Positions 1-64,000 of a stretch of DNA of 64,000 nucleotides are shown in pieces. A program made the translations under genes and the position numbers. Numbering within the stretch: the first letter of the stretch is position 1; the number at the start of each line of letters is the position of its first letter. A model generated the notes under the pieces. It was not told where the DNA came from and searched no databases. It saw only the letters and a list, made by a program, of their open reading frames with translations. Origin of the DNA: Candidatus Pelagibacterales bacterium (GTDB lineage Bacteria > Pseudomonadota > Alphaproteobacteria > Pelagibacterales > AG-422-B15); NCBI GenBank assembly GCA_028412835.1, contig JAONQW010000001.1, positions 75,617-139,616 on the forward strand, in the 5' to 3' direction.

Positions 1-222
1 ACCTAGTAATGTGCTAACTTTCTTAACTGAATCTTTAACAGCTTGTTCATCGGTAACGTCAAAAACTAAAGGGATAAAATTTTCACCAAGATCCATTTTA
101 ACACGATTGGCATCTTCATTAGTACGAACTGAACCAAAGACACGATATCCTGATGCTATAAGTGTTTTTGAAGTTTGATAACCAATACCTGATGATGAGC
201 CTGTCACAACAACTGATAGCAT
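1..222 (-). CDS. Short-chain dehydrogenase/reductase, N-terminal part (cut by window edge)
   Basis: The reverse strand reads a 74-codon open N-terminus starting at an ATG at 220-222. It carries the glycine-rich nucleotide-binding motif TGSSSGIG at about residues 7-14, followed by the beta-alpha pattern of a Rossmann fold and an FDVTD stretch near residue 58, as in classical SDR enzymes. An AAGG ribosome-binding site lies just upstream. The catalytic Tyr-Lys region is outside the window, so the substrate cannot be inferred. The gene is divergent from the GMC oxidoreductase, with a 146-bp shared promoter region. Family assignment is strong; function is open. Confidence 0.85.
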   Translation of the reverse strand, partial: MLSVVVTGSSSGIGYQTSKTLIASGYRVFGSVRTNEDANRVKMDLGENFIPLVFDVTDEQAVKDSVKKVSTLLG

Positions 223-294
223 ATTAATACCTTGAAAAAATTAATTTTACTTATAATTTAATATCCTACACTTAACAAACAAATATCTCCAAAT

Positions 295-322
295 AGTAAA
301 TTTTTTTTATCATTAATTTACT
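295..322. repeat. Inverted repeat between divergent oxidoreductase genes
   Basis: Perfect 8-bp arms AGTAAATT (295-302) and AATTTACT (315-322) are separated by 12 bases, within the 146-bp region between the divergent SDR and GMC genes. It could be an operator or a hairpin, but in sequence this AT-rich a chance palindrome is quite possible. Confidence 0.25.
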
Positions 323-368
323 AAGAAATAATTAAGTAGTATTTATGAAAATAAAAAAGTAAGTTATT

Positions 369-2039
369 ATGAAAAAAACTGATACCGAATATGATTATAT
401 TATCGTTGGCGCTGGTTCGGCTGGATGTGTATTAGCAAATAGATTATCAAAAAATCCAAAAAACCGTGTTCTTTTACTTGAAGCAGGTAGAGAAGATAAA
501 TCTATAACTTTAAAAATGCCAGCAGCTGTTTTATCTAACCTTAAAAGTACTAAATACAATTGGGCATTTAAAGGTGAACCAGAACCTGAGCTTAATGGTC
601 GACAGCTTCAACATGATCGCGGTAAAGTTCTTGGTGGTTCGTCTACAATAAATGGAATGGTATTTATTAGAGGGAATGCACTAGATTATGAAGGATGGAG
701 GCAAATGGGATGCGAAGGCTGGGGATATGCTGATGTCTTGCCTTATTTTAAGAAAATGGAAACCTATAGTGGTGGCGGGGATGATTTTAGAGGTGAATCT
801 GGCCCATTAAAGGTACACAGAAGTAATCCGAAAGATTTGCTATCTCAAGCTTTTATTAAAGCTGGAAAAGAGGCGGGATACAAAAGAACAAATGACATTA
901 GCGGATTTTGCCAAGAGGGTTTTGGTATTTTCGAACGTACCGTATTTAAAGGTGAACGTTGGAGCACATCACGAGGATATCTTGATCCAGTACGTGACAG
1001 AGAAAATTTAACTATTATAACAAATGCTCTAGTTTGCAAATTAATCCTTGAAAACAAAACTGCAAGAGGTGTTATTTTTAAAAACAATAAAAATAAAATG
1101 ACTGTTATAAAGGCAAGAAAAGAAGTAATCCTCTCCGCTGGTGCGATTGGGTCACCACATATTCTCATGCTTTCAGGAATTGGACCAAAAGAACACTTAG
1201 AATCATTTGGAATTAAGCTTAAGGCTGATTTGCCTGGTGTTGGTCAAAATCTTCAAGATCACCCTGATTTTATGCTCAAATATAAATGTTTAAAGCCAGT
1301 TACGCTTGGACCAAAAACAAAAGCTTTGAATAGTATAGGCGCTGGCATTCAATGGTTATTAACTAAAGAGGGCATGTGTGCATCTAATCACTTTGATGCA
1401 GTTGCATGCGTTAGATCTGGGCCAGGTGTTGAATACCCGGATCTTCAATTTTGCATATCACCAATAGCTATGGATGATAACACATGGGAGCCAATGAAAG
1501 AGCATGCATTTCAAGTTCATGTAGGTTTAATGCGCACTCATAGTTGTGGTAAGGTTGAATTACGCTCAAGCAACCCTGCTGATTCACCTAACATTTTGGT
1601 TAATTATCTGAAAGACAAACGTGATAGAGAATTAATGCGTAAAGGTATTCATTTAGTGCGCGAATTACTTGATCAACCATCATTTTCGGAACTTAAGGGT
1701 GATGAAATTTTTCCTGGTGATAATTACAAGTCAGATTCTGATCTTGATGAAAAATTGAATTCTCATACTACAAGCCAATGGCATTTGTCTTGTACAGCAC
1801 GTATGGGTGTAAAAACAGATAAATACGCAGTTGTTGATAATTCAGGTAATGTTCACGGCTTCACTGGTTTACGAATTGTTGATGCTTCAATCATGCCCTT
1901 TATTACTAACGGCAATACAAACGCACCTACAATAATGATTGCTGAAAAAATTAGTGATATAATCTTAGACGTTAAACCTTTATCTCGAATAGAGTTGCAA
2001 ACTTGGCAGAGTCCAAATTATCAAACACACCAACGGTAA
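369..2039 (+). CDS. GMC-family FAD-dependent oxidoreductase (choline dehydrogenase-like)
   Basis: The 556-residue protein has the usual GMC length and layout. The FAD-binding GxGxxG motif GAGSAG is at residues 14-19, the second signature GSPHILMLSGIGP lies near 258-270, and the C-terminal catalytic histidine is in SQWHLSCTARMG (His472), followed by the NTNAPTIMIAEK FAD-binding tail. Family members oxidise alcohols such as choline, alkanols or sugars. BetA is the best-known relative, but there is no betB or glycine-betaine gene nearby, so the substrate is unassigned. The upstream ribosome-binding site is weak. The divergent SDR neighbour suggests a shared alcohol or ketone pathway (inference). 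Confidence 0.88.
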   Translation: MKKTDTEYDYIIVGAGSAGCVLANRLSKNPKNRVLLLEAGREDKSITLKMPAAVLSNLKSTKYNWAFKGEPEPELNGRQLQHDRGKVLGGSSTINGMVFIRGNALDYEGWRQMGCEGWGYADVLPYFKKMETYSGGGDDFRGESGPLKVHRSNPKDLLSQAFIKAGKEAGYKRTNDISGFCQEGFGIFERTVFKGERWSTSRGYLDPVRDRENLTIITNALVCKLILENKTARGVIFKNNKNKMTVIKARKEVILSAGAIGSPHILMLSGIGPKEHLESFGIKLKADLPGVGQNLQDHPDFMLKYKCLKPVTLGPKTKALNSIGAGIQWLLTKEGMCASNHFDAVACVRSGPGVEYPDLQFCISPIAMDDNTWEPMKEHAFQVHVGLMRTHSCGKVELRSSNPADSPNILVNYLKDKRDRELMRKGIHLVRELLDQPSFSELKGDEIFPGDNYKSDSDLDEKLNSHTTSQWHLSCTARMGVKTDKYAVVDNSGNVHGFTGLRIVDASIMPFITNGNTNAPTIMIAEKISDIILDVKPLSRIELQTWQSPNYQTHQR

Positions 2040-2075
2040 ACGTTTATAACAAGCTGTATAATTTGCTGAAGTATA

Positions 2076-2165
2076 TGGCGGAGAGGGTGGGATTCGAACC
2101 CACGAACGAGTCGCCCCGTTGCTAGTTTTCAAGACTAGTGCTTTCGACCACTCAGCCACCTCTCC
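2076..2165 (-). tRNA. tRNA-Ser (anticodon UGA)
   Basis: The reverse strand folds into a complete class II tRNA. The acceptor stem pairs GGAGAGG with CCTCTCC, the D-arm contains GGCTGAGTGGTCGAAAG, the anticodon loop CTTGAAA gives anticodon TGA (+ strand 2129-2131), there is a long serine-type variable arm, and the T-loop is GTTCGAATC. The discriminator base is G, and the 3' CCA is encoded (2076-2078). It lies between the GMC gene and the secreted unknown, transcribed opposite to both. Confidence 0.97.
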
Positions 2166-2297
2166 AGTGTATTATTAGTGCCAAGAACCGTAACCTAATT
2201 GAAATAATCATAATAACAACAGTTTATTGCTAGATTTTGTATATTTTAATTATTTCAATATATGATAATTTTAATTTCTTATTTATGGAGTAATGCT

Positions 2298-2945
2298 ATG
2301 AGAATGAAAAATAAACTATTAACGATTTTGTCGTTTTTATTAATCTCTGTGACTATTTCACAGGCAAATGAAACCTTTTCAAATAATATTTCTGACTTCT
2401 ATGGGATTGACTCATTTCCATTATTGCCTGGAGAGTATAATTTTGTATTTGCCGATGAAATTACTCATGATGGCTCATTTCAACCAGTAGATAATTTTAA
2501 TAATTCAAGACCAAATAGTAGTATTCAAGGTGAAATAAGAACTGGAAATATTGATGCATACATTGCTGATGGAAATTCAATTAGTTTAAATTTTGCTATA
2601 TTACAAGACGGATCGACTGAGAATGATTTCAGGAAAACTTTTTATGCATGTAATGTTGTTAGAGACCCGACAGAACTTGTTTCGACAACCATCGAAGTAT
2701 TTGATGATAATTCTTTTGTAGAATTTTGTGCATTTAAATCTCCTGAATTTAATTTTGTTTCATATAATTATAATTTTTGTACAGATAAATGTGTTGAGCT
2801 TCAATACACGTTCTTCTTAACCAATATGAAAGATCCAAGTAAAGATGTTCTAGGTGAGTTGGGTATGCGTATTTATAATAACTTAGATCGTGCATTCAAT
2901 GGTATATATTACGACTTTAACTTCGTAGATACCTATCTAAAATAA
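2298..2945 (+). CDS. Secreted protein of unknown function
   Basis: I do not recognise this 215-residue protein. The ATG at 2298 is preferred over an earlier in-frame ATG at 2262, because a GGAG ribosome-binding site lies 8 bases upstream and the product then begins with a signal peptide (basic MRMKNK, hydrophobic LLTILSFLLISVTIS, cleavage near QANE). The mature part is acidic and rich in Asn, Phe and Asp. It has four cysteines (FYACN, EFCAF, NFCTDKC) that could form two disulfides in the periplasm. It stands alone downstream of the tRNA and has no operon partner. The envelope location is well supported; the role is unknown. Confidence 0.75.
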   Translation: MRMKNKLLTILSFLLISVTISQANETFSNNISDFYGIDSFPLLPGEYNFVFADEITHDGSFQPVDNFNNSRPNSSIQGEIRTGNIDAYIADGNSISLNFAILQDGSTENDFRKTFYACNVVRDPTELVSTTIEVFDDNSFVEFCAFKSPEFNFVSYNYNFCTDKCVELQYTFFLTNMKDPSKDVLGELGMRIYNNLDRAFNGIYYDFNFVDTYLK

Positions 2946-2990
2946 TTATTTTCTAGCTAAATTTGTAGAAGATAATTAAAAAGCATTTAT

Positions 2991-3617
2991 ATGTTTTTTG
3001 ACTTTACCTTGCTTATATTCTTTATTCCCGTTTTCTTTATCATCTCTATTACACCAGGTTTATGTATGACACTAGCGCTCACTATGGGTATGGCCATAGG
3101 GTTAAGACAAACTATGAAAATGATGGTCGGGGAACTTACTGGGGTTTTAATCATTGCCTCTGCAGCTGTGATTGGTGGCGGTACTATTATTTCCAAATAC
3201 CCAATCGCTTTCGATTTTTTTAAATATGCAGGTGGTTTGTATTTAATCTTTGTTGGTATTCAGATGTGTCGCAACTTAGGTAAAATGTCTTTAAATTTGG
3301 ATGGTTCACATTCATATAGCCCAAATGGTTATGGTTTAGCATTACAAGGTTTTATAACTGCAATAGCAAATCCTAAAGGCTGGGCATTTTTTATGGCCAT
3401 GGTCCCAAAATTTATGAATTATGATTTGCCACTTGCACCACAAATGACTGCTATGATCATTATAATCGTAGTTATAGAATTTATATCCTTAATGATTTAT
3501 GCATCAAGTGGAACTGCGCTGAGCAAAATATTAAGTAAGACTGGGAATGTACAATTAATCAATCGTGTAGCAGGTGTGCTGATGATGTTAGTAGGAGTTT
3601 GGTTAGCAACTAGTTAA
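2991..3617 (+). CDS. LysE/RhtB-family amino acid exporter
   Basis: The 208-residue integral membrane protein has about six hydrophobic helices and the family N-terminus with the TPGLCMTLALTMGMAIGLR stretch near residues 23-41. The conserved second-half motif ANPKGWAFFMAMVPKF lies near residue 125. Members export amino acids or derivatives (lysine, homoserine, threonine) by proton antiport. The cargo cannot be read from sequence. It lies 7 bases upstream of a MATE transporter on the same strand, so the two exporters are probably cotranscribed. Confidence 0.9.
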   Translation: MFFDFTLLIFFIPVFFIISITPGLCMTLALTMGMAIGLRQTMKMMVGELTGVLIIASAAVIGGGTIISKYPIAFDFFKYAGGLYLIFVGIQMCRNLGKMSLNLDGSHSYSPNGYGLALQGFITAIANPKGWAFFMAMVPKFMNYDLPLAPQMTAMIIIIVVIEFISLMIYASSGTALSKILSKTGNVQLINRVAGVLMMLVGVWLATS

Positions 3618-3624
3618 TTTTAAT

Positions 3625-4983
3625 ATGGCAAATTTATCATCTGACTTAACTGTAGGTAAAATTTCTAAGCTTATTCGTATTATTGCTATTCCAGCAGTTG
3701 TTGGAACTTTTTTTCAAACTTTATACAATATAGTAGATGTAAAATTTGCGGGTATGATTTCTCCATATGCTCTGACTGGTTTAGCAAAAGTATTTCCAGT
3801 ATACTTTGTAATAATAGCTTTAAGTGCAGGTCTTAGTATTGGTGCTACAGCATTAGTTTCTAATTACCTTGGGAAAAAAGATTTTAATAGAGCATCATTA
3901 TTATTTTCTCAATCGATCATTGTAGCAATTATGAGTTCAGTTTTTGTTGGTATTTTTGGTGTTTATTTAGCTCCAATAATTTTGAAATTTTTAAATACTG
4001 ATGCAAACACATTTGTTTTTGCTATAGACTATATCAACGTAATCTTTATTGGATCAATAATATTTTTCTTGCTCGTTGTATCAAATGTTGCACTAACAGC
4101 TCGTGGTGACACTAAAAGTTATAGAAATGTTTTAATATTTGGATTTTTTTTAAATATTTTTTTAAATCCTTTATTTATCTATGGATTTGGACCAATTCCA
4201 GCAATGGGTGTTTCAGGGATTGCCATTGCAACACTTTGTGCTGAATTCATTGGATTGATCTATATTTTATTTAAAGTTTTAAAGACTGAAATTAAAGATT
4301 TTGTATCATTAAATTGCTTTATACCAAAAAAAGATATGATCATTGAAATTCTTAAACAGTCGATGCCTACATCTATTTCAATGATTTCAGTTGGATTAGG
4401 TATTTTTGTTTTATTTTATTTTGTGTCTCAATACAGTGATGTTGCTGCAGGTGGATACGGAGCGGGGGTAAGATTTGAACAATTATTTTTACTCCCTATT
4501 ATTGGTTTAAACACGTCTACATTAGCATTAGTTGGCCAAAATTATGGAGCGTTAAAATTTAATAGAATTAAAGAAATTTATAGTAAAACTATAAATATTG
4601 GTGTGTCTGCAATGTTGCTTGGTGGTATTGTTATATATTTTTCCTCTGGTTCAGTTATGGGATTTTTTACAGATGATCCTGAACAAATTTACTATGGATC
4701 ACAGTACTTAAAGATAGCTGCCTTCATTGGTCCTGTTTATCCAATTTTTTTTATTAGTGGGGCATTATTTCAAGGCTTAAAAAAAGCTCATTATCAAACA
4801 GTTGTAAATTTACTTAGAATGATAATATTTCCATTAGTATTTTTAACTATAGGAGTTAAATATTTTGATATTAATTTTAAAGAAATGTTCTTAATACTTT
4901 TACTTATTAATTGGATATTTGGATTATTAGTCCTATTTTTTTCTAAAAGGCTGATAACCCAAATAATATCTAAAAATAATTAG
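3625..4983 (+). CDS. MATE-family efflux transporter
   Basis: The 452-residue protein has twelve predicted membrane helices in two related halves, the arrangement of MATE/DinF multidrug and toxin exporters. Typical features are the N-terminal IAIPAVVGTFFQTLYNIVD helix, the loop after it (AGMISPYALTGLA), and the second-half VGQNYGALKFNRIKE stretch. MATE proteins exchange cations (Na+ or H+) for drugs or metabolites across the inner membrane. It follows the LysE-type exporter by 7 bases and is convergent with the ABC binding protein, leaving 3 bases between the stop codons. The substrate is unknown. Confidence 0.92.
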   Translation: MANLSSDLTVGKISKLIRIIAIPAVVGTFFQTLYNIVDVKFAGMISPYALTGLAKVFPVYFVIIALSAGLSIGATALVSNYLGKKDFNRASLLFSQSIIVAIMSSVFVGIFGVYLAPIILKFLNTDANTFVFAIDYINVIFIGSIIFFLLVVSNVALTARGDTKSYRNVLIFGFFLNIFLNPLFIYGFGPIPAMGVSGIAIATLCAEFIGLIYILFKVLKTEIKDFVSLNCFIPKKDMIIEILKQSMPTSISMISVGLGIFVLFYFVSQYSDVAAGGYGAGVRFEQLFLLPIIGLNTSTLALVGQNYGALKFNRIKEIYSKTINIGVSAMLLGGIVIYFSSGSVMGFFTDDPEQIYYGSQYLKIAAFIGPVYPIFFISGALFQGLKKAHYQTVVNLLRMIIFPLVFLTIGVKYFDINFKEMFLILLLINWIFGLLVLFFSKRLITQIISKNN

Positions 4984-4986
4984 ATT

Positions 4987-5754
4987 TTAAAGACCAAATT
5001 TTTTAGCGGTAGTTGCAAAAAAGCCTTTATTTTTTTTATCTTTAATCCAGTGGTTTACAAAATTTATCCACTCTTGATCACCTCTTGGCAGTAAGATAGC
5101 AAACAATTTTGCATTCTTTGGTTCATCAAAATTTACAGCTGATAGTTGAGGATAAGTTTGCATTAGTTTTATCGCTTCCACTTTAGATGTTAAAGATACC
5201 TCACTTCTTCCAGATAAAACTTCCTGAAAATCTCTAGCAGGTGCCTCTACAGCAATTATTTTAGAATTTGGAAATGATTTTTTTGCTTCATTTTCAAAAA
5301 CGGTTCCTAGTGTTACAGCCACTGTTGTTCCATCTACAGATTCCCACCCATTAAACTTGTCAGCATTAGCCTTTAAAGTCATTGCTACAGTTCCAGTACC
5401 ATAATAAGAGTTTGAATAGCCAGCCTGCATTGCTCTTTTAGTTGTTATTGAGGCACTTGATGTCATATAATATTTATTAGCTACAACTCCTGACACTAAG
5501 TTTTTCCAATCAGTAGGAACAAATTCTAATTCAACACCCATATCTTCAGCGAATGCTTTTGCAACATCTATGTCAAAACCTTCATATTCATTAGTAGCTG
5601 GATTTTTAAAACTCCATCCTGGAAAATCTCCAGTTGTTCCAACTTTTAGTGTTCCTGTTTTCATAACTTTATCTAACGTAGATTCAGCGTTTACAGAAAT
5701 AAGACTAGTTAAGAGAAATATAGTAGATAGTATAAAAGTTTTAATTATTTTCAT
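4987..5754 (-). CDS. Periplasmic solute-binding protein, amino acid ABC family 3
   Basis: The 255-residue protein has a clear signal peptide (MKIIKTFILSTIFLLTSLISVNA) and a family 3 solute-binding fold: LKVGTTGDFPGWSF at the start of lobe 1, then EGFDIDVAKAFAEDMG, and the lobe-2 entry GTTVAVTLGTVFE. It should bind a polar amino acid or related solute in the periplasm. An AAGGA ribosome-binding site lies about 6 bases before the ATG. It is divergent from an ABC permease at 5848, a likely partner, but no ATPase gene is nearby. The C-terminal half also resembles cyclohexadienyl/arogenate dehydratase PheC, which shares this fold, so an enzymatic role is a less likely alternative. Confidence 0.85.
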   Translation of the reverse strand: MKIIKTFILSTIFLLTSLISVNAESTLDKVMKTGTLKVGTTGDFPGWSFKNPATNEYEGFDIDVAKAFAEDMGVELEFVPTDWKNLVSGVVANKYYMTSSASITTKRAMQAGYSNSYYGTGTVAMTLKANADKFNGWESVDGTTVAVTLGTVFENEAKKSFPNSKIIAVEAPARDFQEVLSGRSEVSLTSKVEAIKLMQTYPQLSAVNFDEPKNAKLFAILLPRGDQEWINFVNHWIKDKKNKGFFATTAKKFGL

Positions 5755-5847
5755 TTATCGTCCTTTTTTATTAAATATATGAGATTAGTTAATATATTAT
5801 ATATGCCATATTATGATAATGACCACAGCCCTATTTAAAAAAAAACC

Positions 5848-6579
5848 ATGAGAATAATAGCCATTTTATCTACTTTTGTTATCTTTTCGGGATGTGCGGG
5901 AAATTATAACTGGGGATGGTATGCAATATCACCATTCAATCAATTAGGATCTACAAATATAAGCTTTTTAATTTCAGGGCTCGGATTCACAGTATCTGTA
6001 TCAATCATTTCTATTTTTTTTGCAACACTACTAGGCCTTCTCATATCTATTATTGGGTTAAGTAAATTAAAATTTGTTAGATACATAAATATCACCTACA
6101 TTGAAATAATAAGGTCTGTACCAGTTTTGGTTATGATACTTTGGATTTACTACGGTTTACCTGTATTAGTAGGTATCAATTTTACAGCTTTTACAGCAGG
6201 TATAATTGCTCTTTCAATTTGTGATAGTCCTTTTTTAGCTGAAATTTTTAGGTCTGGATTTGAAGCAGTACCTAAGGGTCAAAACGAGGCTGGCACTTCT
6301 CTTGGTATGCGTTTTTATGAACGATTTCGATTAATTATTTTACCTCAAGCTATAAAAATAATTTTACCCGCACTAGGCAATCAATTTGTTTATATGTTGA
6401 AAATGTCATCCCTTGTATCAATTATTGGTCTTAATGAACTTACAAGAAAGGCAAACGAATTGGTTGTAAGCCAATATAGGCCATTAGAAATTTATACTTT
6501 CTTAGTCCTTGAATATTTAGTGCTAATATTAGTTATTTCATATCTTGTTAGAAGAATGGAAAAAAAATTAACTAATTAA
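5848..6579 (+). CDS. Amino acid ABC transporter permease (HisM/GlnP type)
   Basis: The 243-residue protein has about five membrane helices and the EAA cytoplasmic loop that docks to the ATPase (EAGTSLGMRFYERFRLIILP, near residues 150-169), diagnostic of polar amino acid ABC permeases. Unusually, the first 16 residues look like a lipoprotein signal ending in FSGC, followed by about 20 mostly polar residues before the first true transport helix at FLISGLGFTVSVSI. The divergent binding protein at 4987-5754 is the probable partner. The gene for the ATPase is not in this neighbourhood. The ribosome-binding site is poor. Its last 8 bases overlap the convergent DUF2177 gene. Confidence 0.88.
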   Translation: MRIIAILSTFVIFSGCAGNYNWGWYAISPFNQLGSTNISFLISGLGFTVSVSIISIFFATLLGLLISIIGLSKLKFVRYINITYIEIIRSVPVLVMILWIYYGLPVLVGINFTAFTAGIIALSICDSPFLAEIFRSGFEAVPKGQNEAGTSLGMRFYERFRLIILPQAIKIILPALGNQFVYMLKMSSLVSIIGLNELTRKANELVVSQYRPLEIYTFLVLEYLVLILVISYLVRRMEKKLTN

Positions 6580-6961
6580 TTTTAGATAATGTCAATACTG
6601 TTAATAAGCTGACAGTAGCTGATAAAAATATTCCCCACATAATATCACTGACAACAATATTCCAATTAAATATATTCATAGTCGCAAACACAGTCAGAGA
6701 GTAGGTTGCATACGTAGTTAACCCATACATAGCACCAGTTGTTAACGCCTGACTAATTGAATAAGTTTTATTGGGTAAAATTGAGAAGTACAATAAACCA
6801 GCTAGGAAGATTAAATAAAATAAAATTGCAGGAACAGCTTTAATTCCAATTTCTACAAATTCTGGTAAGTTTGATTTATAGATCTTCATAACAACAAGAT
6901 TTATAAATGTAATATCAATTAATATAAAATACACAGTTGCTATTAAAAATGCTTTAATCAT
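6572..6961 (-). CDS. DUF2177 membrane protein
   Basis: The 129-residue, four-helix membrane protein matches the DUF2177 pattern: an N-terminal helix with the acidic residue in YFILIDITFINLV, the GAMYGLTTYATYSLTVFAT segment near residues 80-98, and DIMWGIF before the last helix. The biochemical role of this family is not known to me. The 3' end overlaps the convergent ABC permease by 8 bp. It is divergent from the HPP gene, with only 24 bases between starts. Confidence 0.8.
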   Translation of the reverse strand: MIKAFLIATVYFILIDITFINLVVMKIYKSNLPEFVEIGIKAVPAILFYLIFLAGLLYFSILPNKTYSISQALTTGAMYGLTTYATYSLTVFATMNIFNWNIVVSDIMWGIFLSATVSLLTVLTLSKIN

Positions 6962-6985
6962 ATGTGAATCATATACTGTTTTGTT

Positions 6986-7456
6986 ATGTTTAAGAAATTA
7001 TTTATTTACCCACCTTTTATTGCTTTTGTTGGTGCTACTATTTGTATTTCCCTAATTGCTTACTTAAGCCTAATTTCTAATGAGTATATATTGTGGATGA
7101 TTCCAACTTTTGGTGCTTCAGTTGTACTAATTACTGCTTTACCTGATAGCCCACTTGCTAGGCCAAGAAATATTTTTTTTGGACACCTTATTTCTGCTGG
7201 CTCTGGTGTTTTTGTTTTGATAATTTTAGGAACTAATTTTTTTGCAATTGGTCTAGCTGTAGGCTTAGCTATTCTTCTTATGATGATGTCTGGCTTTTTG
7301 CATCCTCCAGCAGGGGGTAATCCTATTTTGATTATGATTTCGACAGCTAGTCTTGAATATAATGTCTTACCGCTAGCAATTGGCGTTATAATTATTTCTA
7401 TTTATTCTGTAATATTTAATAAGATTATTTTAAAAAGAAATTATCCTTGGTTTTAA
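6986..7456 (+). CDS. HPP-family membrane protein
   Basis: The 156-residue protein has about four to five hydrophobic helices and the namesake HPPAGGNPILI motif near residues 107-117, preceded by SPLARPRNIFFGHLIS near residue 56, both hallmarks of the HPP family. Some plant and cyanobacterial members are linked to nitrite transport into plastids or cells; most bacterial ones are uncharacterised, so no substrate is claimed. The product lacks any C-terminal CBS domain. It is convergent with the lysine-rich small protein across an A/T run of 11 bases. Confidence 0.85.
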   Translation: MFKKLFIYPPFIAFVGATICISLIAYLSLISNEYILWMIPTFGASVVLITALPDSPLARPRNIFFGHLISAGSGVFVLIILGTNFFAIGLAVGLAILLMMMSGFLHPPAGGNPILIMISTASLEYNVLPLAIGVIIISIYSVIFNKIILKRNYPWF

Positions 7457-7467
7457 AAAAAAATATT

Positions 7468-7728
7468 TTATTTTTTCTTTTTTACAACTTTCTTTTTAGC
7501 TATTTTCTTTTTTTTCTTAACTGGCTTTGTTTTTTTAGGCAATATAGATTTTAATTTTTTTTTCACTTTATTTTTTTTAGATTGCTCAAATTCTTTTCTA
7601 GCAAGATTTGAACCCTCCAATAAATTTTTTGAAAAAGCATTGGTTGGATTTTTAAAATTAGCAGCATTGCCCAAGTTCTCTACTTTTGCAGTAATGTATC
7701 CAACTGTATAAAAAAAACCTCCAGTCAT
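7468..7728 (-). CDS. Small protein with lysine-rich histone-like tail
   Basis: I do not recognise a named family for this 86-residue protein. The first 40 residues are mixed (MTGGFFYTVGYITAKVENLG at the start). The last 40 are almost entirely Lys with Val, Ala and Pro, ending KKKKIAKKKVVKKKK, similar in composition to H1-like or nucleic-acid-binding tails. It starts 3 bases after the stop of the upstream HTH-like gene at 7732-8013, so the two are probably cotranscribed. Coding is supported by the consistent reading frame and tight spacing, but poly-lysine codons (AAA/AAG) also arise easily in AT-rich DNA. Confidence 0.6.
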   Translation of the reverse strand: MTGGFFYTVGYITAKVENLGNAANFKNPTNAFSKNLLEGSNLARKEFEQSKKNKVKKKLKSILPKKTKPVKKKKKIAKKKVVKKKK

Positions 7729-7731
7729 GAT

Positions 7732-8013
7732 TTAGCTTTTTTTATCTTTAAAGTTTTCAATAAATTTGCAGTATTGAGATATAAAAGAATTTCTCCACGG
7801 TTCACTAGGTAGCTTTTCAAAGTTAAAACTTTCAATTGACTTAAGGTTTTTCATTGAAATTTTAGTTTTATCAGCAATTGATCTAAGTTCAATATCAGTA
7901 CTGACTCTAATTTCTTTTAGATTTTTAATTTTTTTTAGTAAAGATTGATCAGCAGCTTGATCTATACGATCAATGCTTTCATCTAATTTATCTTTAAAGC
8001 TCTGTAAGACCAT
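7732..8013 (-). CDS. Small RodZ-like helix-turn-helix protein
   Basis: The 93-residue protein contains one helix-turn-helix of the RodZ N-terminal type at about residues 34-86: IRVSTDIELRSIADKTKISM, then LKSIESFNFEKLP and a WRNSFISQYCKFI end, matching the RodZ pattern in which the last helix follows a Leu-Pro. RodZ itself links MreB to the membrane, but this protein has no transmembrane helix or periplasmic domain, so it is at most a cytosolic cousin. It precedes the lysine-rich protein by 3 bases. DNA or protein binding is inferred from the fold only. Confidence 0.65.
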   Translation of the reverse strand: MVLQSFKDKLDESIDRIDQAADQSLLKKIKNLKEIRVSTDIELRSIADKTKISMKNLKSIESFNFEKLPSEPWRNSFISQYCKFIENFKDKKS

Positions 8014-8186
8014 AATATTTATAAGTTATTATAATAACATATTAAATTTTCTAACGAGTAAAGGTTTATTAATAACAAAAATAACCAAAACAGTTTATTT
8101 AAAAATAATTAATACATAAAGATTTTTAAATAATCACGATCTAGATATATATTATAAAATAATACTATATCTAGTATTTTCTAAAT

Positions 8187-9365
8187 TTACTTATTTAGGG
8201 GACCTTCGAATAGAACATCTTGATTTTTAAGTCTATTAATTAAATCTTCGCCAAGCCCAGTTGCTGGTGTCAAAATACCATATTCACCATCCTGATAATT
8301 ATTTAAAAGTGAAATAGCACTTTCAACTAAAAACATTGAGGTACTTTTGTACCCAGGATCTCCTTTGCCATACATTCTATAAACATACTCTTGATTTTTA
8401 GTTGTCTTTGCAACAAACAGTGCTTCGTACCAGCCATTATTCCTAGTCTTTTCATTTGGTCCAGTACCTGGCTTTGGAAAAAATCTTCGAAAAAAATTCT
8501 TAAAAGGACTAACAATGATCATTCCTAATATTGCTAATGACACAGTTGTAACAACAGCAGTTGGCAAACTCTTGACCATTTGAAATTCATTGTAAACAAA
8601 ATCAGGTCCATAACTTTGTTGCTTTGCCTCCATTAATGCCGCTGATCTACGTACAGGTCTTGTATTTGTAATTGCCATTACAAAAGGAACTACCCATTTA
8701 TTTAATTTTTTATTTTTAGTAATTGAAAAGTAATCTTTACTGAGTAATTTTTGACTACTTGAATATGAGCCTTTTGGATTTAATAGAAATGGGTGACCCA
8801 TTTTATGTTTACTCTTAAAATCACGCATTGTGAAAGCACTCTCTATTGTGCCACCACTAACTCCACCCGACATATTATGATATGCGAAGATTGATTTTAG
8901 AGGTTCATTTATTTGTTTAGCTGTATAATAGGTACCGAGGTCTGATGGTATAGAATCGTATCCACATGCTGGGATTATTTTTATTTTTTTGTTAACACAT
9001 TCCTCGTGGTAATTATCAATTAGATCTCTTACCCATATTGCTTCACCAGTAATATCCACATAATGTGTTCCATTTTCTACACAAGCTTTTACAAGAAGAT
9101 TACTATATTTATTAAATGGGCCTGCATAAGAGGCTACAACTCGAGTAGACTCAGTAAGTTTCTTTAATGCCATTTCATCGCTTGCATCAGCAACAATTAT
9201 TTCAGGCTTGCTTGGTATTGAGTCTTGAAGTTTTTTAAGTTTTACAAGATCCCTTCCGGCTATAGCCCAGTTGAGTTCGTTGCTGTATTTGTCCATATAT
9301 ACAGCACCTAATGAGCCAGTAAATCCGGTTGCACCATAAATTATAATATCAAATTTTTTATTCAT
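8187..9365 (-). CDS. Saccharopine dehydrogenase-like NAD(P)-binding oxidoreductase
   Basis: The 392-residue protein begins with a Rossmann motif (IIIYGATGFTGSL, residues 7-19) and has the arrangement of the saccharopine dehydrogenase / trans-acting enoyl reductase family: AGRDLVKLKKL near residue 37, VVASYAGPFNKYSN near 78, CVENGTHYVDITGE near 91 and a GYDSIPSDLGT segment near 135. Relatives include mycobacterial enoyl reductases of lipid synthesis and the eukaryotic SCCPDH protein. The substrate is unknown and no lipid-synthesis partner lies next to it. A 173-bp spacer follows the gene and a 562-bp gene-poor stretch precedes it, so it is likely monocistronic. Confidence 0.87.
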   Translation of the reverse strand: MNKKFDIIIYGATGFTGSLGAVYMDKYSNELNWAIAGRDLVKLKKLQDSIPSKPEIIVADASDEMALKKLTESTRVVASYAGPFNKYSNLLVKACVENGTHYVDITGEAIWVRDLIDNYHEECVNKKIKIIPACGYDSIPSDLGTYYTAKQINEPLKSIFAYHNMSGGVSGGTIESAFTMRDFKSKHKMGHPFLLNPKGSYSSSQKLLSKDYFSITKNKKLNKWVVPFVMAITNTRPVRRSAALMEAKQQSYGPDFVYNEFQMVKSLPTAVVTTVSLAILGMIIVSPFKNFFRRFFPKPGTGPNEKTRNNGWYEALFVAKTTKNQEYVYRMYGKGDPGYKSTSMFLVESAISLLNNYQDGEYGILTPATGLGEDLINRLKNQDVLFEGPLNK

Positions 9366-9927
9366 ATGAGAAATAGTGATACTTTAAATTAATCATTTAT
9401 TATATAATTATTTTATGAAAGATTGGATAATAGGTAGCATCTCAATGATTATTTTCTTTATGTTTTTGTACTTATGTATTGTTTGGCTATTTTAAATATG
9501 GATCAATTAGACTTGTTTGTTATGAGGGTTACTTGTACCAATTGTATCTTTATTTGTAGGATTGCTATTAAATCAACTAAGTACTGGGGTTATTACTACT
9601 AATATGAGAAAATTATCTTTTAGGGATATTATGAGGGTTGTTTATAGGATGCTTAGTTTGCCTATTATCGCAATTATTGTTATTATTCCATTTTTATTAA
9701 TATTAATGTTATAATACAATAACTTATATATATAACTTAAATCAAATTATTAAAATACATCTTATTACAATTATAAATTAATCATTTACTTTATATATGT
9801 GTAACAAAACATTGAATTAATTGATTTTTAATTTATTAAAACTATTATGTTCAGTTATTATTCATTCAAATAATGAATTATCGATTTTGTAGATTTTCTC
9901 TAATATTAAATACAATTTTAAGTGTTA
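9366..9927. other. 562-bp gene-poor region
   Basis: This is the only stretch longer than 300 bases without a confident gene. It contains the decayed small membrane ORF described separately (9415-9714), followed by about 210 very AT-rich bases (9715-9927). I see no convincing terminator, RNA structure or conserved motif in that part. Promoter elements for the divergent flanks would lie here, but AT richness makes any call unreliable. Confidence 0.5.
9415..9714 (+). pseudogene. Possible decayed small membrane protein gene
   Basis: One reading frame encodes two hydrophobic segments interrupted by in-frame stops. ATG 9415 opens a 26-residue helix-like peptide ending at TAA 9493. After stops TAG 9508 and TGA 9523 the same frame continues with GLLVPIVSLFVGLLLNQLS, then an ATG at 9604, a basic segment and a last hydrophobic helix ending at TAA 9712. 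Two hydrophobic stretches in the same frame suggest a gene broken by nonsense mutations. Two independent tiny membrane peptides (9415-9495 and 9604-9714) are an alternative. No family is recognised. Confidence 0.3.
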
Positions 9928-11079
9928 TTAAAGAGCCTGTTTTAAATCTTCAATTAAATCATCAACATGCTCAATACCAACTGATATTCGAATAAGATTC
10001 TCTGGTATGGGAGTAAGTTGTCCTGCCTTAGTATTAACGTATGCGTGAGTCATTAAGGCCGGTGATTCAATCAAACTCTCAACACCTCCGAGACTTTCGG
10101 CAATTGTAAATATTTTTAAATTTTGCATAAATCTTTTAATTTCTTTTAAATTTCCTTTATGGAAAAAAGTTACTACCGCACCATAACCATCCATTTGTTT
10201 TTTAGCGATTTTGTGTTGTGAATGAGTTGTCAACCCAGGGTAAACCACTTTAATAATTTTTTTATGTTTTTCTAAATATTTTGCAACTTTAAGTCCATTA
10301 TAATTATGTTGTTTCATTCTTAAGGATAATGTTTTTACAGCTCTTAGTATTAAGAAACAATCAAAAGGACTAGGTATAGCACCAACAGAATTTTGAATAA
10401 AAGCTATTTTGTCAGCAAGTTTTTTATTTTTACCTATGATTAATGCACCACCAATTATATCTGAATGACCATTGATATATTTTGTTGTTGAATGATTAAC
10501 TATATCAATTCCTAAATCTAAGGGCTTTTGATTTATTGGACTTGCAAAAGTATTGTCACAAATTGTTAAAACTTTATGTTTTTTTGCAATGGTTGCTATT
10601 TTTTTTAAGTCTGTAATTTTTAATAGTGGGTTAGTTGGAGTCTCAATCCAAATTAATTTGGTATTATTTTTAATTATTTTATTTAAATCAACTTTATTAT
10701 AATCTACGTATGAAATTTCTAGATTTGAAGATTTAGACTTAATTTCTTCTAAAAGCCTAAATGTTCCACCGTATAAATCATCAAATGCGATTATATGATC
10801 TCCTGGTTTTAACATTTCTAAAACAGCAGATTGTGCTGCTAAACCAGAGCTAAAAACAAATGCTTTTAAACCATTTTCTAAGTTTGCCAATGAACCTTCC
10901 AATGCATCCCGAGTAGGGTTTTGTGATCTTCCATATTCATAACCTGAATGTTTACCTGGTTCTTTTTGTGCAAATGTTGATGAAGCAAAGATAGGGGTCA
11001 TTACTGCACCAGTTATTGGCTCAGGTTTAACACCAGCATGAACTACTCTAGTATCTATGTGTTTTTTCTTATTTTTCAT
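9928..11079 (-). CDS. Cystathionine gamma-lyase / gamma-synthase family PLP enzyme
   Basis: The 383-residue PLP enzyme of the Cys/Met metabolism family has the N-terminal signature HAGVKPEPITGAVMTPIFAS, the EYGRSQNPTRDALE motif near residue 47, the PLP lysine in STTKYINGHSDIIGG near residue 197, and the SLGGVESLIESPALMTH segment near the C-terminus. Members cleave or form cystathionine. The start overlaps by 4 bp the stop of an upstream cystathionine beta-synthase-like gene, which favours gamma-lyase, giving cysteine, 2-oxobutanoate and ammonia. Gamma-synthase or O-acylhomoserine sulfhydrylase activity cannot be excluded from sequence. Confidence 0.85.
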   Translation of the reverse strand: MKNKKKHIDTRVVHAGVKPEPITGAVMTPIFASSTFAQKEPGKHSGYEYGRSQNPTRDALEGSLANLENGLKAFVFSSGLAAQSAVLEMLKPGDHIIAFDDLYGGTFRLLEEIKSKSSNLEISYVDYNKVDLNKIIKNNTKLIWIETPTNPLLKITDLKKIATIAKKHKVLTICDNTFASPINQKPLDLGIDIVNHSTTKYINGHSDIIGGALIIGKNKKLADKIAFIQNSVGAIPSPFDCFLILRAVKTLSLRMKQHNYNGLKVAKYLEKHKKIIKVVYPGLTTHSQHKIAKKQMDGYGAVVTFFHKGNLKEIKRFMQNLKIFTIAESLGGVESLIESPALMTHAYVNTKAGQLTPIPENLIRISVGIEHVDDLIEDLKQAL

Positions 11080-12050
11080 AAAATATTTTTTTTCTTTAAC
11101 CAGTCTTCATTATAAGCTGTATTCAAATATTTTTCACCATTATCACAAATAAATGTAACAACATTTTTTTCAGAAGTTTGCTCTTTACAATACTTTAGAG
11201 CAGCAGCGATAAGAGTTCCACATGATGATCCCCCAAGGATACCTTCTTTCATTGCCACATCACGTATTGTTCTAAATGCTTCTTCGTTATCAATTTCATA
11301 GCCTTTATGAATGTATTCAAGACTTAATGTATCAGGAATAAAATCTTCACCTATACCTTCAACCAACCAACCTGAACCCGCAATTTCTGTTATATCATTT
11401 CCTTCAACGCTATCTTTAATTATTGAGCCTTTTGGATCAGCCACAATAATTTTTGTATGAGGTGAATGCTCATGAAAAAATTTTCCAATACCAGAAATAG
11501 TACCACCTGATCCTACACCACAAACTACAGCATCAACTTTTCCATCAAGTTGCTTGTATATTTCAGGTGCAGTTGATAATTCATGTGCAATTGGGTTTGA
11601 TTTATTTGTAAACTGACTAGCAAAAAACGAATTTGGTGTTTCATCGGCAATTCGTTTAGCCATAGTTATATAATGCTCAGGATGATCAGGCCCTACATCA
11701 CTTCTGGTCATAATTACCTCAGCACCTATTGCGCGTAGATGAAGTATCTTATTATTATTCATTTTATCTAAGATAATAACTTTAGCTTTGTAGCCTTTTA
11801 ATTTACCAATTAGTGCAAGCCCCATTGCAGTATTACCAGCCGATGCTTCAATAATTGTATAACCAGGCTTTAATTTGCCTTCACGTTCAGCTGTTTCAAT
11901 AATATTAAGGGCAACACGATCTTTAATAGATGAACCAGGATTCATGCCTTCCATTTTTAAGAACAGATTGCAGGGGCCAGTGTCTATATTTTTCACTTGA
12001 ACAATTGGAGTATTGCCGATTAAATCTATTAATGTTTTAACATCTGCCAT
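11076..12050 (-). CDS. Cystathionine beta-synthase-like PLP enzyme (cysteine synthase fold)
   Basis: The 324-residue fold-type II PLP enzyme has Lys43 in SSIKDRVA as the cofactor lysine, an EASAGNT substrate loop at residues 68-74 and the phosphate-binding GVGSGGTISG loop near residue 178. The VEGIGEDFIP segment and the DPKGSI stretch before it resemble cystathionine beta-synthases more than CysK. It has only the catalytic core, with no heme-binding region and no C-terminal regulatory CBS domains. Together with the overlapping gamma-lyase-type gene it would turn homocysteine plus serine into cysteine (reverse transsulfuration). CysK/CysM activity is the main alternative. Confidence 0.82.
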   Translation of the reverse strand: MADVKTLIDLIGNTPIVQVKNIDTGPCNLFLKMEGMNPGSSIKDRVALNIIETAEREGKLKPGYTIIEASAGNTAMGLALIGKLKGYKAKVIILDKMNNNKILHLRAIGAEVIMTRSDVGPDHPEHYITMAKRIADETPNSFFASQFTNKSNPIAHELSTAPEIYKQLDGKVDAVVCGVGSGGTISGIGKFFHEHSPHTKIIVADPKGSIIKDSVEGNDITEIAGSGWLVEGIGEDFIPDTLSLEYIHKGYEIDNEEAFRTIRDVAMKEGILGGSSCGTLIAAALKYCKEQTSEKNVVTFICDNGEKYLNTAYNEDWLKKKNIL

Positions 12051-12073
12051 TTTTTAATTTCTATTGTTTATTT

Positions 12074-13072
12074 ATGTTTAAAAAACTTCTTACCATTCAA
12101 TTATTTATCCTAATTTTCTTATTTAGCAACTCTAAGGTAGTATTTACTAATGAAATAGATGATTTTGACACTTGGCTATCTAATTTTGAGCAAAAAGCTG
12201 TTGAAGAAGGTATAAGTAGACAAACTTTAGAAAAATCCTTTAGGAATATCGAGCTAAATGGCAGGGTAATTGAGCTAGACCAAAAGCAACCTGAATTTAC
12301 AATTTCACTAAATAAATATCTTAGTAATACAACTCCCAGATTTAGAGTAAATAAGGGTAAAAAACTATATCAAGAAAATAAAGATCTATTGAAAGAAATA
12401 TCGAATAAGTTTGGAGTTCAGCCAAGATTTTTACTTGCTTTATGGGGAATTGAGACAAGTTTTGGAAAATATACTGGTTCATTTAATGTAGTTAGATCAT
12501 TAACAACGCTTAGCTATGATTTAAGGAGGAGAGATTATTTTACCGGTGAATTATTAAATGCTCTAAAAATCATTGATCAGGGCCACACAGATCCTGAAAG
12601 CATGGATGGATCGTGGGCAGGTGCAATGGGCCAGTGTCAATTCATGCCAACTAGCTTCATAAATTATGCAATTGATTTTGACGGTGATGGCAAAAAAGAT
12701 ATATGGAATACAGTTCCTGATGTACTTGCTTCTGCCGCAAATTACTTATCTTCATCTAATTGGAATAGTAATGAAACATGGGGGAGAGAAGTAAGTATTT
12801 TAAATCCCATTGATGAATCATTAATAACAGTTTCAGCAAGAAAAGTTGACATAAGTAAAAAACTATCTACTTGGTCAGCTTTAGGTGTAAGAAAGCTTGA
12901 TGGTACAAAATTACCAGATGTAGATATTAATGCTTATTTAGTGTACCCTGAAGGAGTCAATGGCCGTAAATATATTGTCTACGAAAATTTTAAAACAATC
13001 CTTAAATGGAATAGGTCACTTTTTTTTGGTATTGCTGTAGGAACACTCTCAGATTTGATTGAATATTATTAA
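12074..13072 (+). CDS. Lytic murein transglycosylase, MltB family
   Basis: The 332-residue exported protein has an N-terminal signal (hydrophobic residues 6-19). It carries the SLT_2/MltB catalytic domain: ALWGIETSFGKYTG with catalytic Glu127, then SLTTLSYDLRRRDYFTGELL, GSWAGAMGQCQFMPTSF and the FDGDGKKDIW loop. The enzyme cleaves the MurNAc-GlcNAc bond of peptidoglycan to give anhydro-muropeptides. There is no lipobox and no C-terminal peptidoglycan-binding domain, so it is the shorter, probably periplasmic type. It starts a cell-wall gene row with RlpA and DacA downstream, and is divergent from the cysteine genes, with only 23 bases between starts. Confidence 0.94.
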   Translation: MFKKLLTIQLFILIFLFSNSKVVFTNEIDDFDTWLSNFEQKAVEEGISRQTLEKSFRNIELNGRVIELDQKQPEFTISLNKYLSNTTPRFRVNKGKKLYQENKDLLKEISNKFGVQPRFLLALWGIETSFGKYTGSFNVVRSLTTLSYDLRRRDYFTGELLNALKIIDQGHTDPESMDGSWAGAMGQCQFMPTSFINYAIDFDGDGKKDIWNTVPDVLASAANYLSSSNWNSNETWGREVSILNPIDESLITVSARKVDISKKLSTWSALGVRKLDGTKLPDVDINAYLVYPEGVNGRKYIVYENFKTILKWNRSLFFGIAVGTLSDLIEYY

Positions 13073-13073
13073 A

Positions 13074-13946
13074 ATGAAAAATATTACTTTTCTCATTGTA
13101 ATATTGTTTTTGCTAAATAATTGTACAACGGTAGCAAATCTTCAAAAGTATGATAATAATAATCTATCTTTGACTTCAGAAAAAATGGTTGAAGCGCCTT
13201 ATGAAATGAATGGTAAGTGGTTTTTTCCTTATGACTATAAAGAATTAGTTGAAATTGGAACAGCCTCTAGAATAAGTGATCTTAATTTTGGTGACAGAAC
13301 TAAAATCGGTGAAGTGTTTCATCCAGATGTTTCTTCAGGTGCACATAGATCATTGGGTTTAGCTTCTAATGTAAGGGTAACAAATATAGAAAATGGTTTC
13401 TCTATGATTGTAAGAGTTAACCATAGAGGCGCATATTCAAATACTAATGTAATTGAATTGTCTGATATAGTTTTTAATAAGCTTAAACTTAATGAAAATG
13501 GAAATTTAATTAAACTAGAGCTTATAAATGCTAATGAATCATTCATATTAGGAGAGGCTAAAACTTATAATGAAGAGAAAAAAATTTCATCAACGGCACC
13601 AATAGATGATGTATCAGTTGTTTCAATAGGCTCAGGAAGTCAAGAAAGTGAAAGCGAAAAACCTTTAACTAAAGATGAAGTAAATCTAGATAATTTTAGA
13701 ATCGAAAAAATTCAAAATAAAGAGATATATATTCATGTGGCCACACTTCTCTTCAAACAAAGTGCTGAAGAGCTAGAAAACAAGCTTAAATCAATAAAAA
13801 AGGTAGATATAGTAAATAGTATGATTAATGGTAAAAATACTTATAAAGTAATTATTGGTCCTTTTGATAACTTGGTTCAACTCAATGAAACTCTTAAGGT
13901 CAATACGATTCAGCAATATGAAGATTTATCAATATTTTTAAAATAG
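13074..13946 (+). CDS. rlpA: RlpA-like septal lytic transglycosylase with SPOR domain
   Basis: Starting at the ATG directly after the MltB stop gives a 290-residue protein with a lipoprotein-type leader ending LLNNC (Cys17; the Asn before Cys is atypical). A double-psi beta-barrel domain spans roughly residues 40-135, with the RlpA pattern PYEMNGKWFFPYDYKELVE and VRVTNIENGFSMIVRVN. A C-terminal SPOR domain (about 217-290) should bind denuded septal glycan. RlpA cleaves such glycan strands. Glu80 and His91 are kept, but the usual ASWYG is ASRIS and the usual Asp in VNDRGP is His117, so activity is uncertain. An upstream in-frame ATG at 13059 is inside mltB. Confidence 0.85.
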   Translation: MKNITFLIVILFLLNNCTTVANLQKYDNNNLSLTSEKMVEAPYEMNGKWFFPYDYKELVEIGTASRISDLNFGDRTKIGEVFHPDVSSGAHRSLGLASNVRVTNIENGFSMIVRVNHRGAYSNTNVIELSDIVFNKLKLNENGNLIKLELINANESFILGEAKTYNEEKKISSTAPIDDVSVVSIGSGSQESESEKPLTKDEVNLDNFRIEKIQNKEIYIHVATLLFKQSAEELENKLKSIKKVDIVNSMINGKNTYKVIIGPFDNLVQLNETLKVNTIQQYEDLSIFLK

Positions 13947-13953
13947 GAAAAAA

Positions 13954-15084
13954 ATGAAACTCATTCAAAATATAATATTTATAATATTAATATCTATTAA
14001 TTCAGCATTTGCTCTCATAGATACTAATGCTGATACAGCAATTATTATGGATGCAGATACAGGTTATATTTTGTATGAAAAAAATGTAGATAAAAAAGTT
14101 TTTCCTGCTTCTATGACAAAGATAATGACATCAATGATAGTATTTGAAAAATTATCAAATGGCAGCCTTACGTTAGATGATACTTTTCTTGTTAGTGAAA
14201 AAGCCTGGAAAGAACGTGAAGGTTCATCTATGTTTGTAGAGGTTGATAAAGAAATAAGAGTTGAAGATCTTTTAAGAGGTATAATTGTTCAATCTGGTAA
14301 TGATGCTTGTATCGTAGTAGCTGAAAATATTTCAGGATCTGAAAAAACTTTTTCAATTTTAATGAATGAAATGGCTACAGATATAGGTTTAGAAAACACA
14401 AATTTTGCAAACTCTACAGGTATGCATAACGTTAAAAATTATTCAACAGTAAGTGACATAGCAAAAATGTCACAATATATGATTAATAAATATCCTGAAT
14501 TTTATCATTTATTTAGTGAAACTGAATTTGAATGGTCTGGGATTGCTCAAAAAAATAGAAATCCTTTATTATATAAAGATATTGGTGCAGATGGTTTAAA
14601 AACTGGATACCTATCTATATCAGGCTATGGACTTGCTGCATCAGCAAAAAATGATAATAGGAGACTTATTGTAGTTGGTCATGGATTTTCTAGCCCACAA
14701 AAAAGATCTCAAGGTACAGCAAGATTATTAAACTGGGGATTTAGAGAATATACTAATATTAAATTGTATGGCAAAGCTAGCGATGTAGGTTTTTTGCCTT
14801 TAACTATGGCAAGTGAAGATAAGGTTTCTCTAACAACAGATAAAGATATTGTGATTACTGTTGCAAAAGCAAAGAAAGATGCAATAGAAACCGAAATAAT
14901 ACCCATAGACAATCTTAAAACACCGTTTAAAAAAGGTGATGTGATAGCTATGCTAAAAGTAACAATACCCAAGGCCACTCCACAATATATAGATTTAGTT
15001 GCTACAAAAAATATTGATGAAGCCGGCTATATATCATCCTTTATTACTTATATATATAATTCAGTAGTAAGTTTTTTTGATTAA
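13954..15084 (+). CDS. dacA: D-alanyl-D-alanine carboxypeptidase (PBP5/6 family)
   Basis: The 376-residue low-molecular-weight penicillin-binding protein has a signal peptide ending at INSAFA (residue 20) and the three serine-peptidase motifs: SMTK (Ser53-Lys56), SGN (114-116) and KTG (216-218). The C-terminal PBP5 beta domain spans about residues 270-350, followed by a short amphipathic tail, SFITYIYNSVVSFFD, that would anchor it to the inner membrane. It trims the terminal D-Ala of stem peptides. An AGGA ribosome-binding site precedes the start. It follows the RlpA gene by 7 bases, completing a peptidoglycan-remodelling run. Confidence 0.95.
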   Translation: MKLIQNIIFIILISINSAFALIDTNADTAIIMDADTGYILYEKNVDKKVFPASMTKIMTSMIVFEKLSNGSLTLDDTFLVSEKAWKEREGSSMFVEVDKEIRVEDLLRGIIVQSGNDACIVVAENISGSEKTFSILMNEMATDIGLENTNFANSTGMHNVKNYSTVSDIAKMSQYMINKYPEFYHLFSETEFEWSGIAQKNRNPLLYKDIGADGLKTGYLSISGYGLAASAKNDNRRLIVVGHGFSSPQKRSQGTARLLNWGFREYTNIKLYGKASDVGFLPLTMASEDKVSLTTDKDIVITVAKAKKDAIETEIIPIDNLKTPFKKGDVIAMLKVTIPKATPQYIDLVATKNIDEAGYISSFITYIYNSVVSFFD

Positions 15085-15090
15085 TTCAAT

Positions 15091-15714
15091 ATGAAGTATA
15101 AAAAGTTTATTACTTTTGAAGGTGGTGAGGGGTCAGGTAAGTCAACTCAAATTAAGCTTCTAGCAAAAAAAATAGATATAAGTAGGAATGTATGTCTAAC
15201 AAGAGAACCAGGTGGAACTGAATCTGCAGAAGAGATTCGTAAATTATTAGTAAGAGGAAAAGTAGACAAATGGTCAAGTATTTCAGAATTATTATTGTTA
15301 TTTGCTGCTAGAAAAGATCATATTGATAATCTTATTCTTCCTTCGTTAAAATCAAATAAATGGGTTTTATGTGATCGTTTTGTTGATTCTACGTACGTAT
15401 ATCAGGGTATGTGCGGTAAAACATCTTTAGAGCTAATTAAAAAAATTGAAACTATTATTATAGGTAAATTTAAGCCAAGCCTAACTTTTTTAATTAATTT
15501 AGATCCTGAAATTGGTCTGAAAAGATCAAGAAGACCGGGCAATAAAGATTTAAGATATGAAAATATGGATATTAACTTTCATAAGAAAGTCTATAGATCA
15601 TATTTAAAACTTGCATCATTAAATAAACAGAGAATAGTTCTAATAGATGGAAGCAAATCTATAACATATATAGAGAACCAAATTTGGAAAAAAATAAAAA
15701 ATAAGATTTTATAA
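15091..15714 (+). CDS. tmk: Thymidylate kinase
   Basis: The 207-residue P-loop kinase phosphorylates dTMP to dTDP. Visible motifs are the Walker A FEGGEGSGKST (residues 9-19), TREPGGTESAEEIR with the substrate-binding DRX-like element, LCDRFVDSTYVYQG near residue 91 and the LID segment KRSRRPGNKDLRYE near residue 143. The overlap of its stop with the start of holB (TAATG, one base shared) implies translational coupling, and tmk-holB-metG-tatD is a common bacterial order. Confidence 0.96.
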   Translation: MKYKKFITFEGGEGSGKSTQIKLLAKKIDISRNVCLTREPGGTESAEEIRKLLVRGKVDKWSSISELLLLFAARKDHIDNLILPSLKSNKWVLCDRFVDSTYVYQGMCGKTSLELIKKIETIIIGKFKPSLTFLINLDPEIGLKRSRRPGNKDLRYENMDINFHKKVYRSYLKLASLNKQRIVLIDGSKSITYIENQIWKKIKNKIL

Positions 15715-16685
15715 TGGAATGTCAAACTCAAAATATATTAGGCCACGAAAGAAATTTTATAAGATTAAATAAATTAATAAAAAAGAATAAACTACCTAAT
15801 AGTATAATTTTTCAAGGCTCTAAGGGGATTGGTAAAACAACTTCCGCTTATAGAATAGCTCAATTTATATTTGAACAAAAAAATAACCCAAGTGATAATT
15901 ATGTTTTTACTAATTCTGATATTTACCAAAAAATCTGTAACAATAGTTACCCAAATTTATTAATTATACAAAAACCCTGGCTTGAAGATAAAAAAAGATT
16001 TAAGAACCAAATTCATAAAGATGATATTTCTTCTGTAAAAAGATTTTATTTAAATAAAGAAGGTACAGGACAGTATAGAATCTGCATTATTGATAATATT
16101 GATGATTTTTCTACTGATGCTTCTAATTCATTGCTCAAACTTATTGAAGAGCCACCAAAAGACTCATTGTTCATAATCATTAATCATAACAAATCAAGAT
16201 TATTAAAAACTATTCAATCACGATCCTTTGTATTAAATTTTTCAAATTTAAAAATAGATGATTATACACATTTGTTAAAAATAAATAATTGTCGTTTTGA
16301 TAATATAGGCAAACTCTACGACTTAACTGGAGCAGATCTTCAATCAAGTTTTGATTATGTTGATAATGACTTTGACTCTATTGATGATCATTTTAAATCT
16401 TTGCTTATTGACCCATTAAAGATAAAGATAAATACTGCCTCACACTATGTCACTTTTTTTAATGAAAGAACTTCATTGGAAAATAGTGATAATTTTATAA
16501 ATTACCTACTTTTAAGAATTAAAATGACTATATTGGAATTAATAAGAGATAAAAAAACACCTAATATATTTAAATTAATTAAATCTTATTATTTTCTCGA
16601 CAAAGTATATAAAAACCAAAAGATATTTAATCTTAATTTTGATCATATTTTGATTAAATTTTTTAACTATTTAAAAAATGCCTAA
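15714..16685 (+). CDS. holB: DNA polymerase III delta-prime subunit
   Basis: The 323-residue clamp-loader ATPase-like subunit has a P-loop QGSKGIGKTT (Gly35-Thr43 region), the conserved SVKRFYLNKEGTGQYRICII helix region near residue 106, the Walker B-like IIDNIDDF, and the SNSLLKLIEEPP stretch near residue 139, followed by the arginine-containing sensor IQSRSF. It acts in the tau/gamma-delta-delta-prime complex that loads the sliding clamp. The C-terminal half is divergent and AT-driven in composition. The gene overlaps tmk by one base and metG by eight. Confidence 0.92.
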   Translation: MECQTQNILGHERNFIRLNKLIKKNKLPNSIIFQGSKGIGKTTSAYRIAQFIFEQKNNPSDNYVFTNSDIYQKICNNSYPNLLIIQKPWLEDKKRFKNQIHKDDISSVKRFYLNKEGTGQYRICIIDNIDDFSTDASNSLLKLIEEPPKDSLFIIINHNKSRLLKTIQSRSFVLNFSNLKIDDYTHLLKINNCRFDNIGKLYDLTGADLQSSFDYVDNDFDSIDDHFKSLLIDPLKIKINTASHYVTFFNERTSLENSDNFINYLLLRIKMTILELIRDKKTPNIFKLIKSYYFLDKVYKNQKIFNLNFDHILIKFFNYLKNA

Positions 16686-18201
16686 CAATTACTTTATTAC
16701 AACACCAATATATTATGTAAATGATATACCTCATATTGGCCATGCCTATACATCAATTGCAACAGACTTTATTGCAAGATTTAAAAGAATGAGCGGTGTA
16801 AATACTTTTTTTTTAACTGGTACAGATGAGCATGGACAAAAAATTCAAAAAGCTGCTACAAAAAGTTCGATTGAACCAATTGCCTTGTGTGATAATAATT
16901 CGATTAAATTTAGAGAGTTAGCTAATTTATTAAACCTATCAAATAATGATTTTATTAGAACAACGGAACAAAGACATATCGAAGGAGCCAAGTCACTATG
17001 GAGTAAGTTATTAAATAATAATGATATTTATCTTGATAACTATAAAGGCTGGTATTCAGTTAGTGATGAAACTTTTTATAATGAAAAAGATTTAATTAAG
17101 CAAAGTGATGGTACTTTTAAGACTTTTACAGGAAGTCCAGTTGAATGGATTGAAGAAGAGTCATATTTTTTTAGACTATCTAAGTATTCAGACCAACTTT
17201 TAAAACTTTATAACGATAATCCTAATTTTATTTTACCTAAATCTAGAAGAAATGAAGTAATTAGTTTTGTAAAAAGTGGCCTTAAAGATTTGTCTGTTTC
17301 GAGAAATACTTTTGATTGGGGAATAAAAGTTCCCGATGATGAAAAACATGTCATGTATGTGTGGTTAGATGCATTAAGTAGCTATCCAAATTCACTTGGC
17401 TATATATTAGATAAGGATTCAGATCTTTCTTCATACTGGTCTAATGCAACTCATATAGTGGGCAAAGATATATTGAGACACCATGCTGTTTATTGGCCAG
17501 CTTTTCTAATGTCTGCAAATCTTGAGTTACCAAAGAAGATTTTTGCCCATGGATGGTGGACTAATGAAGGTAATAAAATTTCTAAGTCATTAGGAAATGC
17601 AATTGATCCAATAGAAATTATTGCTAAGTATGGCCTAGATCAGATAAGATATTTTTTATTAAGAGAAATAACTTTTGGAAGTGATGGTGATTTTTCATTA
17701 TCAGCTTTAAAATCAAGAATCAATGCAGATCTTTCTAATGATTTAGGCAATTTATGCCAAAGGTCATTGACTATGATAGTTAAGTATTGTGACTCAACTG
17801 TACCAGGACACGAGAATATCAACGATGTAGATAAGAAATTTCTTTCAAAAATTTCTAACGATCTAGATGAACTCTCAATTTTAATTGATAATCAAGAAAT
17901 CAATATTTATATAAGAAAAATTTGGGACATTATATCTGATGCCAATAAATATTTTAATGATTATAAACCTTGGGAATTAAAAGACTCTAACAGATTAGCT
18001 TTCAATAATGTATTATATGTTACTGCTGATATTATAAAACAAATAGGAGTTATGATTTATCCAATTATGCCAAATACAAGTGAAAAAATCCTTGATTTTT
18101 TTGATATTGAAATTGATCATATATCATTTGAATTACTTAATACAAATATTGCCAAGGTAAAGATTGATCATATTAAACCATTATTTCCAAGAGTAGAGTA
18201 A
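16678..18201 (+). CDS. metG: Methionyl-tRNA synthetase
   Basis: The 507-residue class I synthetase has the HIGH motif as HIGH (His19-His22) and the KMSKS loop as KISKS (300-304). It has the MetRS hallmarks ATDFIARFKRM, LTGTDEHGQKIQKAA and HVMYVWLDALSSY, and an anticodon-binding helical domain with YKPWELK. The short form lacks the C-terminal tRNA-binding (EMAP-like) domain, typical of alphaproteobacteria. It overlaps holB by 8 bases and is followed directly by tatD. Confidence 0.96.
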   Translation: MPNNYFITTPIYYVNDIPHIGHAYTSIATDFIARFKRMSGVNTFFLTGTDEHGQKIQKAATKSSIEPIALCDNNSIKFRELANLLNLSNNDFIRTTEQRHIEGAKSLWSKLLNNNDIYLDNYKGWYSVSDETFYNEKDLIKQSDGTFKTFTGSPVEWIEEESYFFRLSKYSDQLLKLYNDNPNFILPKSRRNEVISFVKSGLKDLSVSRNTFDWGIKVPDDEKHVMYVWLDALSSYPNSLGYILDKDSDLSSYWSNATHIVGKDILRHHAVYWPAFLMSANLELPKKIFAHGWWTNEGNKISKSLGNAIDPIEIIAKYGLDQIRYFLLREITFGSDGDFSLSALKSRINADLSNDLGNLCQRSLTMIVKYCDSTVPGHENINDVDKKFLSKISNDLDELSILIDNQEINIYIRKIWDIISDANKYFNDYKPWELKDSNRLAFNNVLYVTADIIKQIGVMIYPIMPNTSEKILDFFDIEIDHISFELLNTNIAKVKIDHIKPLFPRVE

Positions 18202-18981
18202 GTGATAGTTGATAGTCATTGCCATCTAGATTATTTAAAAGAAGGTCCTTCTATTGAAGAGGTCTTAAAAAATGCAAAAAAACAAAATATTATATTAATG
18301 TTAAATATTGCAACTAAATTAGGTGAATTTGAAAAAATAATTGAAACATCAAACCTATATGATGTCGTGTATTTTACTCTAGGCATTCATCCACATGAAG
18401 CTAATGAGCTTACAAGTGATGTGGTAGACATAATACATAATAATTTAACTAACAATAAGCTAGTCGGAATAGGGGAGACGGGATTGGATTTTCATTACAA
18501 TCATTCAGACAAAGCCACCCAAATTATATCTTTTGAAAAACAAATCGAAATATCTCAAAACTCATGTCTTCCAATAGTAATTCATATGAGAAATGCTGAA
18601 GATGATACGTTAAGAGTAATCAAAAAAAAGCTTAAAGAGAAATTATTTAATGGTGTAATTCACTGCTTCACTGGCTCTCAAAAATTTGCTGATGAAGTCA
18701 TAGATTTAGGGTTTTATATTTCAGCAAGTGGAGTTGTAACATTTAAAAAATCAGAAGAATTAAGAAATGTATTTGCAAATATACCTGATAATAAAATTTT
18801 AGTAGAAACAGATTCTCCGTATCTTTCACCAGAACCATTGAGAGGAAAAATTAATCAACCAGCACACATTACCCATACTATAAAAAAACTAGCAGAGATA
18901 CGCAATCGTAGCTATGATCAAATTGTAGATTTGACTAGAGTAAACTTTTTCAATCTATTTTCAAAAATTAATAATATTTAA
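18202..18981 (+). CDS. tatD: TatD-family metal-dependent hydrolase / deoxyribonuclease
   Basis: The 259-residue TIM-barrel hydrolase has the metal-binding motifs DSHCHLD (residues 4-10), GLDFHY near 95, IHMRNAEDD near 129, IHCFTGS near 153 and ETDSPYLSPEP near 206. The start is a GTG immediately after the metG stop codon. TatD/YcfH proteins have 3'-5' exonuclease activity on DNA and RNA in the bacteria studied. Placement after metG is the conserved arrangement; a metallo-beta-lactamase-fold gene that often follows in alphaproteobacteria is replaced here by a DUF6165-like gene. Confidence 0.93.
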   Translation: MIVDSHCHLDYLKEGPSIEEVLKNAKKQNIILMLNIATKLGEFEKIIETSNLYDVVYFTLGIHPHEANELTSDVVDIIHNNLTNNKLVGIGETGLDFHYNHSDKATQIISFEKQIEISQNSCLPIVIHMRNAEDDTLRVIKKKLKEKLFNGVIHCFTGSQKFADEVIDLGFYISASGVVTFKKSEELRNVFANIPDNKILVETDSPYLSPEPLRGKINQPAHITHTIKKLAEIRNRSYDQIVDLTRVNFFNLFSKINNI

Positions 18982-18982
18982 A

Positions 18983-19369
18983 ATGCTTATAAAAATACCT
19001 GTTTCTACCGGAGAATTAGTTGATAAAATTACTATTTTAGAAATTAAAAAAAACAAGATAAAGGATAAGAAAAAGCTAAACGAAATTAAAAAAGAACATA
19101 AATACCTAAAAGAAATTTTAATTAAAAAAATTAAACTAGATAAAAAAATCAAACATGAAATTTCCTCTTTAAAAAAAATCAATTTATTTTTATGGAACAT
19201 TGAAGACGGTAAACGTGCTGCAGAGCGAAAAAAAGAATTTGGTAAAAAATTTATAGCTCTTGCTAGAAATGTTTATATTTACAATGACAAACGAGCATTG
19301 ATAAAACTGAAAATTAATCAAATAACAAAATCATCAATAGTTGAAGTTAAATCACATGGTAATCTTTAA
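18983..19369 (+). CDS. DUF6165-like protein of unknown function
   Basis: The 128-residue basic protein begins IKIPVSTGELVDKITILEIK, the pattern I associate with DUF6165. It continues with a lysine-rich, mostly helical middle (likely coiled coil, about residues 20-70) and a C-terminal LWNIEDGKRAAERKKEFGKKF plus NDKRALIKLKIN segment. In other bacteria such proteins often lie near surface polysaccharide genes, but here the gene follows tatD by one base. No signal peptide or membrane segment is seen. Function is not known. Confidence 0.75.
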   Translation: MLIKIPVSTGELVDKITILEIKKNKIKDKKKLNEIKKEHKYLKEILIKKIKLDKKIKHEISSLKKINLFLWNIEDGKRAAERKKEFGKKFIALARNVYIYNDKRALIKLKINQITKSSIVEVKSHGNL

Positions 19370-19549
19370 TATAATATACTACACTTAACTAATTGTTATT
19401 AAATATTATTATTTATTTGTCATAATATATATTATGCGAATTTTATATCAATGAAATTTATTATTAAGATTTATTATTAATTACTGATGTTTTAAAATCT
19501 AAAAGTATTGATTAGAATTACACCCTATTCAATAAAAGGGAGAATAATT

Positions 19550-20005
19550 ATGGATGAATTTTTAAATTTTTACCAAGCATCTCAACCGGAGCTAGCTATT
19601 TGGACACTTTATAATTCTGGAAGAATTGCAAATGCGCTTGTAACAATTTCATCAGTACTATTTATATGGTTAGCTATTAGAATAGCAGTCCAAACAAGAG
19701 ACAGAGATGATTCAAATATACTAAGTAAGTCACTATCATCAATTTTTGGTATATTAGTTGTATATGGTACTTTTATAGCATGGACTGTAAATAGCGGATT
19801 AATAACTGGTACTATAAATGGCTTTAGAAATGTTGCTGAGGCTGGTAAATCAGCTGGAGTTGAATTATCCCAATCAGCTATATTTTTTATGGATTATTAT
19901 TCAAATTTAAGCGAAGGTAGTAGCACACCAAGCTTACCAGCATCATTATTTCTGCTTGTAGTGTTAATAATGATATTAGGATCAATTTGGATACCAAAAA
20001 AGTAA
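19550..20005 (+). CDS. Membrane protein of unknown function
   Basis: I do not recognise this 151-residue protein. The ATG at 19550 has an unusually good ribosome-binding site for this window (AGGGAGA at 19537-19543, 6 bases upstream), so the earlier in-frame extension is rejected. It has about three hydrophobic helices: residues 25-43 (NALVTISSVLFIWLAIRIA), 58-79, and a C-terminal SLFLLVVLIMILGSIWIPKK. Between the last two is a polar stretch of about 45 residues, probably extracytoplasmic. A 180-bp leader precedes the gene and a perfect hairpin follows it, so it is probably a single-gene transcript. The strong signals suggest high expression. Confidence 0.7.
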   Translation: MDEFLNFYQASQPELAIWTLYNSGRIANALVTISSVLFIWLAIRIAVQTRDRDDSNILSKSLSSIFGILVVYGTFIAWTVNSGLITGTINGFRNVAEAGKSAGVELSQSAIFFMDYYSNLSEGSSTPSLPASLFLLVVLIMILGSIWIPKK

Positions 20006-20026
20006 TCTAACTTAATTTAGTTAATG

Positions 20027-20064
20027 TAATTTGTGCTCGTTTTTTTAATTGCGAGCACAAATTA
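20027..20064. terminator. Perfect 13-bp hairpin with T-tract in the loop
   Basis: Arms TAATTTGTGCTCG (20027-20039) and its exact complement CGAGCACAAATTA (20052-20064) enclose a 12-base loop containing TTTTTTT. It lies 22 bases after the stop of the membrane protein gene. It resembles an intrinsic terminator, but the U-tract is inside the loop rather than after the stem; the following bases are only ATAAATTTTC. It could stabilise the 3' end of the mRNA or bind a dimeric protein. The AT-poor core (GTGCTCG) makes chance pairing unlikely. Confidence 0.55.
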
Positions 20065-20177
20065 TAAATTTTCATATATAGTTTTTGTATTTAATCAGTA
20101 TTTAAATTTACTTATACCTCTCATTGGTATCTTGTATGTTTTTGGACAAAATTTTAAACGTGTAGTATCTTTATGGT

Positions 20178-20921
20178 ATGAAACTATATTATTATATCTT
20201 TTTAGTCTTTATAATTTTTTCAAAACAAACCTATGCAAAGATTGAAAGCACCAATATTAATTATAAGTTGAAATTAAGCATTCTGGGTGTTCAAATAAAG
20301 ATAGGTGAAATTAATTCATATCTAGAAATTAAAGATAATGATTATGAGCTTATGTTTTCATTAGCATCTGAAAATTTAGTAAATATAGTTACTTCAATTA
20401 ATGGTAAAGGCAACGTTAAAGGTGAGATAAAAAATTTATCATTATATCCAAAAGATTATCAATACGAATATACAAAGAAAAAAAAATATAAAAATACTCA
20501 AATTCTATTTTACAATTCTAACGTCTCATCATCATCAACAATACCAAAATTTGATAAAAATAAATTAACACCCATTACAAATGATATGCTCAATGATGTT
20601 ATCGATCCAGTAACAGCTATAATATACTTAGGTAATTATACATTGAATAAAGAATGTACAAATAGCTACAGAATATTTGATGGCAAAAGACGTTACAATT
20701 TAAATTACACAAATAAATTTACTAAAGGTGACTATACTATTTGTAGATTGACACAAAAAAAAATAGGTGGTTTTAAATTATCAAGTGATAACAATGATAT
20801 ATTTAAACCTGCACAAGAAATTGATACATACTTCAAAAAAAAAGATAATGAATATATTTTAGAAAAAATTATAACTAAAAATAATTTTTCTAATCTATTA
20901 ATTGAAGTCAATTACTCCTAA
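20178..20921 (+). CDS. DUF3108 exported protein
   Basis: The 247-residue protein begins with a signal peptide (MKLYYYIFLVFIIFSKQTYA). It continues with the DUF3108 pattern: YKLKLSILGVQIKIGEI, a repeated beta-strand body, then DVIDPVTAIIYLGN near residue 139 and CTNSYRIFDGKRRYNL near 157. Members are predicted periplasmic beta-rich proteins without a firm biochemical role. The 3' end overlaps the convergent hflX stop by 4 bp. The DUF label is based on the VDP and FDGRRR-like motifs. Confidence 0.83.
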   Translation: MKLYYYIFLVFIIFSKQTYAKIESTNINYKLKLSILGVQIKIGEINSYLEIKDNDYELMFSLASENLVNIVTSINGKGNVKGEIKNLSLYPKDYQYEYTKKKKYKNTQILFYNSNVSSSSTIPKFDKNKLTPITNDMLNDVIDPVTAIIYLGNYTLNKECTNSYRIFDGKRRYNLNYTNKFTKGDYTICRLTQKKIGGFKLSSDNNDIFKPAQEIDTYFKKKDNEYILEKIITKNNFSNLLIEVNYS

Positions 20922-21982
20922 TAACTACTTGACAAAATATCTCTAAATTCTTCTACCCCTAATCCATTTAATGCACTTAAATAAACCCTGCTTTTGGTGT
21001 TCTTAAATTTTCTATTACTAAAAGTATCAATTTTATTAAAAACAGTTATCATATTTTTAACCTTATCATCACTAACGCCTGTACTTAATAGTGTTTTTTT
21101 TGTAGTTCTTATTTTATCTCTAAAATTCATATCATTTATATCGACTACATTAATTAAAATATCAGATTCATTTACTTCTTCTAATGTCGCTTTAAACGCA
21201 TCTATTAATTGAGTTGGAATATTTGAAATAAAACCAACAGTATCTATTATTGTTGCCTTCTTTGACGGAAGAAATAATTTACTTATTTTTGTATCTAATG
21301 TTGCAAACAATTCATCTTTTGCGTACTCATTTTTTTTAGTTAATTTATTAAACAATGTAGATTTACCAGAATTTGTATAACCTACTAAGGCATACGATGT
21401 ATTAACATTTTTTTTTCTATTACTTCTTTGATTATCTCGTCTTTTTATAATTTTTTTTAAATCTTTTTTAAGTGAATTGATTCTTTCTTGGATTAAACGT
21501 CTATCTAATTCAATTTGTAATTCACCAGGACCACCAATAAATGATTGCCCACCTCTTTGTCTCTCTAGGTGAGTCCATGCTCTTACTAATCTAGATTTAC
21601 GATAATTTAAATTTGCCAATTCAACTTGTAGTTTGCCTTCTGAAGTAAGAGCCCTATCTGCAAAAATTTCAATAATTAGTCCAGTTCTATCTATTACCTT
21701 TATATTAAGAAACTTTTCTAGATTTTTTTGTTGTGATGGAGTTAATAAATAGTTGCATACTAGTAAATCAATACTCTTGTTACTTATTATATCTTTTAAC
21801 TCAGATAATTTACCTTTACTCAATAAAGTTGAAGAATAAAACTTATTAATTCTTATACTAAAGGAAGATTTACATTTGATCTTTAGTGTTTTGCTTAAAT
21901 TAACAATTTCATTTAAGTTGTAATCTTTATTGATTAAATCATTTTTATTAGTAATTAAATTTATGATTATTCCGTTTGTCAA
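20918..21982 (-). CDS. hflX: GTPase HflX
   Basis: The 354-residue GTPase has the HflX N-terminal domain and the glycine-rich linker RGGQSFIGGPGELQIELDRR (near residues 143-162). The G domain has G1 GYTNSGKST (near 201-209), G3 DTVGF, the IPTQLIDAFKATLEE switch region and G4 NKID. HflX binds the 50S subunit and can split stalled or hibernating ribosomes. The alphaproteobacterial partner gene hfq is expected directly upstream but is absent; the D-amino-acid transaminase gene is 5 bases away instead. It is convergent with DUF3108, with a 4-bp overlap. Confidence 0.95.
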   Translation of the reverse strand: MTNGIIINLITNKNDLINKDYNLNEIVNLSKTLKIKCKSSFSIRINKFYSSTLLSKGKLSELKDIISNKSIDLLVCNYLLTPSQQKNLEKFLNIKVIDRTGLIIEIFADRALTSEGKLQVELANLNYRKSRLVRAWTHLERQRGGQSFIGGPGELQIELDRRLIQERINSLKKDLKKIIKRRDNQRSNRKKNVNTSYALVGYTNSGKSTLFNKLTKKNEYAKDELFATLDTKISKLFLPSKKATIIDTVGFISNIPTQLIDAFKATLEEVNESDILINVVDINDMNFRDKIRTTKKTLLSTGVSDDKVKNMITVFNKIDTFSNRKFKNTKSRVYLSALNGLGVEEFRDILSSSY

Positions 21983-21987
21983 AGTAG

Positions 21988-22845
21988 TTAAATTTTAGAT
22001 TTTATAGCTTTTTTGTATATATCTAAAAAAATAGGTGCAAATTTGCCTGGTTTGCCATTACCAATTTTAATATTATCGACCATATTAACCGGAGTAACAA
22101 AGGTTGTAGCGCTAGTTATAAATGCCTCTTTAGCGCTACGTATATCTTTAATGTTAAAACTAGTTTCTTTAAATTTTATTTTATATTTACATAAACCTTT
22201 CAGGAAAGTCTCTCTTGTAATACCAGGTAGAATGTTATTTTTTAAAGATGATGTTCTTAGTACATCATTTTTATCTAAAATCCAGGCTGTACTTGAACTA
22301 CCCTCTGTAATAAAACCAGCATCATCAATTAGCCAGGCTTCCTTTGAATTATTTTCATACGCATGTTGTTTTGCTAAAACGGGCGGGAGCAAATTTAAGC
22401 TTTTGATGTCACATCTTTTCCATCTTAAATCCTTAGTAGTTTTAACATTAATACCATTATATATATCTTTATAAAAAGTATCTTCTGATATAACTTTTCC
22501 AATTATAGTTATAGAACTCTTAATATCTTTTGGATATTTAAAATCTCTTTTTGCTACTCCCCGCGTAACTTGTAAATATACAGTTCCGGTTACTATCATA
22601 TTTTTTTTAATAATATTTCTTATATGATATAGATAAGCACTTTTTTTAATTGGAGTTACAATTTTTAACTCGGATAGTGAGCGAAATAATCTTTTTAAAT
22701 GTGGTTGAAAATCAATAATACATGAGTCGATTATTGTAAAAACTTCATAAACACCATCAGCAAATTGATATCCTCTATCATCAACATGTATTAATGCATC
22801 AGAATAGTCACAATACTGACCATTTACAAAAGCTATCCTAGACAA
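21988..22845 (-). CDS. dat: D-amino-acid transaminase (class IV aminotransferase)
   Basis: The 285-residue fold-type IV PLP enzyme has DDRGYQFADGVYEVFTI at residues 22-38, the PLP lysine in LLPPVLAKQHAYEN near residue 158 and the TEGSSSTAWIL cofactor-binding segment near 184. The LLPPVLAKQ pattern resembles D-alanine transaminases, which make D-Glu or D-Ala for peptidoglycan, more than IlvE. Its place between trkA and hflX matches the alphaproteobacterial ntr cluster. It directly abuts trkA (adjacent bases). Branched-chain or 4-amino-4-deoxychorismate activity remains possible. Confidence 0.85.
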   Translation of the reverse strand: MSRIAFVNGQYCDYSDALIHVDDRGYQFADGVYEVFTIIDSCIIDFQPHLKRLFRSLSELKIVTPIKKSAYLYHIRNIIKKNMIVTGTVYLQVTRGVAKRDFKYPKDIKSSITIIGKVISEDTFYKDIYNGINVKTTKDLRWKRCDIKSLNLLPPVLAKQHAYENNSKEAWLIDDAGFITEGSSSTAWILDKNDVLRTSSLKNNILPGITRETFLKGLCKYKIKFKETSFNIKDIRSAKEAFITSATTFVTPVNMVDNIKIGNGKPGKFAPIFLDIYKKAIKSKI

Positions 22846-24237
22846 TTAAAATGACCCTCTGACTTTAAATATCTCTTCAGCCTTCGATACATCATCTGAC
22901 ATAGTGATAAAAATTACATTGTCCCCCACCTCAATTATTGTATTCTTGTCAGGAACTATAACTTCATCTTTTCTTACAATTAATCCAATTTTTATTCCTG
23001 CAGGTAAATCTACTTCTTTTAATGTCTTGTTTATTAATTCAGATGATTTAGTTGCTTTCGCATGAATTATTTCAGCATCAGCATTACCAATTGTATAGAC
23101 AGAAATAAAACTCCCTTTGTGAACATGTTTTAATATTTTGGATACAGTAGTCATTCTTGGATCTATAATTCTATCAATACCTAAAACATCTTTAATATTA
23201 TTATAGTCAGAATTATTAATTAAAATTAGTGACTTACAATTATTTTTTCTTGATATTGCCGAAACTATAATATTTGTTTCATCGTCATCAGTTAATGCAA
23301 GTATCATATCAGTAGAGGAAATATTAGCTTCATCTAGAAGATCTTGGTCAAGCCCGTCTCCATTTAATACCAATGTATTATTTAAGTTATCAGCAATTTT
23401 AGACGATCTTTCTAAATTTTGCTCTATTATTGTAACAGCAATATTTGACTTATTTTCTTCTAATTCTTTTGCTATATTAAAACCAATATTTCCTCCACCA
23501 ATAATTAGTAGTTTAGATATTGGCTTTTCTTCTAGGCCAAAAGCAGCCATAGTTCTGTCCACATGACTTTTATCTATTAATAGATAAACTTTATCATTAA
23601 GAAGCAACTTCTCTGACTTACCTGGTATAAATAATTTATCATTTCTTAATATTGAAATAATGGAAACACGTAAATTTTTCTTTGAATTGTCTTCATCCTG
23701 AAATATTTCATGGATATTTCTTAATTCTGTATCTACTAAAGGACAATTCTCATCAATGACAATGCCAGTCAATTCAATCTTATCACTATAAAAAGGCGCA
23801 ATTTCAAATGCATCTGGAGCATTCAACTGTCTAATTATAGATCTTGCCACCTCTAGTTCTGGACTAATGATCAAGTCAATAGGCATATTATCTGCGTTAT
23901 ATAAATTTCTCCAAATTGGATTCAAAAAATCTTCTGATCTTAATCTTGCTATTTTTCTTGGTATCTTAAAAAATGTATGTGCCATTTGACAGGCAACCAT
24001 ATTTATTTCATCTTGCAGCGTAACCGCAATTATCATATCGGCATCTTTTGCACCTGCCTTTTCTAAAATAGATGGATATGATGCTGAACCCACGATAGTA
24101 TTAAGATCAACTTCATCACTAAGCTTGGAAATCAATTCCTCAGATTGATCAATAACTGTAACATCATTATTTTGATTTACTAATTGCTCAGCAATACTTG
24201 TTCCGACCTTACCTGCACCACAAACTATTACTCTCAT
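22846..24237 (-). CDS. trkA: Potassium uptake regulator TrkA
   Basis: The 463-residue cytosolic protein is built from two repeated halves, each a TrkA_N Rossmann domain (VCGAGKVGTSIAEQL at residue 4; IIGGGNIGFNIAKEL near 240) followed by a TrkA_C domain. It binds NAD(H) and gates the TrkH/G potassium channel in the inner membrane. No trkH gene is in the window; the row ntrY-ntrX-trkA is the standard alphaproteobacterial placement. It is 2 bases from ntrX and abuts the transaminase gene, so the five genes probably form one transcript. Confidence 0.95.
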   Translation of the reverse strand: MRVIVCGAGKVGTSIAEQLVNQNNDVTVIDQSEELISKLSDEVDLNTIVGSASYPSILEKAGAKDADMIIAVTLQDEINMVACQMAHTFFKIPRKIARLRSEDFLNPIWRNLYNADNMPIDLIISPELEVARSIIRQLNAPDAFEIAPFYSDKIELTGIVIDENCPLVDTELRNIHEIFQDEDNSKKNLRVSIISILRNDKLFIPGKSEKLLLNDKVYLLIDKSHVDRTMAAFGLEEKPISKLLIIGGGNIGFNIAKELEENKSNIAVTIIEQNLERSSKIADNLNNTLVLNGDGLDQDLLDEANISSTDMILALTDDDETNIIVSAISRKNNCKSLILINNSDYNNIKDVLGIDRIIDPRMTTVSKILKHVHKGSFISVYTIGNADAEIIHAKATKSSELINKTLKEVDLPAGIKIGLIVRKDEVIVPDKNTIIEVGDNVIFITMSDDVSKAEEIFKVRGSF

Positions 24238-24239
24238 AA

Positions 24240-25571
24240 TTAATCGATATCTGTAATTTTTAATTGCTTAAGTTTTCTATGAAGAGCAGATCTCTCCATT
24301 CCAATAAAAGCTGCAGTTTTAGAAATATTTCCATCAAATCGTTTTATCTGAGATAATAAATAGTTTTTTTCAAAAGCTTCACGTGCATTTTTAATCGGCA
24401 TAGATATAACATTCTTTTGATCAAAATCATCATTTAATTTATTATTATTTAAAATCTTATGTTTATCACCAATTATTAATTCTCTTTCGACGGCATTTTT
24501 TAACTCTCTTATGTTGCCAGGCCAGTCATAATGCAAATATCGATCTTTAATTTCATTAATTATATTTCTTTTAGGCAAACCATTTGTTTTACAAAAATTA
24601 TTACTAAAATATGCAACTAATTCATCTATATCATCAATTCTATCAACTAATCTTGGTAAATTTAATTCAACAACATTCAATCTATGATATAAATCTTTTC
24701 TAAATAAATTTTCATTTATTGCTGCAACAAGATCTTTAGTTGAAGAGGCAATAATTCTAGTCTCTATATTTACAATTTTATTACCACCAGTTCTTATGAA
24801 TGATTGTTCTGTTAAAACTCTTAATATCTTTATTTGTGTTTGCATTGGCATCTCACCAACCTCATCAATAAACAGTGATCCATTATTTGCCTTTTCAAAC
24901 AAACCAGTGTGTTTAATAAGTCCATTTTCTTCTATACCAAATAGTTCATTCTCGATTCCATTTGGTTCTAGTAATGAAGCATTAATTACAACAAAAGGAC
25001 CATCTTTAAACATCGATTTATTGTGAATTTCTTTAGCAACTAAGTCTTTACCTGTTCCAGATTCTCCAGTTATTAAAACACGACTAGATGTATGTGCAAT
25101 TTTACTTATAATTTCTTTAATTTTTAAAGTATTAGATGATGATCCTATTAATTGATTTTTATAAAAGTTTATTTCTTTTAACTCTTTGTTTTCATCTCTA
25201 ATTAATTTAACTTCTAAAGCCCTACTTACTGATAAAGTTAATCGTTCACTTTTAAATGGTTTTTCAACAAATTCATAAGCACCTTCTTTTATAGCTTCAA
25301 CAGCCATATCAATATTTCCATGTCCAGAAATAATTATAATTGGAGCTTTAATATCTTTTTTCTTTATTAACTTTAGTAATTTTATTCCATCATAATTAGC
25401 ATCATTTAACCAAACATCTAGAATTATTAAGTCAAAACTATTATTTTCAAGAAAATTTATTGCGTCATTAGGATTTAATGCTTTAGTACAATTAAACCCT
25501 TCATCACTTAGTATGGCAGAAATAGATTCTGTTATATCTATCTCATCATCTATTATTAAAATTTTATTCAT
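24240..25571 (-). CDS. ntrX: NtrX response regulator (NtrC family, no GAFTGA loop)
   Basis: The 443-residue protein has an N-terminal receiver domain (acidic Asp8/Asp9, phospho-acceptor Asp52 in LDVWL, Lys104 in EKPF), an AAA+ domain with Walker A GESGTGKD (169-176) and Walker B SLFIDEVGEM (232-241), and a C-terminal Fis-type helix-turn-helix with AAFIGMERSALHRKLKQL. The sigma-54-contact loop, normally GAFTGA, is replaced by an ELFGIEENGLIKHTG segment (209-223), so conventional sigma-54 activation is unlikely. It overlaps ntrY by 4 bp. Role in nitrogen, redox or envelope control is inferred from the family. Confidence 0.93.
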   Translation of the reverse strand: MNKILIIDDEIDITESISAILSDEGFNCTKALNPNDAINFLENNSFDLIILDVWLNDANYDGIKLLKLIKKKDIKAPIIIISGHGNIDMAVEAIKEGAYEFVEKPFKSERLTLSVSRALEVKLIRDENKELKEINFYKNQLIGSSSNTLKIKEIISKIAHTSSRVLITGESGTGKDLVAKEIHNKSMFKDGPFVVINASLLEPNGIENELFGIEENGLIKHTGLFEKANNGSLFIDEVGEMPMQTQIKILRVLTEQSFIRTGGNKIVNIETRIIASSTKDLVAAINENLFRKDLYHRLNVVELNLPRLVDRIDDIDELVAYFSNNFCKTNGLPKRNIINEIKDRYLHYDWPGNIRELKNAVERELIIGDKHKILNNNKLNDDFDQKNVISMPIKNAREAFEKNYLLSQIKRFDGNISKTAAFIGMERSALHRKLKQLKITDID

Positions 25572-27352
25572 TTTAGTTTATTAAAAATTATTTTTACACA
25601 CAAACCATTATCAGAATTATTTTTAAGTTCCAATATTCCATCATGATCTGTAATTATTTTATTTACTATTGAAAGACCTAAGCCAGTTCCACCAGTCTTC
25701 TTTCTCGTAGAGAAATATGGTTCTATAAGTTCAGATTTTGAATTAATAATGCCAATACCATTATCTTTAACTTGAACAATTACTTTTGCATTAATTTTAT
25801 TAACATCAATATCTATGATGCCATTATGTATATTATTTTCTAAAATTGAATTCATGGAATTTTGAATAATATTGTTAAAAACTTGAGTTAATTGAAGTTC
25901 ATCACAATTTATAACTAAATTATCATCACACTTAACTAGAAATCTGATCTTATCTTTGCTTTCAAGAGATTTGGATTGAACACAGTTTTGAATAATTACT
26001 CTAAGATTATTGTGAGTAAAAATTGGTTTGGGCATTCTAGCAAAATTTGAGAAGTCATTTACTAATTTTCCTATGTCACCTACTTGCCTACTTATTATAT
26101 CTAGACATTCTATGATAATTGGATCATTAACTTTTACATCTTCAAGCTTTTTTCTAATCCTATCATTTGATAATTGAATTGGAGTTAATGGATTTTTTAT
26201 TTCGTGTGCAATAGTTTTTGCAATTTCAGACCAGGCTGCGTGCTTTTCTGAATTTGCAAGCAAGTTACGTTGAACATACAGTTCCGAACTCATTGTATTG
26301 AAAGATTCACTTAGTCTATTTAACTCTATAAATTCATTAGATTGAGGCAAATTAATATCAAATGAACCTCCTTTAATTGAGTTCGTAGCATCAATTACAT
26401 TAGTTATTGGTTTAACTATACGCTTGGCAAATCTTATTCCAATTAATGTAGATACAAATATTAAAATTAATATAGCTAGAATATAAATAAGCATAAATAC
26501 AATTGCTATCTGCGTTCTATTTGTCTCTAAATTTGAATATTCATTTATAGCAGACTTTGTTTCATCAAATGCTTTTGTAACATTTGGATCTAGCGGTCTT
26601 CCTACATATAAATATGCATTTATAAAATTTGGTAATTTAATTAAAGCATAAACTTTGTTAACTGAAGTTGATGTCATAATTGCCAATTTACCATTAGCTG
26701 CTCTTTCTATTACTTCACTTCTAGGTCGATAATATTGAGTAAAAATTGTATAAACTCTGCTCATTAATACATCCCCCTTGCTATCAATCAAATAAGCCTC
26801 TGGTAAGGATCTAATTATTGATTGCTCTTGAAAATATTTTTCAAAAGTAAATCTGTTATTTATATACACATTATAATTTCTATTTAAGTCATTTGACATT
26901 GCATATATATCACTTTTAATTGAGTTATTATGTTCTTCTACATACCCTTCTGCTACATTAAGTGAATTTTGAATTACTGATTTTATTTTATCATTAAACC
27001 AATCATTTATACCAAAATTAACTAAAACTAAACCTAATATACCAGCAATTACTGCAGGCGTTAAAGCCATTGAAATAAAATAAAGTGCAAATCTGTTGTT
27101 AAAAGATGCAACTTTTTTTTTATTGATAGGAATTATAGTTCTATAGACTAATACAATAAATATAATACTGATGGTCAGTATAAACAGAGCGGATAGAAAA
27201 ATTAAAAATTCATCTAGATAATTACTGTTATATATAGAGGTTCTTTGATTTATCAAAATTAGAAATGATACAGCAATTAGTAATATTGAACCCAATAAAA
27301 TGGTAATAAATCTCCAACTAGAGATAATTCTTTGTGTAAACCTATTGAACAT
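25568..27352 (-). CDS. ntrY: NtrY sensor histidine kinase
   Basis: The 594-residue membrane kinase has two to three N-terminal helices, a periplasmic sensing region (about residues 110-275), then a further membrane helix near 285-310 and a HAMP linker (RIVKPITNVIDATNSIKGG). The HisKA segment AHEIKNPLTPIQLS carries the phospho-acceptor His383. The ATPase domain has the DNGIGI and GGTGLGLSIVNKI boxes at the C-terminus. It phosphorylates NtrX, whose gene starts 4 bp inside its end. No PAS domain is obvious to me. The operon starts here; the divergent ispDF gene lies 86 bp away. Confidence 0.93.
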   Translation of the reverse strand: MFNRFTQRIISSWRFITILLGSILLIAVSFLILINQRTSIYNSNYLDEFLIFLSALFILTISIIFIVLVYRTIIPINKKKVASFNNRFALYFISMALTPAVIAGILGLVLVNFGINDWFNDKIKSVIQNSLNVAEGYVEEHNNSIKSDIYAMSNDLNRNYNVYINNRFTFEKYFQEQSIIRSLPEAYLIDSKGDVLMSRVYTIFTQYYRPRSEVIERAANGKLAIMTSTSVNKVYALIKLPNFINAYLYVGRPLDPNVTKAFDETKSAINEYSNLETNRTQIAIVFMLIYILAILILIFVSTLIGIRFAKRIVKPITNVIDATNSIKGGSFDINLPQSNEFIELNRLSESFNTMSSELYVQRNLLANSEKHAAWSEIAKTIAHEIKNPLTPIQLSNDRIRKKLEDVKVNDPIIIECLDIISRQVGDIGKLVNDFSNFARMPKPIFTHNNLRVIIQNCVQSKSLESKDKIRFLVKCDDNLVINCDELQLTQVFNNIIQNSMNSILENNIHNGIIDIDVNKINAKVIVQVKDNGIGIINSKSELIEPYFSTRKKTGGTGLGLSIVNKIITDHDGILELKNNSDNGLCVKIIFNKLK

Positions 27353-27438
27353 TTATGATATATAATTATTTTCTTAATGTCTGTGTTATCAAAGAGAATT
27401 AATATACTATAAAAATAACATTAATTAATCATAATTCT

Positions 27439-28590
27439 ATGAAATCAATTGCCTTAATTTTAGCCGGTGGTAAGGGTTCCAGACTTAGGACATCAGTAGC
27501 TAAACAATTTATTACAGTTAATGGCCTTACAATTTTAGAACATACTTTAAAAGCATTTTCTAAGTCTTTTAGTAGAAAAAATCTTTTAATAATTTTACCT
27601 CAAAAAGAAATTAATAAAAAGAATTCACAGATTTATAAGAAATATACTGATCATGAGTTAATTCCAAATGGATCAACACGCAAAGGAAGTATTAAAAATG
27701 CAATAAAATATATCAATAATCTAAACAAAAAGCCTATAAACTTACTGATACATGATGCAGCACGTCCAAATGTTAGTAGTAAATTAATTTCCAAGATTAA
27801 ATCTGATATTCAAATAAGAAGTATTAATTATGTTATTCCATACCTAAGTATTGATTCAACATTAAAAAAATTTGTGAAAGGTAAGTTGGCTACATTAAAT
27901 AGAGATAATTTTATTACAACACAAACTCCGCAAGCATTTAAATATGGTGCTATTTCTAAATATTATTTTAAAAATGATACAATTACAGATGATGCTCAAT
28001 TAATTGAAATATATAAAATTAAAAGTGGTAAATATATAAAAGGAGAAATCAGTAATTTAAAGATAACTAATAAAAAGGATTTGGATTTATTTAAAAAAAT
28101 AAGCATAAACAACACTACATTTAGGGTTGGCAATGGATTTGATGTGCATCGTTTAGTCAAGGGTGATGGTATTATGTTAGGTGGTATAAAAGTAAAATCT
28201 AATAAAAAACTAGCCGGACATTCAGATGGTGATGTTGTTCTTCATGCATTATGTGATTCAATACTAGGTGCAATGAGCAAAAAGGATATAGGGACACATT
28301 TTCCTTCTTCAGATAAAAATTTAAAAGATGCTAATTCATCTATATTTATAACTGAAATTATGAAAAAAATTAGCAAAACTGATTATTTAATATCAAATGT
28401 AGATATAACAATTATATGTCAATCTCCAAGTCTTAAAAACTATAAAGATAAAATAAAAAAAAATATTATGAAATTAACTAACTTAAAGAATAATCAATTG
28501 AATGTAAAAGCTAAAACAACCGACTATCTAGGTCTTATTGGAGACTCTAGAGCAATTAGCTGCTGGATAACTTCTACTTTAAAAAATTAA
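27439..28590 (+). CDS. ispDF: Bifunctional IspD/IspF isoprenoid enzyme
   Basis: The 383-residue fusion catalyses two MEP-pathway steps. The IspD half (1 to about 220) has LAGGKGSRLRTSVAKQF at residues 8-24, LLIHDAARPNV near 98 and TQTPQAF near 158; it makes CDP-methylerythritol. The IspF half (about 226-383) has VGNGFDVHRL with the metal-binding Asp-x-His, GGIKV, AGHSDGDVVLHALCDSI and GTHFPSSD; it forms the cyclodiphosphate. Fusion is typical of alphaproteobacteria and epsilonproteobacteria. The dxr gene of the same pathway is at 50 kb. It is divergent from ntrY and followed by pgpA. Confidence 0.96.
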   Translation: MKSIALILAGGKGSRLRTSVAKQFITVNGLTILEHTLKAFSKSFSRKNLLIILPQKEINKKNSQIYKKYTDHELIPNGSTRKGSIKNAIKYINNLNKKPINLLIHDAARPNVSSKLISKIKSDIQIRSINYVIPYLSIDSTLKKFVKGKLATLNRDNFITTQTPQAFKYGAISKYYFKNDTITDDAQLIEIYKIKSGKYIKGEISNLKITNKKDLDLFKKISINNTTFRVGNGFDVHRLVKGDGIMLGGIKVKSNKKLAGHSDGDVVLHALCDSILGAMSKKDIGTHFPSSDKNLKDANSSIFITEIMKKISKTDYLISNVDITIICQSPSLKNYKDKIKKNIMKLTNLKNNQLNVKAKTTDYLGLIGDSRAISCWITSTLKN

Positions 28591-28594
28591 GATC

Positions 28595-29053
28595 ATGTTT
28601 TTTATTTCAAATTTATTCGTTACATTTTTTTATATAGGTAGATTCCCTTTTGCTCCTGGTACACTAGGTTCACTTGTAGGAGTTGTATTGTGGTACTATT
28701 TAATTTCTATTAATTTATTGTTTCTTATACTTTTTTTTATCATTTTTTTTATATTGAGTTTTATGCTAACTAATATCTACCTTAAAAGTTCTAATAGCGA
28801 TGATCCATCAGAAGTAATTTGTGATGAAATAATTGGACAGCTAATACCATTATCTATTATCAGTATAACTGACGACACATACTTGATATTAATTGCCTTT
28901 ATATCATTTAGGATATTTGATATTTTTAAGTTCTACCCTTCTAATAAAGCAGAAGAATTGCCTGGTGCAAGTGGGGTAATCTTAGATGATGTAATTGCTG
29001 GGATATATTCTCTGATAATAGTTTTTATATCAAAATATTTCTTACATTTATGA
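28595..29053 (+). CDS. pgpA: Phosphatidylglycerophosphatase A
   Basis: The 152-residue membrane enzyme has the PgpA motifs GRFPFAPGTLGSLVG (residues 12-26) and ICDEIIGQLI near 70, plus FRIFDIFKFYPSNKAEELPGASGVILDDVIAGIY near residues 107-140, with about four hydrophobic segments. It dephosphorylates phosphatidylglycerol phosphate to phosphatidylglycerol in the inner membrane. It starts 4 bases after ispDF and overlaps cinA by 4 bp (ATGA), so the three genes are likely cotranscribed. Confidence 0.93.
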   Translation: MFFISNLFVTFFYIGRFPFAPGTLGSLVGVVLWYYLISINLLFLILFFIIFFILSFMLTNIYLKSSNSDDPSEVICDEIIGQLIPLSIISITDDTYLILIAFISFRIFDIFKFYPSNKAEELPGASGVILDDVIAGIYSLIIVFISKYFLHL

Positions 29054-29556
29054 TTAAAGATAAAGTACTTTTACTAATAAAAATATCCAAAAAAAATAAT
29101 CTTAATATTTCTGTTGCGGAATCATGCACAGGAGGATTATTAAGCTCTTCAATAATTGAAATACCTGGTGCATCAGATATTTTTAACTCAGGATTTGTAA
29201 CTTATTCAAATATAGCAAAAATAAAACATTTGGGAGTAAATCAAGATATTGTGAAAAAATTTGGAGCAGTCAGTAATGAAACTTCGTTAGCAATGGCAAA
29301 AGGTTTATATAGTATATCAAAGTCCAATTTAATTGTTTCTATAACTGGAGTTGCTGGTCCTGGTGGCGGCACTTTAAAAAACCCAGTTGGTACAGTCTAT
29401 TTTACTTTTGGAGTAAAGCAGAATAAAAAAACTGTTACGTACTCCACATATAGACTTAATTTTAAGTCAAAAAATAGAGTTGGAATTCAAAAAAAATCTG
29501 TAAATTACGTCTTAGATAAGTTTATTGAAATAGTTAAGACTCATAAACTTGACTAG
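29050..29556 (+). CDS. Nicotinamide-nucleotide amidase (CinA C-terminal domain protein)
   Basis: The 168-residue protein corresponds to the stand-alone CinA C-terminal domain: SVAESCTGGLLSSSIIEIPG near residue 20, FNSGFVTYSNIAK near 45, and GVAGPGGGTLKNPVGTVYF near 99. PncC-type members deamidate nicotinamide mononucleotide in NAD salvage. The N-terminal MoCF-like domain of full CinA is absent, which is common in alphaproteobacteria. It overlaps pgpA by 4 bp, and its 3' end overlaps the convergent COQ10-like gene by 23 bp. Confidence 0.92.
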   Translation: MIKDKVLLLIKISKKNNLNISVAESCTGGLLSSSIIEIPGASDIFNSGFVTYSNIAKIKHLGVNQDIVKKFGAVSNETSLAMAKGLYSISKSNLIVSITGVAGPGGGTLKNPVGTVYFTFGVKQNKKTVTYSTYRLNFKSKNRVGIQKKSVNYVLDKFIEIVKTHKLD

Positions 29557-29986
29557 CCCTACCCTCAAAAGAAGAAACCATTTTGTTGAAAGCTTTGTCA
29601 AAAAATTTACTTATTAAATGATTGAAAACACCAACATTTAATTCAAAATCAATAAAAAAATCAATCTCACATTTATTTCCCTCTATCTTTTTGAAGCTCC
29701 ATTTGTTAGTTAGATGTTTAAATGGACCATCAACAAATTCGACATCAATTATCAAATTTTTTCGATTTAATGTTACTGCACTTCTGTAAATATAAACTAA
29801 ATTTTTATATCCAATTTCTAAATCTGCAATAACATGATCGTTATCAATGTCAATTTTAGATGTTTCTATTATTCTAGAATTATTACACCAAGGTAAAAAT
29901 AAATGGTAACTATCGATATCCGAAACTAAATCGAACATTTGAATATTGGTGAAGTCTACAATCTTTGTCTCTTTATGTTTGGGCAT
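29534..29986 (-). CDS. COQ10/RatA-type START-domain protein
   Basis: The 150-residue protein has the polyketide-cyclase/START fold pattern of COQ10 and RatA: FTNIQMFDLVSDIDSYHLFLPWC near residue 12, VADLEIGYKNLVYIYRSAV, then LTNKWSFKKIEGNKCEIDF and a C-terminal helix. Family members bind a ubiquinone-like lipid; RatA in Escherichia coli was described as blocking 70S assembly. The position directly after lipA matches the usual alphaproteobacterial order. Its 3' end overlaps the convergent cinA-type gene by 23 bp. Confidence 0.9.
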   Translation of the reverse strand: MPKHKETKIVDFTNIQMFDLVSDIDSYHLFLPWCNNSRIIETSKIDIDNDHVIADLEIGYKNLVYIYRSAVTLNRKNLIIDVEFVDGPFKHLTNKWSFKKIEGNKCEIDFFIDFELNVGVFNHLISKFFDKAFNKMVSSFEGRASQVYES

Positions 29987-29990
29987 TATG

Positions 29991-30902
29991 TCAGGCTACT
30001 AACTCTTTAAGCCTTTTAAAATCACTATCAGCATGAAATGAAGATCTGGTAAATGGACTTGATGAAACAAGTTTAAATCCCTTATTGTAAGCCTCTATTT
30101 TAAGCTTTTGAAAGTATTCTGGATGATGATATTCAACAACTGGATGATGGTTTTTGGTAGGTCTTAGATATTGACCAATTGTCAAAAAATCAACATTACT
30201 ATCTAAAAGTAACGTCATAATATCTTTTATTTCATCATAAGTTTCACCTAGACCAATCATGATGCCAGATTTTGTAAAAACTTTTCTATTTTTAATTTTA
30301 ATATCTTTTAATAAATTTAAGGATCTATCTATGCTAGCACCTGGCCTTACATCTCTGTATAATCTTTCTACTGTTTCCATATTATGATTAAATATTTCAA
30401 ATGTAGATGTATTAAGTATATCAAGGGCGTTCTTTTTTTTATAAAAATCAGGTGTCAATATTTCAATAGTTGTTTGTGGCGATTTTTTCTTTATAGCATT
30501 TATTACTTTAGAGAATTGTATGGCACCACCATCAGGCAAATCATCTCTATCTACCGATGTGATAACAACATGCTCAAGTTTTAAACTATCAACTGCATTA
30601 GCAACTCTAGCGGGTTCAAAAATATCTATTGCATCAGGCATACCAGTTTTAACGTTGCAGAATGTACAAGATCTTGTACATGTGTCTCCAAGTATCATAA
30701 ATGTGGCATGTTTTTTTGACCAACACTCGTGAATATTTGGACATGCAGCTTCCTCACAAACAGTTGTAAGCCTATTTTTTTCAACAATATTTTTAGTAAA
30801 TTTGTTTATGTCTGAATTAGATATTTTTACTTTAAGCCAATCTGGTTTTTTTAAGCCTGGCACAAGAGCGTAATTACGTCTTAACAGTGATTTAGAAAGC
30901 AT
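29991..30902 (-). CDS. lipA: Lipoyl synthase
   Basis: With the ATG at 30902 the product is 303 residues. It has both iron-sulfur clusters: the auxiliary set Cys49, Cys54, Cys60 (CEEAACPNIHEC) and the radical-SAM set Cys75, Cys79, Cys82 (CTRSCTFC), plus the C-terminal RSS serine ligand in FTRSSFHAD. It inserts sulfur at C6 and C8 of octanoyl groups on dehydrogenase E2 and GcvH proteins. An in-frame TTG at 30935 would add 11 residues and is less likely. The pdh genes that usually sit upstream are absent. It is 4 bases before the COQ10-like gene. Confidence 0.96.
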   Translation of the reverse strand: MLSKSLLRRNYALVPGLKKPDWLKVKISNSDINKFTKNIVEKNRLTTVCEEAACPNIHECWSKKHATFMILGDTCTRSCTFCNVKTGMPDAIDIFEPARVANAVDSLKLEHVVITSVDRDDLPDGGAIQFSKVINAIKKKSPQTTIEILTPDFYKKKNALDILNTSTFEIFNHNMETVERLYRDVRPGASIDRSLNLLKDIKIKNRKVFTKSGIMIGLGETYDEIKDIMTLLLDSNVDFLTIGQYLRPTKNHHPVVEYHHPEYFQKLKIEAYNKGFKLVSSSPFTRSSFHADSDFKRLKELVA

Positions 30903-30960
30903 AATTGAGGAAGACACAATTGAAAAATAGATCAAATTTAACTATTTTCAAGATATTTAA

Positions 30961-31269
30961 TTAATCAAATATTATTGTATACTCATCATCTTGTGAAAAA
31001 TTAAGTATTTTTCTAACCATTTCATCTCTGATATCACTATTTTTATCACTTTGAAGCTTGGATATTTTAAGTTGAATAATTTCGTTGTCTTTCGAAATAT
31101 TATAAATACTGCTTTCAAGATTTTTTATATCTTCATTTAGATACACATGAGCAAGCAAACCATTGTTGCCATTAATTAGATGAAACCCAATATAGAAAAA
31201 AACTATTGGACCTAATAAAAATAGATAATATTTTTTTATAGTATTATTAATCAAACTCAACTTAATCAT
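30961..31269 (-). CDS. FtsB/DivIC-family septum formation initiator
   Basis: The 102-residue bitopic protein has one membrane helix near residues 14-31 (YYLFLLGPIVFFYIGFHLI) and a periplasmic coiled coil (about residues 40-80, with YLNEDIKNLESSIYNISKDN). The C-terminus contains the REE-like positions DIRDEMVRKILNF, as in FtsB/DivIC. Such proteins join FtsL and FtsQ in the divisome. Location just downstream of eno is the conserved alphaproteobacterial arrangement, which supports the assignment of a short divergent protein. Confidence 0.83.
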   Translation of the reverse strand: MIKLSLINNTIKKYYLFLLGPIVFFYIGFHLINGNNGLLAHVYLNEDIKNLESSIYNISKDNEIIQLKISKLQSDKNSDIRDEMVRKILNFSQDDEYTIIFD

Positions 31270-31384
31270 GAATTATAGAGAATCAAATTCACATGAATCA
31301 GTCAAATATTTATGATTCGAAAACACAAAAAAAACGAAAATTAAAAGATTTGGACTCTATTTGTTCTACTAAATTATTACATTG

Positions 31385-32653
31385 CTAGAAAAACCTATTG
31401 TTTTTCAATGTTTTTTTTGAAGTTAAACCTTCTTCAATTCTTAATAATTGATTGAATTTTGCTATTCTGTCGGTTCTAGAAAGTGATCCAGCTTTTATTT
31501 GACCACTGTTTAAAGCAACAGCCAAGTCAGCTATAAAAGTATTTTCGGTCTCACCAGAACGATGTGATATTATAGTTTCAAATTTATTAGCTTTAGCCAA
31601 TTCAATACATTCGATGGTTTCAGTAAGAGTCCCTATTTGATTTAATTTAATTAAAATTGCATTTGCAGATTTTTTTTCAATACCTAACTTTAGACGCTCG
31701 AGATTTGTTACAAACAAATCATCCCCAACAATTTGAATATCATCACCTAAATCTGAATTAAGACTAGACCATCCAGTCCAATCGTCCTCAGCCATTGGAT
31801 CTTCAATTGACATGATTGGAAATTTTTTACACAATTTTTTTAGAAAATCTGAAAATTCATTTGAAGTGAACGGTTTTGTTTGCGTCATTAGTTGATATTT
31901 ATTTTTTTTATAAAATTCTGTCGCAGCGACATCAAGTGCAAAAACAAAATCATCTATAAGTTTAAATCCAGATTTTTTTATAGCTAATGAAATTAAATCA
32001 AGTGCGTCCGACTCGGAGTCTAAATTTGGAGCAAAGCCACCCTCATCACCTACTGAAGTTGATAAGCCTTTATCATTAATAATCTTTTTAAGATTATGAA
32101 AAACTTCAGTTGATTTTCTCAAACTTTCTGAAAAATCAATATTGTTTACAGGTATGATCATGAATTCTTGAAAAGATAATTTGTTGTTAGCGTGAGCCCC
32201 ACCATTTATGACATTAAACATTGGTGTTGGCATTTTATAGTTAGAGGTACCACCAAGATATTTATACAGCGGTAATTGATAATGTTTAGCAGCAGCTGTA
32301 GCAGTAGCAAGAGAAACACTTAAAATTGCATTTGCACCTAATCTTGTCTTGTTTTTTGTACCATCTAAGTCAATCATAATGTTGTCAATTAAAGACTGAT
32401 CTGACACATCATTTCCAGTTATAGCATCAAATATTTCACCATTAACGTTTGAAACAGCCTTTTTAACAGATTTTCCATTATATTGCTTATTGCCATCTCT
32501 TAGTTCACAAGCCTCATGCTTACCAGTAGAGGCGCCAGAAGGTACAGATGCTCTTCCAATAGTTCCGTTATCTAAAATAACATCAGTTTCCACAGTTGGA
32601 TAACCACGACTGTCTAATATTTGTCTTGATATAATATTTTTAATTTTACTCAT
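31385..32653 (-). CDS. eno: Enolase
   Basis: The 422-residue glycolytic enzyme interconverts 2-phosphoglycerate and phosphoenolpyruvate. Conserved features include SRGYPTVETDVILDNG near residue 15, the mobile loop SGASTGKHEACELRD near 38, GGAHANNKLSFQEFM near 150, GDEGGFAPNL near 203, the metal ligand in SIEDPMAEDDW, and SHRSGETENTFIADLAVAL near 361. Length is normal. It is 25 bases downstream of kdsA in a long leftward run from tpiA. Confidence 0.97.
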   Translation of the reverse strand: MSKIKNIISRQILDSRGYPTVETDVILDNGTIGRASVPSGASTGKHEACELRDGNKQYNGKSVKKAVSNVNGEIFDAITGNDVSDQSLIDNIMIDLDGTKNKTRLGANAILSVSLATATAAAKHYQLPLYKYLGGTSNYKMPTPMFNVINGGAHANNKLSFQEFMIIPVNNIDFSESLRKSTEVFHNLKKIINDKGLSTSVGDEGGFAPNLDSESDALDLISLAIKKSGFKLIDDFVFALDVAATEFYKKNKYQLMTQTKPFTSNEFSDFLKKLCKKFPIMSIEDPMAEDDWTGWSSLNSDLGDDIQIVGDDLFVTNLERLKLGIEKKSANAILIKLNQIGTLTETIECIELAKANKFETIISHRSGETENTFIADLAVALNSGQIKAGSLSRTDRIAKFNQLLRIEEGLTSKKTLKNNRFF

Positions 32654-32678
32654 TTATCATTTATAATCAGATATTTAT

Positions 32679-33509
32679 TTAACTTTCTTTAACAACATTG
32701 TCAATTTCAATAAGCTTACTCAATATAATTGGTAAATCATCAATTTTAACCATATTAGGTCCGTCAGACGGTGCATTGTCAGGATCATTGTGTGTTTCCA
32801 TAAATACACCAGCTACCCCAACTGCAACTGCGGCTTTAGATAGTACAGGAACAAACTGTCTATCACCACCGCTAGACCCACCAAGGCCACCAGGTGCTTG
32901 TACTGAGTGAGTTGCATCAAAAATAACTGGATATTTTATTTCATTCTTCATAATTTCTAGTGAACGCATATCAGACACAAGATTATTGTAACCAAAAGTT
33001 ACACCTCTTTCTGTTAGTAAAATATTTTTATTTCCAGAATCGATAACTTTATTGGCAACATTAATCATGTCATGAGGGGATAGAAATTGACCCTTCTTAA
33101 TATTAACTATTTTATTTGTTTTAGCAGCAGCTATAAGTAAATCAGTTTGTCTACAGAGAAATGCTGGAATTTGGAGTACATCGACATGATCTTTAATTAA
33201 GTCACAATCAATAGCGTTGTGCACATCTGTTAAAATATTTATTCCATATTCACTTCTTAAATCAGAAAAAATTGTAAGGGAGTCATGTAACCCGATGCCT
33301 CTTATCCCAGATAAGCTAGTTCTATTTGCTTTATCGTAGGAAGTTTTATAGATAAAATTTATTTTTAATGTTTCTGTTATTTCAAGAAGTTTTTCAACCA
33401 TCATTTTAGCATGGTCATAATTTTCTAAAACACAAGGACCAGCTATTAGAGTTATTGGCAAATCATTAGATATACAAATGTCTTTTAACTTTACTGTATT
33501 TTGACTCAT
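32679..33509 (-). CDS. kdsA: 3-deoxy-8-phosphooctulonate (KDO-8-P) synthase
   Basis: The 276-residue aldolase condenses phosphoenolpyruvate with arabinose 5-phosphate for the lipopolysaccharide core. Motifs are [13 protein letters not shown] near residue 21, [20 protein letters not shown] near 54, [31 protein letters not shown] near residues 96-126, and [19 protein letters not shown] near 166. It lies 2 bases downstream of pyrG and matches the pyrG-kdsA-eno order known from alphaproteobacteria. Confidence 0.96.
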
Positions 33510-33511
33510 TT

Positions 33512-35137
33512 TTATTCTTTAGATTTTTTTAAAGCAGCCCCAATAAATGATTTAAATAAGGGATGAGGCTCAAATGGTTTAGATTTAAGTTCAGGATGAA
33601 ATTGTACACCTACAAACCAAGTATGACTAGGTATTTCCAAAATTTCGGGCAATAATCCATCTGGTGAGAATGCAGAAAATATAACCCCTTTTTCTTTCAA
33701 TGAATCTCGGTAATTATTATTTACTTCATACCTATGTCTATGTCTTTCAGAAATAATTTTTTCTCCATAAATTTCAAAGGCTTTACTTTCAGGCTCAACA
33801 ATAGCATCATAAGCACCCAATCTCATAGTGCCACCTAAATCACTATCAATTTTCCTTTTTTCAAGCTGGTCTTCTTTGGCCCACTCAGTCATTAATCCAA
33901 CTACTGATGAGCTTGAATCGTCAAATTCACTTGAGGTAGCTTCATTTATATTTAATAAATTACGAACTGCTTCAATAGCAGCAAGTTGCATACCAAAGCA
34001 TATTCCAAAATATGGAATATCATTTTCACGCGCATATTTGATAGCTAAGATTTTGCCTTCAGAACCCCTTTTGCCAAAACCCCCAGGAACTAGTATGCCG
34101 TCAGAATTTTTAAGTTTATCATCAAGATTAGATAAAGAAAGATCTTCAGATTCTATCCAGTTTATTTTAACTTTAACTTTATTAAATATTCCACCATGGC
34201 TAAGAGCTTCATTAAGAGATTTGTATGCATCAGCCAGACCAGTATACTTACCAACTATATTTATATTAACCTCACCATCTGACTTCAGTATATATTCAGA
34301 AACATTTTTCCACATTTTTAAATCTAATGATTTTTTTGAATCTAGGTTAAAATATTCAAGTACTCTTTTGTCCAAACCTTCATTCATAAAATTTATTGGA
34401 ACTTCATAGATAGATGGAGCATTAATTGCTTGAATAACATTATCTTTAGAAACATTACAAAATAAAGCAATCTTGTCCCTCTCATCTTTAGGAATTTCTC
34501 TGTCAGCACGACACAATAAAATATTAGGCTGAATGCCTAAACTTCTAAGTTCTTTAACAGAATGTTGCGTTGGTTTTGTTTTTAGTTCTCCACTACTTGA
34601 TATGTATGGAACCAATGTGACATGAATAAACATAGACATTTCGGTATCATTTTCATAATGAAATTGCCTAATAGCTTCTATAAAAGGCAAACTTTCGATA
34701 TCACCAATTGTTCCACCAATCTCACAAATAATAAAATCCTCATCATTTAGATCGTTATCAATAAATTTTTTAATTTCATTGGTTACATGAGGAATTACTT
34801 GAACAGTACCTCCCAAATATTCACCTTTACGTTCACGTTTAATTATATCCTGATAGACTTTACCAGAAGTAATATTGTCACTTTTCTTAGATATTACGCC
34901 TGTAAATCTTTCATAATGTCCAAGATCAAGATCTGTCTCAGCACCATCATCAGTTACGTAAACTTCGCCGTGTTGATATGGACTCATTGTTCCAGGATCA
35001 ACATTTAAATAAGGATCTAATTTTCTAATTCTAACTTTATAACCGTGATGTTGCAGAAGAGATGCTAGGGAAGCTGCAGCAAGACCTTTGCCTAATGATG
35101 AAACCACACCGCCTGTAACAAATATAAATCGCGCCAT
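33512..35137 (-). CDS. pyrG: CTP synthase
   Basis: The 541-residue two-domain enzyme aminates UTP to CTP. The N-terminal synthetase domain has [20 protein letters not shown] at residues 9-28, the [20 protein letters not shown] segment near 41 and [15 protein letters not shown] near 140. The C-terminal glutaminase has [10 protein letters not shown], the nucleophile cysteine in [10 protein letters not shown] near residue 381, and the catalytic His-Glu in [11 protein letters not shown]. Length is standard. It is 42 bases downstream of secG. Confidence 0.97.
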
Positions 35138-35179
35138 GGAAGTATTTTATACTTTAAATGCGTGTTTATTGAAAGAACT

Positions 35180-35491
35180 TTAATTAAGTTCAGGTATTTC
35201 AAGTAGGTTTTCTTCCAAGATATCAAGCTCATCTTGAATATTTAAATCATCAAAATTAATTGTTTTTTCTGAGGACTGCATACTTATGATAGCTAGTGTT
35301 ATGCTAGTAATAATAAACATTGTTGCAATTATAGCTGTTATTCTTGTTAGAATATCGCCTGTTCCCCTTGGAGTCATTCCATCGCTACCACCACCAATAC
35401 CTAAAGCACCACCTTCAGCACGTTGAATTAAAATCACAATAATCAAGATTACAGCAAGGATTATGTGTATGAGTAGTACAATATTTTCCAT
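35180..35491 (-). CDS. secG: Preprotein translocase subunit SecG
   Basis: The 103-residue protein has two membrane helices (residues 3-23 and about 52-72) joined by the SecG signature loop VILIQRAEGGALGIGGGSDG, ending in TPRGTGDILTRITAI. It assists SecYE/SecA in protein export. The C-terminal tail is acidic and short. The tpiA-secG-pyrG order is the standard one, and the gene is 19 bases downstream of tpiA. Confidence 0.94.
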   Translation of the reverse strand: MENIVLLIHIILAVILIIVILIQRAEGGALGIGGGSDGMTPRGTGDILTRITAIIATMFIITSITLAIISMQSSEKTINFDDLNIQDELDILEENLLEIPELN

Positions 35492-35510
35492 AAAAGATTT
35501 TTATATGCTT

Positions 35511-36248
35511 TTATGAAAAATAATCAATGATTTTAGAAAAATCCCTAGGTTTTAAGGATGCACCACCAACTAAGGCACCATCAACATTCTCTAAAGACAA
35601 AATATTATTTGCATTTTCAGCGTTAACAGATCCGCCATATAAAATAGAAACATTTTTAGCAAAACTTTGATTAAATTTAAGAATATCTCTGATAGAGGCA
35701 TGTATACTGTCAATCTCTAATAATGTCGGCGTTAATCCCGTTCCTATTGCCCAAACTGGTTCATAAGCAATTATTAATTTCTTATGGTCTAATTTTTTAG
35801 GCAGTGATTTAAGCTGTTTCATTAAAATAGATTTTCTATTTTTAATTTCACTTTCGAGCTCACCAATGCAAAAGATAACTTTAAGTCCATGTTTATGGGC
35901 TGAAAGTATTTTTTTTGACAAAAGCTCAACGTCTTCGCCAAATAACTGTCTTCTTTCAGAGTGACCTATAATTACATATTTGGCACCAAGATCATTAATC
36001 ATCTCTGAACTAACACATCCTGTATAAGCGCCTGAATCAAGCTCATGCGTATCTTGAGCCCCAATCATTACTTTTGATTTCTTTGACGAAACTAGAGTAT
36101 TAATTAAAGTATAAGGAGGACAAACAATAACATTAGGATTATTAAGCTTTTTTGAAACGAGATGTTTGTTTATAGCGTTAAAAATCTTTACAAATGATGT
36201 GAGACCATTCATCTTCCAATTAGCTACAACATAATTATTTCTTTTCAT
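35511..36248 (-). CDS. tpiA: Triosephosphate isomerase
   Basis: The 245-residue TIM barrel interconverts dihydroxyacetone phosphate and glyceraldehyde 3-phosphate. Active-site elements are ANWKMNG (Lys near residue 12), IIGHSERRQLFGED with the catalytic His near 96, AYEPVWAIGTGLTP with the catalytic Glu near 162, and the phosphate-binding YGGSVNAEN and GALVGGASL. It is the first gene of the leftward row tpiA-secG-pyrG-kdsA-eno-ftsB-lipA and is divergent from the PpiD-like gene, with 70 bases between starts. Confidence 0.96.
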   Translation of the reverse strand: MKRNNYVVANWKMNGLTSFVKIFNAINKHLVSKKLNNPNVIVCPPYTLINTLVSSKKSKVMIGAQDTHELDSGAYTGCVSSEMINDLGAKYVIIGHSERRQLFGEDVELLSKKILSAHKHGLKVIFCIGELESEIKNRKSILMKQLKSLPKKLDHKKLIIAYEPVWAIGTGLTPTLLEIDSIHASIRDILKFNQSFAKNVSILYGGSVNAENANNILSLENVDGALVGGASLKPRDFSKIIDYFS

Positions 36249-36318
36249 AGATCTCTTATTTAGCTATAAAAAACCATAAAAACAACTATATTCATTCATA
36301 ATTTTCTAAGTACTTAAA

Positions 36319-38160
36319 ATGCTAAATATAATAAGAAACCTTGTTAAATCAATTTTTGGTAAACTATTGCTTTTGGTAATGGTAGCAAGCTTCGCTGTAT
36401 GGGGAATGGGTGACTTATTAAACTCTGGTGATAGCGGCCTTGTGGCAAAAGTGGGAAATCAAAAAATTACTATAAATGATTTTTATAATCAATTTCAAAG
36501 AAAGCTATCTGAATTTAATCAATCTTTAGAAAAAAAATTAACTGAAGAAGAGGCTCACAACCAGCAAATTACATATTTAGTTTTAAATGAAATGGTATAC
36601 GGCAAACTAGTTCAAGAATTTGCAGAAAGAAACTCTATATATATTTCTGATGACTTAATTAAGAAAACAATAATTTCAATACCTCAGTTTCAAGATAAAG
36701 ATGGTAAATTTAATAAAATTTTGTTTGACAGCGCGATGTTAAGCAATTTTAACAATGAAGCAGAATTTACTGATGAAATTTCAAGATTTTTTTTAAATAA
36801 TTTAATTTTCGAAAATTTTTCAATACCCTTACCAATAAATGATAAAATATCTAATTTATTTTATAACTTTGAAGCAGAAACAAGGGATATTATATATTAC
36901 AATATAACAGATAAACTTATCAAAGAAATTTACCCTACTGATAATGATACTTTGAATTATTATAATGATAATCAAGCTAAGTATTTCACTGAAAAGAATG
37001 TAAAGGTAAAATATATTAATATTAATCAAAATATATTTAGCTCAAGTAATGATATTATAGATGAACAAGTTGAGACTTACTATAATGATAATATTGAAAA
37101 TTATTCAAAAGAAGAGATGAGAGACATTGAAGTAATTAATGTTAATTCAATTGATCAATCAAAAAAAATAGTCGAATTACTTAATAATTATGCTCAATTA
37201 AATGAATATCTCGACGAGCAGGGTCTAAACCCAACAGAATTAAAAGATGTAAAAGTTGATGATTTTGACGCAGATTTATCAGAGCTTATATTTAGTACTC
37301 CTAAGGGAGAAATATCTAACCCAATAGAAATTGATGGTTTGGGATACTTTGCTGTAAAAATTATAGAAATTATACCTGCCAAAATTGAATCATTAAATGA
37401 AGCCAAGGATGAGATTGTTAATTTTTTAAATGAAGAAAATGCTTATAATACATTTTTAGAAAACATTGAACTAATCGAAGAACAAAATTTAACAGGATCA
37501 ACTTTAGATGAGATTGCTACAGATTTCAATTTAGAAGTTAAATTTACTAATTCCAATGGCCTGTCGAATATGCTTACTGATGATAACTTAAATCTAATTT
37601 TTAATAGTGAAAAAGGATACCAATCAGACCTGCTGATTGAAGATAATGACGAAACCTATATTGTTGAAATTTTAAATGTCTATGATGCCTATTTACCATC
37701 TTATGAAGAATTGAAAGATCAAGTAACTAAAGATTATAAAAATATTAAAACCAATGAATTGCTTGAAGCTAAGATATCAGATCTTGAACTTGCCTATAAA
37801 TATACCGATGAAGAAAATTTTGTTAATTTTGCAAATCAAAATGGATTTAAGATAATTGAAAAAAAAAGAGTTGAAAGAACCAATAATAATACTTTTAACC
37901 AACAAACACTTAATAAGATTTTTAAGAATAAAGTAAATTCCAGTATAATGTTCAAAGATTTTGATGATATGTACGGCTTAGTATTTGTTAAGAAAATTAA
38001 TCCGGCAGACAACCTAATTAATGAAACTAAAAAACAAAATTTAAATGCAAATATTGAAGCAAGTTTTAATCAATCAATGGAAAACCTGTTAAAAAATAAG
38101 TTAGGTGCTGATATTGAGTACCAGTTATTTCTTAAAAACATAGACAATCTGTTTCTTTAA
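36319..38160 (+). CDS. PpiD-like periplasmic folding protein (SurA N-terminal and parvulin-type domains)
   Basis: The 613-residue protein is anchored by one N-terminal helix (KLLLLVMVASFAVWGMGDLL, residues 14-33). It continues with a SurA/PpiD N-terminal chaperone domain (KVGNQKITINDFYNQFQRKL), a central region with a degenerate parvulin-type fold near residues 240-360 (ISNPIEIDGLGYFAVKIIEI), and a long helical C-terminus. It should assist folding of outer-membrane and exported proteins at the exit of SecYEG. The TPKGEISNPIEIDGLGY part retains the parvulin pattern, but isomerase activity is uncertain. It is followed after one base by trpE, an arrangement common in alphaproteobacteria. Confidence 0.88.
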   Translation: MLNIIRNLVKSIFGKLLLLVMVASFAVWGMGDLLNSGDSGLVAKVGNQKITINDFYNQFQRKLSEFNQSLEKKLTEEEAHNQQITYLVLNEMVYGKLVQEFAERNSIYISDDLIKKTIISIPQFQDKDGKFNKILFDSAMLSNFNNEAEFTDEISRFFLNNLIFENFSIPLPINDKISNLFYNFEAETRDIIYYNITDKLIKEIYPTDNDTLNYYNDNQAKYFTEKNVKVKYININQNIFSSSNDIIDEQVETYYNDNIENYSKEEMRDIEVINVNSIDQSKKIVELLNNYAQLNEYLDEQGLNPTELKDVKVDDFDADLSELIFSTPKGEISNPIEIDGLGYFAVKIIEIIPAKIESLNEAKDEIVNFLNEENAYNTFLENIELIEEQNLTGSTLDEIATDFNLEVKFTNSNGLSNMLTDDNLNLIFNSEKGYQSDLLIEDNDETYIVEILNVYDAYLPSYEELKDQVTKDYKNIKTNELLEAKISDLELAYKYTDEENFVNFANQNGFKIIEKKRVERTNNNTFNQQTLNKIFKNKVNSSIMFKDFDDMYGLVFVKKINPADNLINETKKQNLNANIEASFNQSMENLLKNKLGADIEYQLFLKNIDNLFL

Positions 38161-38161
38161 A

Positions 38162-39661
38162 ATGGTCTCTTTAAGTAAAAAAGACTTTCAATCAAATATT
38201 AACAAAAAAGAAGATTTTTTAATCTACAAACATGTTAAAAAAATTGATATTGAACCCCATAATAGTTTTATAAATTTAGTAGACAAAAGCAAATATAGTT
38301 TTATTTACGAATCTGTTGAGGGTGGAATTCACAGAGGCAGATATACAATATGCGGATTTGATCCATTGTTAATCTTAAAAATAGTTAATAAAACTGCAAC
38401 TCTTAGTAAAAAAAAGAATAATAAATTTATAAACATAAAACAAAATAACACTGATCCTTTTAAAAACTTAGAGAGTTTGATTGAAGGTCTAAAAATTAAG
38501 ATTCCAAAAAATCTGCCCCCTATGTCTTCTGGTGTCTTTGGATATTTAGGTTATGAAGCAATCAATTATGTTGAAAAAATTTCAAAAAATAAAAAAACAA
38601 ATAACTTAAAGTTGCCAGACTGCTTGCTATTTTATCCGAGAAGTCTTTTTATCTACGATAATCATAAGAAAAGTTTGTTTATCATAAAAGCATTCATTCA
38701 TGGAACTTATGACAAAAAAGATATTAATTATGAAAAGATTTTAAGTGAAATAAATGATGACTATAAATATATTGCAAATTATAAATATGATAAAACAACC
38801 ATAAATAAGAAAAAAAGAATTTCTTTAAAATCAAAATCTAATATTTCAAAAGCAAATTTTTATAAAAATATCGAAAAATCAAAAAAATATATCAAACAAG
38901 GAGATATTTTTCAAATTGTACCAAGTCATAGATTCGAAATGGATTTTGATTATAATCCGACAAAACTATACGAAGTTTTAAGGGAAACAAACCCTTCCCC
39001 ATTTATGTATCTATTTAATTTTCCAAAATTTAATATTATTGGTTCCAGTCCTGAGATACTTGTTCGTGTAAGAGATAATACAGTAACGATAAGACCGATT
39101 GCTGGAACAAGACCTAGAGGTAGTACAAAGAAACAAGATATAAAAAATGAAATGGATCTTTTAAAAGATGCCAAAGAAATATCTGAACACATGATGCTTC
39201 TTGACCTAGGAAGAAATGATGTTGGTAGAGTTGTAAAGCCTGGTACAGTTAAAGTAACTTCGAGCTTTTCTATTGAAAGGTACTCACATGTGATGCATAT
39301 AGTTTCTAATGTTGAAGGCCAACTAAAATCCAATAAAACACTAATGGATGCACTTATGGCTGGATTTCCAGCTGGAACAGTTACTGGGGCACCAAAGATA
39401 AGAGCAATGCAAATAATTGATGAGTTAGAAATTACTAAAAGAGGCCCTTATGCTGGAGCTGTTGGTTATTTTTCATCAATGAATGAGATGGATACTTGTA
39501 TAGTTTTGAGAACTGGAATAGTACAAAATAAAAAATTATATGTTCAAGCGGGTGGTGGTGTCGTTTATGATAGCAAACCTAAGTATGAATATAATGAAAC
39601 GGTGAATAAATCGATGGCTGTAATAAAAGCAGCTGAAATTGTTAAGGGTAACTACAAATGA
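38162..39661 (+). CDS. trpE: Anthranilate synthase component I
   Basis: The 499-residue chorismate-binding enzyme has SGVFGYLGYEAINYVE near residue 123, GDIFQIVPSHRFE near 247, the chorismate site RPIAGTRPRGSTKKQD near 312, LLDLGRNDVGRV near 348, and FPAGTVTGAPKIRAMQIIDE near 401. With TrpG it converts chorismate and glutamine to anthranilate. There is no room for a leader peptide/attenuator: the start codon is one base after the ppiD stop. Its end overlaps trpG by 4 bp. Confidence 0.96.
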   Translation: MVSLSKKDFQSNINKKEDFLIYKHVKKIDIEPHNSFINLVDKSKYSFIYESVEGGIHRGRYTICGFDPLLILKIVNKTATLSKKKNNKFINIKQNNTDPFKNLESLIEGLKIKIPKNLPPMSSGVFGYLGYEAINYVEKISKNKKTNNLKLPDCLLFYPRSLFIYDNHKKSLFIIKAFIHGTYDKKDINYEKILSEINDDYKYIANYKYDKTTINKKKRISLKSKSNISKANFYKNIEKSKKYIKQGDIFQIVPSHRFEMDFDYNPTKLYEVLRETNPSPFMYLFNFPKFNIIGSSPEILVRVRDNTVTIRPIAGTRPRGSTKKQDIKNEMDLLKDAKEISEHMMLLDLGRNDVGRVVKPGTVKVTSSFSIERYSHVMHIVSNVEGQLKSNKTLMDALMAGFPAGTVTGAPKIRAMQIIDELEITKRGPYAGAVGYFSSMNEMDTCIVLRTGIVQNKKLYVQAGGGVVYDSKPKYEYNETVNKSMAVIKAAEIVKGNYK

Positions 39662-40242
39662 TTTTATTAATAGATAACTACGACAGTTTTACTTTTAATT
39701 TAGCTCATTATATTGAGGAAACAGGTGTGCCCGTAAAAGTTTTAAGAAACGATAAAACCTCTATTAAAGAAATAAAGAATACCATAAAACCAAGTAAGAT
39801 TATTATATCGCCTGGACCCTGTACACCAAATGAAGCAGGTATATGTATTGAGGTTATTAAAGAATTTTACAATAAATTGCCTATACTAGGAGTATGTCTT
39901 GGACATCAATCAATTGGTCAAGCTTTTGGAGGTATCATTGTCCAAGCAAAAAAAATAATGCATGGCAAAATATCAAGTATGACCAATGAGAATAATTCAG
40001 AAATTTTTAGAGGTTTACCAAAAAAATTTGATGCTACAAGGTACCATAGTTTAGTAATAGATCCAAAATCACTCCCCTCTTGTTTTAAGATTATTTCTAA
40101 TACTAAAGATAATGATAAAGATGTTATCATGGGGATTGAACATAATGATTATCCAGTGTTTGGCGTACAATTTCACCCTGAAAGTATTGGCACATCAAAA
40201 ATACATGGTCAAAAAATAATATCTAACTTTGTGAGCTTATGA
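39658..40242 (+). CDS. trpG: Anthranilate synthase component II (glutamine amidotransferase)
   Basis: The 194-residue class I glutaminase has IDNYDSFTFNLAHY at residues 5-18, SPGPCTPNEAG near 51, the nucleophile Cys80 in GVCLGHQSI and the catalytic His/Glu in VQFHPESIGT near 170. It supplies ammonia to TrpE, and could serve PabB as well if no separate pabA exists. The ATGA overlaps with trpE and trpD on both sides (4 bp each) indicate translational coupling. Confidence 0.95.
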   Translation: MILLIDNYDSFTFNLAHYIEETGVPVKVLRNDKTSIKEIKNTIKPSKIIISPGPCTPNEAGICIEVIKEFYNKLPILGVCLGHQSIGQAFGGIIVQAKKIMHGKISSMTNENNSEIFRGLPKKFDATRYHSLVIDPKSLPSCFKIISNTKDNDKDVIMGIEHNDYPVFGVQFHPESIGTSKIHGQKIISNFVSL

Positions 40243-41258
40243 TTAATAGCCTTAAAGATTTCATTCAACTTGCATTTGATAACAATCTTAATAAAGAAAA
40301 TACATCTCAAGCATTTAATATTATTATGTCTGGAGAATCAACTGATGCGCAGATTAGTGCTTTTTTGATTGCTTTGCAGAAAAATGGAGTGAATGAAGAT
40401 CATGTTTTAGGTGCGTTAGATGTAATGCAAAATAAAATGATTAAGGTTAATATTCCAAGCAATTCAATTGATACATGTGGAACTGGTGGTGATGGTATTG
40501 GTTCATTAAATGTTTCTACGGCAACTGCATTTGTTGTTGCAGCAGCAAATATACCAATAGCAAAACATGGCAATAAGGCATTAACTTCAAAGTGTGGATC
40601 TGCTGACGTCCTTCAGGCTTTAAATATTGAATTGATATCAGATCCTATAGACCTTGAAAGATGTATAAATGAAATAGGTATTTGTTTTATGTTTGCTCCA
40701 AACCATCACCCAGCTATGCAGTATGTTGGCAAGGTAAGACAAGAAATAGGCATTAGAACAATATTTAATATGCTTGGCCCTCTTTTAAATCCAGGCAACG
40801 TTCAGTCTCAGATTGTTGGTGTATACAGCGAGGAAGTTCAAAATATATATGGTAACGTTCTTAAAAAGATGGATAGAAATAAATGTATTATAGTAAGTGG
40901 TGGTAATGGTATGGATGAAATTAATATAAATGGTGAAAATAAGATATTAGTCCCTGGGCAAGAAATATATAATTTTAGAGCCTCTTCAATTGGCATTAAT
41001 AATCAAGATGAAAAGGAGCTTGATGGTGGTGATGCAGCTTATAATGCAAATAGAATTAAAGAAATATTTTCTGGTAAAATAGATGCTTTTTATGAAATCG
41101 TACTCCTCAATTCTGCTTTTGCCTTATCATTAAATGACCTCGATAAACTTGATAATAATGTTGTTAAAAATAATTACTTGATAGCTAAAGAAATTATAGA
41201 CTCAGGAAAAGCAATGGTGAAGTTAAAACAATTAATAGAATTTACTCAAGATAAATAG
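40239..41258 (+). CDS. trpD: Anthranilate phosphoribosyltransferase
   Basis: The 339-residue enzyme transfers the phosphoribosyl group of PRPP to anthranilate. It shows DTCGTGGDGIGSLNVSTA near residue 78 (PRPP site), KHGNKALTSKCGSADVLQAL near 108, NHHPAMQYVGKVRQEIGIRT near 152 and FNMLGPLLNPG near 173. The helical N-terminal domain ends near residue 65. It overlaps trpG by 4 bp and is 5 bases before trpC. Confidence 0.96.
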   Translation: MINSLKDFIQLAFDNNLNKENTSQAFNIIMSGESTDAQISAFLIALQKNGVNEDHVLGALDVMQNKMIKVNIPSNSIDTCGTGGDGIGSLNVSTATAFVVAAANIPIAKHGNKALTSKCGSADVLQALNIELISDPIDLERCINEIGICFMFAPNHHPAMQYVGKVRQEIGIRTIFNMLGPLLNPGNVQSQIVGVYSEEVQNIYGNVLKKMDRNKCIIVSGGNGMDEININGENKILVPGQEIYNFRASSIGINNQDEKELDGGDAAYNANRIKEIFSGKIDAFYEIVLLNSAFALSLNDLDKLDNNVVKNNYLIAKEIIDSGKAMVKLKQLIEFTQDK

Positions 41259-41263
41259 TTCAA

Positions 41264-42052
41264 ATGTCTATATTAAAAGAAATTTACAAATACAAAAAAG
41301 ATTTTGTAAAACAGAAAAAAAAATTATTCAATTTAAATGATATTATTGAATTATCAGAGCAATATGTGCCAAAAGGGTTTATCGATGATATTAAAAAAAA
41401 TATAAAAGAAAAAGATATTTCAATAATTGGAGAACTTAAGAAGGCAAGTCCTTCTGCAGGTATTATTTTTAATAATAAGGCTGACTATCTTAATATTGCC
41501 AATGCCTATGAAGACAATGGAATATCTTGTTTATCAATTCTCACTGATGAAAAATACTTTAAGGGTTCTGATAGTGACTTAACAGAAATTAGAAAAAGAG
41601 TGTCACTACCTATCATAAGAAAAGATTTTATAGTTGACAGCTACCAACTTCATGAGTCTAAAATGTTAGGTGCTGACTGCATACTTATAATACTTTCTAT
41701 GCTTGAAAAGAATAATGCAAAAGATCTTGAGGAAGAGGCTATAAGTATTGGTCTTGATGTATTGATTGAAACACATAATAGCAATGAAATGGATGTCGCC
41801 CTCGAAATGAAATCCGATTTAATTGGAATTAATAATCGTGATTTAAATGATTTTTCTGTTGATATAAATAACTCGATATCACTAACCTCCAAACCGGCTG
41901 ATGGTAAAATTTATGTGTGTGAGAGTGGTATTAAAACTAGGGAGAATATTGATTATATTAAAAATAACTCTCCAATAAAAACCTTCCTTATAGGCGAATC
42001 ATTAATGAGATCTGATAATTTAAAAGAACAAATTAGAACGCTTTTAATATAA
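41264..42052 (+). CDS. trpC: Indole-3-glycerol phosphate synthase
   Basis: The 262-residue TIM barrel decarboxylates and closes the ring of carboxyphenylamino-deoxyribulose phosphate. Conserved stretches are IGELKKASPSAGII near residue 55 (Lys, Ser), LTDEKYFKGSDSDL near 93, RKDFIVDSYQLHESKMLGAD near 118, LIETHNSNEMDVAL near 163, IGINNRDLNDFSVD near 185 and YVCESGIKT near 217. It ends the trpE-G-D-C run; trpF, trpB and trpA are not in the window. The moaC-moeA pair often found next is missing. Confidence 0.95.
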   Translation: MSILKEIYKYKKDFVKQKKKLFNLNDIIELSEQYVPKGFIDDIKKNIKEKDISIIGELKKASPSAGIIFNNKADYLNIANAYEDNGISCLSILTDEKYFKGSDSDLTEIRKRVSLPIIRKDFIVDSYQLHESKMLGADCILIILSMLEKNNAKDLEEEAISIGLDVLIETHNSNEMDVALEMKSDLIGINNRDLNDFSVDINNSISLTSKPADGKIYVCESGIKTRENIDYIKNNSPIKTFLIGESLMRSDNLKEQIRTLLI

Positions 42053-42115
42053 GGACTCACTATATAAATTTAAGTTATTGAAATTGTTGTTAAAAATGTA
42101 ATTGAAACATTTAGC

Positions 42116-42130
42116 GAACATTGATAGAAC
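42116..42130. promoter_or_regulatory. SOS box (LexA operator) upstream of lexA
   Basis: The sequence GAAC-ATTGATA-GAAC is the exact complement of GTTC-N7-GTTC, the LexA operator known in alphaproteobacteria. It lies 26 bases before the lexA ATG and overlaps the candidate -10 region of a promoter with a TTGAAA -35 at 42102-42107. LexA would repress its own gene here. The match to the consensus and the location are both right. Confidence 0.85.
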
Positions 42131-42155
42131 GTTATGCATATTAATTATTTAAAAT

Positions 42156-42836
42156 ATGCTTACTAAAAAACAAAAAGAACTACTTAATTATATAAGCACC
42201 TCTCAAAACCGTAATGGTGTATCACCTTCTTACGATGAAATGAGATCTGCCTTAAACCTTAAGTCTAAATCAGGTATTCATAGGTTAATACTGGCTCTTG
42301 AAGAAAGAGGCTTCGTTAGACGCCTAGCCCATAAAGCAAGAGCTTTAGAGGTACTTAAAGATAGCTTTGCGAGCATAGATATTGCAAATCAGGATAAGAA
42401 TAATTTAATTATTGGTAAATTTAATGGTAAATCTGATCAAGACGATGCTCACAGAGTATCAACTCTCCCATTATATGGTAAAATTGCTGCCGGTACCCCT
42501 ATTGAAGCTATTCAACATAACGATGAAACAATTGACGTACCAAAAGAAATGATGCCTATTGGAGAGAGTTATGCACTTAATGTTGAGGGCGACTCTATGA
42601 TTAATGAGGGAATTTTTGACGGTGATACAGTTTTAATTAAGAAAACTAACTATGCTGATAGTGGCGATATTATTGTTGCTTTAGTTGATGATTCTGAAGC
42701 TACATTAAAAAGGCTTAGGAAAAAAGGTCAAAGCATCGCTCTCGAAAGTGCCAATCCCGCTTATGAAACAAGAATTTTAGCGCCACATAGGGTGAAAGTT
42801 CAGGGAAAATTGATTGGTTTATTAAGAAAGTACTAG
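42156..42836 (+). CDS. lexA: LexA repressor
   Basis: The 226-residue SOS repressor has an N-terminal winged helix (MLTKKQKELLNYISTSQNRN, then a recognition helix around LKSKSGIHRLILALEERG, residues 35-52). The C-terminal self-cleaving domain has the Ala112-Gly113 cleavage site, catalytic Ser147 in VEGDSM and Lys185 in EATLKRL. It is autoregulated through the SOS box at 42116-42130. Its place after trpC and before gltA is the alphaproteobacterial order with the genes usually in between removed. All residues needed for RecA-stimulated cleavage are present. Confidence 0.96.
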   Translation: MLTKKQKELLNYISTSQNRNGVSPSYDEMRSALNLKSKSGIHRLILALEERGFVRRLAHKARALEVLKDSFASIDIANQDKNNLIIGKFNGKSDQDDAHRVSTLPLYGKIAAGTPIEAIQHNDETIDVPKEMMPIGESYALNVEGDSMINEGIFDGDTVLIKKTNYADSGDIIVALVDDSEATLKRLRKKGQSIALESANPAYETRILAPHRVKVQGKLIGLLRKY

Positions 42837-42839
42837 ATT

Positions 42840-42900
42840 TAAGCCCTTTTTTTTAAATTTCCTTTTATTATTAATATAAATCAGCTATTTATAGGGCTTA
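42840..42900. repeat. Inverted repeat spanning the gltA leader
   Basis: Seven-base arms TAAGCCC (42840-42846) and GGGCTTA (42894-42900) bracket most of the 66-bp lexA-gltA spacer. The right arm lies directly before the gltA ATG (42903) and includes its AGGG ribosome-binding site, so pairing in a read-through transcript would hide that site. An eight-base T-run follows the left arm. The 47-base loop makes the pairing weak, and chance cannot be excluded. Confidence 0.3.
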
Positions 42901-42902
42901 TT

Positions 42903-44207
42903 ATGAAAAAAAACCATTCCGCAACTCTCACCATTAATAATAAATCCTACTTACTTCCTATTTATAAAGCCTCTGAGGGTAGTGATGTCATTGATATAAC
43001 AAAACTTTATGCTGAAAGTAATCATTTTACTTATGATCCTGGATTTACATCCACTGCCTCATGTCAGTCAAATATAACATTTATAGACGGAGAAAAAGGT
43101 ATTCTTAGATATAGGGGTTATGATATTGAAGAGCTTGCTAAGAAAAGTGATTTTATTGAGGTAACTAATTTATTAATTTATGGCGATTTACCTAATAAAA
43201 GACAGTTAAATAAATACTATAAACTAATCTCAAAGCATACAATGGTACATGAGCAACTGCTAAAGTTTTTTAATGGCTTTAGAAGAGATGCACATCCAAT
43301 GGCGATGATGGTTGGAGTTATGGGAGCTTTATCAGCATTTTACCAGGATTCTCTCGATATTAATGATCCACACCAAAGAATGACAGCTTCTAGGAGAATA
43401 ATTGCAAAAGCTTCGACTATTGGTGCAATGGCATATAAATACTCTATTGGTCAGCCTTTTGTTCAACCTGATAATAATCTCAGTTATTCTGAAAATTTTC
43501 TAAATATGTGTTTTAGCGTTCCTGCTGAAAAATATAAAATTTCAAAGGTAATGTCTGATGCAATGGATACAATTTTGATATTACACGCTGATCATGAGCA
43601 AAATGCTTCAACATCTACAGTCAGACTGGCAGGCTCGTCTGGGGCAAATCCTTTTGCATGTGTAGCTGCTGGCGTTGCTTCACTTTGGGGACCAGCGCAC
43701 GGTGGAGCCAATCAAGCCGCTTTAGAAATGCTTGAAACTATTGGCAACAAAAAAAATGTACCCAACTTTATTAAAAGAGCTAAAGATAAGAATGATCCGT
43801 TTAGACTCATGGGTTTTGGTCATAGAGTTTATAAAAACTATGACCCTAGAGCAAAAATCTTAAAGCAAACTTGTAAAAAAGTTCTTAAACATATTGGAAT
43901 AAATAAGGATCCCGTCCTTGATGTTGCCATGGAATTAGAAAAAATTGCATTAAAAGATAAGTATTTTATTGATAAGAAACTTTATCCAAATGTAGATTTT
44001 TATTCTGGTATTATTTTAAGAGCTATGGGTTTTCCACCAGAAATGTTTACAGTTATATTTTCTATAGCAAGAAGTTCAGGCTGGACAGCTCATTGGCATG
44101 AGATGATTGAAGACCCAGTTCAAAAAATTGGAAGACCAAGACAATTATATTCAGGAAATAAAAAATCTGTTTATGGAAAAAAGCGATCTACAAAAAATAC
44201 TCGTTAA
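42903..44207 (+). CDS. gltA: Citrate synthase
   Basis: The 434-residue type II (NADH-sensitive family) citrate synthase has [20 protein letters not shown] near residue 66, [20 protein letters not shown] near 229, [15 protein letters not shown] near 260, the active-site [16 protein letters not shown] near 300 and a terminal [14 protein letters not shown] with the catalytic Asp near 361. It condenses acetyl-CoA with oxaloacetate at the TCA cycle entry. The gene is convergent with lpxI, with a 4-bp overlap of the ends, leaving no room for lpxB, which often lies here. Confidence 0.96.
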
Positions 44208-45034
44208 TCTACAAAATGTAATTTAATTTGATACTTCTTTAATAGTTTATAAAACTTCAATTTTTCAACGACAATCGTTGAATCCTTACTAACACCGAGA
44301 ACATTTAATTTATTTTTATACATTAATTCAAGTGTATATGGTCCTACTGTAGGTAAATCAACTTTTAAGCTTTGTTTTGTCTTTGGTACTTTTATTAAAG
44401 CTCCTTCAATAATGTTTCTAGAAATTTTTCTTTTAATTGAATTTACACGAGTCAACATTCTATCAGTGCCCTCTACAGCTTCGATTGCTAAAATATAACC
44501 ATTTGAAATCACACATGCTTGTGCATTATCATATTCACTTAAGGTATTTAGCAATGAAATACCTTTATTAATATCTGAAATTTCATTAGTCGATAGATTT
44601 AAATAACTTCTATCTAATAAGTATTCATTTGGAAAAATATCTATAAATGATTTAGAAGGGTAACCTTCTATTTCAAAGATATTAATAATTGAATCTAATA
44701 TATTACCGTCACCTTGTTTGGATGCTAAAAGAATTGAACTTATGTATTTACTCAAGACTTTATCAATCTTTAGTTTTGAAAAATCTGGTCTATTAACTGT
44801 ACCTAAAAAACATATTTGAGTAATAGCATTTGACGACAATAAATTAATACATTTTTCTAATTCAAATATTTTTAAATGATGTACAAATTTTTTATTTAGA
44901 AGTTTTTTTTTATTTGATCTTGATATATCAATATAAATAAAATTTTTAAATTTTTTTTTAATAGAATTATATGCAAGCAATGGAAGCTCATTGTCTCCGC
45001 CAATAAGGGCTAAGTTATCAATTTTTTTATTCAT
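44204..45034 (-). CDS. lpxI: UDP-2,3-diacylglucosamine pyrophosphatase LpxI
   Basis: The 276-residue protein belongs to the LpxI (DUF1009) family: the N-terminal [35 protein letters not shown] near residue 93, [17 protein letters not shown] near 111 and the C-terminal [12 protein letters not shown] and [13 protein letters not shown]. It hydrolyses UDP-2,3-diacylglucosamine to lipid X in lipid A synthesis, replacing LpxH in most alphaproteobacteria. It overlaps lpxA by 4 bp. The next enzyme, lpxB, is not in the cluster. Confidence 0.93.
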
Positions 45035-45807
45035 TTAAAACTACATAGTCCACGGCTACTATCAGATTTAATGAAATCAATTAATTTTTTTGTAAGCTCA
45101 TTAGTAGTACTATTATTTGCAATTGATTCTGTTTTAATTTCATTCGAATTAAAGATTTTTTCAAAAGTATTTTTAAAGTCTTTGATTGTATCATTTGAAT
45201 ATTTTGCTCTTCTTAAGCCAACAATATTTAAGCCTAATAGATGAGCTCTATTGCCTGTAACAAGACCATAAGGTACAACATCGTGCTCAACGGCACTCAT
45301 ACCACCAATCATTGATAGTGAACCAATTCTACAAAATTGATGAACTGCTGAAAGACCACCTAATATAGCATAATCATCAACAGTTACATGGCCAGCAATT
45401 GTGGCTTGATTTGCCATAACAACATTATTTTTGACAATGCAATCATGAGCTATATGAGCACCAATCATAAACAAAGAATTATCACCTACTTTTGTAGTCC
45501 CGCCACCACCTTTTGTTCCAACATTCACAGTTACATGTTCTCTAAAAATATTATTCGACCCTATTATTAAATTGGTTACTTCATTTTTAAACTTTAAATC
45601 TTGTGGTGGTGAGCCTATAGAACAAAATGGATAAAATATATTTGCATTTCCAATGTCTGTATTGCCAGTTATATAAACTGAAGATTTAATATTATTATCA
45701 TTAGCAATTCTAACGTTATCATCAATTACCGAGTAAGGACCAATTGATACATTATTGCCGATTACAACATTAGATCCAATTACAGCTGTTTTATGAATAG
45801 ACGCCAT
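45031..45807 (-). CDS. lpxA: UDP-N-acetylglucosamine acyltransferase
   Basis: The 258-residue left-handed beta-helix acyltransferase has repeated hexapeptides (IGSNVV, IGNNVS, IGPYSV). It carries the active-site histidine in MIGAHIAHDCIVKNNVV near residue 123, the GHVTVDDYAILGGLSAVHQF stretch, and a helical C-terminal domain starting LNIVGLRRAKYSNDTIKDF. It attaches the first 3-hydroxyacyl chain to UDP-GlcNAc for lipid A. It shares one base with fabZ upstream and four with lpxI downstream. Confidence 0.96.
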   Translation of the reverse strand: MASIHKTAVIGSNVVIGNNVSIGPYSVIDDNVRIANDNNIKSSVYITGNTDIGNANIFYPFCSIGSPPQDLKFKNEVTNLIIGSNNIFREHVTVNVGTKGGGGTTKVGDNSLFMIGAHIAHDCIVKNNVVMANQATIAGHVTVDDYAILGGLSAVHQFCRIGSLSMIGGMSAVEHDVVPYGLVTGNRAHLLGLNIVGLRRAKYSNDTIKDFKNTFEKIFNSNEIKTESIANNSTTNELTKKLIDFIKSDSSRGLCSFK

Positions 45808-46256
45808 TATTTTTTATCCATTATGGTTGCACTCCAAGTGGACTCCGCAATAATGCAATCATTTGTGTCTTTTGCAATACCATTAAATTTCCATACCCTA
45901 CCCCTTGATCTTAGTGCAGTCACATAAGCGTAAACCTCATCACCTGGGAAGACTGGCTTTCGAAATTTTGTTTCAGAAATGTTCATTAAATATACAATCT
46001 TATCGAAAGTTTCTTCTTTAATACTAAATGCAATTAATGCAGCTGCAGTTTGAGCCATCATTTCAACTAATATAACACCAGGTACAACCGATTTTTCTGG
46101 AAAATGACCTTTAAAAAAAGGCTCATCAGCTTTAAATGATTTAAAGCCAGTGGCACTGGACAACTTTTCTATGTTAAACAACTTGTCTAAAAATAAAAAA
46201 GGGTCGCGATGAGGAATTAGTTCTTTTATCTCATCTAATAAAATTTCAGTTTTCAT
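45807..46256 (-). CDS. fabZ: 3-hydroxyacyl-[ACP] dehydratase FabZ
   Basis: The 149-residue hot-dog fold enzyme has LIPHRDPFLFLDKLF near residue 13 (catalytic His) and FFKGHFPEKSVVPGVILVEM near 47 (catalytic Glu in the helix region). It dehydrates 3-hydroxyacyl-ACP during fatty acid elongation, competing with LpxA/LpxD for 3-hydroxyacyl-ACP. It lies between lpxD and lpxA, one base from lpxD, as in most proteobacteria. Confidence 0.96.
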   Translation of the reverse strand: MKTEILLDEIKELIPHRDPFLFLDKLFNIEKLSSATGFKSFKADEPFFKGHFPEKSVVPGVILVEMMAQTAAALIAFSIKEETFDKIVYLMNISETKFRKPVFPGDEVYAYVTALRSRGRVWKFNGIAKDTNDCIIAESTWSATIMDKK

Positions 46257-46257
46257 A

Positions 46258-47226
46258 TCACATCATTGTCTTTTTATAATTTTTTAAGTACTTATTTATA
46301 TTTATAGCTGGATAACCCATTACTGTTTCACCCCCACTAACATCTCTAATAACTCCAGATTTAGCTGCAATCTTTACATGATCTGAAATTTTTATATGTC
46401 CACTAATTCCTGTTTGACCACCCACTTGAACAAAATTACCAAGAGTTGCACTACCTGCTAAGCCACATTGACCAGCAATTATGCAGTTATTACCAATAAT
46501 AACATTGTGTGCAATATGTACCAAATTATCAATGTAAGTATTTTCACCTATAATAGTGTCATTGAAACTTCCTTTATCCAATGTGCAATTAGCATTAATT
46601 TTCACACCATTTTGAATAATTACACGACCAATATGAAATACCTTAATTGGATTAAAGGATTTGTCATATGCAAAGCCAAAACCATCTTGACCAATCTTAG
46701 TTCCATCGCCTATACTGACATTATCACCTATCAAAACATTGCTTATATTTACATTTTTTCCAATATTAACATTATCTCCAATAATGCAGTTATGACCAAT
46801 CGTACTAAAATCTTCTAATATTAAATTATTACCTACAATAACACCGCCTTCAATTTTTGTATTTTTTGAAATATATGGATTACAACCAATATTAGGTTTA
46901 TCTAATTTAGAAATTTCTTCCCTAGTTTTTGCTCTATAATAAAGGTTAGAGATTTTTGCAATATCACAATCAAGATTATTACTTATCAATACAATCTGAT
47001 TACTAAAAAATTTTTTATTGAGCTTTTTATTGGTTATTATATGACTTGCGTTTGTCTTTAAGTCATATTTTATATTGCTAATAAATGTTAAATCATTAGA
47101 AGTCGCAACATCAGGTCTAACAAATAAATTTAATTCTTTATTATAATCAAGATCAGAATTTTCAAGGTTACATATATTAGCTATATCACCAAGTTTTATA
47201 TTTAGATTGGTATGATAGAAGGACAT
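46258..47226 (-). CDS. lpxD: UDP-3-O-acylglucosamine N-acyltransferase
   Basis: The 322-residue acyltransferase has an N-terminal uridine-binding domain (1-95) followed by a beta-helix of hexapeptide repeats ([30 protein letters not shown]). It carries the [10 protein letters not shown] segment near residue 177 and the catalytic histidine in [15 protein letters not shown] near 239. It adds the second hydroxyacyl chain in lipid A synthesis. Residue spacing and length fit the family. It is 10 bases downstream of skp. Confidence 0.96.
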
Positions 47227-47236
47227 CTAGATTTAA

Positions 47237-47791
47237 TTAATCTAAACTTACCTTAATTTTTGGTAATTCTTTATTAAGTTTTTTTATAACGTCACCTGTT
47301 ATATCCATATTAGTTGCACTTAGTACTACAGAGCTTTTTTCAAGTATTACGGTTATTCCCATTTCTTGACTAAAATCCTCTAATATAGGATTAACATTTT
47401 CCAGAATTTCAAAATTAACTTTTTGAATAAGACCATCAAGTTTTCTAAGCTTGTTTTGTTTATCAACTTGAAAATTTTGTAATTTTTTTTCGTAATCTTT
47501 TGCTTTAAGTTCAAATGCCTCTGGGGCTATGACACTTTGTTGTTCAATTAATTTATTTCTTTCTTCAAGCATTTCTTTTTCGGCTTTCATTATTTCATCT
47601 TCAGTTGATTTTTGAATTGTCTCAAATTGCTTCATTGCACTTTTTGCTGCTTTAGACTCTTTAAAGATTATATTATAATCAATTATAGCTATAGATGTAT
47701 TTGGATAATTAGTTTCAGCGGACGTATTGTTCAACAAAGTGATTGAAAATATTAAACTTATTATTAGTACATTTAGATTTTTTATGTTCAT
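47237..47791 (-). CDS. skp: Periplasmic chaperone Skp/OmpH
   Basis: The 184-residue exported protein has a signal peptide (MNIKNLNVLIISLIFSITLL, cleavage near NTSA), the short beta strand IAIIDYNIIFKESKAAKSAM, a long coiled-coil arm (about residues 50-130) and a C-terminal VTVILEKSSVVLSATNMDIT strand pair. Skp trimers carry unfolded outer-membrane proteins to the BAM complex. It is 2 bases downstream of bamA, the normal proteobacterial arrangement. Confidence 0.93.
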   Translation of the reverse strand: MNIKNLNVLIISLIFSITLLNNTSAETNYPNTSIAIIDYNIIFKESKAAKSAMKQFETIQKSTEDEIMKAEKEMLEERNKLIEQQSVIAPEAFELKAKDYEKKLQNFQVDKQNKLRKLDGLIQKVNFEILENVNPILEDFSQEMGITVILEKSSVVLSATNMDITGDVIKKLNKELPKIKVSLD

Positions 47792-47793
47792 TT

Positions 47794-50040
47794 TTAAAAA
47801 TTATACCCTATATCAAAAGAAAATTTATCAATTGTATCAGTTGGCTCTGACATAAATGGTTCTGCTAAAATAAAATTAATAGGTCCGATAGCACTATCCC
47901 AATTTAAATTTATTCCTACAGACGCCCTTATTTTGTGATTATCATCAATAGTTCCATATCTATTATCTAAACCCCAAACACTACCAACATCTACAAACAA
48001 TGAACTTGATATATCATATTCATCAATAGGTAAATCAAAATTTGTTTCAGTATTTATCACATAATAATAATTGCCACCTGTATAAGATGTATCAAATTTA
48101 GGTCCAACCTTACCATATTTAAATCCACGTAATTTTTTTCCTCCAATATTAAACATCTCATCAATTGGTGCATATTTATCATTATAGCCATTAATTGAAC
48201 CAAGCTCTGACTTAATTGCTCCAATGAATGAATTACTAAATTTGATATATTTTTTATAAGATATTTTATTTTGAAGATAGCTTGATGTTCCACCAATTCC
48301 AGCTAAATTTTGTTCAACCGTAAAAATTGATCCAGATGATGGTTTGTAGGGACTATTTCTTTTATCTATACTTAAATTATATCCAATTACTGACACTGTA
48401 TCTGTTCCAGACAACAATTTCTCATAAGTAGTTGCATTTGCGTCTGCCTTTGTTTTAGAAGTTAATAATGAATATTTTGTTGTTATTCTATTTGATATAG
48501 ATAGTGGAAAACCCAATGCTAAACCAGCTCCAATTGTTTCAGTCTCATAATTAACATTATCAAGGTCATCAAATTTACTATAAAGATCAGCTCTAACCAA
48601 TAAATCTTTATTGTTAAAATAAGGTTCAGTAATAGAAATATCATATAAATTTTGCGTATTAGAAAAACTAGTGGATACTTTAACTTTTTGACCCTTACCT
48701 AGAAAGTTACTTTCAGAAATACCTGCTGTAAGTGTTGTTCCATTTTGATCACCATAACCGGCACCTAAAGTGGCACTCCCTGTGTTTTTTTCAATCACCT
48801 TTACATTTAAATTTAATTTATCAGTACTTAAAACTCTCTCTTCATTAATTTCAACAGTTTCAAAAAAATTTAATGCTTTAATTTTATTTTTTGCATTATT
48901 AATAGAACGTTTATTATATGCATCACCTTCACTAAAAGAAAATTCTCTTCTTATAACTTTATCAATTGTTCTTGTATTCCCAGATATATTAATTCTATTT
49001 AAATAAACTTTAGGTCCTTCATCTATAGAAAAATTAACATCAACAGTTTTATCTAAATCATTAATCTTCATATTAGGATTAATTTCAATAAAGGTATAAC
49101 CAAATTGAGTTGCTGAATTTTTAATAAATTCTACTGATTGCTTTAAAACCTCACTATTAAAAGTTTGTCCTGAATATTGCGATAAATTTTTTTCAATTAA
49201 TTCTGAATCTAGTTTAGAAAATTTTGTGTTTACACTAATTGGACCAAAATTATATTTTTCACCTTCCGATACGGATAAAATAATCTCAAACTTATTTGAG
49301 CTACTTAACAATTGGGCGATTGATGATGTAAATTTAAAATTCACATAACCATTTTTATTATAAAAATCTTTAATTAACTCTTTATCATATTCAATTCTAT
49401 CTGGGTCATATTGGGCACCAGAAGACCAGAACTTCAGTAAAGAAGAAGTTTTTGTTGTCATTACTTTTTTGATTTCACTATCACGGAAAATTTTATTACC
49501 TAAAATAGTAATTTTAGATACTTTCAAAACAGCGGCTTCATCAATTTTATAAATTAAATTTATACGATTATTTTCAAGCAATTCAACAGATGGATCGATT
49601 TGTGCCGACAATCTTCCAGACCTCTGGTACAATTCGAGTAATCTTTTTACATCCTCTTTAACCTTACTTCTTGAAAAGACTGATCTTTCTTTGAGTTTTA
49701 TTTCACTAATCAGGTCTTCATCTTTTTTTGACTTATTGCCTTCAAATAGCACCAAATTGATAGTAGGATTTTCTTTTACTATAATATTAAGGGTATTGTT
49801 TAAATAAGTTATAGATATGTCAGAAAATAATTGTGTTTTATATAATTTCTTTAACGAATTATTAGACAGCTCTTCTGAATAAAGCATGTCGATACTTAAA
49901 TCACTATAAGAAAGAACAGTTTCATAACTAATTCGTTGCAAACCTTCAACTTTAATAACTTTTATATTATTGTTATCATTTGAATAAGCTGCTGCAGTAA
50001 ATAGGAAAAAAATTAATAAAAACTGAATAAATCTAATCAT
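47794..50040 (-). CDS. bamA: Outer-membrane assembly protein BamA
   Basis: The 748-residue Omp85 protein has a signal peptide ending near AAAYS, five POTRA domains (roughly residues 22-340, e.g. VSKITILGNKIFRDSEIKKV and LNRINISGNTRTIDKVIRRE) and a 16-strand barrel (about 350-748). The loop-6 RGF motif appears as LRGFKYGKVGP near residue 643, and the protein ends in an aromatic (YNF). It inserts barrel proteins into the outer membrane. It is followed by skp. The rseP protease gene usually found upstream is missing; dxr is 38 bases away. Confidence 0.96.
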   Translation of the reverse strand: MIRFIQFLLIFFLFTAAAYSNDNNNIKVIKVEGLQRISYETVLSYSDLSIDMLYSEELSNNSLKKLYKTQLFSDISITYLNNTLNIIVKENPTINLVLFEGNKSKKDEDLISEIKLKERSVFSRSKVKEDVKRLLELYQRSGRLSAQIDPSVELLENNRINLIYKIDEAAVLKVSKITILGNKIFRDSEIKKVMTTKTSSLLKFWSSGAQYDPDRIEYDKELIKDFYNKNGYVNFKFTSSIAQLLSSSNKFEIILSVSEGEKYNFGPISVNTKFSKLDSELIEKNLSQYSGQTFNSEVLKQSVEFIKNSATQFGYTFIEINPNMKINDLDKTVDVNFSIDEGPKVYLNRINISGNTRTIDKVIRREFSFSEGDAYNKRSINNAKNKIKALNFFETVEINEERVLSTDKLNLNVKVIEKNTGSATLGAGYGDQNGTTLTAGISESNFLGKGQKVKVSTSFSNTQNLYDISITEPYFNNKDLLVRADLYSKFDDLDNVNYETETIGAGLALGFPLSISNRITTKYSLLTSKTKADANATTYEKLLSGTDTVSVIGYNLSIDKRNSPYKPSSGSIFTVEQNLAGIGGTSSYLQNKISYKKYIKFSNSFIGAIKSELGSINGYNDKYAPIDEMFNIGGKKLRGFKYGKVGPKFDTSYTGGNYYYVINTETNFDLPIDEYDISSSLFVDVGSVWGLDNRYGTIDDNHKIRASVGINLNWDSAIGPINFILAEPFMSEPTDTIDKFSFDIGYNF

Positions 50041-50078
50041 ATTCTTTTATACATAAAATTTAATCTTTAATCATTAAA

Positions 50079-51242
50079 TTAATTAGATATTAATCTTGAA
50101 GCATAATTATCAATAATTATAAATGCTTGAATAATATCATTAATATTAGGATTTTTAATATTGTTATTATCACGGATGAATTGATTCATAATATATTTAT
50201 TATTTTTTACTATATCTGTGAACAAAATTTTTTTATTGAGAAATAAATTGACCATAAGTTCATTGGCATAATTTAAAATAGCTGGACCTAACCCCCCATG
50301 ATCTAAAGAGGTTTTTGCTATATCAATAGCTTTAAATTTTTCATTATCTATATCAATAAAGTTTAAAGACTTTATTGCACCTAAATCTAGTCTATGATTA
50401 TCCAAATTTACATTATTGTTATCAAACAAAATACTCGATATTGATATTTTCATATTAGGTTGACTTAAAAAAGCATGCATAGAACTATCCTTAAATTCAA
50501 CAAGACCGTGAATAATTGACTCAGGATGTATCAATGCATTAATCTTATTTGGCTCAATATTAAATAAAATACATGCTTCAATAATCTCAAGGCCTTTGTT
50601 CATCAAAGTAGATGAATCAATTGTAATTTTTTTCCCCATTTTCCATTTTGGATGAGTAACAGCTTGTTCAGGAGTTATGTTTATTAAATCTGAGTATTTA
50701 TACTTATAAAAATTACCACCACTTGCTGTTATTGTATATTTATTAATTGAATCTATATTCTTATTTTTTAATAATTGATACAGAGCATTGTGCTCAGAAT
50801 CCAATGGAACAATTTTGGTTGATGATATTGACGCATTTTTGAGAAATAAATTTCCTAAACATATTATACACTCTTTATTTGCAAGACCAATAGTTTTACC
50901 AGAATTGCTTATTTCCATAAGTAGCTTCAAAGGTGCAGAACCAGATATTGCAAAAATAATAATATCTACATGATGATTAGATATCATATTTTGAAATTCT
51001 TCAATTCCTTCAAAAACAATGAAATCTTTTAATACAGTTTTATTTTGTGAAATTAATTCTTTATTGGCTATACCAATATTTTTGCAATCAAATTCATTGC
51101 TTATCTTCGTAAGTTTACTAATATTTAAATTACAGGTTAATCCAACAACATTAAAATTATCTTTATTGTTTCTAATTAAATCTAATGTTGAATCACCTAT
51201 AGACCCAGTTGCTCCATAAATAATAATGTTTTTTTTATGCAT
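50079..51242 (-). CDS. dxr: 1-deoxy-D-xylulose-5-phosphate reductoisomerase
   Basis: The 387-residue NADPH enzyme of the MEP pathway has the Rossmann motif IYGATGSIGDSTLDLI (residues 8-23), IGLANKECIICLG near 136, the metal-binding PLDSEHNALYQLL near 155, ASGGNFYKYKYSDL near 180 and HPKWKMGKKITIDSSTLMNK near 202. It makes methylerythritol phosphate, used two steps later by IspDF (27 kb). It overlaps cdsA by 8 bp. Confidence 0.96.
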   Translation of the reverse strand: MHKKNIIIYGATGSIGDSTLDLIRNNKDNFNVVGLTCNLNISKLTKISNEFDCKNIGIANKELISQNKTVLKDFIVFEGIEEFQNMISNHHVDIIIFAISGSAPLKLLMEISNSGKTIGLANKECIICLGNLFLKNASISSTKIVPLDSEHNALYQLLKNKNIDSINKYTITASGGNFYKYKYSDLINITPEQAVTHPKWKMGKKITIDSSTLMNKGLEIIEACILFNIEPNKINALIHPESIIHGLVEFKDSSMHAFLSQPNMKISISSILFDNNNVNLDNHRLDLGAIKSLNFIDIDNEKFKAIDIAKTSLDHGGLGPAILNYANELMVNLFLNKKILFTDIVKNNKYIMNQFIRDNNNIKNPNINDIIQAFIIIDNYASRLISN

Positions 51243-51921
51243 ATATATTTATAAAATTAATATTAAAAACCATTAATATAAAATGAATAAAAAATAACAT
51301 TATAAATGCATCCATTCTGTCAATTAACCCACCATGACCAGGCATCAAATTTCCAAAATCTTTAATTTTTAAAAAACGTTTAAGATATGACCCCAGTGTA
51401 TCTCCAAAAAATGATGTAATTCCTATTAATATTGTTGCTAAAATTATAAAATAATCAATATTTTGAAAAAATTGTTCAACAATAATTGAGTAAATTATTA
51501 AAAAGACGAACCCACTTATTAATCCACTAAAAGTTTTATTGGGACTAATTATTGGAAGCAATTTTTTGCCACCTATTATTTTTCCGCCAATCAAAGAGAA
51601 ACTATCAAATAACCAAATAGCAATAACTACATATAAGATATACCATATAATGTGTTCATCATACGAAAGTCTAAGAAATATAAAGTGAAATATGCTGATT
51701 GTTAAAAAAAAGGAAAATAAAATCCTTTTTATCAAACCAATTTTATTCACTGTAACATTCATAAATTCATCAATAAGAATTGATAAAATAATTAAGAAGT
51801 AAATAATAAAATAGTAATCGCCTTTAATTATAAAGAAAACAAATGGAACTACAAATAAAATGCCAGAAAAAATTCTATTCAAAACATTTTTATCAAAAAA
51901 TTCTTTTAAATTTTTAATCAT
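51235..51921 (-). CDS. cdsA: Phosphatidate cytidylyltransferase
   Basis: From the ATG at 51921 the product is 228 residues; a start 27 bases earlier is possible, but the ATG at 51921 overlaps the uppS stop as ATGA, a common coupling. It has about seven membrane helices and the CdsA signature toward the C-terminus: SFFGDTLGSYLKRFLKIKDF followed by MPGHGGLIDRMDAF. IGGKKLLPIISPNKTFSG lies near residue 125. It makes CDP-diacylglycerol, the precursor of all phospholipids. Confidence 0.93.
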   Translation of the reverse strand: MIKNLKEFFDKNVLNRIFSGILFVVPFVFFIIKGDYYFIIYFLIILSILIDEFMNVTVNKIGLIKRILFSFFLTISIFHFIFLRLSYDEHIIWYILYVVIAIWLFDSFSLIGGKIIGGKKLLPIISPNKTFSGLISGFVFLIIYSIIVEQFFQNIDYFIILATILIGITSFFGDTLGSYLKRFLKIKDFGNLMPGHGGLIDRMDAFIMLFFIHFILMVFNINFINIYA

Positions 51922-52607
51922 TTTCCAAAGTTTCTTTTTCTTAACCAAAATTTATTTATAATCTTATTCAGATCGCTATATCTAAAATCTGGCCATAGAG
52001 TTTTAACAAAAAATAATTCTGAATAAGCAGATTGCCATAATAAAAAATTGCTTAATCTATAGTCACCACCTGTTCTAATAATAATTTCAGGATCTGGCAT
52101 ATTAGGTTCATATAAATAATTACTAAATTTATTCTCACTAATTTGAGTATCTTTTTTTTTGAGGTAATTAATAGCGTCAACTATTTCTCTCCTACCTCCA
52201 TAATTGAATGCTATGTGCAAGACTAATCCTGTATTATTCTTTGTTGCATCAACAGCATTATTTATAATATTAATGGTTTTTTTTGGAAGTTTTTTAGTTT
52301 TACCTAGATGATTAATCTTTATATTAAATTGATTAGCTGTATCTTTAAATAACTCATATGTTTCTTCAATAAGACTAAACAGATAATTTATTTCAAATAA
52401 AGGTCTTTTCCAATTTTCAGTTGAAAATGTATAAAGTGTAAGGTGATTAGTAGATTTATTCTTTGCAACAGATCTACATAAACTTATTGCTGTCTTAATA
52501 CCTGACTCGTGACCAGAATATTTATTTAATGAGTTTTTTTTTGCCCACCTGCCGTTGCCATCCATAATAATAGCAATGTGGTCGATTTTTTTCAAAGGTG
52601 ATGGCAT
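51918..52607 (-). CDS. uppS: Undecaprenyl diphosphate synthase
   Basis: The 229-residue cis-prenyltransferase has HIAIIMDGNGRWAKKN at residues 10-25 (catalytic Asp), LTLYTFSTENWKRP near 56, FNYGGRREIVDAI near 134, the downstream RTGGDYRLSNFLLWQSAYSE near 180, and LWPDF near the end. It makes the C55 carrier lipid for peptidoglycan and surface glycans. The last bases overlap cdsA; frr ends 4 bases upstream. Confidence 0.96.
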   Translation of the reverse strand: MPSPLKKIDHIAIIMDGNGRWAKKNSLNKYSGHESGIKTAISLCRSVAKNKSTNHLTLYTFSTENWKRPLFEINYLFSLIEETYELFKDTANQFNIKINHLGKTKKLPKKTINIINNAVDATKNNTGLVLHIAFNYGGRREIVDAINYLKKKDTQISENKFSNYLYEPNMPDPEIIIRTGGDYRLSNFLLWQSAYSELFFVKTLWPDFRYSDLNKIINKFWLRKRNFGK

Positions 52608-52611
52608 TGAT

Positions 52612-53169
52612 CTATACTTTAGAAAGATCTACTTCCTTTTCAGAAACAATTGATTCAATCAATTTAATATGTGTAGATGTAATATCTTCTATATCAGATT
52701 GTAATTTTTTTGCTTCATCTTCACCAATTTCTTTATCTTTTTCCATCTTCTTAAATTGCTCTATTCCTTCTCTTCTTAAATTTCTAATAGCAACCTTTGA
52801 AGCCTCACCAATTTTTTTTGCTAGCTTTATGTATTCGAGCTTTCTTTCTTCAGTGAGTTGTGGAAGTGGCAATCTTATTAAAGTGCCTTCAATAGCTGGA
52901 TTAATACCAAGATCAGATTCTCTTATTGCTTTTTCAACTAAACTAACATTTCCTTTATCCCAAACTTCAATATTTATTAACCTTGGTTCAGGCGTAGTGA
53001 TATTCCCAATCTGATTAATTGGCATTTTTGATCCATAAACATCAACTTTTATTGTGTCTAACATAGATGGTGACGCTCTTCCCGCTCTAATACCAGTCAT
53101 TTCAGTTTTTAGGCTAGATATAGTAGAGTCCATTCGATTGTTTATGTCATTTTTAATTAATTCAGACAT
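52612..53169 (-). CDS. frr: Ribosome recycling factor
   Basis: The 185-residue protein has the RRF pattern of a three-helix bundle plus beta domain: LKTEMTGIRAGRASPSMLD near residue 19, VDVYGSKMPINQIGNI near 46, RESDLGINPAIEGTLIRLPL near 84, LPQLTEERKLEYIKLAK near 103 and the AIRNLRREGIEQFKKMEKDK helix near 127. It frees ribosomes after termination together with EF-G. It is 3 bases downstream of pyrH, as in nearly all proteobacteria. Confidence 0.96.
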   Translation of the reverse strand: MSELIKNDINNRMDSTISSLKTEMTGIRAGRASPSMLDTIKVDVYGSKMPINQIGNITTPEPRLINIEVWDKGNVSLVEKAIRESDLGINPAIEGTLIRLPLPQLTEERKLEYIKLAKKIGEASKVAIRNLRREGIEQFKKMEKDKEIGEDEAKKLQSDIEDITSTHIKLIESIVSEKEVDLSKV

Positions 53170-53172
53170 AAC

Positions 53173-53886
53173 TTAAGATATTTCTGTATACTTATTTTTA
53201 CCATTATAGGTTTTAATTAAACAATCTTTTTCTGATATTGAAAATACAATTATAGGAATATTATTATCTTTTGCCACTGAAATTGCTGACGAGTCCATAA
53301 CTTTTAGATTATCATTGAGATATTTCTTATAGCTAATTTTATCATATTTCTTTGCTTTTTTAAATTTTTTAGGATCTTTATTGTAAATTCCATCCACTTG
53401 AGTTGCTTTGTATATAACATCACATGTTAATTCAGCCGCTCGCAATGCTGCTGCTGTATCTGTTGAAAAGTATGGATTACCTGTCCCCGCTGCGCAAATC
53501 ACAATACGTCCTTTCTCCATATGTCTTATAGCTCGCCTTCTAATAAACGTTTCACAAATTGATTGAATAGGTAAAGCAGACATTACTCTTGTATCAACAT
53601 TGATTTTTTCTAAAGCGTTTTGTAAAGCAAGTGAATTAAGAACAGTTGCAAGCATACCCATATAATCTGCTTGGGCTCGGTCCATTCCATCTGCTGATGC
53701 AGCTAAGCCTCTAAATATATTTCCACCACCAATAACAATACAAATATCTATTTTCTTTTTAGAAAGATTCTTAATATCCATAGCTATTCTATCTACAATA
53801 GATAGTTTAATGCCATATGAATCATCACCCATCAATGCTTCACCAGAAAGTTTTAATAAAATCCGGTTTATTTTAGTTTTTGGCAT
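53173..53886 (-). CDS. pyrH: Uridylate kinase
   Basis: The 237-residue amino-acid-kinase-fold enzyme phosphorylates UMP to UDP. Motifs are [16 protein letters not shown] near residue 10, [14 protein letters not shown] near 50, [20 protein letters not shown] near 68, and [20 protein letters not shown] near 131. It lies between tsf (6 bases upstream) and frr. Its product feeds pyrG and the nucleotide-sugar and CDP-lipid routes encoded in this window. Confidence 0.96.
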
Positions 53887-53892
53887 TATTTA

Positions 53893-54723
53893 TTATTGAC
53901 CAAGCTCGTATCTAAGAAATGAGTTAATCGAAACTTTAGATGCTCCATTATTACCAACATCATTTAATAGTTGAGTTATTGTCATGCTTGGATCGATTAC
54001 ATATTTCTGATTTAGCAAGACAACTTCCTCAAAAAATTTTTTCATCTTACCATCTAGCATCTTTTCAACTATATCATCGGGTTTTCCTGACTCTTTAAGT
54101 TGCTCTTTGATAATATTTTTCTCTATTTCTATAATATCAGTATTCAACGAATTTTCATCGAGAGATTTTGGACTTGTAGCTGCAATATGCATACAAATAT
54201 TCTTACCAATATTATTTAAATCTATAGCTGGGTCAGATTTTAGCTCTAACAATACTCCTATTTTTCCTAAATTATCTCCAAGTGAATTATGAATATAGCT
54301 GTATGTTTGTCCTTTGATAAAATTTGATCTTTTAAAAACAATATTTTCTCCAATTACCCCTATTGCATCGTTTATAATAGAAGAAACTTCATCTTTAACA
54401 CTCTCGGCATTATCTTCAGCATCAAGAATAATTTTTGTAATTTTCTTAACTAGAGCATGGAAATCTTTATTTCTTGAAACAAAGTCTGTTTCAGAATTTA
54501 TTTCAACCATTACAGTTCCAGTCTCATTAGACATAATAGATATAAGACCTTCATTTGCGTCTCTAGTTGATTTTTTTTGAGCTTTAGCAATTCCTTTTTC
54601 CCTAAGCCATTGGAAAGCTAAATCAATATCAGCATTATTTTCTGATAATGCAGCTTTACAATCCATCATGCCTGCACCAGACATTTTTCTTAAATCTTGA
54701 ACTTGTTTTGCAGTAACAGTCAT
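53893..54723 (-). CDS. tsf: Elongation factor Ts
   Basis: The 276-residue nucleotide exchange factor for EF-Tu starts with the UBA-like domain (VQDLRKMSGAGMMDCKAALS, residues 8-27). It contains GIAKAQKKSTRDANEGLI near 44, the core NSETDFVSRNKDFHALVKKI near 75 and the C-terminal coiled-coil dimer helices. The final part VLLNQKYVIDPSMTITQLL is conserved. It is 4 bases downstream of rpsB and shares its promoter and leader. Confidence 0.96.
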   Translation of the reverse strand: MTVTAKQVQDLRKMSGAGMMDCKAALSENNADIDLAFQWLREKGIAKAQKKSTRDANEGLISIMSNETGTVMVEINSETDFVSRNKDFHALVKKITKIILDAEDNAESVKDEVSSIINDAIGVIGENIVFKRSNFIKGQTYSYIHNSLGDNLGKIGVLLELKSDPAIDLNNIGKNICMHIAATSPKSLDENSLNTDIIEIEKNIIKEQLKESGKPDDIVEKMLDGKMKKFFEEVVLLNQKYVIDPSMTITQLLNDVGNNGASKVSINSFLRYELGQ

Positions 54724-54727
54724 TTAA

Positions 54728-55495
54728 TTACGCTTTCTCTTTAATAGCAGGCTGTTCAGCAGTTTCAGTGACAACTTCATCTACCTTCTTTGTATTATCA
54801 TCAAAAGAAATATCGCCACCACTGTTGTTAATAGCTTCTCTAACTAGTCTACAATAAAGGTTTATAGATTTTCTAGAGTCATCGTTACCTGGAATTGGAT
54901 AGTCAATTAAATCAGGATCACAATTTGTATCAATAATACCAATAATTGGAATATTAAGATTTATTGCCTCAGCAATTGCAATATGCTCTAGCTTAGTATC
55001 GATAACAAAGATTAAGTCTGGCGCTTTTTGCATTTCACTTATACCACTAAGAGAGCGAACAAGTTTTGTATGTTTATTTGTTAACTTTAATATCTCTTTT
55101 TTTGTAAATTCATTATTAGGATTAGTTTTTAAGACTTCAATCTCTTTCATTTTAGTGATTGATTTTTGAATAGTTGAATAATTAGTCATCATTCCACCAA
55201 GCCATCTATGATTCACATAATACTGGTTAGTGTCTTTAGCTAAATCAGCAACTTGTTGGGCGGCTTGTTTTTTTGTTGCAACAAATAAAATCTTACCGCC
55301 TTTTGCTACAGTTTTCTGGATAGTATCTAAGGCAGTTGAAAGCATGCCCATAGTTTGAGTAAGGTCAATAATATGGACGTTTTCACGAACACTGTGAATA
55401 TACTGTTCCATTTTTGGATTCCATTTTTGCGTTTTATGACCAAAATGAACTCCACATTCGATTAATTCTTTAAGATTGAAGTTAGGTATTTCCAT
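54728..55495 (-). CDS. rpsB: 30S ribosomal protein S2
   Basis: The 255-residue protein begins LKELIECGVHFGHKTQKWNP, contains ENVHIIDLTQTMGMLSTAL near residue 36, LFVATKKQAAQQVADLAK near 69, YVNHRWLGGMMTNYSTIQKS near 93, and IGIIDTNCDPDLIDYPIPGND near 188. It has a variable acidic C-terminal tail. It leads the rpsB-tsf-pyrH-frr series. A structured leader upstream (55501-55570) can pair with its ribosome-binding site and is probably regulatory. Confidence 0.97.
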   Translation of the reverse strand: MEIPNFNLKELIECGVHFGHKTQKWNPKMEQYIHSVRENVHIIDLTQTMGMLSTALDTIQKTVAKGGKILFVATKKQAAQQVADLAKDTNQYYVNHRWLGGMMTNYSTIQKSITKMKEIEVLKTNPNNEFTKKEILKLTNKHTKLVRSLSGISEMQKAPDLIFVIDTKLEHIAIAEAINLNIPIIGIIDTNCDPDLIDYPIPGNDDSRKSINLYCRLVREAINNSGGDISFDDNTKKVDEVVTETAEQPAIKEKA

Positions 55496-55500
55496 AATGT

Positions 55501-55570
55501 ATTCTCCGGTTATCCTCGCACAGCATTTACACCCTTATCGGGACCGGACAGCCTAAGCTATCGCTATGTG
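55501..55570 (-). promoter_or_regulatory. rpsB leader RNA with pseudoknot over the ribosome-binding site
   Basis: In the transcript, CACA-UA-GC (55570-55563) pairs with GCUGUG (55524-55519), enclosing a five-pair hairpin AUAGC-UUAG-GCUGU and a small hairpin CCC-GAUAA-GGG (55542-55532). Between these hairpins CCGGU (55547-55543) is complementary to ACCGG (55510-55506), which overlaps the GGAG ribosome-binding site (55507-55504). That pairing crosses the outer stem, forming a pseudoknot. Such a fold would block initiation when stabilised, for example by S2, as known for rpsB-tsf autoregulation in gammaproteobacteria. Pairings are seen in sequence; function is inferred. Confidence 0.65.
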
Positions 55571-55583
55571 ATTTATGAACTAT

Positions 55584-55612
55584 CATTTATCTGATTAAAG
55601 AAGGTAATTCAA
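55584..55612 (-). promoter_or_regulatory. Candidate promoter for rpsB-tsf-pyrH-frr
   Basis: On the reverse strand TTGAAT (55612-55607) and TAAATG (55589-55584) are separated by 17 bases, just before the structured rpsB leader. The -10 match is poor (about 3 of 6), so this is a positional suggestion only. Confidence 0.25.
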
Positions 55613-55618
55613 TACCTT
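55601..55618 (-). terminator. Weak hairpin after dnaE
   Basis: Arms AAGGTA and TACCTT with a 6-base loop form a perfect 6-bp stem 2 bases after the dnaE stop codon, followed on the reverse strand by CTTT. It could weakly terminate dnaE transcription ahead of rpsB, but the stem is short, half AT, and lacks a full U-tract. Confidence 0.25.
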
Positions 55619-55619
55619 T

Positions 55620-58600
55620 CTAGCAAAGTTCTACACTCTCTATTTCAGGAATATTTCTAAGTTTTTCAATCAAAATATCATTGATCAGGAATTTTTCACC
55701 TATCTTTATAGTTTTTCCGTCAAATATTAATAGAATTGTTCCCTCTCCCTCAACAATCTCCATCTCTTTGATGGCTTGAACTGCCTGTATTGAATTGGTA
55801 ACTATTTTAATTTTCTTATTAAGAGGCTTTGAAGGACTATTTTCATTAAATTTTACTATATCATCGAGATTGTATACTTTTTTTATTTCAACCCTTGTTT
55901 GCCCATTGTCTTCAGTAAAATCTGCACCAACAACATAAGATTGGCCAACAATTAACATGTCCCGATATTTTCTCAAATTTGCTTCAAAAATAATTCCTTC
56001 ATAAATAGAACTAGTATCAGAAAAGTTTAAAAAAGCGTAAGCATTACCACGAGCAGATCTCTTTTCTTTTTTAGCCAATAAAGTTCCTGCTACTAAAATA
56101 TTTTTACTATTTTGTATCTCCTTAGATTTGAGAATTGTCATATATTCTCTTACATTATTATTTATTAAATTATTAGTGTATGCGGCAAGTGGATGGCCAG
56201 AAAAATAAAAACCAACTATTTGAAACTCTTTAATAAGTTTTGTTGCCTCTGACCATTTTTCTGTTTTTAAAAAATCAAATTCAAAAGAACCAGTATTACC
56301 AAATATATCGCCTTGATTACTATCAGTTTTAATATTGAAATCTTTTATAGCTTTAACAATTTCATTTGATTGATTGAATATATCTTCTCTTTTAATACCA
56401 AGCTCGTCAAAAACTCCTGCACAAGCTAAAGCTTCAAGTGTTTTTTTATTTGCAATTGAGCCACTTACACGTCCTAAAAAGTTATTAAAAGACGAAAATA
56501 ATCCACCTTTATTTCTTTCTTCTATTAATTCTTTCATTGACTCGATACCAACATTCTTGATTGCACCAAGAGCATATTTAATACCATTATCATCAGTTAC
56601 AAAATAAACGTCAGAGGTATTAATGTTGGGTGAATATAATTTTATTTTCATCCTAGACAATTCCTGTTGAAATGTAGCTAGTTTATCAGTGTTATTTATA
56701 TCTAACGTCATCGAGGCAGCAAAAAATTCAAGTGGATAGTGCGTCTTAAGATATGCAGTTTGAAATGAAATCAAACCATATGCAGCAGCATGGCTTTTAT
56801 TAAATCCATAATCAGCAAACTTTGCTAATAAATCAAAAATATTTTGCGCTTCATTGTCTTTAATTCCATTTTCTATGCATCCAGAAACAAATCTTTTTCT
56901 TTGGTCCTTCATCTCTTTTTGTATCTTTTTACCCATTGCTCGTCTTAATAGATCCGCTTCACCATCTGAATAACCAGATAACTCCCTAGCAACACCCATT
57001 ACTTGCTCTTGATAAACAATCACACCATAAGTTTCTTTTAAAATATTCTCTAGTCTTGGATGAAGATACTCAGGTTTTTCTCTTCCATGCTTTCTTTCAA
57101 TGTATGTTGGTATATTCTGCATTGGACCCGGCCTGTATAATGCAACTAGAGCAATAATATCTTCAAGTGCATCTGGTGTCATTTGCCTTAAGGTCTCTTG
57201 CATACCAGGACTTTCTAATTGAAAAATTCCTGTTGTTTCGCCACTACTCAAAAAATCAAATGTTTTTAAGTCTGTGAGATCAATCTTATTAATATCAAAA
57301 TCAATTCCTTGATTAGTTATTAACTGAACGCAATTATCTATGAGAGTAAGAGTTTTAAGTCCAAGAAAATCAAATTTTACGAGACCTGCTTTTTCAACAT
57401 GCTTCATATCAAATTGTGTTAGATATGTTTTAGTGTCTGGATCACTATACAACGGAACATCTTTAAATATTTCATCTTTTGAAATAACAACACCTGCAGC
57501 GTGAATTGATGTATGTCTTTTTAAACCCTCAAGTCTTAATGCAATATCTAGAAGCTTTTCTACTTTTTCATCATTATTAGCCTCTTCGGATATTTTGGGC
57601 TCATTATCTATGGATTCTTGTAAAGTTAATGGTCTAGAGGGATCGAATGGAATTAATTTACACAAATAGTCAACCTGACCATACGGAATGCCCAATACTC
57701 TTCCAACATCTCTTAATACAGCTCTAGCTTGTAATTTTCCAAAAGTAATAATTTGAGCAACTTGATTTTCGCCATATTTTTTAGAAACATAATCTAAAAC
57801 TTCGTCGCGTCTATCTCGGCAAAAATCTATATCAAGATCCGGCATGGAAACTCTTTCTGGGTTAAGAAACCTTTCAAATATTAACCCAAATTTAATTGGA
57901 TCAATGTCTGTTATGTCTAGTACCCAAGCAACTAAAGAGCCAGCCCCAGAGCCTCTTCCAGGACCTACTGGTATCTTATTATTTTTTGACCATTTTATGA
58001 AGTCTGCAACAATCAGAAAGTATCCTGAATATTTCATATTAATAATGATATCTAATTCTTTTTGGAGCCGATCATGATAGTTTTTCGAAATTTCATCCTT
58101 TGACTCAACTATACTTTCAATATTAAATTTAAATTCTAAGCGTCTTTGTAAGCCTTTCTTTGCATCTTCAATAAGGATATCATTTTCAGACTTATCTTTC
58201 GTAGAAAAATTTGGAAGAGTTGGTTCCTTTGGTTGAGGTCTTGAGGAACATCGTTTTGCGATTTCAATAGTGTTTTGAATTGCCTCTGGTAAATCAATAA
58301 ATGTTTCTAACATTTCTTCAGATGATTTAAAGTATGTTTCTTTAGGAAATTTTTGTCTATTTGCTTGAGAGAGATATTCTTTTTTATCAATACATAATAG
58401 TGCTTCATGAGCATTATAATAATCAGGGTTTTCAAAGCAAACCTCATTAGTTGCAACTAATGGAATTTCATTTTGATAAGATAATTTTAAAAGTAATTTC
58501 TCTGATTGAATTTGAACCGGATCTCCAATTCTTTGAATTTCAATATACATATTACTATTAAATTCATCTTTAATATTATTAAGTAAACTATTAGCCCAGT

Positions 58601-59060
58601 CATATTTGTTATGAAAAAGTAGATTATTAAAAATATTTTCATAGCCACCTGTAAGTAAAATTAGACCTTCCTTATGAGTAAAAAGCTGTTCCAAAGTAAT
58701 AAAAGCATTATCAGATGAGTGTTGCGTATAAGATATAGAATTCAAATATAATAAATTTTCATAACCTCTATCATTTTTAGAAAGAAGATTAATACAGAAG
58801 TAATTGTTGGAATCATTCTCTGGGTCAATAACGTATTGGTTTGGTGTTTTAATTCTTATTTTTGCACCAATGATGGGTTGAATTCCAGCCTTAGAAATAG
58901 TTTCAGAAAACTCCAATGCACCGAATAAATTGTTATTATCAGTCACTGCAATTGCAGGCATATTATTATCTGCGCACAAGTCTGCGATTTTTTGTATTGT
59001 TAAAGCTCCCTCAGATAGTGAATAGTCACTTTTTGTGTTTAAATGAATAAAATCGTTCAA
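55620..59060 (-). CDS. dnaE: DNA polymerase III alpha subunit
   Basis: The 1146-residue replicative polymerase has an N-terminal PHP domain (1 to about 270), the C-family polymerase core with GPGRGSGAGSLVAWVLDITD near residue 363, catalytic aspartates in MPDLDIDFCRDRRDEV near 401, QVAQIITFGKLQARAVLRDVGRV near 430 and ALYRPGPMQNIPTYI near 636. After these come the helix-hairpin-helix and OB-fold (about 985-1065). PHP motif I reads HLNTKSDYS, without the metal-binding histidines. It overlaps lolD by 4 bp. Proofreading must come from a separate DnaQ, not in the window. Confidence 0.96.
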   Translation of the reverse strand: MNDFIHLNTKSDYSLSEGALTIQKIADLCADNNMPAIAVTDNNNLFGALEFSETISKAGIQPIIGAKIRIKTPNQYVIDPENDSNNYFCINLLSKNDRGYENLLYLNSISYTQHSSDNAFITLEQLFTHKEGLILLTGGYENIFNNLLFHNKYDWANSLLNNIKDEFNSNMYIEIQRIGDPVQIQSEKLLLKLSYQNEIPLVATNEVCFENPDYYNAHEALLCIDKKEYLSQANRQKFPKETYFKSSEEMLETFIDLPEAIQNTIEIAKRCSSRPQPKEPTLPNFSTKDKSENDILIEDAKKGLQRRLEFKFNIESIVESKDEISKNYHDRLQKELDIIINMKYSGYFLIVADFIKWSKNNKIPVGPGRGSGAGSLVAWVLDITDIDPIKFGLIFERFLNPERVSMPDLDIDFCRDRRDEVLDYVSKKYGENQVAQIITFGKLQARAVLRDVGRVLGIPYGQVDYLCKLIPFDPSRPLTLQESIDNEPKISEEANNDEKVEKLLDIALRLEGLKRHTSIHAAGVVISKDEIFKDVPLYSDPDTKTYLTQFDMKHVEKAGLVKFDFLGLKTLTLIDNCVQLITNQGIDFDINKIDLTDLKTFDFLSSGETTGIFQLESPGMQETLRQMTPDALEDIIALVALYRPGPMQNIPTYIERKHGREKPEYLHPRLENILKETYGVIVYQEQVMGVARELSGYSDGEADLLRRAMGKKIQKEMKDQRKRFVSGCIENGIKDNEAQNIFDLLAKFADYGFNKSHAAAYGLISFQTAYLKTHYPLEFFAASMTLDINNTDKLATFQQELSRMKIKLYSPNINTSDVYFVTDDNGIKYALGAIKNVGIESMKELIEERNKGGLFSSFNNFLGRVSGSIANKKTLEALACAGVFDELGIKREDIFNQSNEIVKAIKDFNIKTDSNQGDIFGNTGSFEFDFLKTEKWSEATKLIKEFQIVGFYFSGHPLAAYTNNLINNNVREYMTILKSKEIQNSKNILVAGTLLAKKEKRSARGNAYAFLNFSDTSSIYEGIIFEANLRKYRDMLIVGQSYVVGADFTEDNGQTRVEIKKVYNLDDIVKFNENSPSKPLNKKIKIVTNSIQAVQAIKEMEIVEGEGTILLIFDGKTIKIGEKFLINDILIEKLRNIPEIESVELC

Positions 59061-59725
59061 TTTTTAGTTCCTATCTCAAGTTTTTTATTAGCTAGAGATG
59101 CTAAACTAAGGTTGTGGGTAGCCATAACAATTGCACAACTTTTATTTTGTGAATATTTCATAAGATAGTCAAATACATTGTTAGATGTATCATGGTCTAA
59201 GTTCCCAGTTGGCTCGTCAGCAATAACAATGTCAGGATTATTTATAAGAGCTCGAGCAATAGCTACTCTTTGTTGTTCTCCACCAGATAAATCTTTTGGG
59301 GTATGTTTAAATCTATTAGATAAGCCAAAACTATTTAACATTTCTTTACTATTTTCATACGCTTCCTTCTTTGAATAACCTTGTAATAATAAGGGGAGCG
59401 CAACATTTTCAGTTATATTAAAGTCATCAAATAAATTATTAGACTGGTAAACAAAGCCTAGATGTTGAAGCCGTAGATTGTCTTTTTTAACTTCATTAAA
59501 GTTAGATATATCATTATTAAAATATAAAATATTTCCTGATTCAAAATTGTCAATTAATCCAAGTATATTTAATAAAGTTGTTTTACCAGACCCGGACGGA
59601 CCTGTAATTGCAAAAAAATCTCCTCTATTTATAGTTAATGAAAAATTTGAAAGTACTTTAATTTCAATATCACCTTGCGAATAAGATTTAGAAATATTAT
59701 TTACTTTAATTAATACATCAGACAT
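59057..59725 (-). CDS. lolD: Lipoprotein-releasing ABC transporter ATPase LolD
   Basis: The 222-residue ABC ATPase has Walker A GPSGSGKTTLLN near residue 42, the Q-loop QSNNLFDDFNITENVALPLL near 89, the signature LSGGEQQRVAIARAL near 145 and Walker B IVIADEPTGNLD near 166. LolD powers extraction of outer-membrane lipoproteins from the inner membrane with the LolC/E-type subunit encoded just upstream (8-bp overlap). Confidence 0.95.
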   Translation of the reverse strand: MSDVLIKVNNISKSYSQGDIEIKVLSNFSLTINRGDFFAITGPSGSGKTTLLNILGLIDNFESGNILYFNNDISNFNEVKKDNLRLQHLGFVYQSNNLFDDFNITENVALPLLLQGYSKKEAYENSKEMLNSFGLSNRFKHTPKDLSGGEQQRVAIARALINNPDIVIADEPTGNLDHDTSNNVFDYLMKYSQNKSCAIVMATHNLSLASLANKKLEIGTKN

Positions 59726-60956
59726 TTTTTAAGATTCCTTTAATTTCAAGTCTTGAAGCGGCATATGAAGGATAGATTGTTGCAAGTATAGACACTAAAA
59801 TAGAAAATATAAATATATAAACAACTTGGATTAATTGCATATCAGTTGGAATTTGATCGATATAATAGAGCTGTGGTGGAAATAAATTGAGACCAAATTG
59901 GCTATTCAATATTGATCTTATATTTTCTAAATTAACAGTAATTAAATAGCCAATAACTGTTCCTATAATTGTACCTGATATGCCTACTACAGAACCAATT
60001 AAAAGAAATATTCTCATTATTCCAGAACGACTTATTCCAATTGTTCTCATTATAGCTATTTCTTTAGTTTTATTTTTTACAAGTATGAATAAACTTGTAA
60101 CTACATTGAAGGCGGCAATAAGAATAATTAATGAAAGTATTATAAACATAACTGTCCTTTCGACTTTCAATGCTTCAAAGTAAGTACTATTAACTTCTTT
60201 CCAATCTCTTATTAAATATTCACCAACTGGATAGTTTTTAATTAATTTCAGCTTAGTTTCTTTGAGATTGTTAGGATCAAGTAAGTGAATTTCTATTATT
60301 GAAACTTTATTTTTATTACTGGTTAAATCTTGGCCATTTTTAAGAGATATTATTGTAAAGTTGCTATCATACTCGCTCATACCAGTATGAAATGTTCCCG
60401 AGACTTCAAATTCTTTAGACTTAGGTAATGAGCCAAATGGTGTTGATATTGTTTGAGTAGAATACAGTTTTATCTTTGACCCCAAATTCAACCCAAGTTT
60501 TGTGGCCAAAGTATCACCAATAATGATGCAATCACAATCTAGCGGCAGTATTTTTGATGAATTTAAATTTTCGTAGATTAATTCATAGTTAGATAAGTTG
60601 ATTGGATTAATTGCTTTTACCAAAACACCATTATTTTGATTTTTTGAAATCATTAATGATTGAAATGTTATATTGGGATCAACAAATTCTATATTAGTAA
60701 ATTCATCTATATTAAATTGGTAATTTTCAATATTTGACTCAAATTTACTGATATATAGATGACCATTAAATCCAATAATTCTTTTTTGCAGCTCGATCTT
60801 GAAGCCATTCATTACTGACATAACAATTATGAGTGTTGCTACGCCTATTGCAATACCGATAAATGAAAACCATGAAATTATTGATAACAAGCCATCAGAT
60901 CGCAATGGTTTGAGATATTTAAAAGCTACAAATCTTTCAAAATAGTTAAATGGCAC
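59718..60956 (-). CDS. lolC: Lipoprotein-releasing ABC transporter permease (LolC/E type)
   Basis: The 412-residue permease has the LolC/E start (FERFVAFKYLKPLRSDGLLS, residues 5-24), one membrane helix near 26-49 (IGIAIGVATLIIVMSVMNGF), a periplasmic MacB-like domain (about 50-255), and three C-terminal FtsX helices with KNKTKEIAIMRTIGISRSGIM near 294. Only one LolC/E-type gene is present beside lolD, so it may act as a homodimer (LolF-like), as suggested for many alphaproteobacteria. It is 6 bases downstream of proS. Confidence 0.92.
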   Translation of the reverse strand: MPFNYFERFVAFKYLKPLRSDGLLSIISWFSFIGIAIGVATLIIVMSVMNGFKIELQKRIIGFNGHLYISKFESNIENYQFNIDEFTNIEFVDPNITFQSLMISKNQNNGVLVKAINPINLSNYELIYENLNSSKILPLDCDCIIIGDTLATKLGLNLGSKIKLYSTQTISTPFGSLPKSKEFEVSGTFHTGMSEYDSNFTIISLKNGQDLTSNKNKVSIIEIHLLDPNNLKETKLKLIKNYPVGEYLIRDWKEVNSTYFEALKVERTVMFIILSLIILIAAFNVVTSLFILVKNKTKEIAIMRTIGISRSGIMRIFLLIGSVVGISGTIIGTVIGYLITVNLENIRSILNSQFGLNLFPPQLYYIDQIPTDMQLIQVVYIFIFSILVSILATIYPSYAASRLEIKGILKNV

Positions 60957-60962
60957 AGTTGT

Positions 60963-62285
60963 TTAATTGTTATTAATCTTACTTATAGTCTCGCTAATAT
61001 TGATAATTTCAGTTTGACCTGTCTTTCTGTCTTTAATTTCAATAGTTTTATCTATAACACTATTCTTTCCAAAGATAATTTGCTTTGGTAGTCCGATTAA
61101 ATCCATTCGAGAAAATTTTGCACCAGGGCTATCGTCTTTGTCATCATAAAGTGTTTCAATTCCTGCCTTGTTAAGTGTTTGATATATCTGTTCACACATA
61201 GAAACAGCCTCTGGATCTTTAATTTTTAAATTAATAAGTCCGATAGCGAACGGGGTCACTGCATCTGGCCATATAATTCCATTATCATCGTGTGAAGATT
61301 CTATAATAGCTCCCACTAATCTTGAAATACCAATTCCATATGAACCCATATGCACTGGGACTGTTTTACCATTTGAATTTAAAACGTTAGCTTTCATTGG
61401 TTCTGAATATTTAGAAGAGAAATTAAAAATATGACCTACTTCAATACCTTTAGTATTGCTTTGAAATTCTTTTGGAACTTCTTTACTAAATTCATCTTTG
61501 GAATATTTATCATCCGCAGCGGCGTAAAGATTTTGATATGAGACAACTATTTCAGATAAGTCGCTTGAATAATCAAGATTCTTGTCAACATTCATGAGTT
61601 CTAAGATTCTCTTGTCATAATAAATATCACTTTCCCCAGTTTCAGAAATGATGACAAATTCATGAGACATGTCACCTCCAATTGGTCCCGTATCAGCAGC
61701 CATAGGTATAGCTTTGAGCCCAAGGCGTTCAAATGTTTTTAAATAGCAAACAAAAAATTTGTTATATGATGTTCTTGATGAATCCATATCCAAATCAAAT
61801 GAATATGCATCTTTCATGAGAAACTCTCTCCCCCGCATTACTCCAAATCTTGGTCTTAGTTCATCTCTAAACTTCCATTGAATATGATAAAGATGACTTG
61901 GTAATTCTTTATATGATTTGACTGCTCGTCTAAAAATATCAGTAACCTGCTCTTCGTTTGTAGGTCCGTATAACATTTCACGGCCTTGACGATCATTTAT
62001 ACGCAACATCTCCTTACCATAATCATCATATCTGCCACTTTCTTTCCATATATCAGCAGGTTGAATTGTTGGCATTAAGATTTCATTTACACCAGCAGCA
62101 TCTTGTTCTTCACGCACAATATTTTCTATTTTTTTTAGAACTTTGAGTCCTAAAGGCAGCCATGAATATATACCTGAACTTGATTGACTGATCATGCCAG
62201 CACGTAACATATACTTATGAGATACAATCTCAGCATCAGCAGGAGTTTCTTTTAATACTGGTAAAAAATAATTACTTAACTTCAT
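60963..62285 (-). CDS. proS: Prolyl-tRNA synthetase (short form)
   Basis: The 440-residue class II synthetase has motif 1 around [27 protein letters not shown] (residues 46-72), motif 2 with [20 protein letters not shown] near 133, the [14 protein letters not shown] segment near 198, and motif 3 with [14 protein letters not shown] near 318, plus the C-terminal anticodon-binding domain. The length shows that the editing INS domain of longer ProS is missing, as in most alphaproteobacteria. It overlaps the DUF1467 gene by 14 bp. Confidence 0.96.
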
Positions 62286-62541
62286 TCGAATAAAATATGT
62301 CTAAAATATAAAGTAAAAGACCCTGATCTTTTAAAAATATATACATAATAGACCATATTATGATCGAAATGATAGTAGTGATCAAAAATTTCTTAAATAT
62401 TTGTGGATTACTAGGGGCACCGGTATCATTGCCACCTTCGACGATTTTTTCTGCAGTATCACTAATATTTAAAGGTAGAACAATAAAAAGTAATAACCAC
62501 CATATTAATAAGAATAGGATAATAGACCCAGCAATACCCAA
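62272..62541 (-). CDS. DUF1467 membrane protein
   Basis: The 89-residue protein has two hydrophobic helices (about residues 5-25 and 52-80), the conserved [15 protein letters not shown] stretch near residue 9 and a [20 protein letters not shown] middle. That matches DUF1467 proteins, which lie between mce and proS in alphaproteobacteria. No biochemical role is known to me. It overlaps proS by 14 bp and is 2 bases downstream of mce. Confidence 0.88.
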
Positions 62542-62543
62542 TG

Positions 62544-62948
62544 TTAAACTTCTTCTAGCTCAATTAAAGTGCCATTACAGTCTTTGGGATGAAGGAACAC
62601 AACAGGCTTGCCATGTGCACCAATTTTAGGCTTACCAGTTCCAGTAATTGCCACCTCATGCTCATTTAGTTTTTCTATAGCAGTATTAATATCTTCAACC
62701 TCAATACAAATATGATGCATTCCACCTTTAGGGTTTTTTGCCACAAAATTACTAATTGGTGAGTCTTCACCAAGTTCTTCAAGAAGCTCTATTTTAGTAT
62801 TTCCAAGATCAATAAAAACAGTTGAAACTCCATGATCAGGTTGCTCAACTACCTCAGATACTTTTGCACCAAAAATTTCTTTATACTGTTTGGCAGCAGC
62901 CTTAATATCTGGAACAGCAATTGCAATATGATTTAGTTTTCCAAGCAT
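62544..62948 (-). CDS. mce: Methylmalonyl-CoA epimerase
   Basis: The 134-residue VOC-fold protein has metal ligands in LNHIAIAVPDI (His near residue 7), GMHHICIEVEDINTAIEKL near 76-94 and the C-terminal NGTLIELEEV glutamate. It converts (S)- and (R)-methylmalonyl-CoA in propionate metabolism. Methylmalonyl-CoA mutase and propionyl-CoA carboxylase are not in the window; the location beside rnj and DUF1467 is conserved in alphaproteobacteria, so context adds little about flux. Confidence 0.92.
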   Translation of the reverse strand: MLGKLNHIAIAVPDIKAAAKQYKEIFGAKVSEVVEQPDHGVSTVFIDLGNTKIELLEELGEDSPISNFVAKNPKGGMHHICIEVEDINTAIEKLNEHEVAITGTGKPKIGAHGKPVVFLHPKDCNGTLIELEEV

Positions 62949-62953
62949 AGTTT

Positions 62954-64000
62954 CTAAATATGTACCAGGTGAATATTTGTTAAAGGTTTCTTTCTAGTAC
63001 GCTTAAATATAAAGTTTTTTGATACACTCTCAAGTTTTTTATGAACCTTGGAATCTTTTTTACTCAGATTGTTCGTATTATCAAAAAAATTGTATATTTC
63101 TTCTTCAAGACTATCAATAATATCATCATCATATTCATCGAATAAATCTATTCCATTGCAAGATATAATCGGCGGTGAATTCAAACGTAACTTTTTATTC
63201 AGTACGCATGTAATATTTAGAATTCCATTAAAGCTCATGCGTTTTCTTTCAGATAGATGATAGCTGTCACTAGGAACTAACTTATTACCATCAAAGTATA
63301 GTCTTCCACTCATGCATTGATCAATTACTTCAGGCTCTCCTGGAGCTAATTTTAAGATATCTCCATTTTGAATTAGCATAGGATGTTTAACGCCAAGAGA
63401 TTTTGCAAGTTCAGAATGATATTTTAAATGACGATGCTCTCCATGTACTGGTACAGAAATTTCTGGTTTTATCCAATTATACATATCTATCATCTCGTCT
63501 TCACAAGGATGTCCTGATACGTGAATATCTGCATCATATTCAGTTATTACGTCTACATGCATTTCAGAAAGCTTATTGAACATGCCATAAAGTTTTTTTT
63601 CATTACCAGGTATTATTTTTGAAGAAAAAATCACAGTGTCATTTTTATCAATTTCAATTCCCTGAAAATCATTATTTGCAATGCGCATCATTGCACCTCT
63701 TGGTTCACCTTGACTGCCAGTACATAAATACAATAACTCACTCTTTTTTTTCTTTGCAGCTTCTTTTTCATTTAAAATAATCTTTATATCTTTCAAAATA
63801 CCTACTTCACGAGCAACCGAAATCATTCTATGCATTGATCTCCCAACAACTACTAGGGAACGATTAGTCTCTCTCGCGACATACGCAACTGTTTCAAGGC
63901 GTGCAACATTAGATGCAAAGGAAGTAACAAAAACTCTATTTTTTAACTCTTTAACTACTTTAACAAGGTTGTTTCTTACGGTTAATTCAGACCCAGATCT
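62954..64000 (-). CDS. rnj: Ribonuclease J, C-terminal part (N-terminus beyond window)
   Basis: The reading frame stays open from the window edge (codon at 63998-64000) to a stop at 62954, giving 348 codons. The visible part is the beta-CASP and C-terminal region: TSFASNVARLETVAYVARET near the edge, VVVGRSMHRMISVAREVG, YLCTGSQGEPRGAMMRIAN, and HVSGHPCEDEMIDMYNWIKPEISVPVHGEHRH. The metallo-beta-lactamase HxHxDH motif would be upstream, outside the window. RNase J combines endo- and 5'-3' exonuclease activity in RNA maturation. The mce gene is 5 bases downstream. Confidence 0.95.
   Translation of the reverse strand, partial: RSGSELTVRNNLVKVVKELKNRVFVTSFASNVARLETVAYVARETNRSLVVVGRSMHRMISVAREVGILKDIKIILNEKEAAKKKKSELLYLCTGSQGEPRGAMMRIANNDFQGIEIDKNDTVIFSSKIIPGNEKKLYGMFNKLSEMHVDVITEYDADIHVSGHPCEDEMIDMYNWIKPEISVPVHGEHRHLKYHSELAKSLGVKHPMLIQNGDILKLAPGEPEVIDQCMSGRLYFDGNKLVPSDSYHLSERKRMSFNGILNITCVLNKKLRLNSPPIISCNGIDLFDEYDDDIIDSLEEEIYNFFDNTNNLSKKDSKVHKKLESVSKNFIFKRTRKKPLTNIHLVHI

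Follow-up and report, generated by a model that had tools for sequence, protein, structure and literature searches.

The rpsB motif, a leader RNA that includes a pseudoknot, was described from the gap between dnaE and rpsB of “Candidatus Pelagibacter ubique” and is present in most Alphaproteobacteria (Meyer et al. 2009, PMC2704228). The rpsB leader of E. coli responds to ribosomal protein S2 (Aseev 2008, as cited in Meyer et al. 2009, PMC2704228, and in a review). According to the review, S2, helped by S1, represses rpsB-tsf via this leader; the operator does not include the ribosome-binding site (RBS), and how repression works is unclear. We found no test of S2 binding or regulation in the literature for any SAR11 bacterium.

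The DNA analyzed here, a stretch of 64,000 nucleotides that we call the window, comes from an uncultured marine SAR11 bacterium of the family AG-422-B15. The closest relatives of its rpsB gene are 84 to 88% identical to it, and identity is approximately 55% to the order's other family, which we name Pelagibacteraceae proper. An earlier note had proposed that the rpsB leader in the window folds into a pseudoknot and that this alphaproteobacterial form may be undescribed. The form was in fact already reported by Meyer et al. 2009 (PMC2704228), and related Rfam families exist. Because that paper described the motif, we regard the leader as a further member of it: the feature is real and largely known, the SAR11 copy of the rpsB leader motif.

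The leader lies on the minus strand in the dnaE-rpsB gap, with the end of dnaE at 55620. Read from 55576, the minus strand is AUAAAUCA-CAUAGC-G-AUAGC-UUAG-GCUGU-CCGGU-CCC-GAUAA-GGG-UGUAAAU-GCUGUG-CGAGG-AUA-ACCGG-AGAAUACAUU-AUG, and its parts are listed in Table 1. Between 55570 and 55625 on the same strand, TTGAAT followed approximately 17 nt on by TAAATG is a possible promoter that would start the transcript just before P1; the second box reads TACATG and TACACG in the two relatives from the genus. In these three genus members, TTGAAT plus TAAATG or TACATG in the interval from dnaE to the leader suggested a conserved promoter, which was not retained, as it lacked support from a consensus scan.

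Table 1. Features of the rpsB leader and its neighborhood (positions in the window)
Feature	Position	Strand	Remark
rpsB leader RNA (rpsB motif)	55496..55576	-	81 nt; last base adjoins the rpsB ATG
rpsB (ribosomal protein S2)	54728..55495	-	followed by tsf, pyrH, frr
dnaE	55620..59060	-	upstream neighbor, as in “Ca. P. ubique”
P1 5' strand CAUAGC	55563..55568	-	partner 55519-55524; 100% of cells paired, 28 family sequences
P1 3' strand GCUGUG	55519..55524	-	same count as P1 5' strand
P2 5' strand AUAGC, 4-nt loop UUAG	55557..55561	-	invariant in AG-422-B15 family
P2 3' strand GCUGU	55548..55552	-	family alignment
Pseudoknot 5' strand CCGGU (J2-3)	55543..55547	-	invariant in 90/90 SAR11; class-wide covariation
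P3 5' strand CCC	55540..55542	-	third pair CG in 6/28, UA in 20/28
P3 3' strand GGG	55532..55534	-	family alignment
Purine-rich unpaired CGAGG, conserved	55514..55518	-	GAGG/GUGG/GAUG in relatives
Pseudoknot 3' strand ACCGG	55506..55510	-	covaries with 5' strand across the class
GGAG, Shine-Dalgarno candidate	55504..55507	-	half within pseudoknot

Membership in the motif is indicated by several features of the leader. It sits directly upstream of rpsB, ending one base before the ATG, and a five-pair pseudoknot (CCGGU/ACCGG) connects J2-3 to the 3' extension of P1. It was also recognized by models from other lineages, with modest scores and rough E-values. Two covariance models built without the AG-422-B15 family, one from Pelagibacteraceae (R1; 24.2 bits, E = 5.9e-5) and one from other Alphaproteobacteria (R2; 17.6 bits, E = 0.004), each found the leader as their sole match in the 64 kb. 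R2 misses the E. coli leader, known in Rfam as t44, and the case for homology with t44 is therefore built on their common anatomy and on what has been published. The Rfam search suggested in the earlier note turned up related families, RF01815 (rpsB) and RF00127 (t44), neither of which matched the window copy. With RF01815, the window copy did not reach the gathering score of 40. Other alphaproteobacterial leaders matched this family with up to 43.5 bits, some above the threshold; below it were Pelagibacteraceae leaders (34.8 and 37.5 bits) and, weakly, AG-422-B15 leaders (22.6 to 26.4 bits). RF00127 gave 83.5 bits on the E. coli control, reached its gathering threshold nowhere in the window, and matched none of the other leaders scanned. 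Both families are typed as sRNA genes, not as cis-regulatory leaders.

We compared upstream regions from 35 genomes of the AG-422-B15 family, 55 of Pelagibacteraceae, 88 of other Alphaproteobacteria, and E. coli K-12. The earlier note had staked its structure on conservation of CCGGU/ACCGG and on compensatory changes among aligned relatives, and both were found: all 90 SAR11 leaders carry this pairing, and compensatory changes occur in P1 and the pseudoknot. Covariation is silent on the pseudoknot within SAR11, because it is invariant there. The same letters are found in 72 of the 88 other alphaproteobacterial leaders, and another nine pair perfectly with different letters in the same place (CCAGU/ACUGG in four, CUGGU/ACCAG in three, and UCGGU/ACCGA and CCGAU/AUCGG in one each). 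By eye, the pseudoknot is also present in most of the last seven, such as L113 with ACUGG, and absent from L180. The E. coli pseudoknot is GGGGU/ACCCC. When P1 and the pseudoknot were aligned across the other Alphaproteobacteria, 98.6% of cells were paired and 9 of 11 pairs were changed on both sides, a score attained by 0 of 500 shuffles; slid versions were 24 to 45% paired. The segments between P1 and the pseudoknot differ in sequence and length in these leaders. P1 covaries in Pelagibacteraceae too, and inside the AG-422-B15 family covariation involves P1 as well as a single pair of P3. P2 is beyond the reach of covariation because it is invariant in that family.

P2, P3, and CCGGU/ACCGG are present as drawn in the earlier note; P1 needs one revision. 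It had drawn P1 with a bulge, as CACA-(UA)-GC/GC-UGUG, a register that breaks in some relatives (97.0% of cells paired, one covarying pair). The contiguous helix CAUAGC/GCUGUG is better: it is paired in every cell of the 28 family sequences, three of its pairs are changed on both sides, and the minimum-energy structure predicted for the 82-nt leader contains it. The resemblance of CAUAGC to GAUAGC and of GCUGUG to GCUGUC led us to weigh a swap in which the 5' strand of P1 pairs with the 3' strand of P2. This pairing would be broken in 11 of the 28 sequences, where P1 ends in AAC/GUU and P2 stays GCUGU.

The pairings might instead reflect chance complementarity within a GC-richer intergenic gap, and the nested folding energy of a 108-nt piece, which is ordinary (z = -0.52), gives on its own no support for structure. 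However, the view of the earlier note that the pairing set is unlikely by chance was borne out. Defined by thresholds chosen after the motif had been seen (P1 of at least 6 pairs, P2 of at least 5, P3 of at least 3, and a pseudoknot of 5 with at least 4 GC), the set recurs in 5 of 3,000 dinucleotide shuffles of the leader and in 1 of 4,000 random 81-nt stretches of the window. Chance, to which we assign a negligible probability, is already refuted by the covariation seen separately in three sets (the AG-422-B15 family, Pelagibacteraceae, and other Alphaproteobacteria). The proof of the predicted structure is comparative. The alignments support a structured rpsB leader with a predicted pseudoknot touching the RBS, which is conserved in every one of the 90 SAR11 leaders and recurs with compensatory changes across the Alphaproteobacteria.

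What such a leader does is suggested by its E. coli relative, for which the S2 autoregulation cited in the earlier note is reported; for SAR11, we infer that S2 binds, that it represses, and that the pseudoknot itself does the blocking. Free S2, in excess over 30S subunits, would most likely bind and stabilize the folded leader. Because half of GGAG, the only Shine-Dalgarno-like element, lies in the 3' strand of the predicted pseudoknot, the stabilized fold would keep ribosomes from loading on rpsB, and output of S2 and the downstream operon would fall. We consider it probable that the leader is a SAR11 copy of the known motif working in this way. A 5' structure that stabilizes the transcript or takes part in its processing, outside the control of S2, seems improbable. 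Any stable 5' structure could protect an mRNA, and we found no S2-binding test for SAR11, but the position before rpsB is kept across the class, an unpaired GNGG stretch and AACCGG are conserved in the leaders, and the E. coli leader responds to S2.

The case for blocking by the pseudoknot itself turns on the RBS. ACCGG and GGAG share two bases, the closing GG of the former being the opening GG of the latter. In the AG-422-B15 family, GGAG overlaps the pseudoknot in 35 of 35 leaders, with no second Shine-Dalgarno sequence before the start, and the AGAA following ACCGG is invariant. The gap between the pseudoknot and the start is 7 to 10 nt in this family and 6 to 10 nt in Pelagibacteraceae; its median is 16 nt in other Alphaproteobacteria, and it is 24 nt in E. 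coli. The 16S rRNA of a member of the same genus ends in ACCTCCTT, which is able to pair with GGAG. Given the short gap, the overlap with the only GGAG, and this 16S end, direct occlusion of the RBS by the predicted pseudoknot is plausible in the AG-422-B15 family. GGAG is altogether absent from most Pelagibacteraceae leaders. Immediately ahead of the anti-Shine-Dalgarno sequence, the 16S 3' end shows a C-to-T change: most Pelagibacteraceae have GGATTACCTCCTT where the AG-422-B15 family, together with one other genus of the order, has GGATCACCTCCTT.

S2 might instead regulate rpsB through a fold in which the pseudoknot is merely part of the shape that S2 binds, with the RBS not directly covered, as is thought for E. 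coli; we hold this to be a serious possibility, at somewhat less than even chance. Of 80 other alphaproteobacterial leaders, 65 have a separate Shine-Dalgarno sequence downstream of the pseudoknot, as does the leader of E. coli, where the operator excludes the RBS (review), and the pseudoknot is still conserved in these leaders. Use of Shine-Dalgarno sequences is also weak in the window. Of 60 open frames with 120 codons or more, only 6 carry an SD-like 4-mer (AGGA, GGAG, or GAGG) within the 15 bases that precede the start region; shuffles lead one to expect 4.7%, and some starts are wrong, the first ATG of each frame having been taken. The rpsB GGAG is therefore unusual in the window, and, since 54 of the 60 genes do without a Shine-Dalgarno sequence, it may matter little for initiation. 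Against a role in S2 binding alone are the 7- to 10-nt gap, the 35 of 35 overlaps with the only GGAG, and the invariant AGAA. Our tentative proposal, which falls short of an even bet, is that SAR11 has merged operator and Shine-Dalgarno sequence in a shortened leader, and that S2 would repress directly, by holding the pseudoknot closed on the sole GGAG.

The leader agrees with the Meyer motif in its gene, its place in the dnaE-rpsB gap, its P1, P2, and P3 junction, and its five-pair J2-3 pseudoknot, and RF01815, although filed as an sRNA gene, matches the leaders of relatives at the same place. The leader differs from the Meyer motif in P2, which has approximately five pairs (AUAGC/GCUGU, invariant in the family) versus three in “Ca. 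P. ubique” by the paper's description (PMC2704228), and in the AGAA after ACCGG that yields GGAG. This pseudoknot over the only GGAG in the AG-422-B15 family may be a new detail. The covariation confirms that a second SAR11 family has the pseudoknotted S2 leader, whose original report, with the pseudoknot, came from P. ubique. The scans also expose a gap in Rfam coverage, as SAR11 rpsB leaders fall below the threshold or are missed. With t44, the S2 operator of rpsB-tsf, the leader shares its position, the order of P1 and a GAGG stretch, and the place of the pseudoknot, whose letters differ. Unlike the window leader, t44 has a separate Shine-Dalgarno sequence inside its 24-nt downstream gap. 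A compact form with its pseudoknot on the RBS would ease testing of how S2 represses, and, if true, the merged operator and Shine-Dalgarno sequence would represent a variant of the mechanism that differs from that of E. coli, whose RBS is not within the operator.
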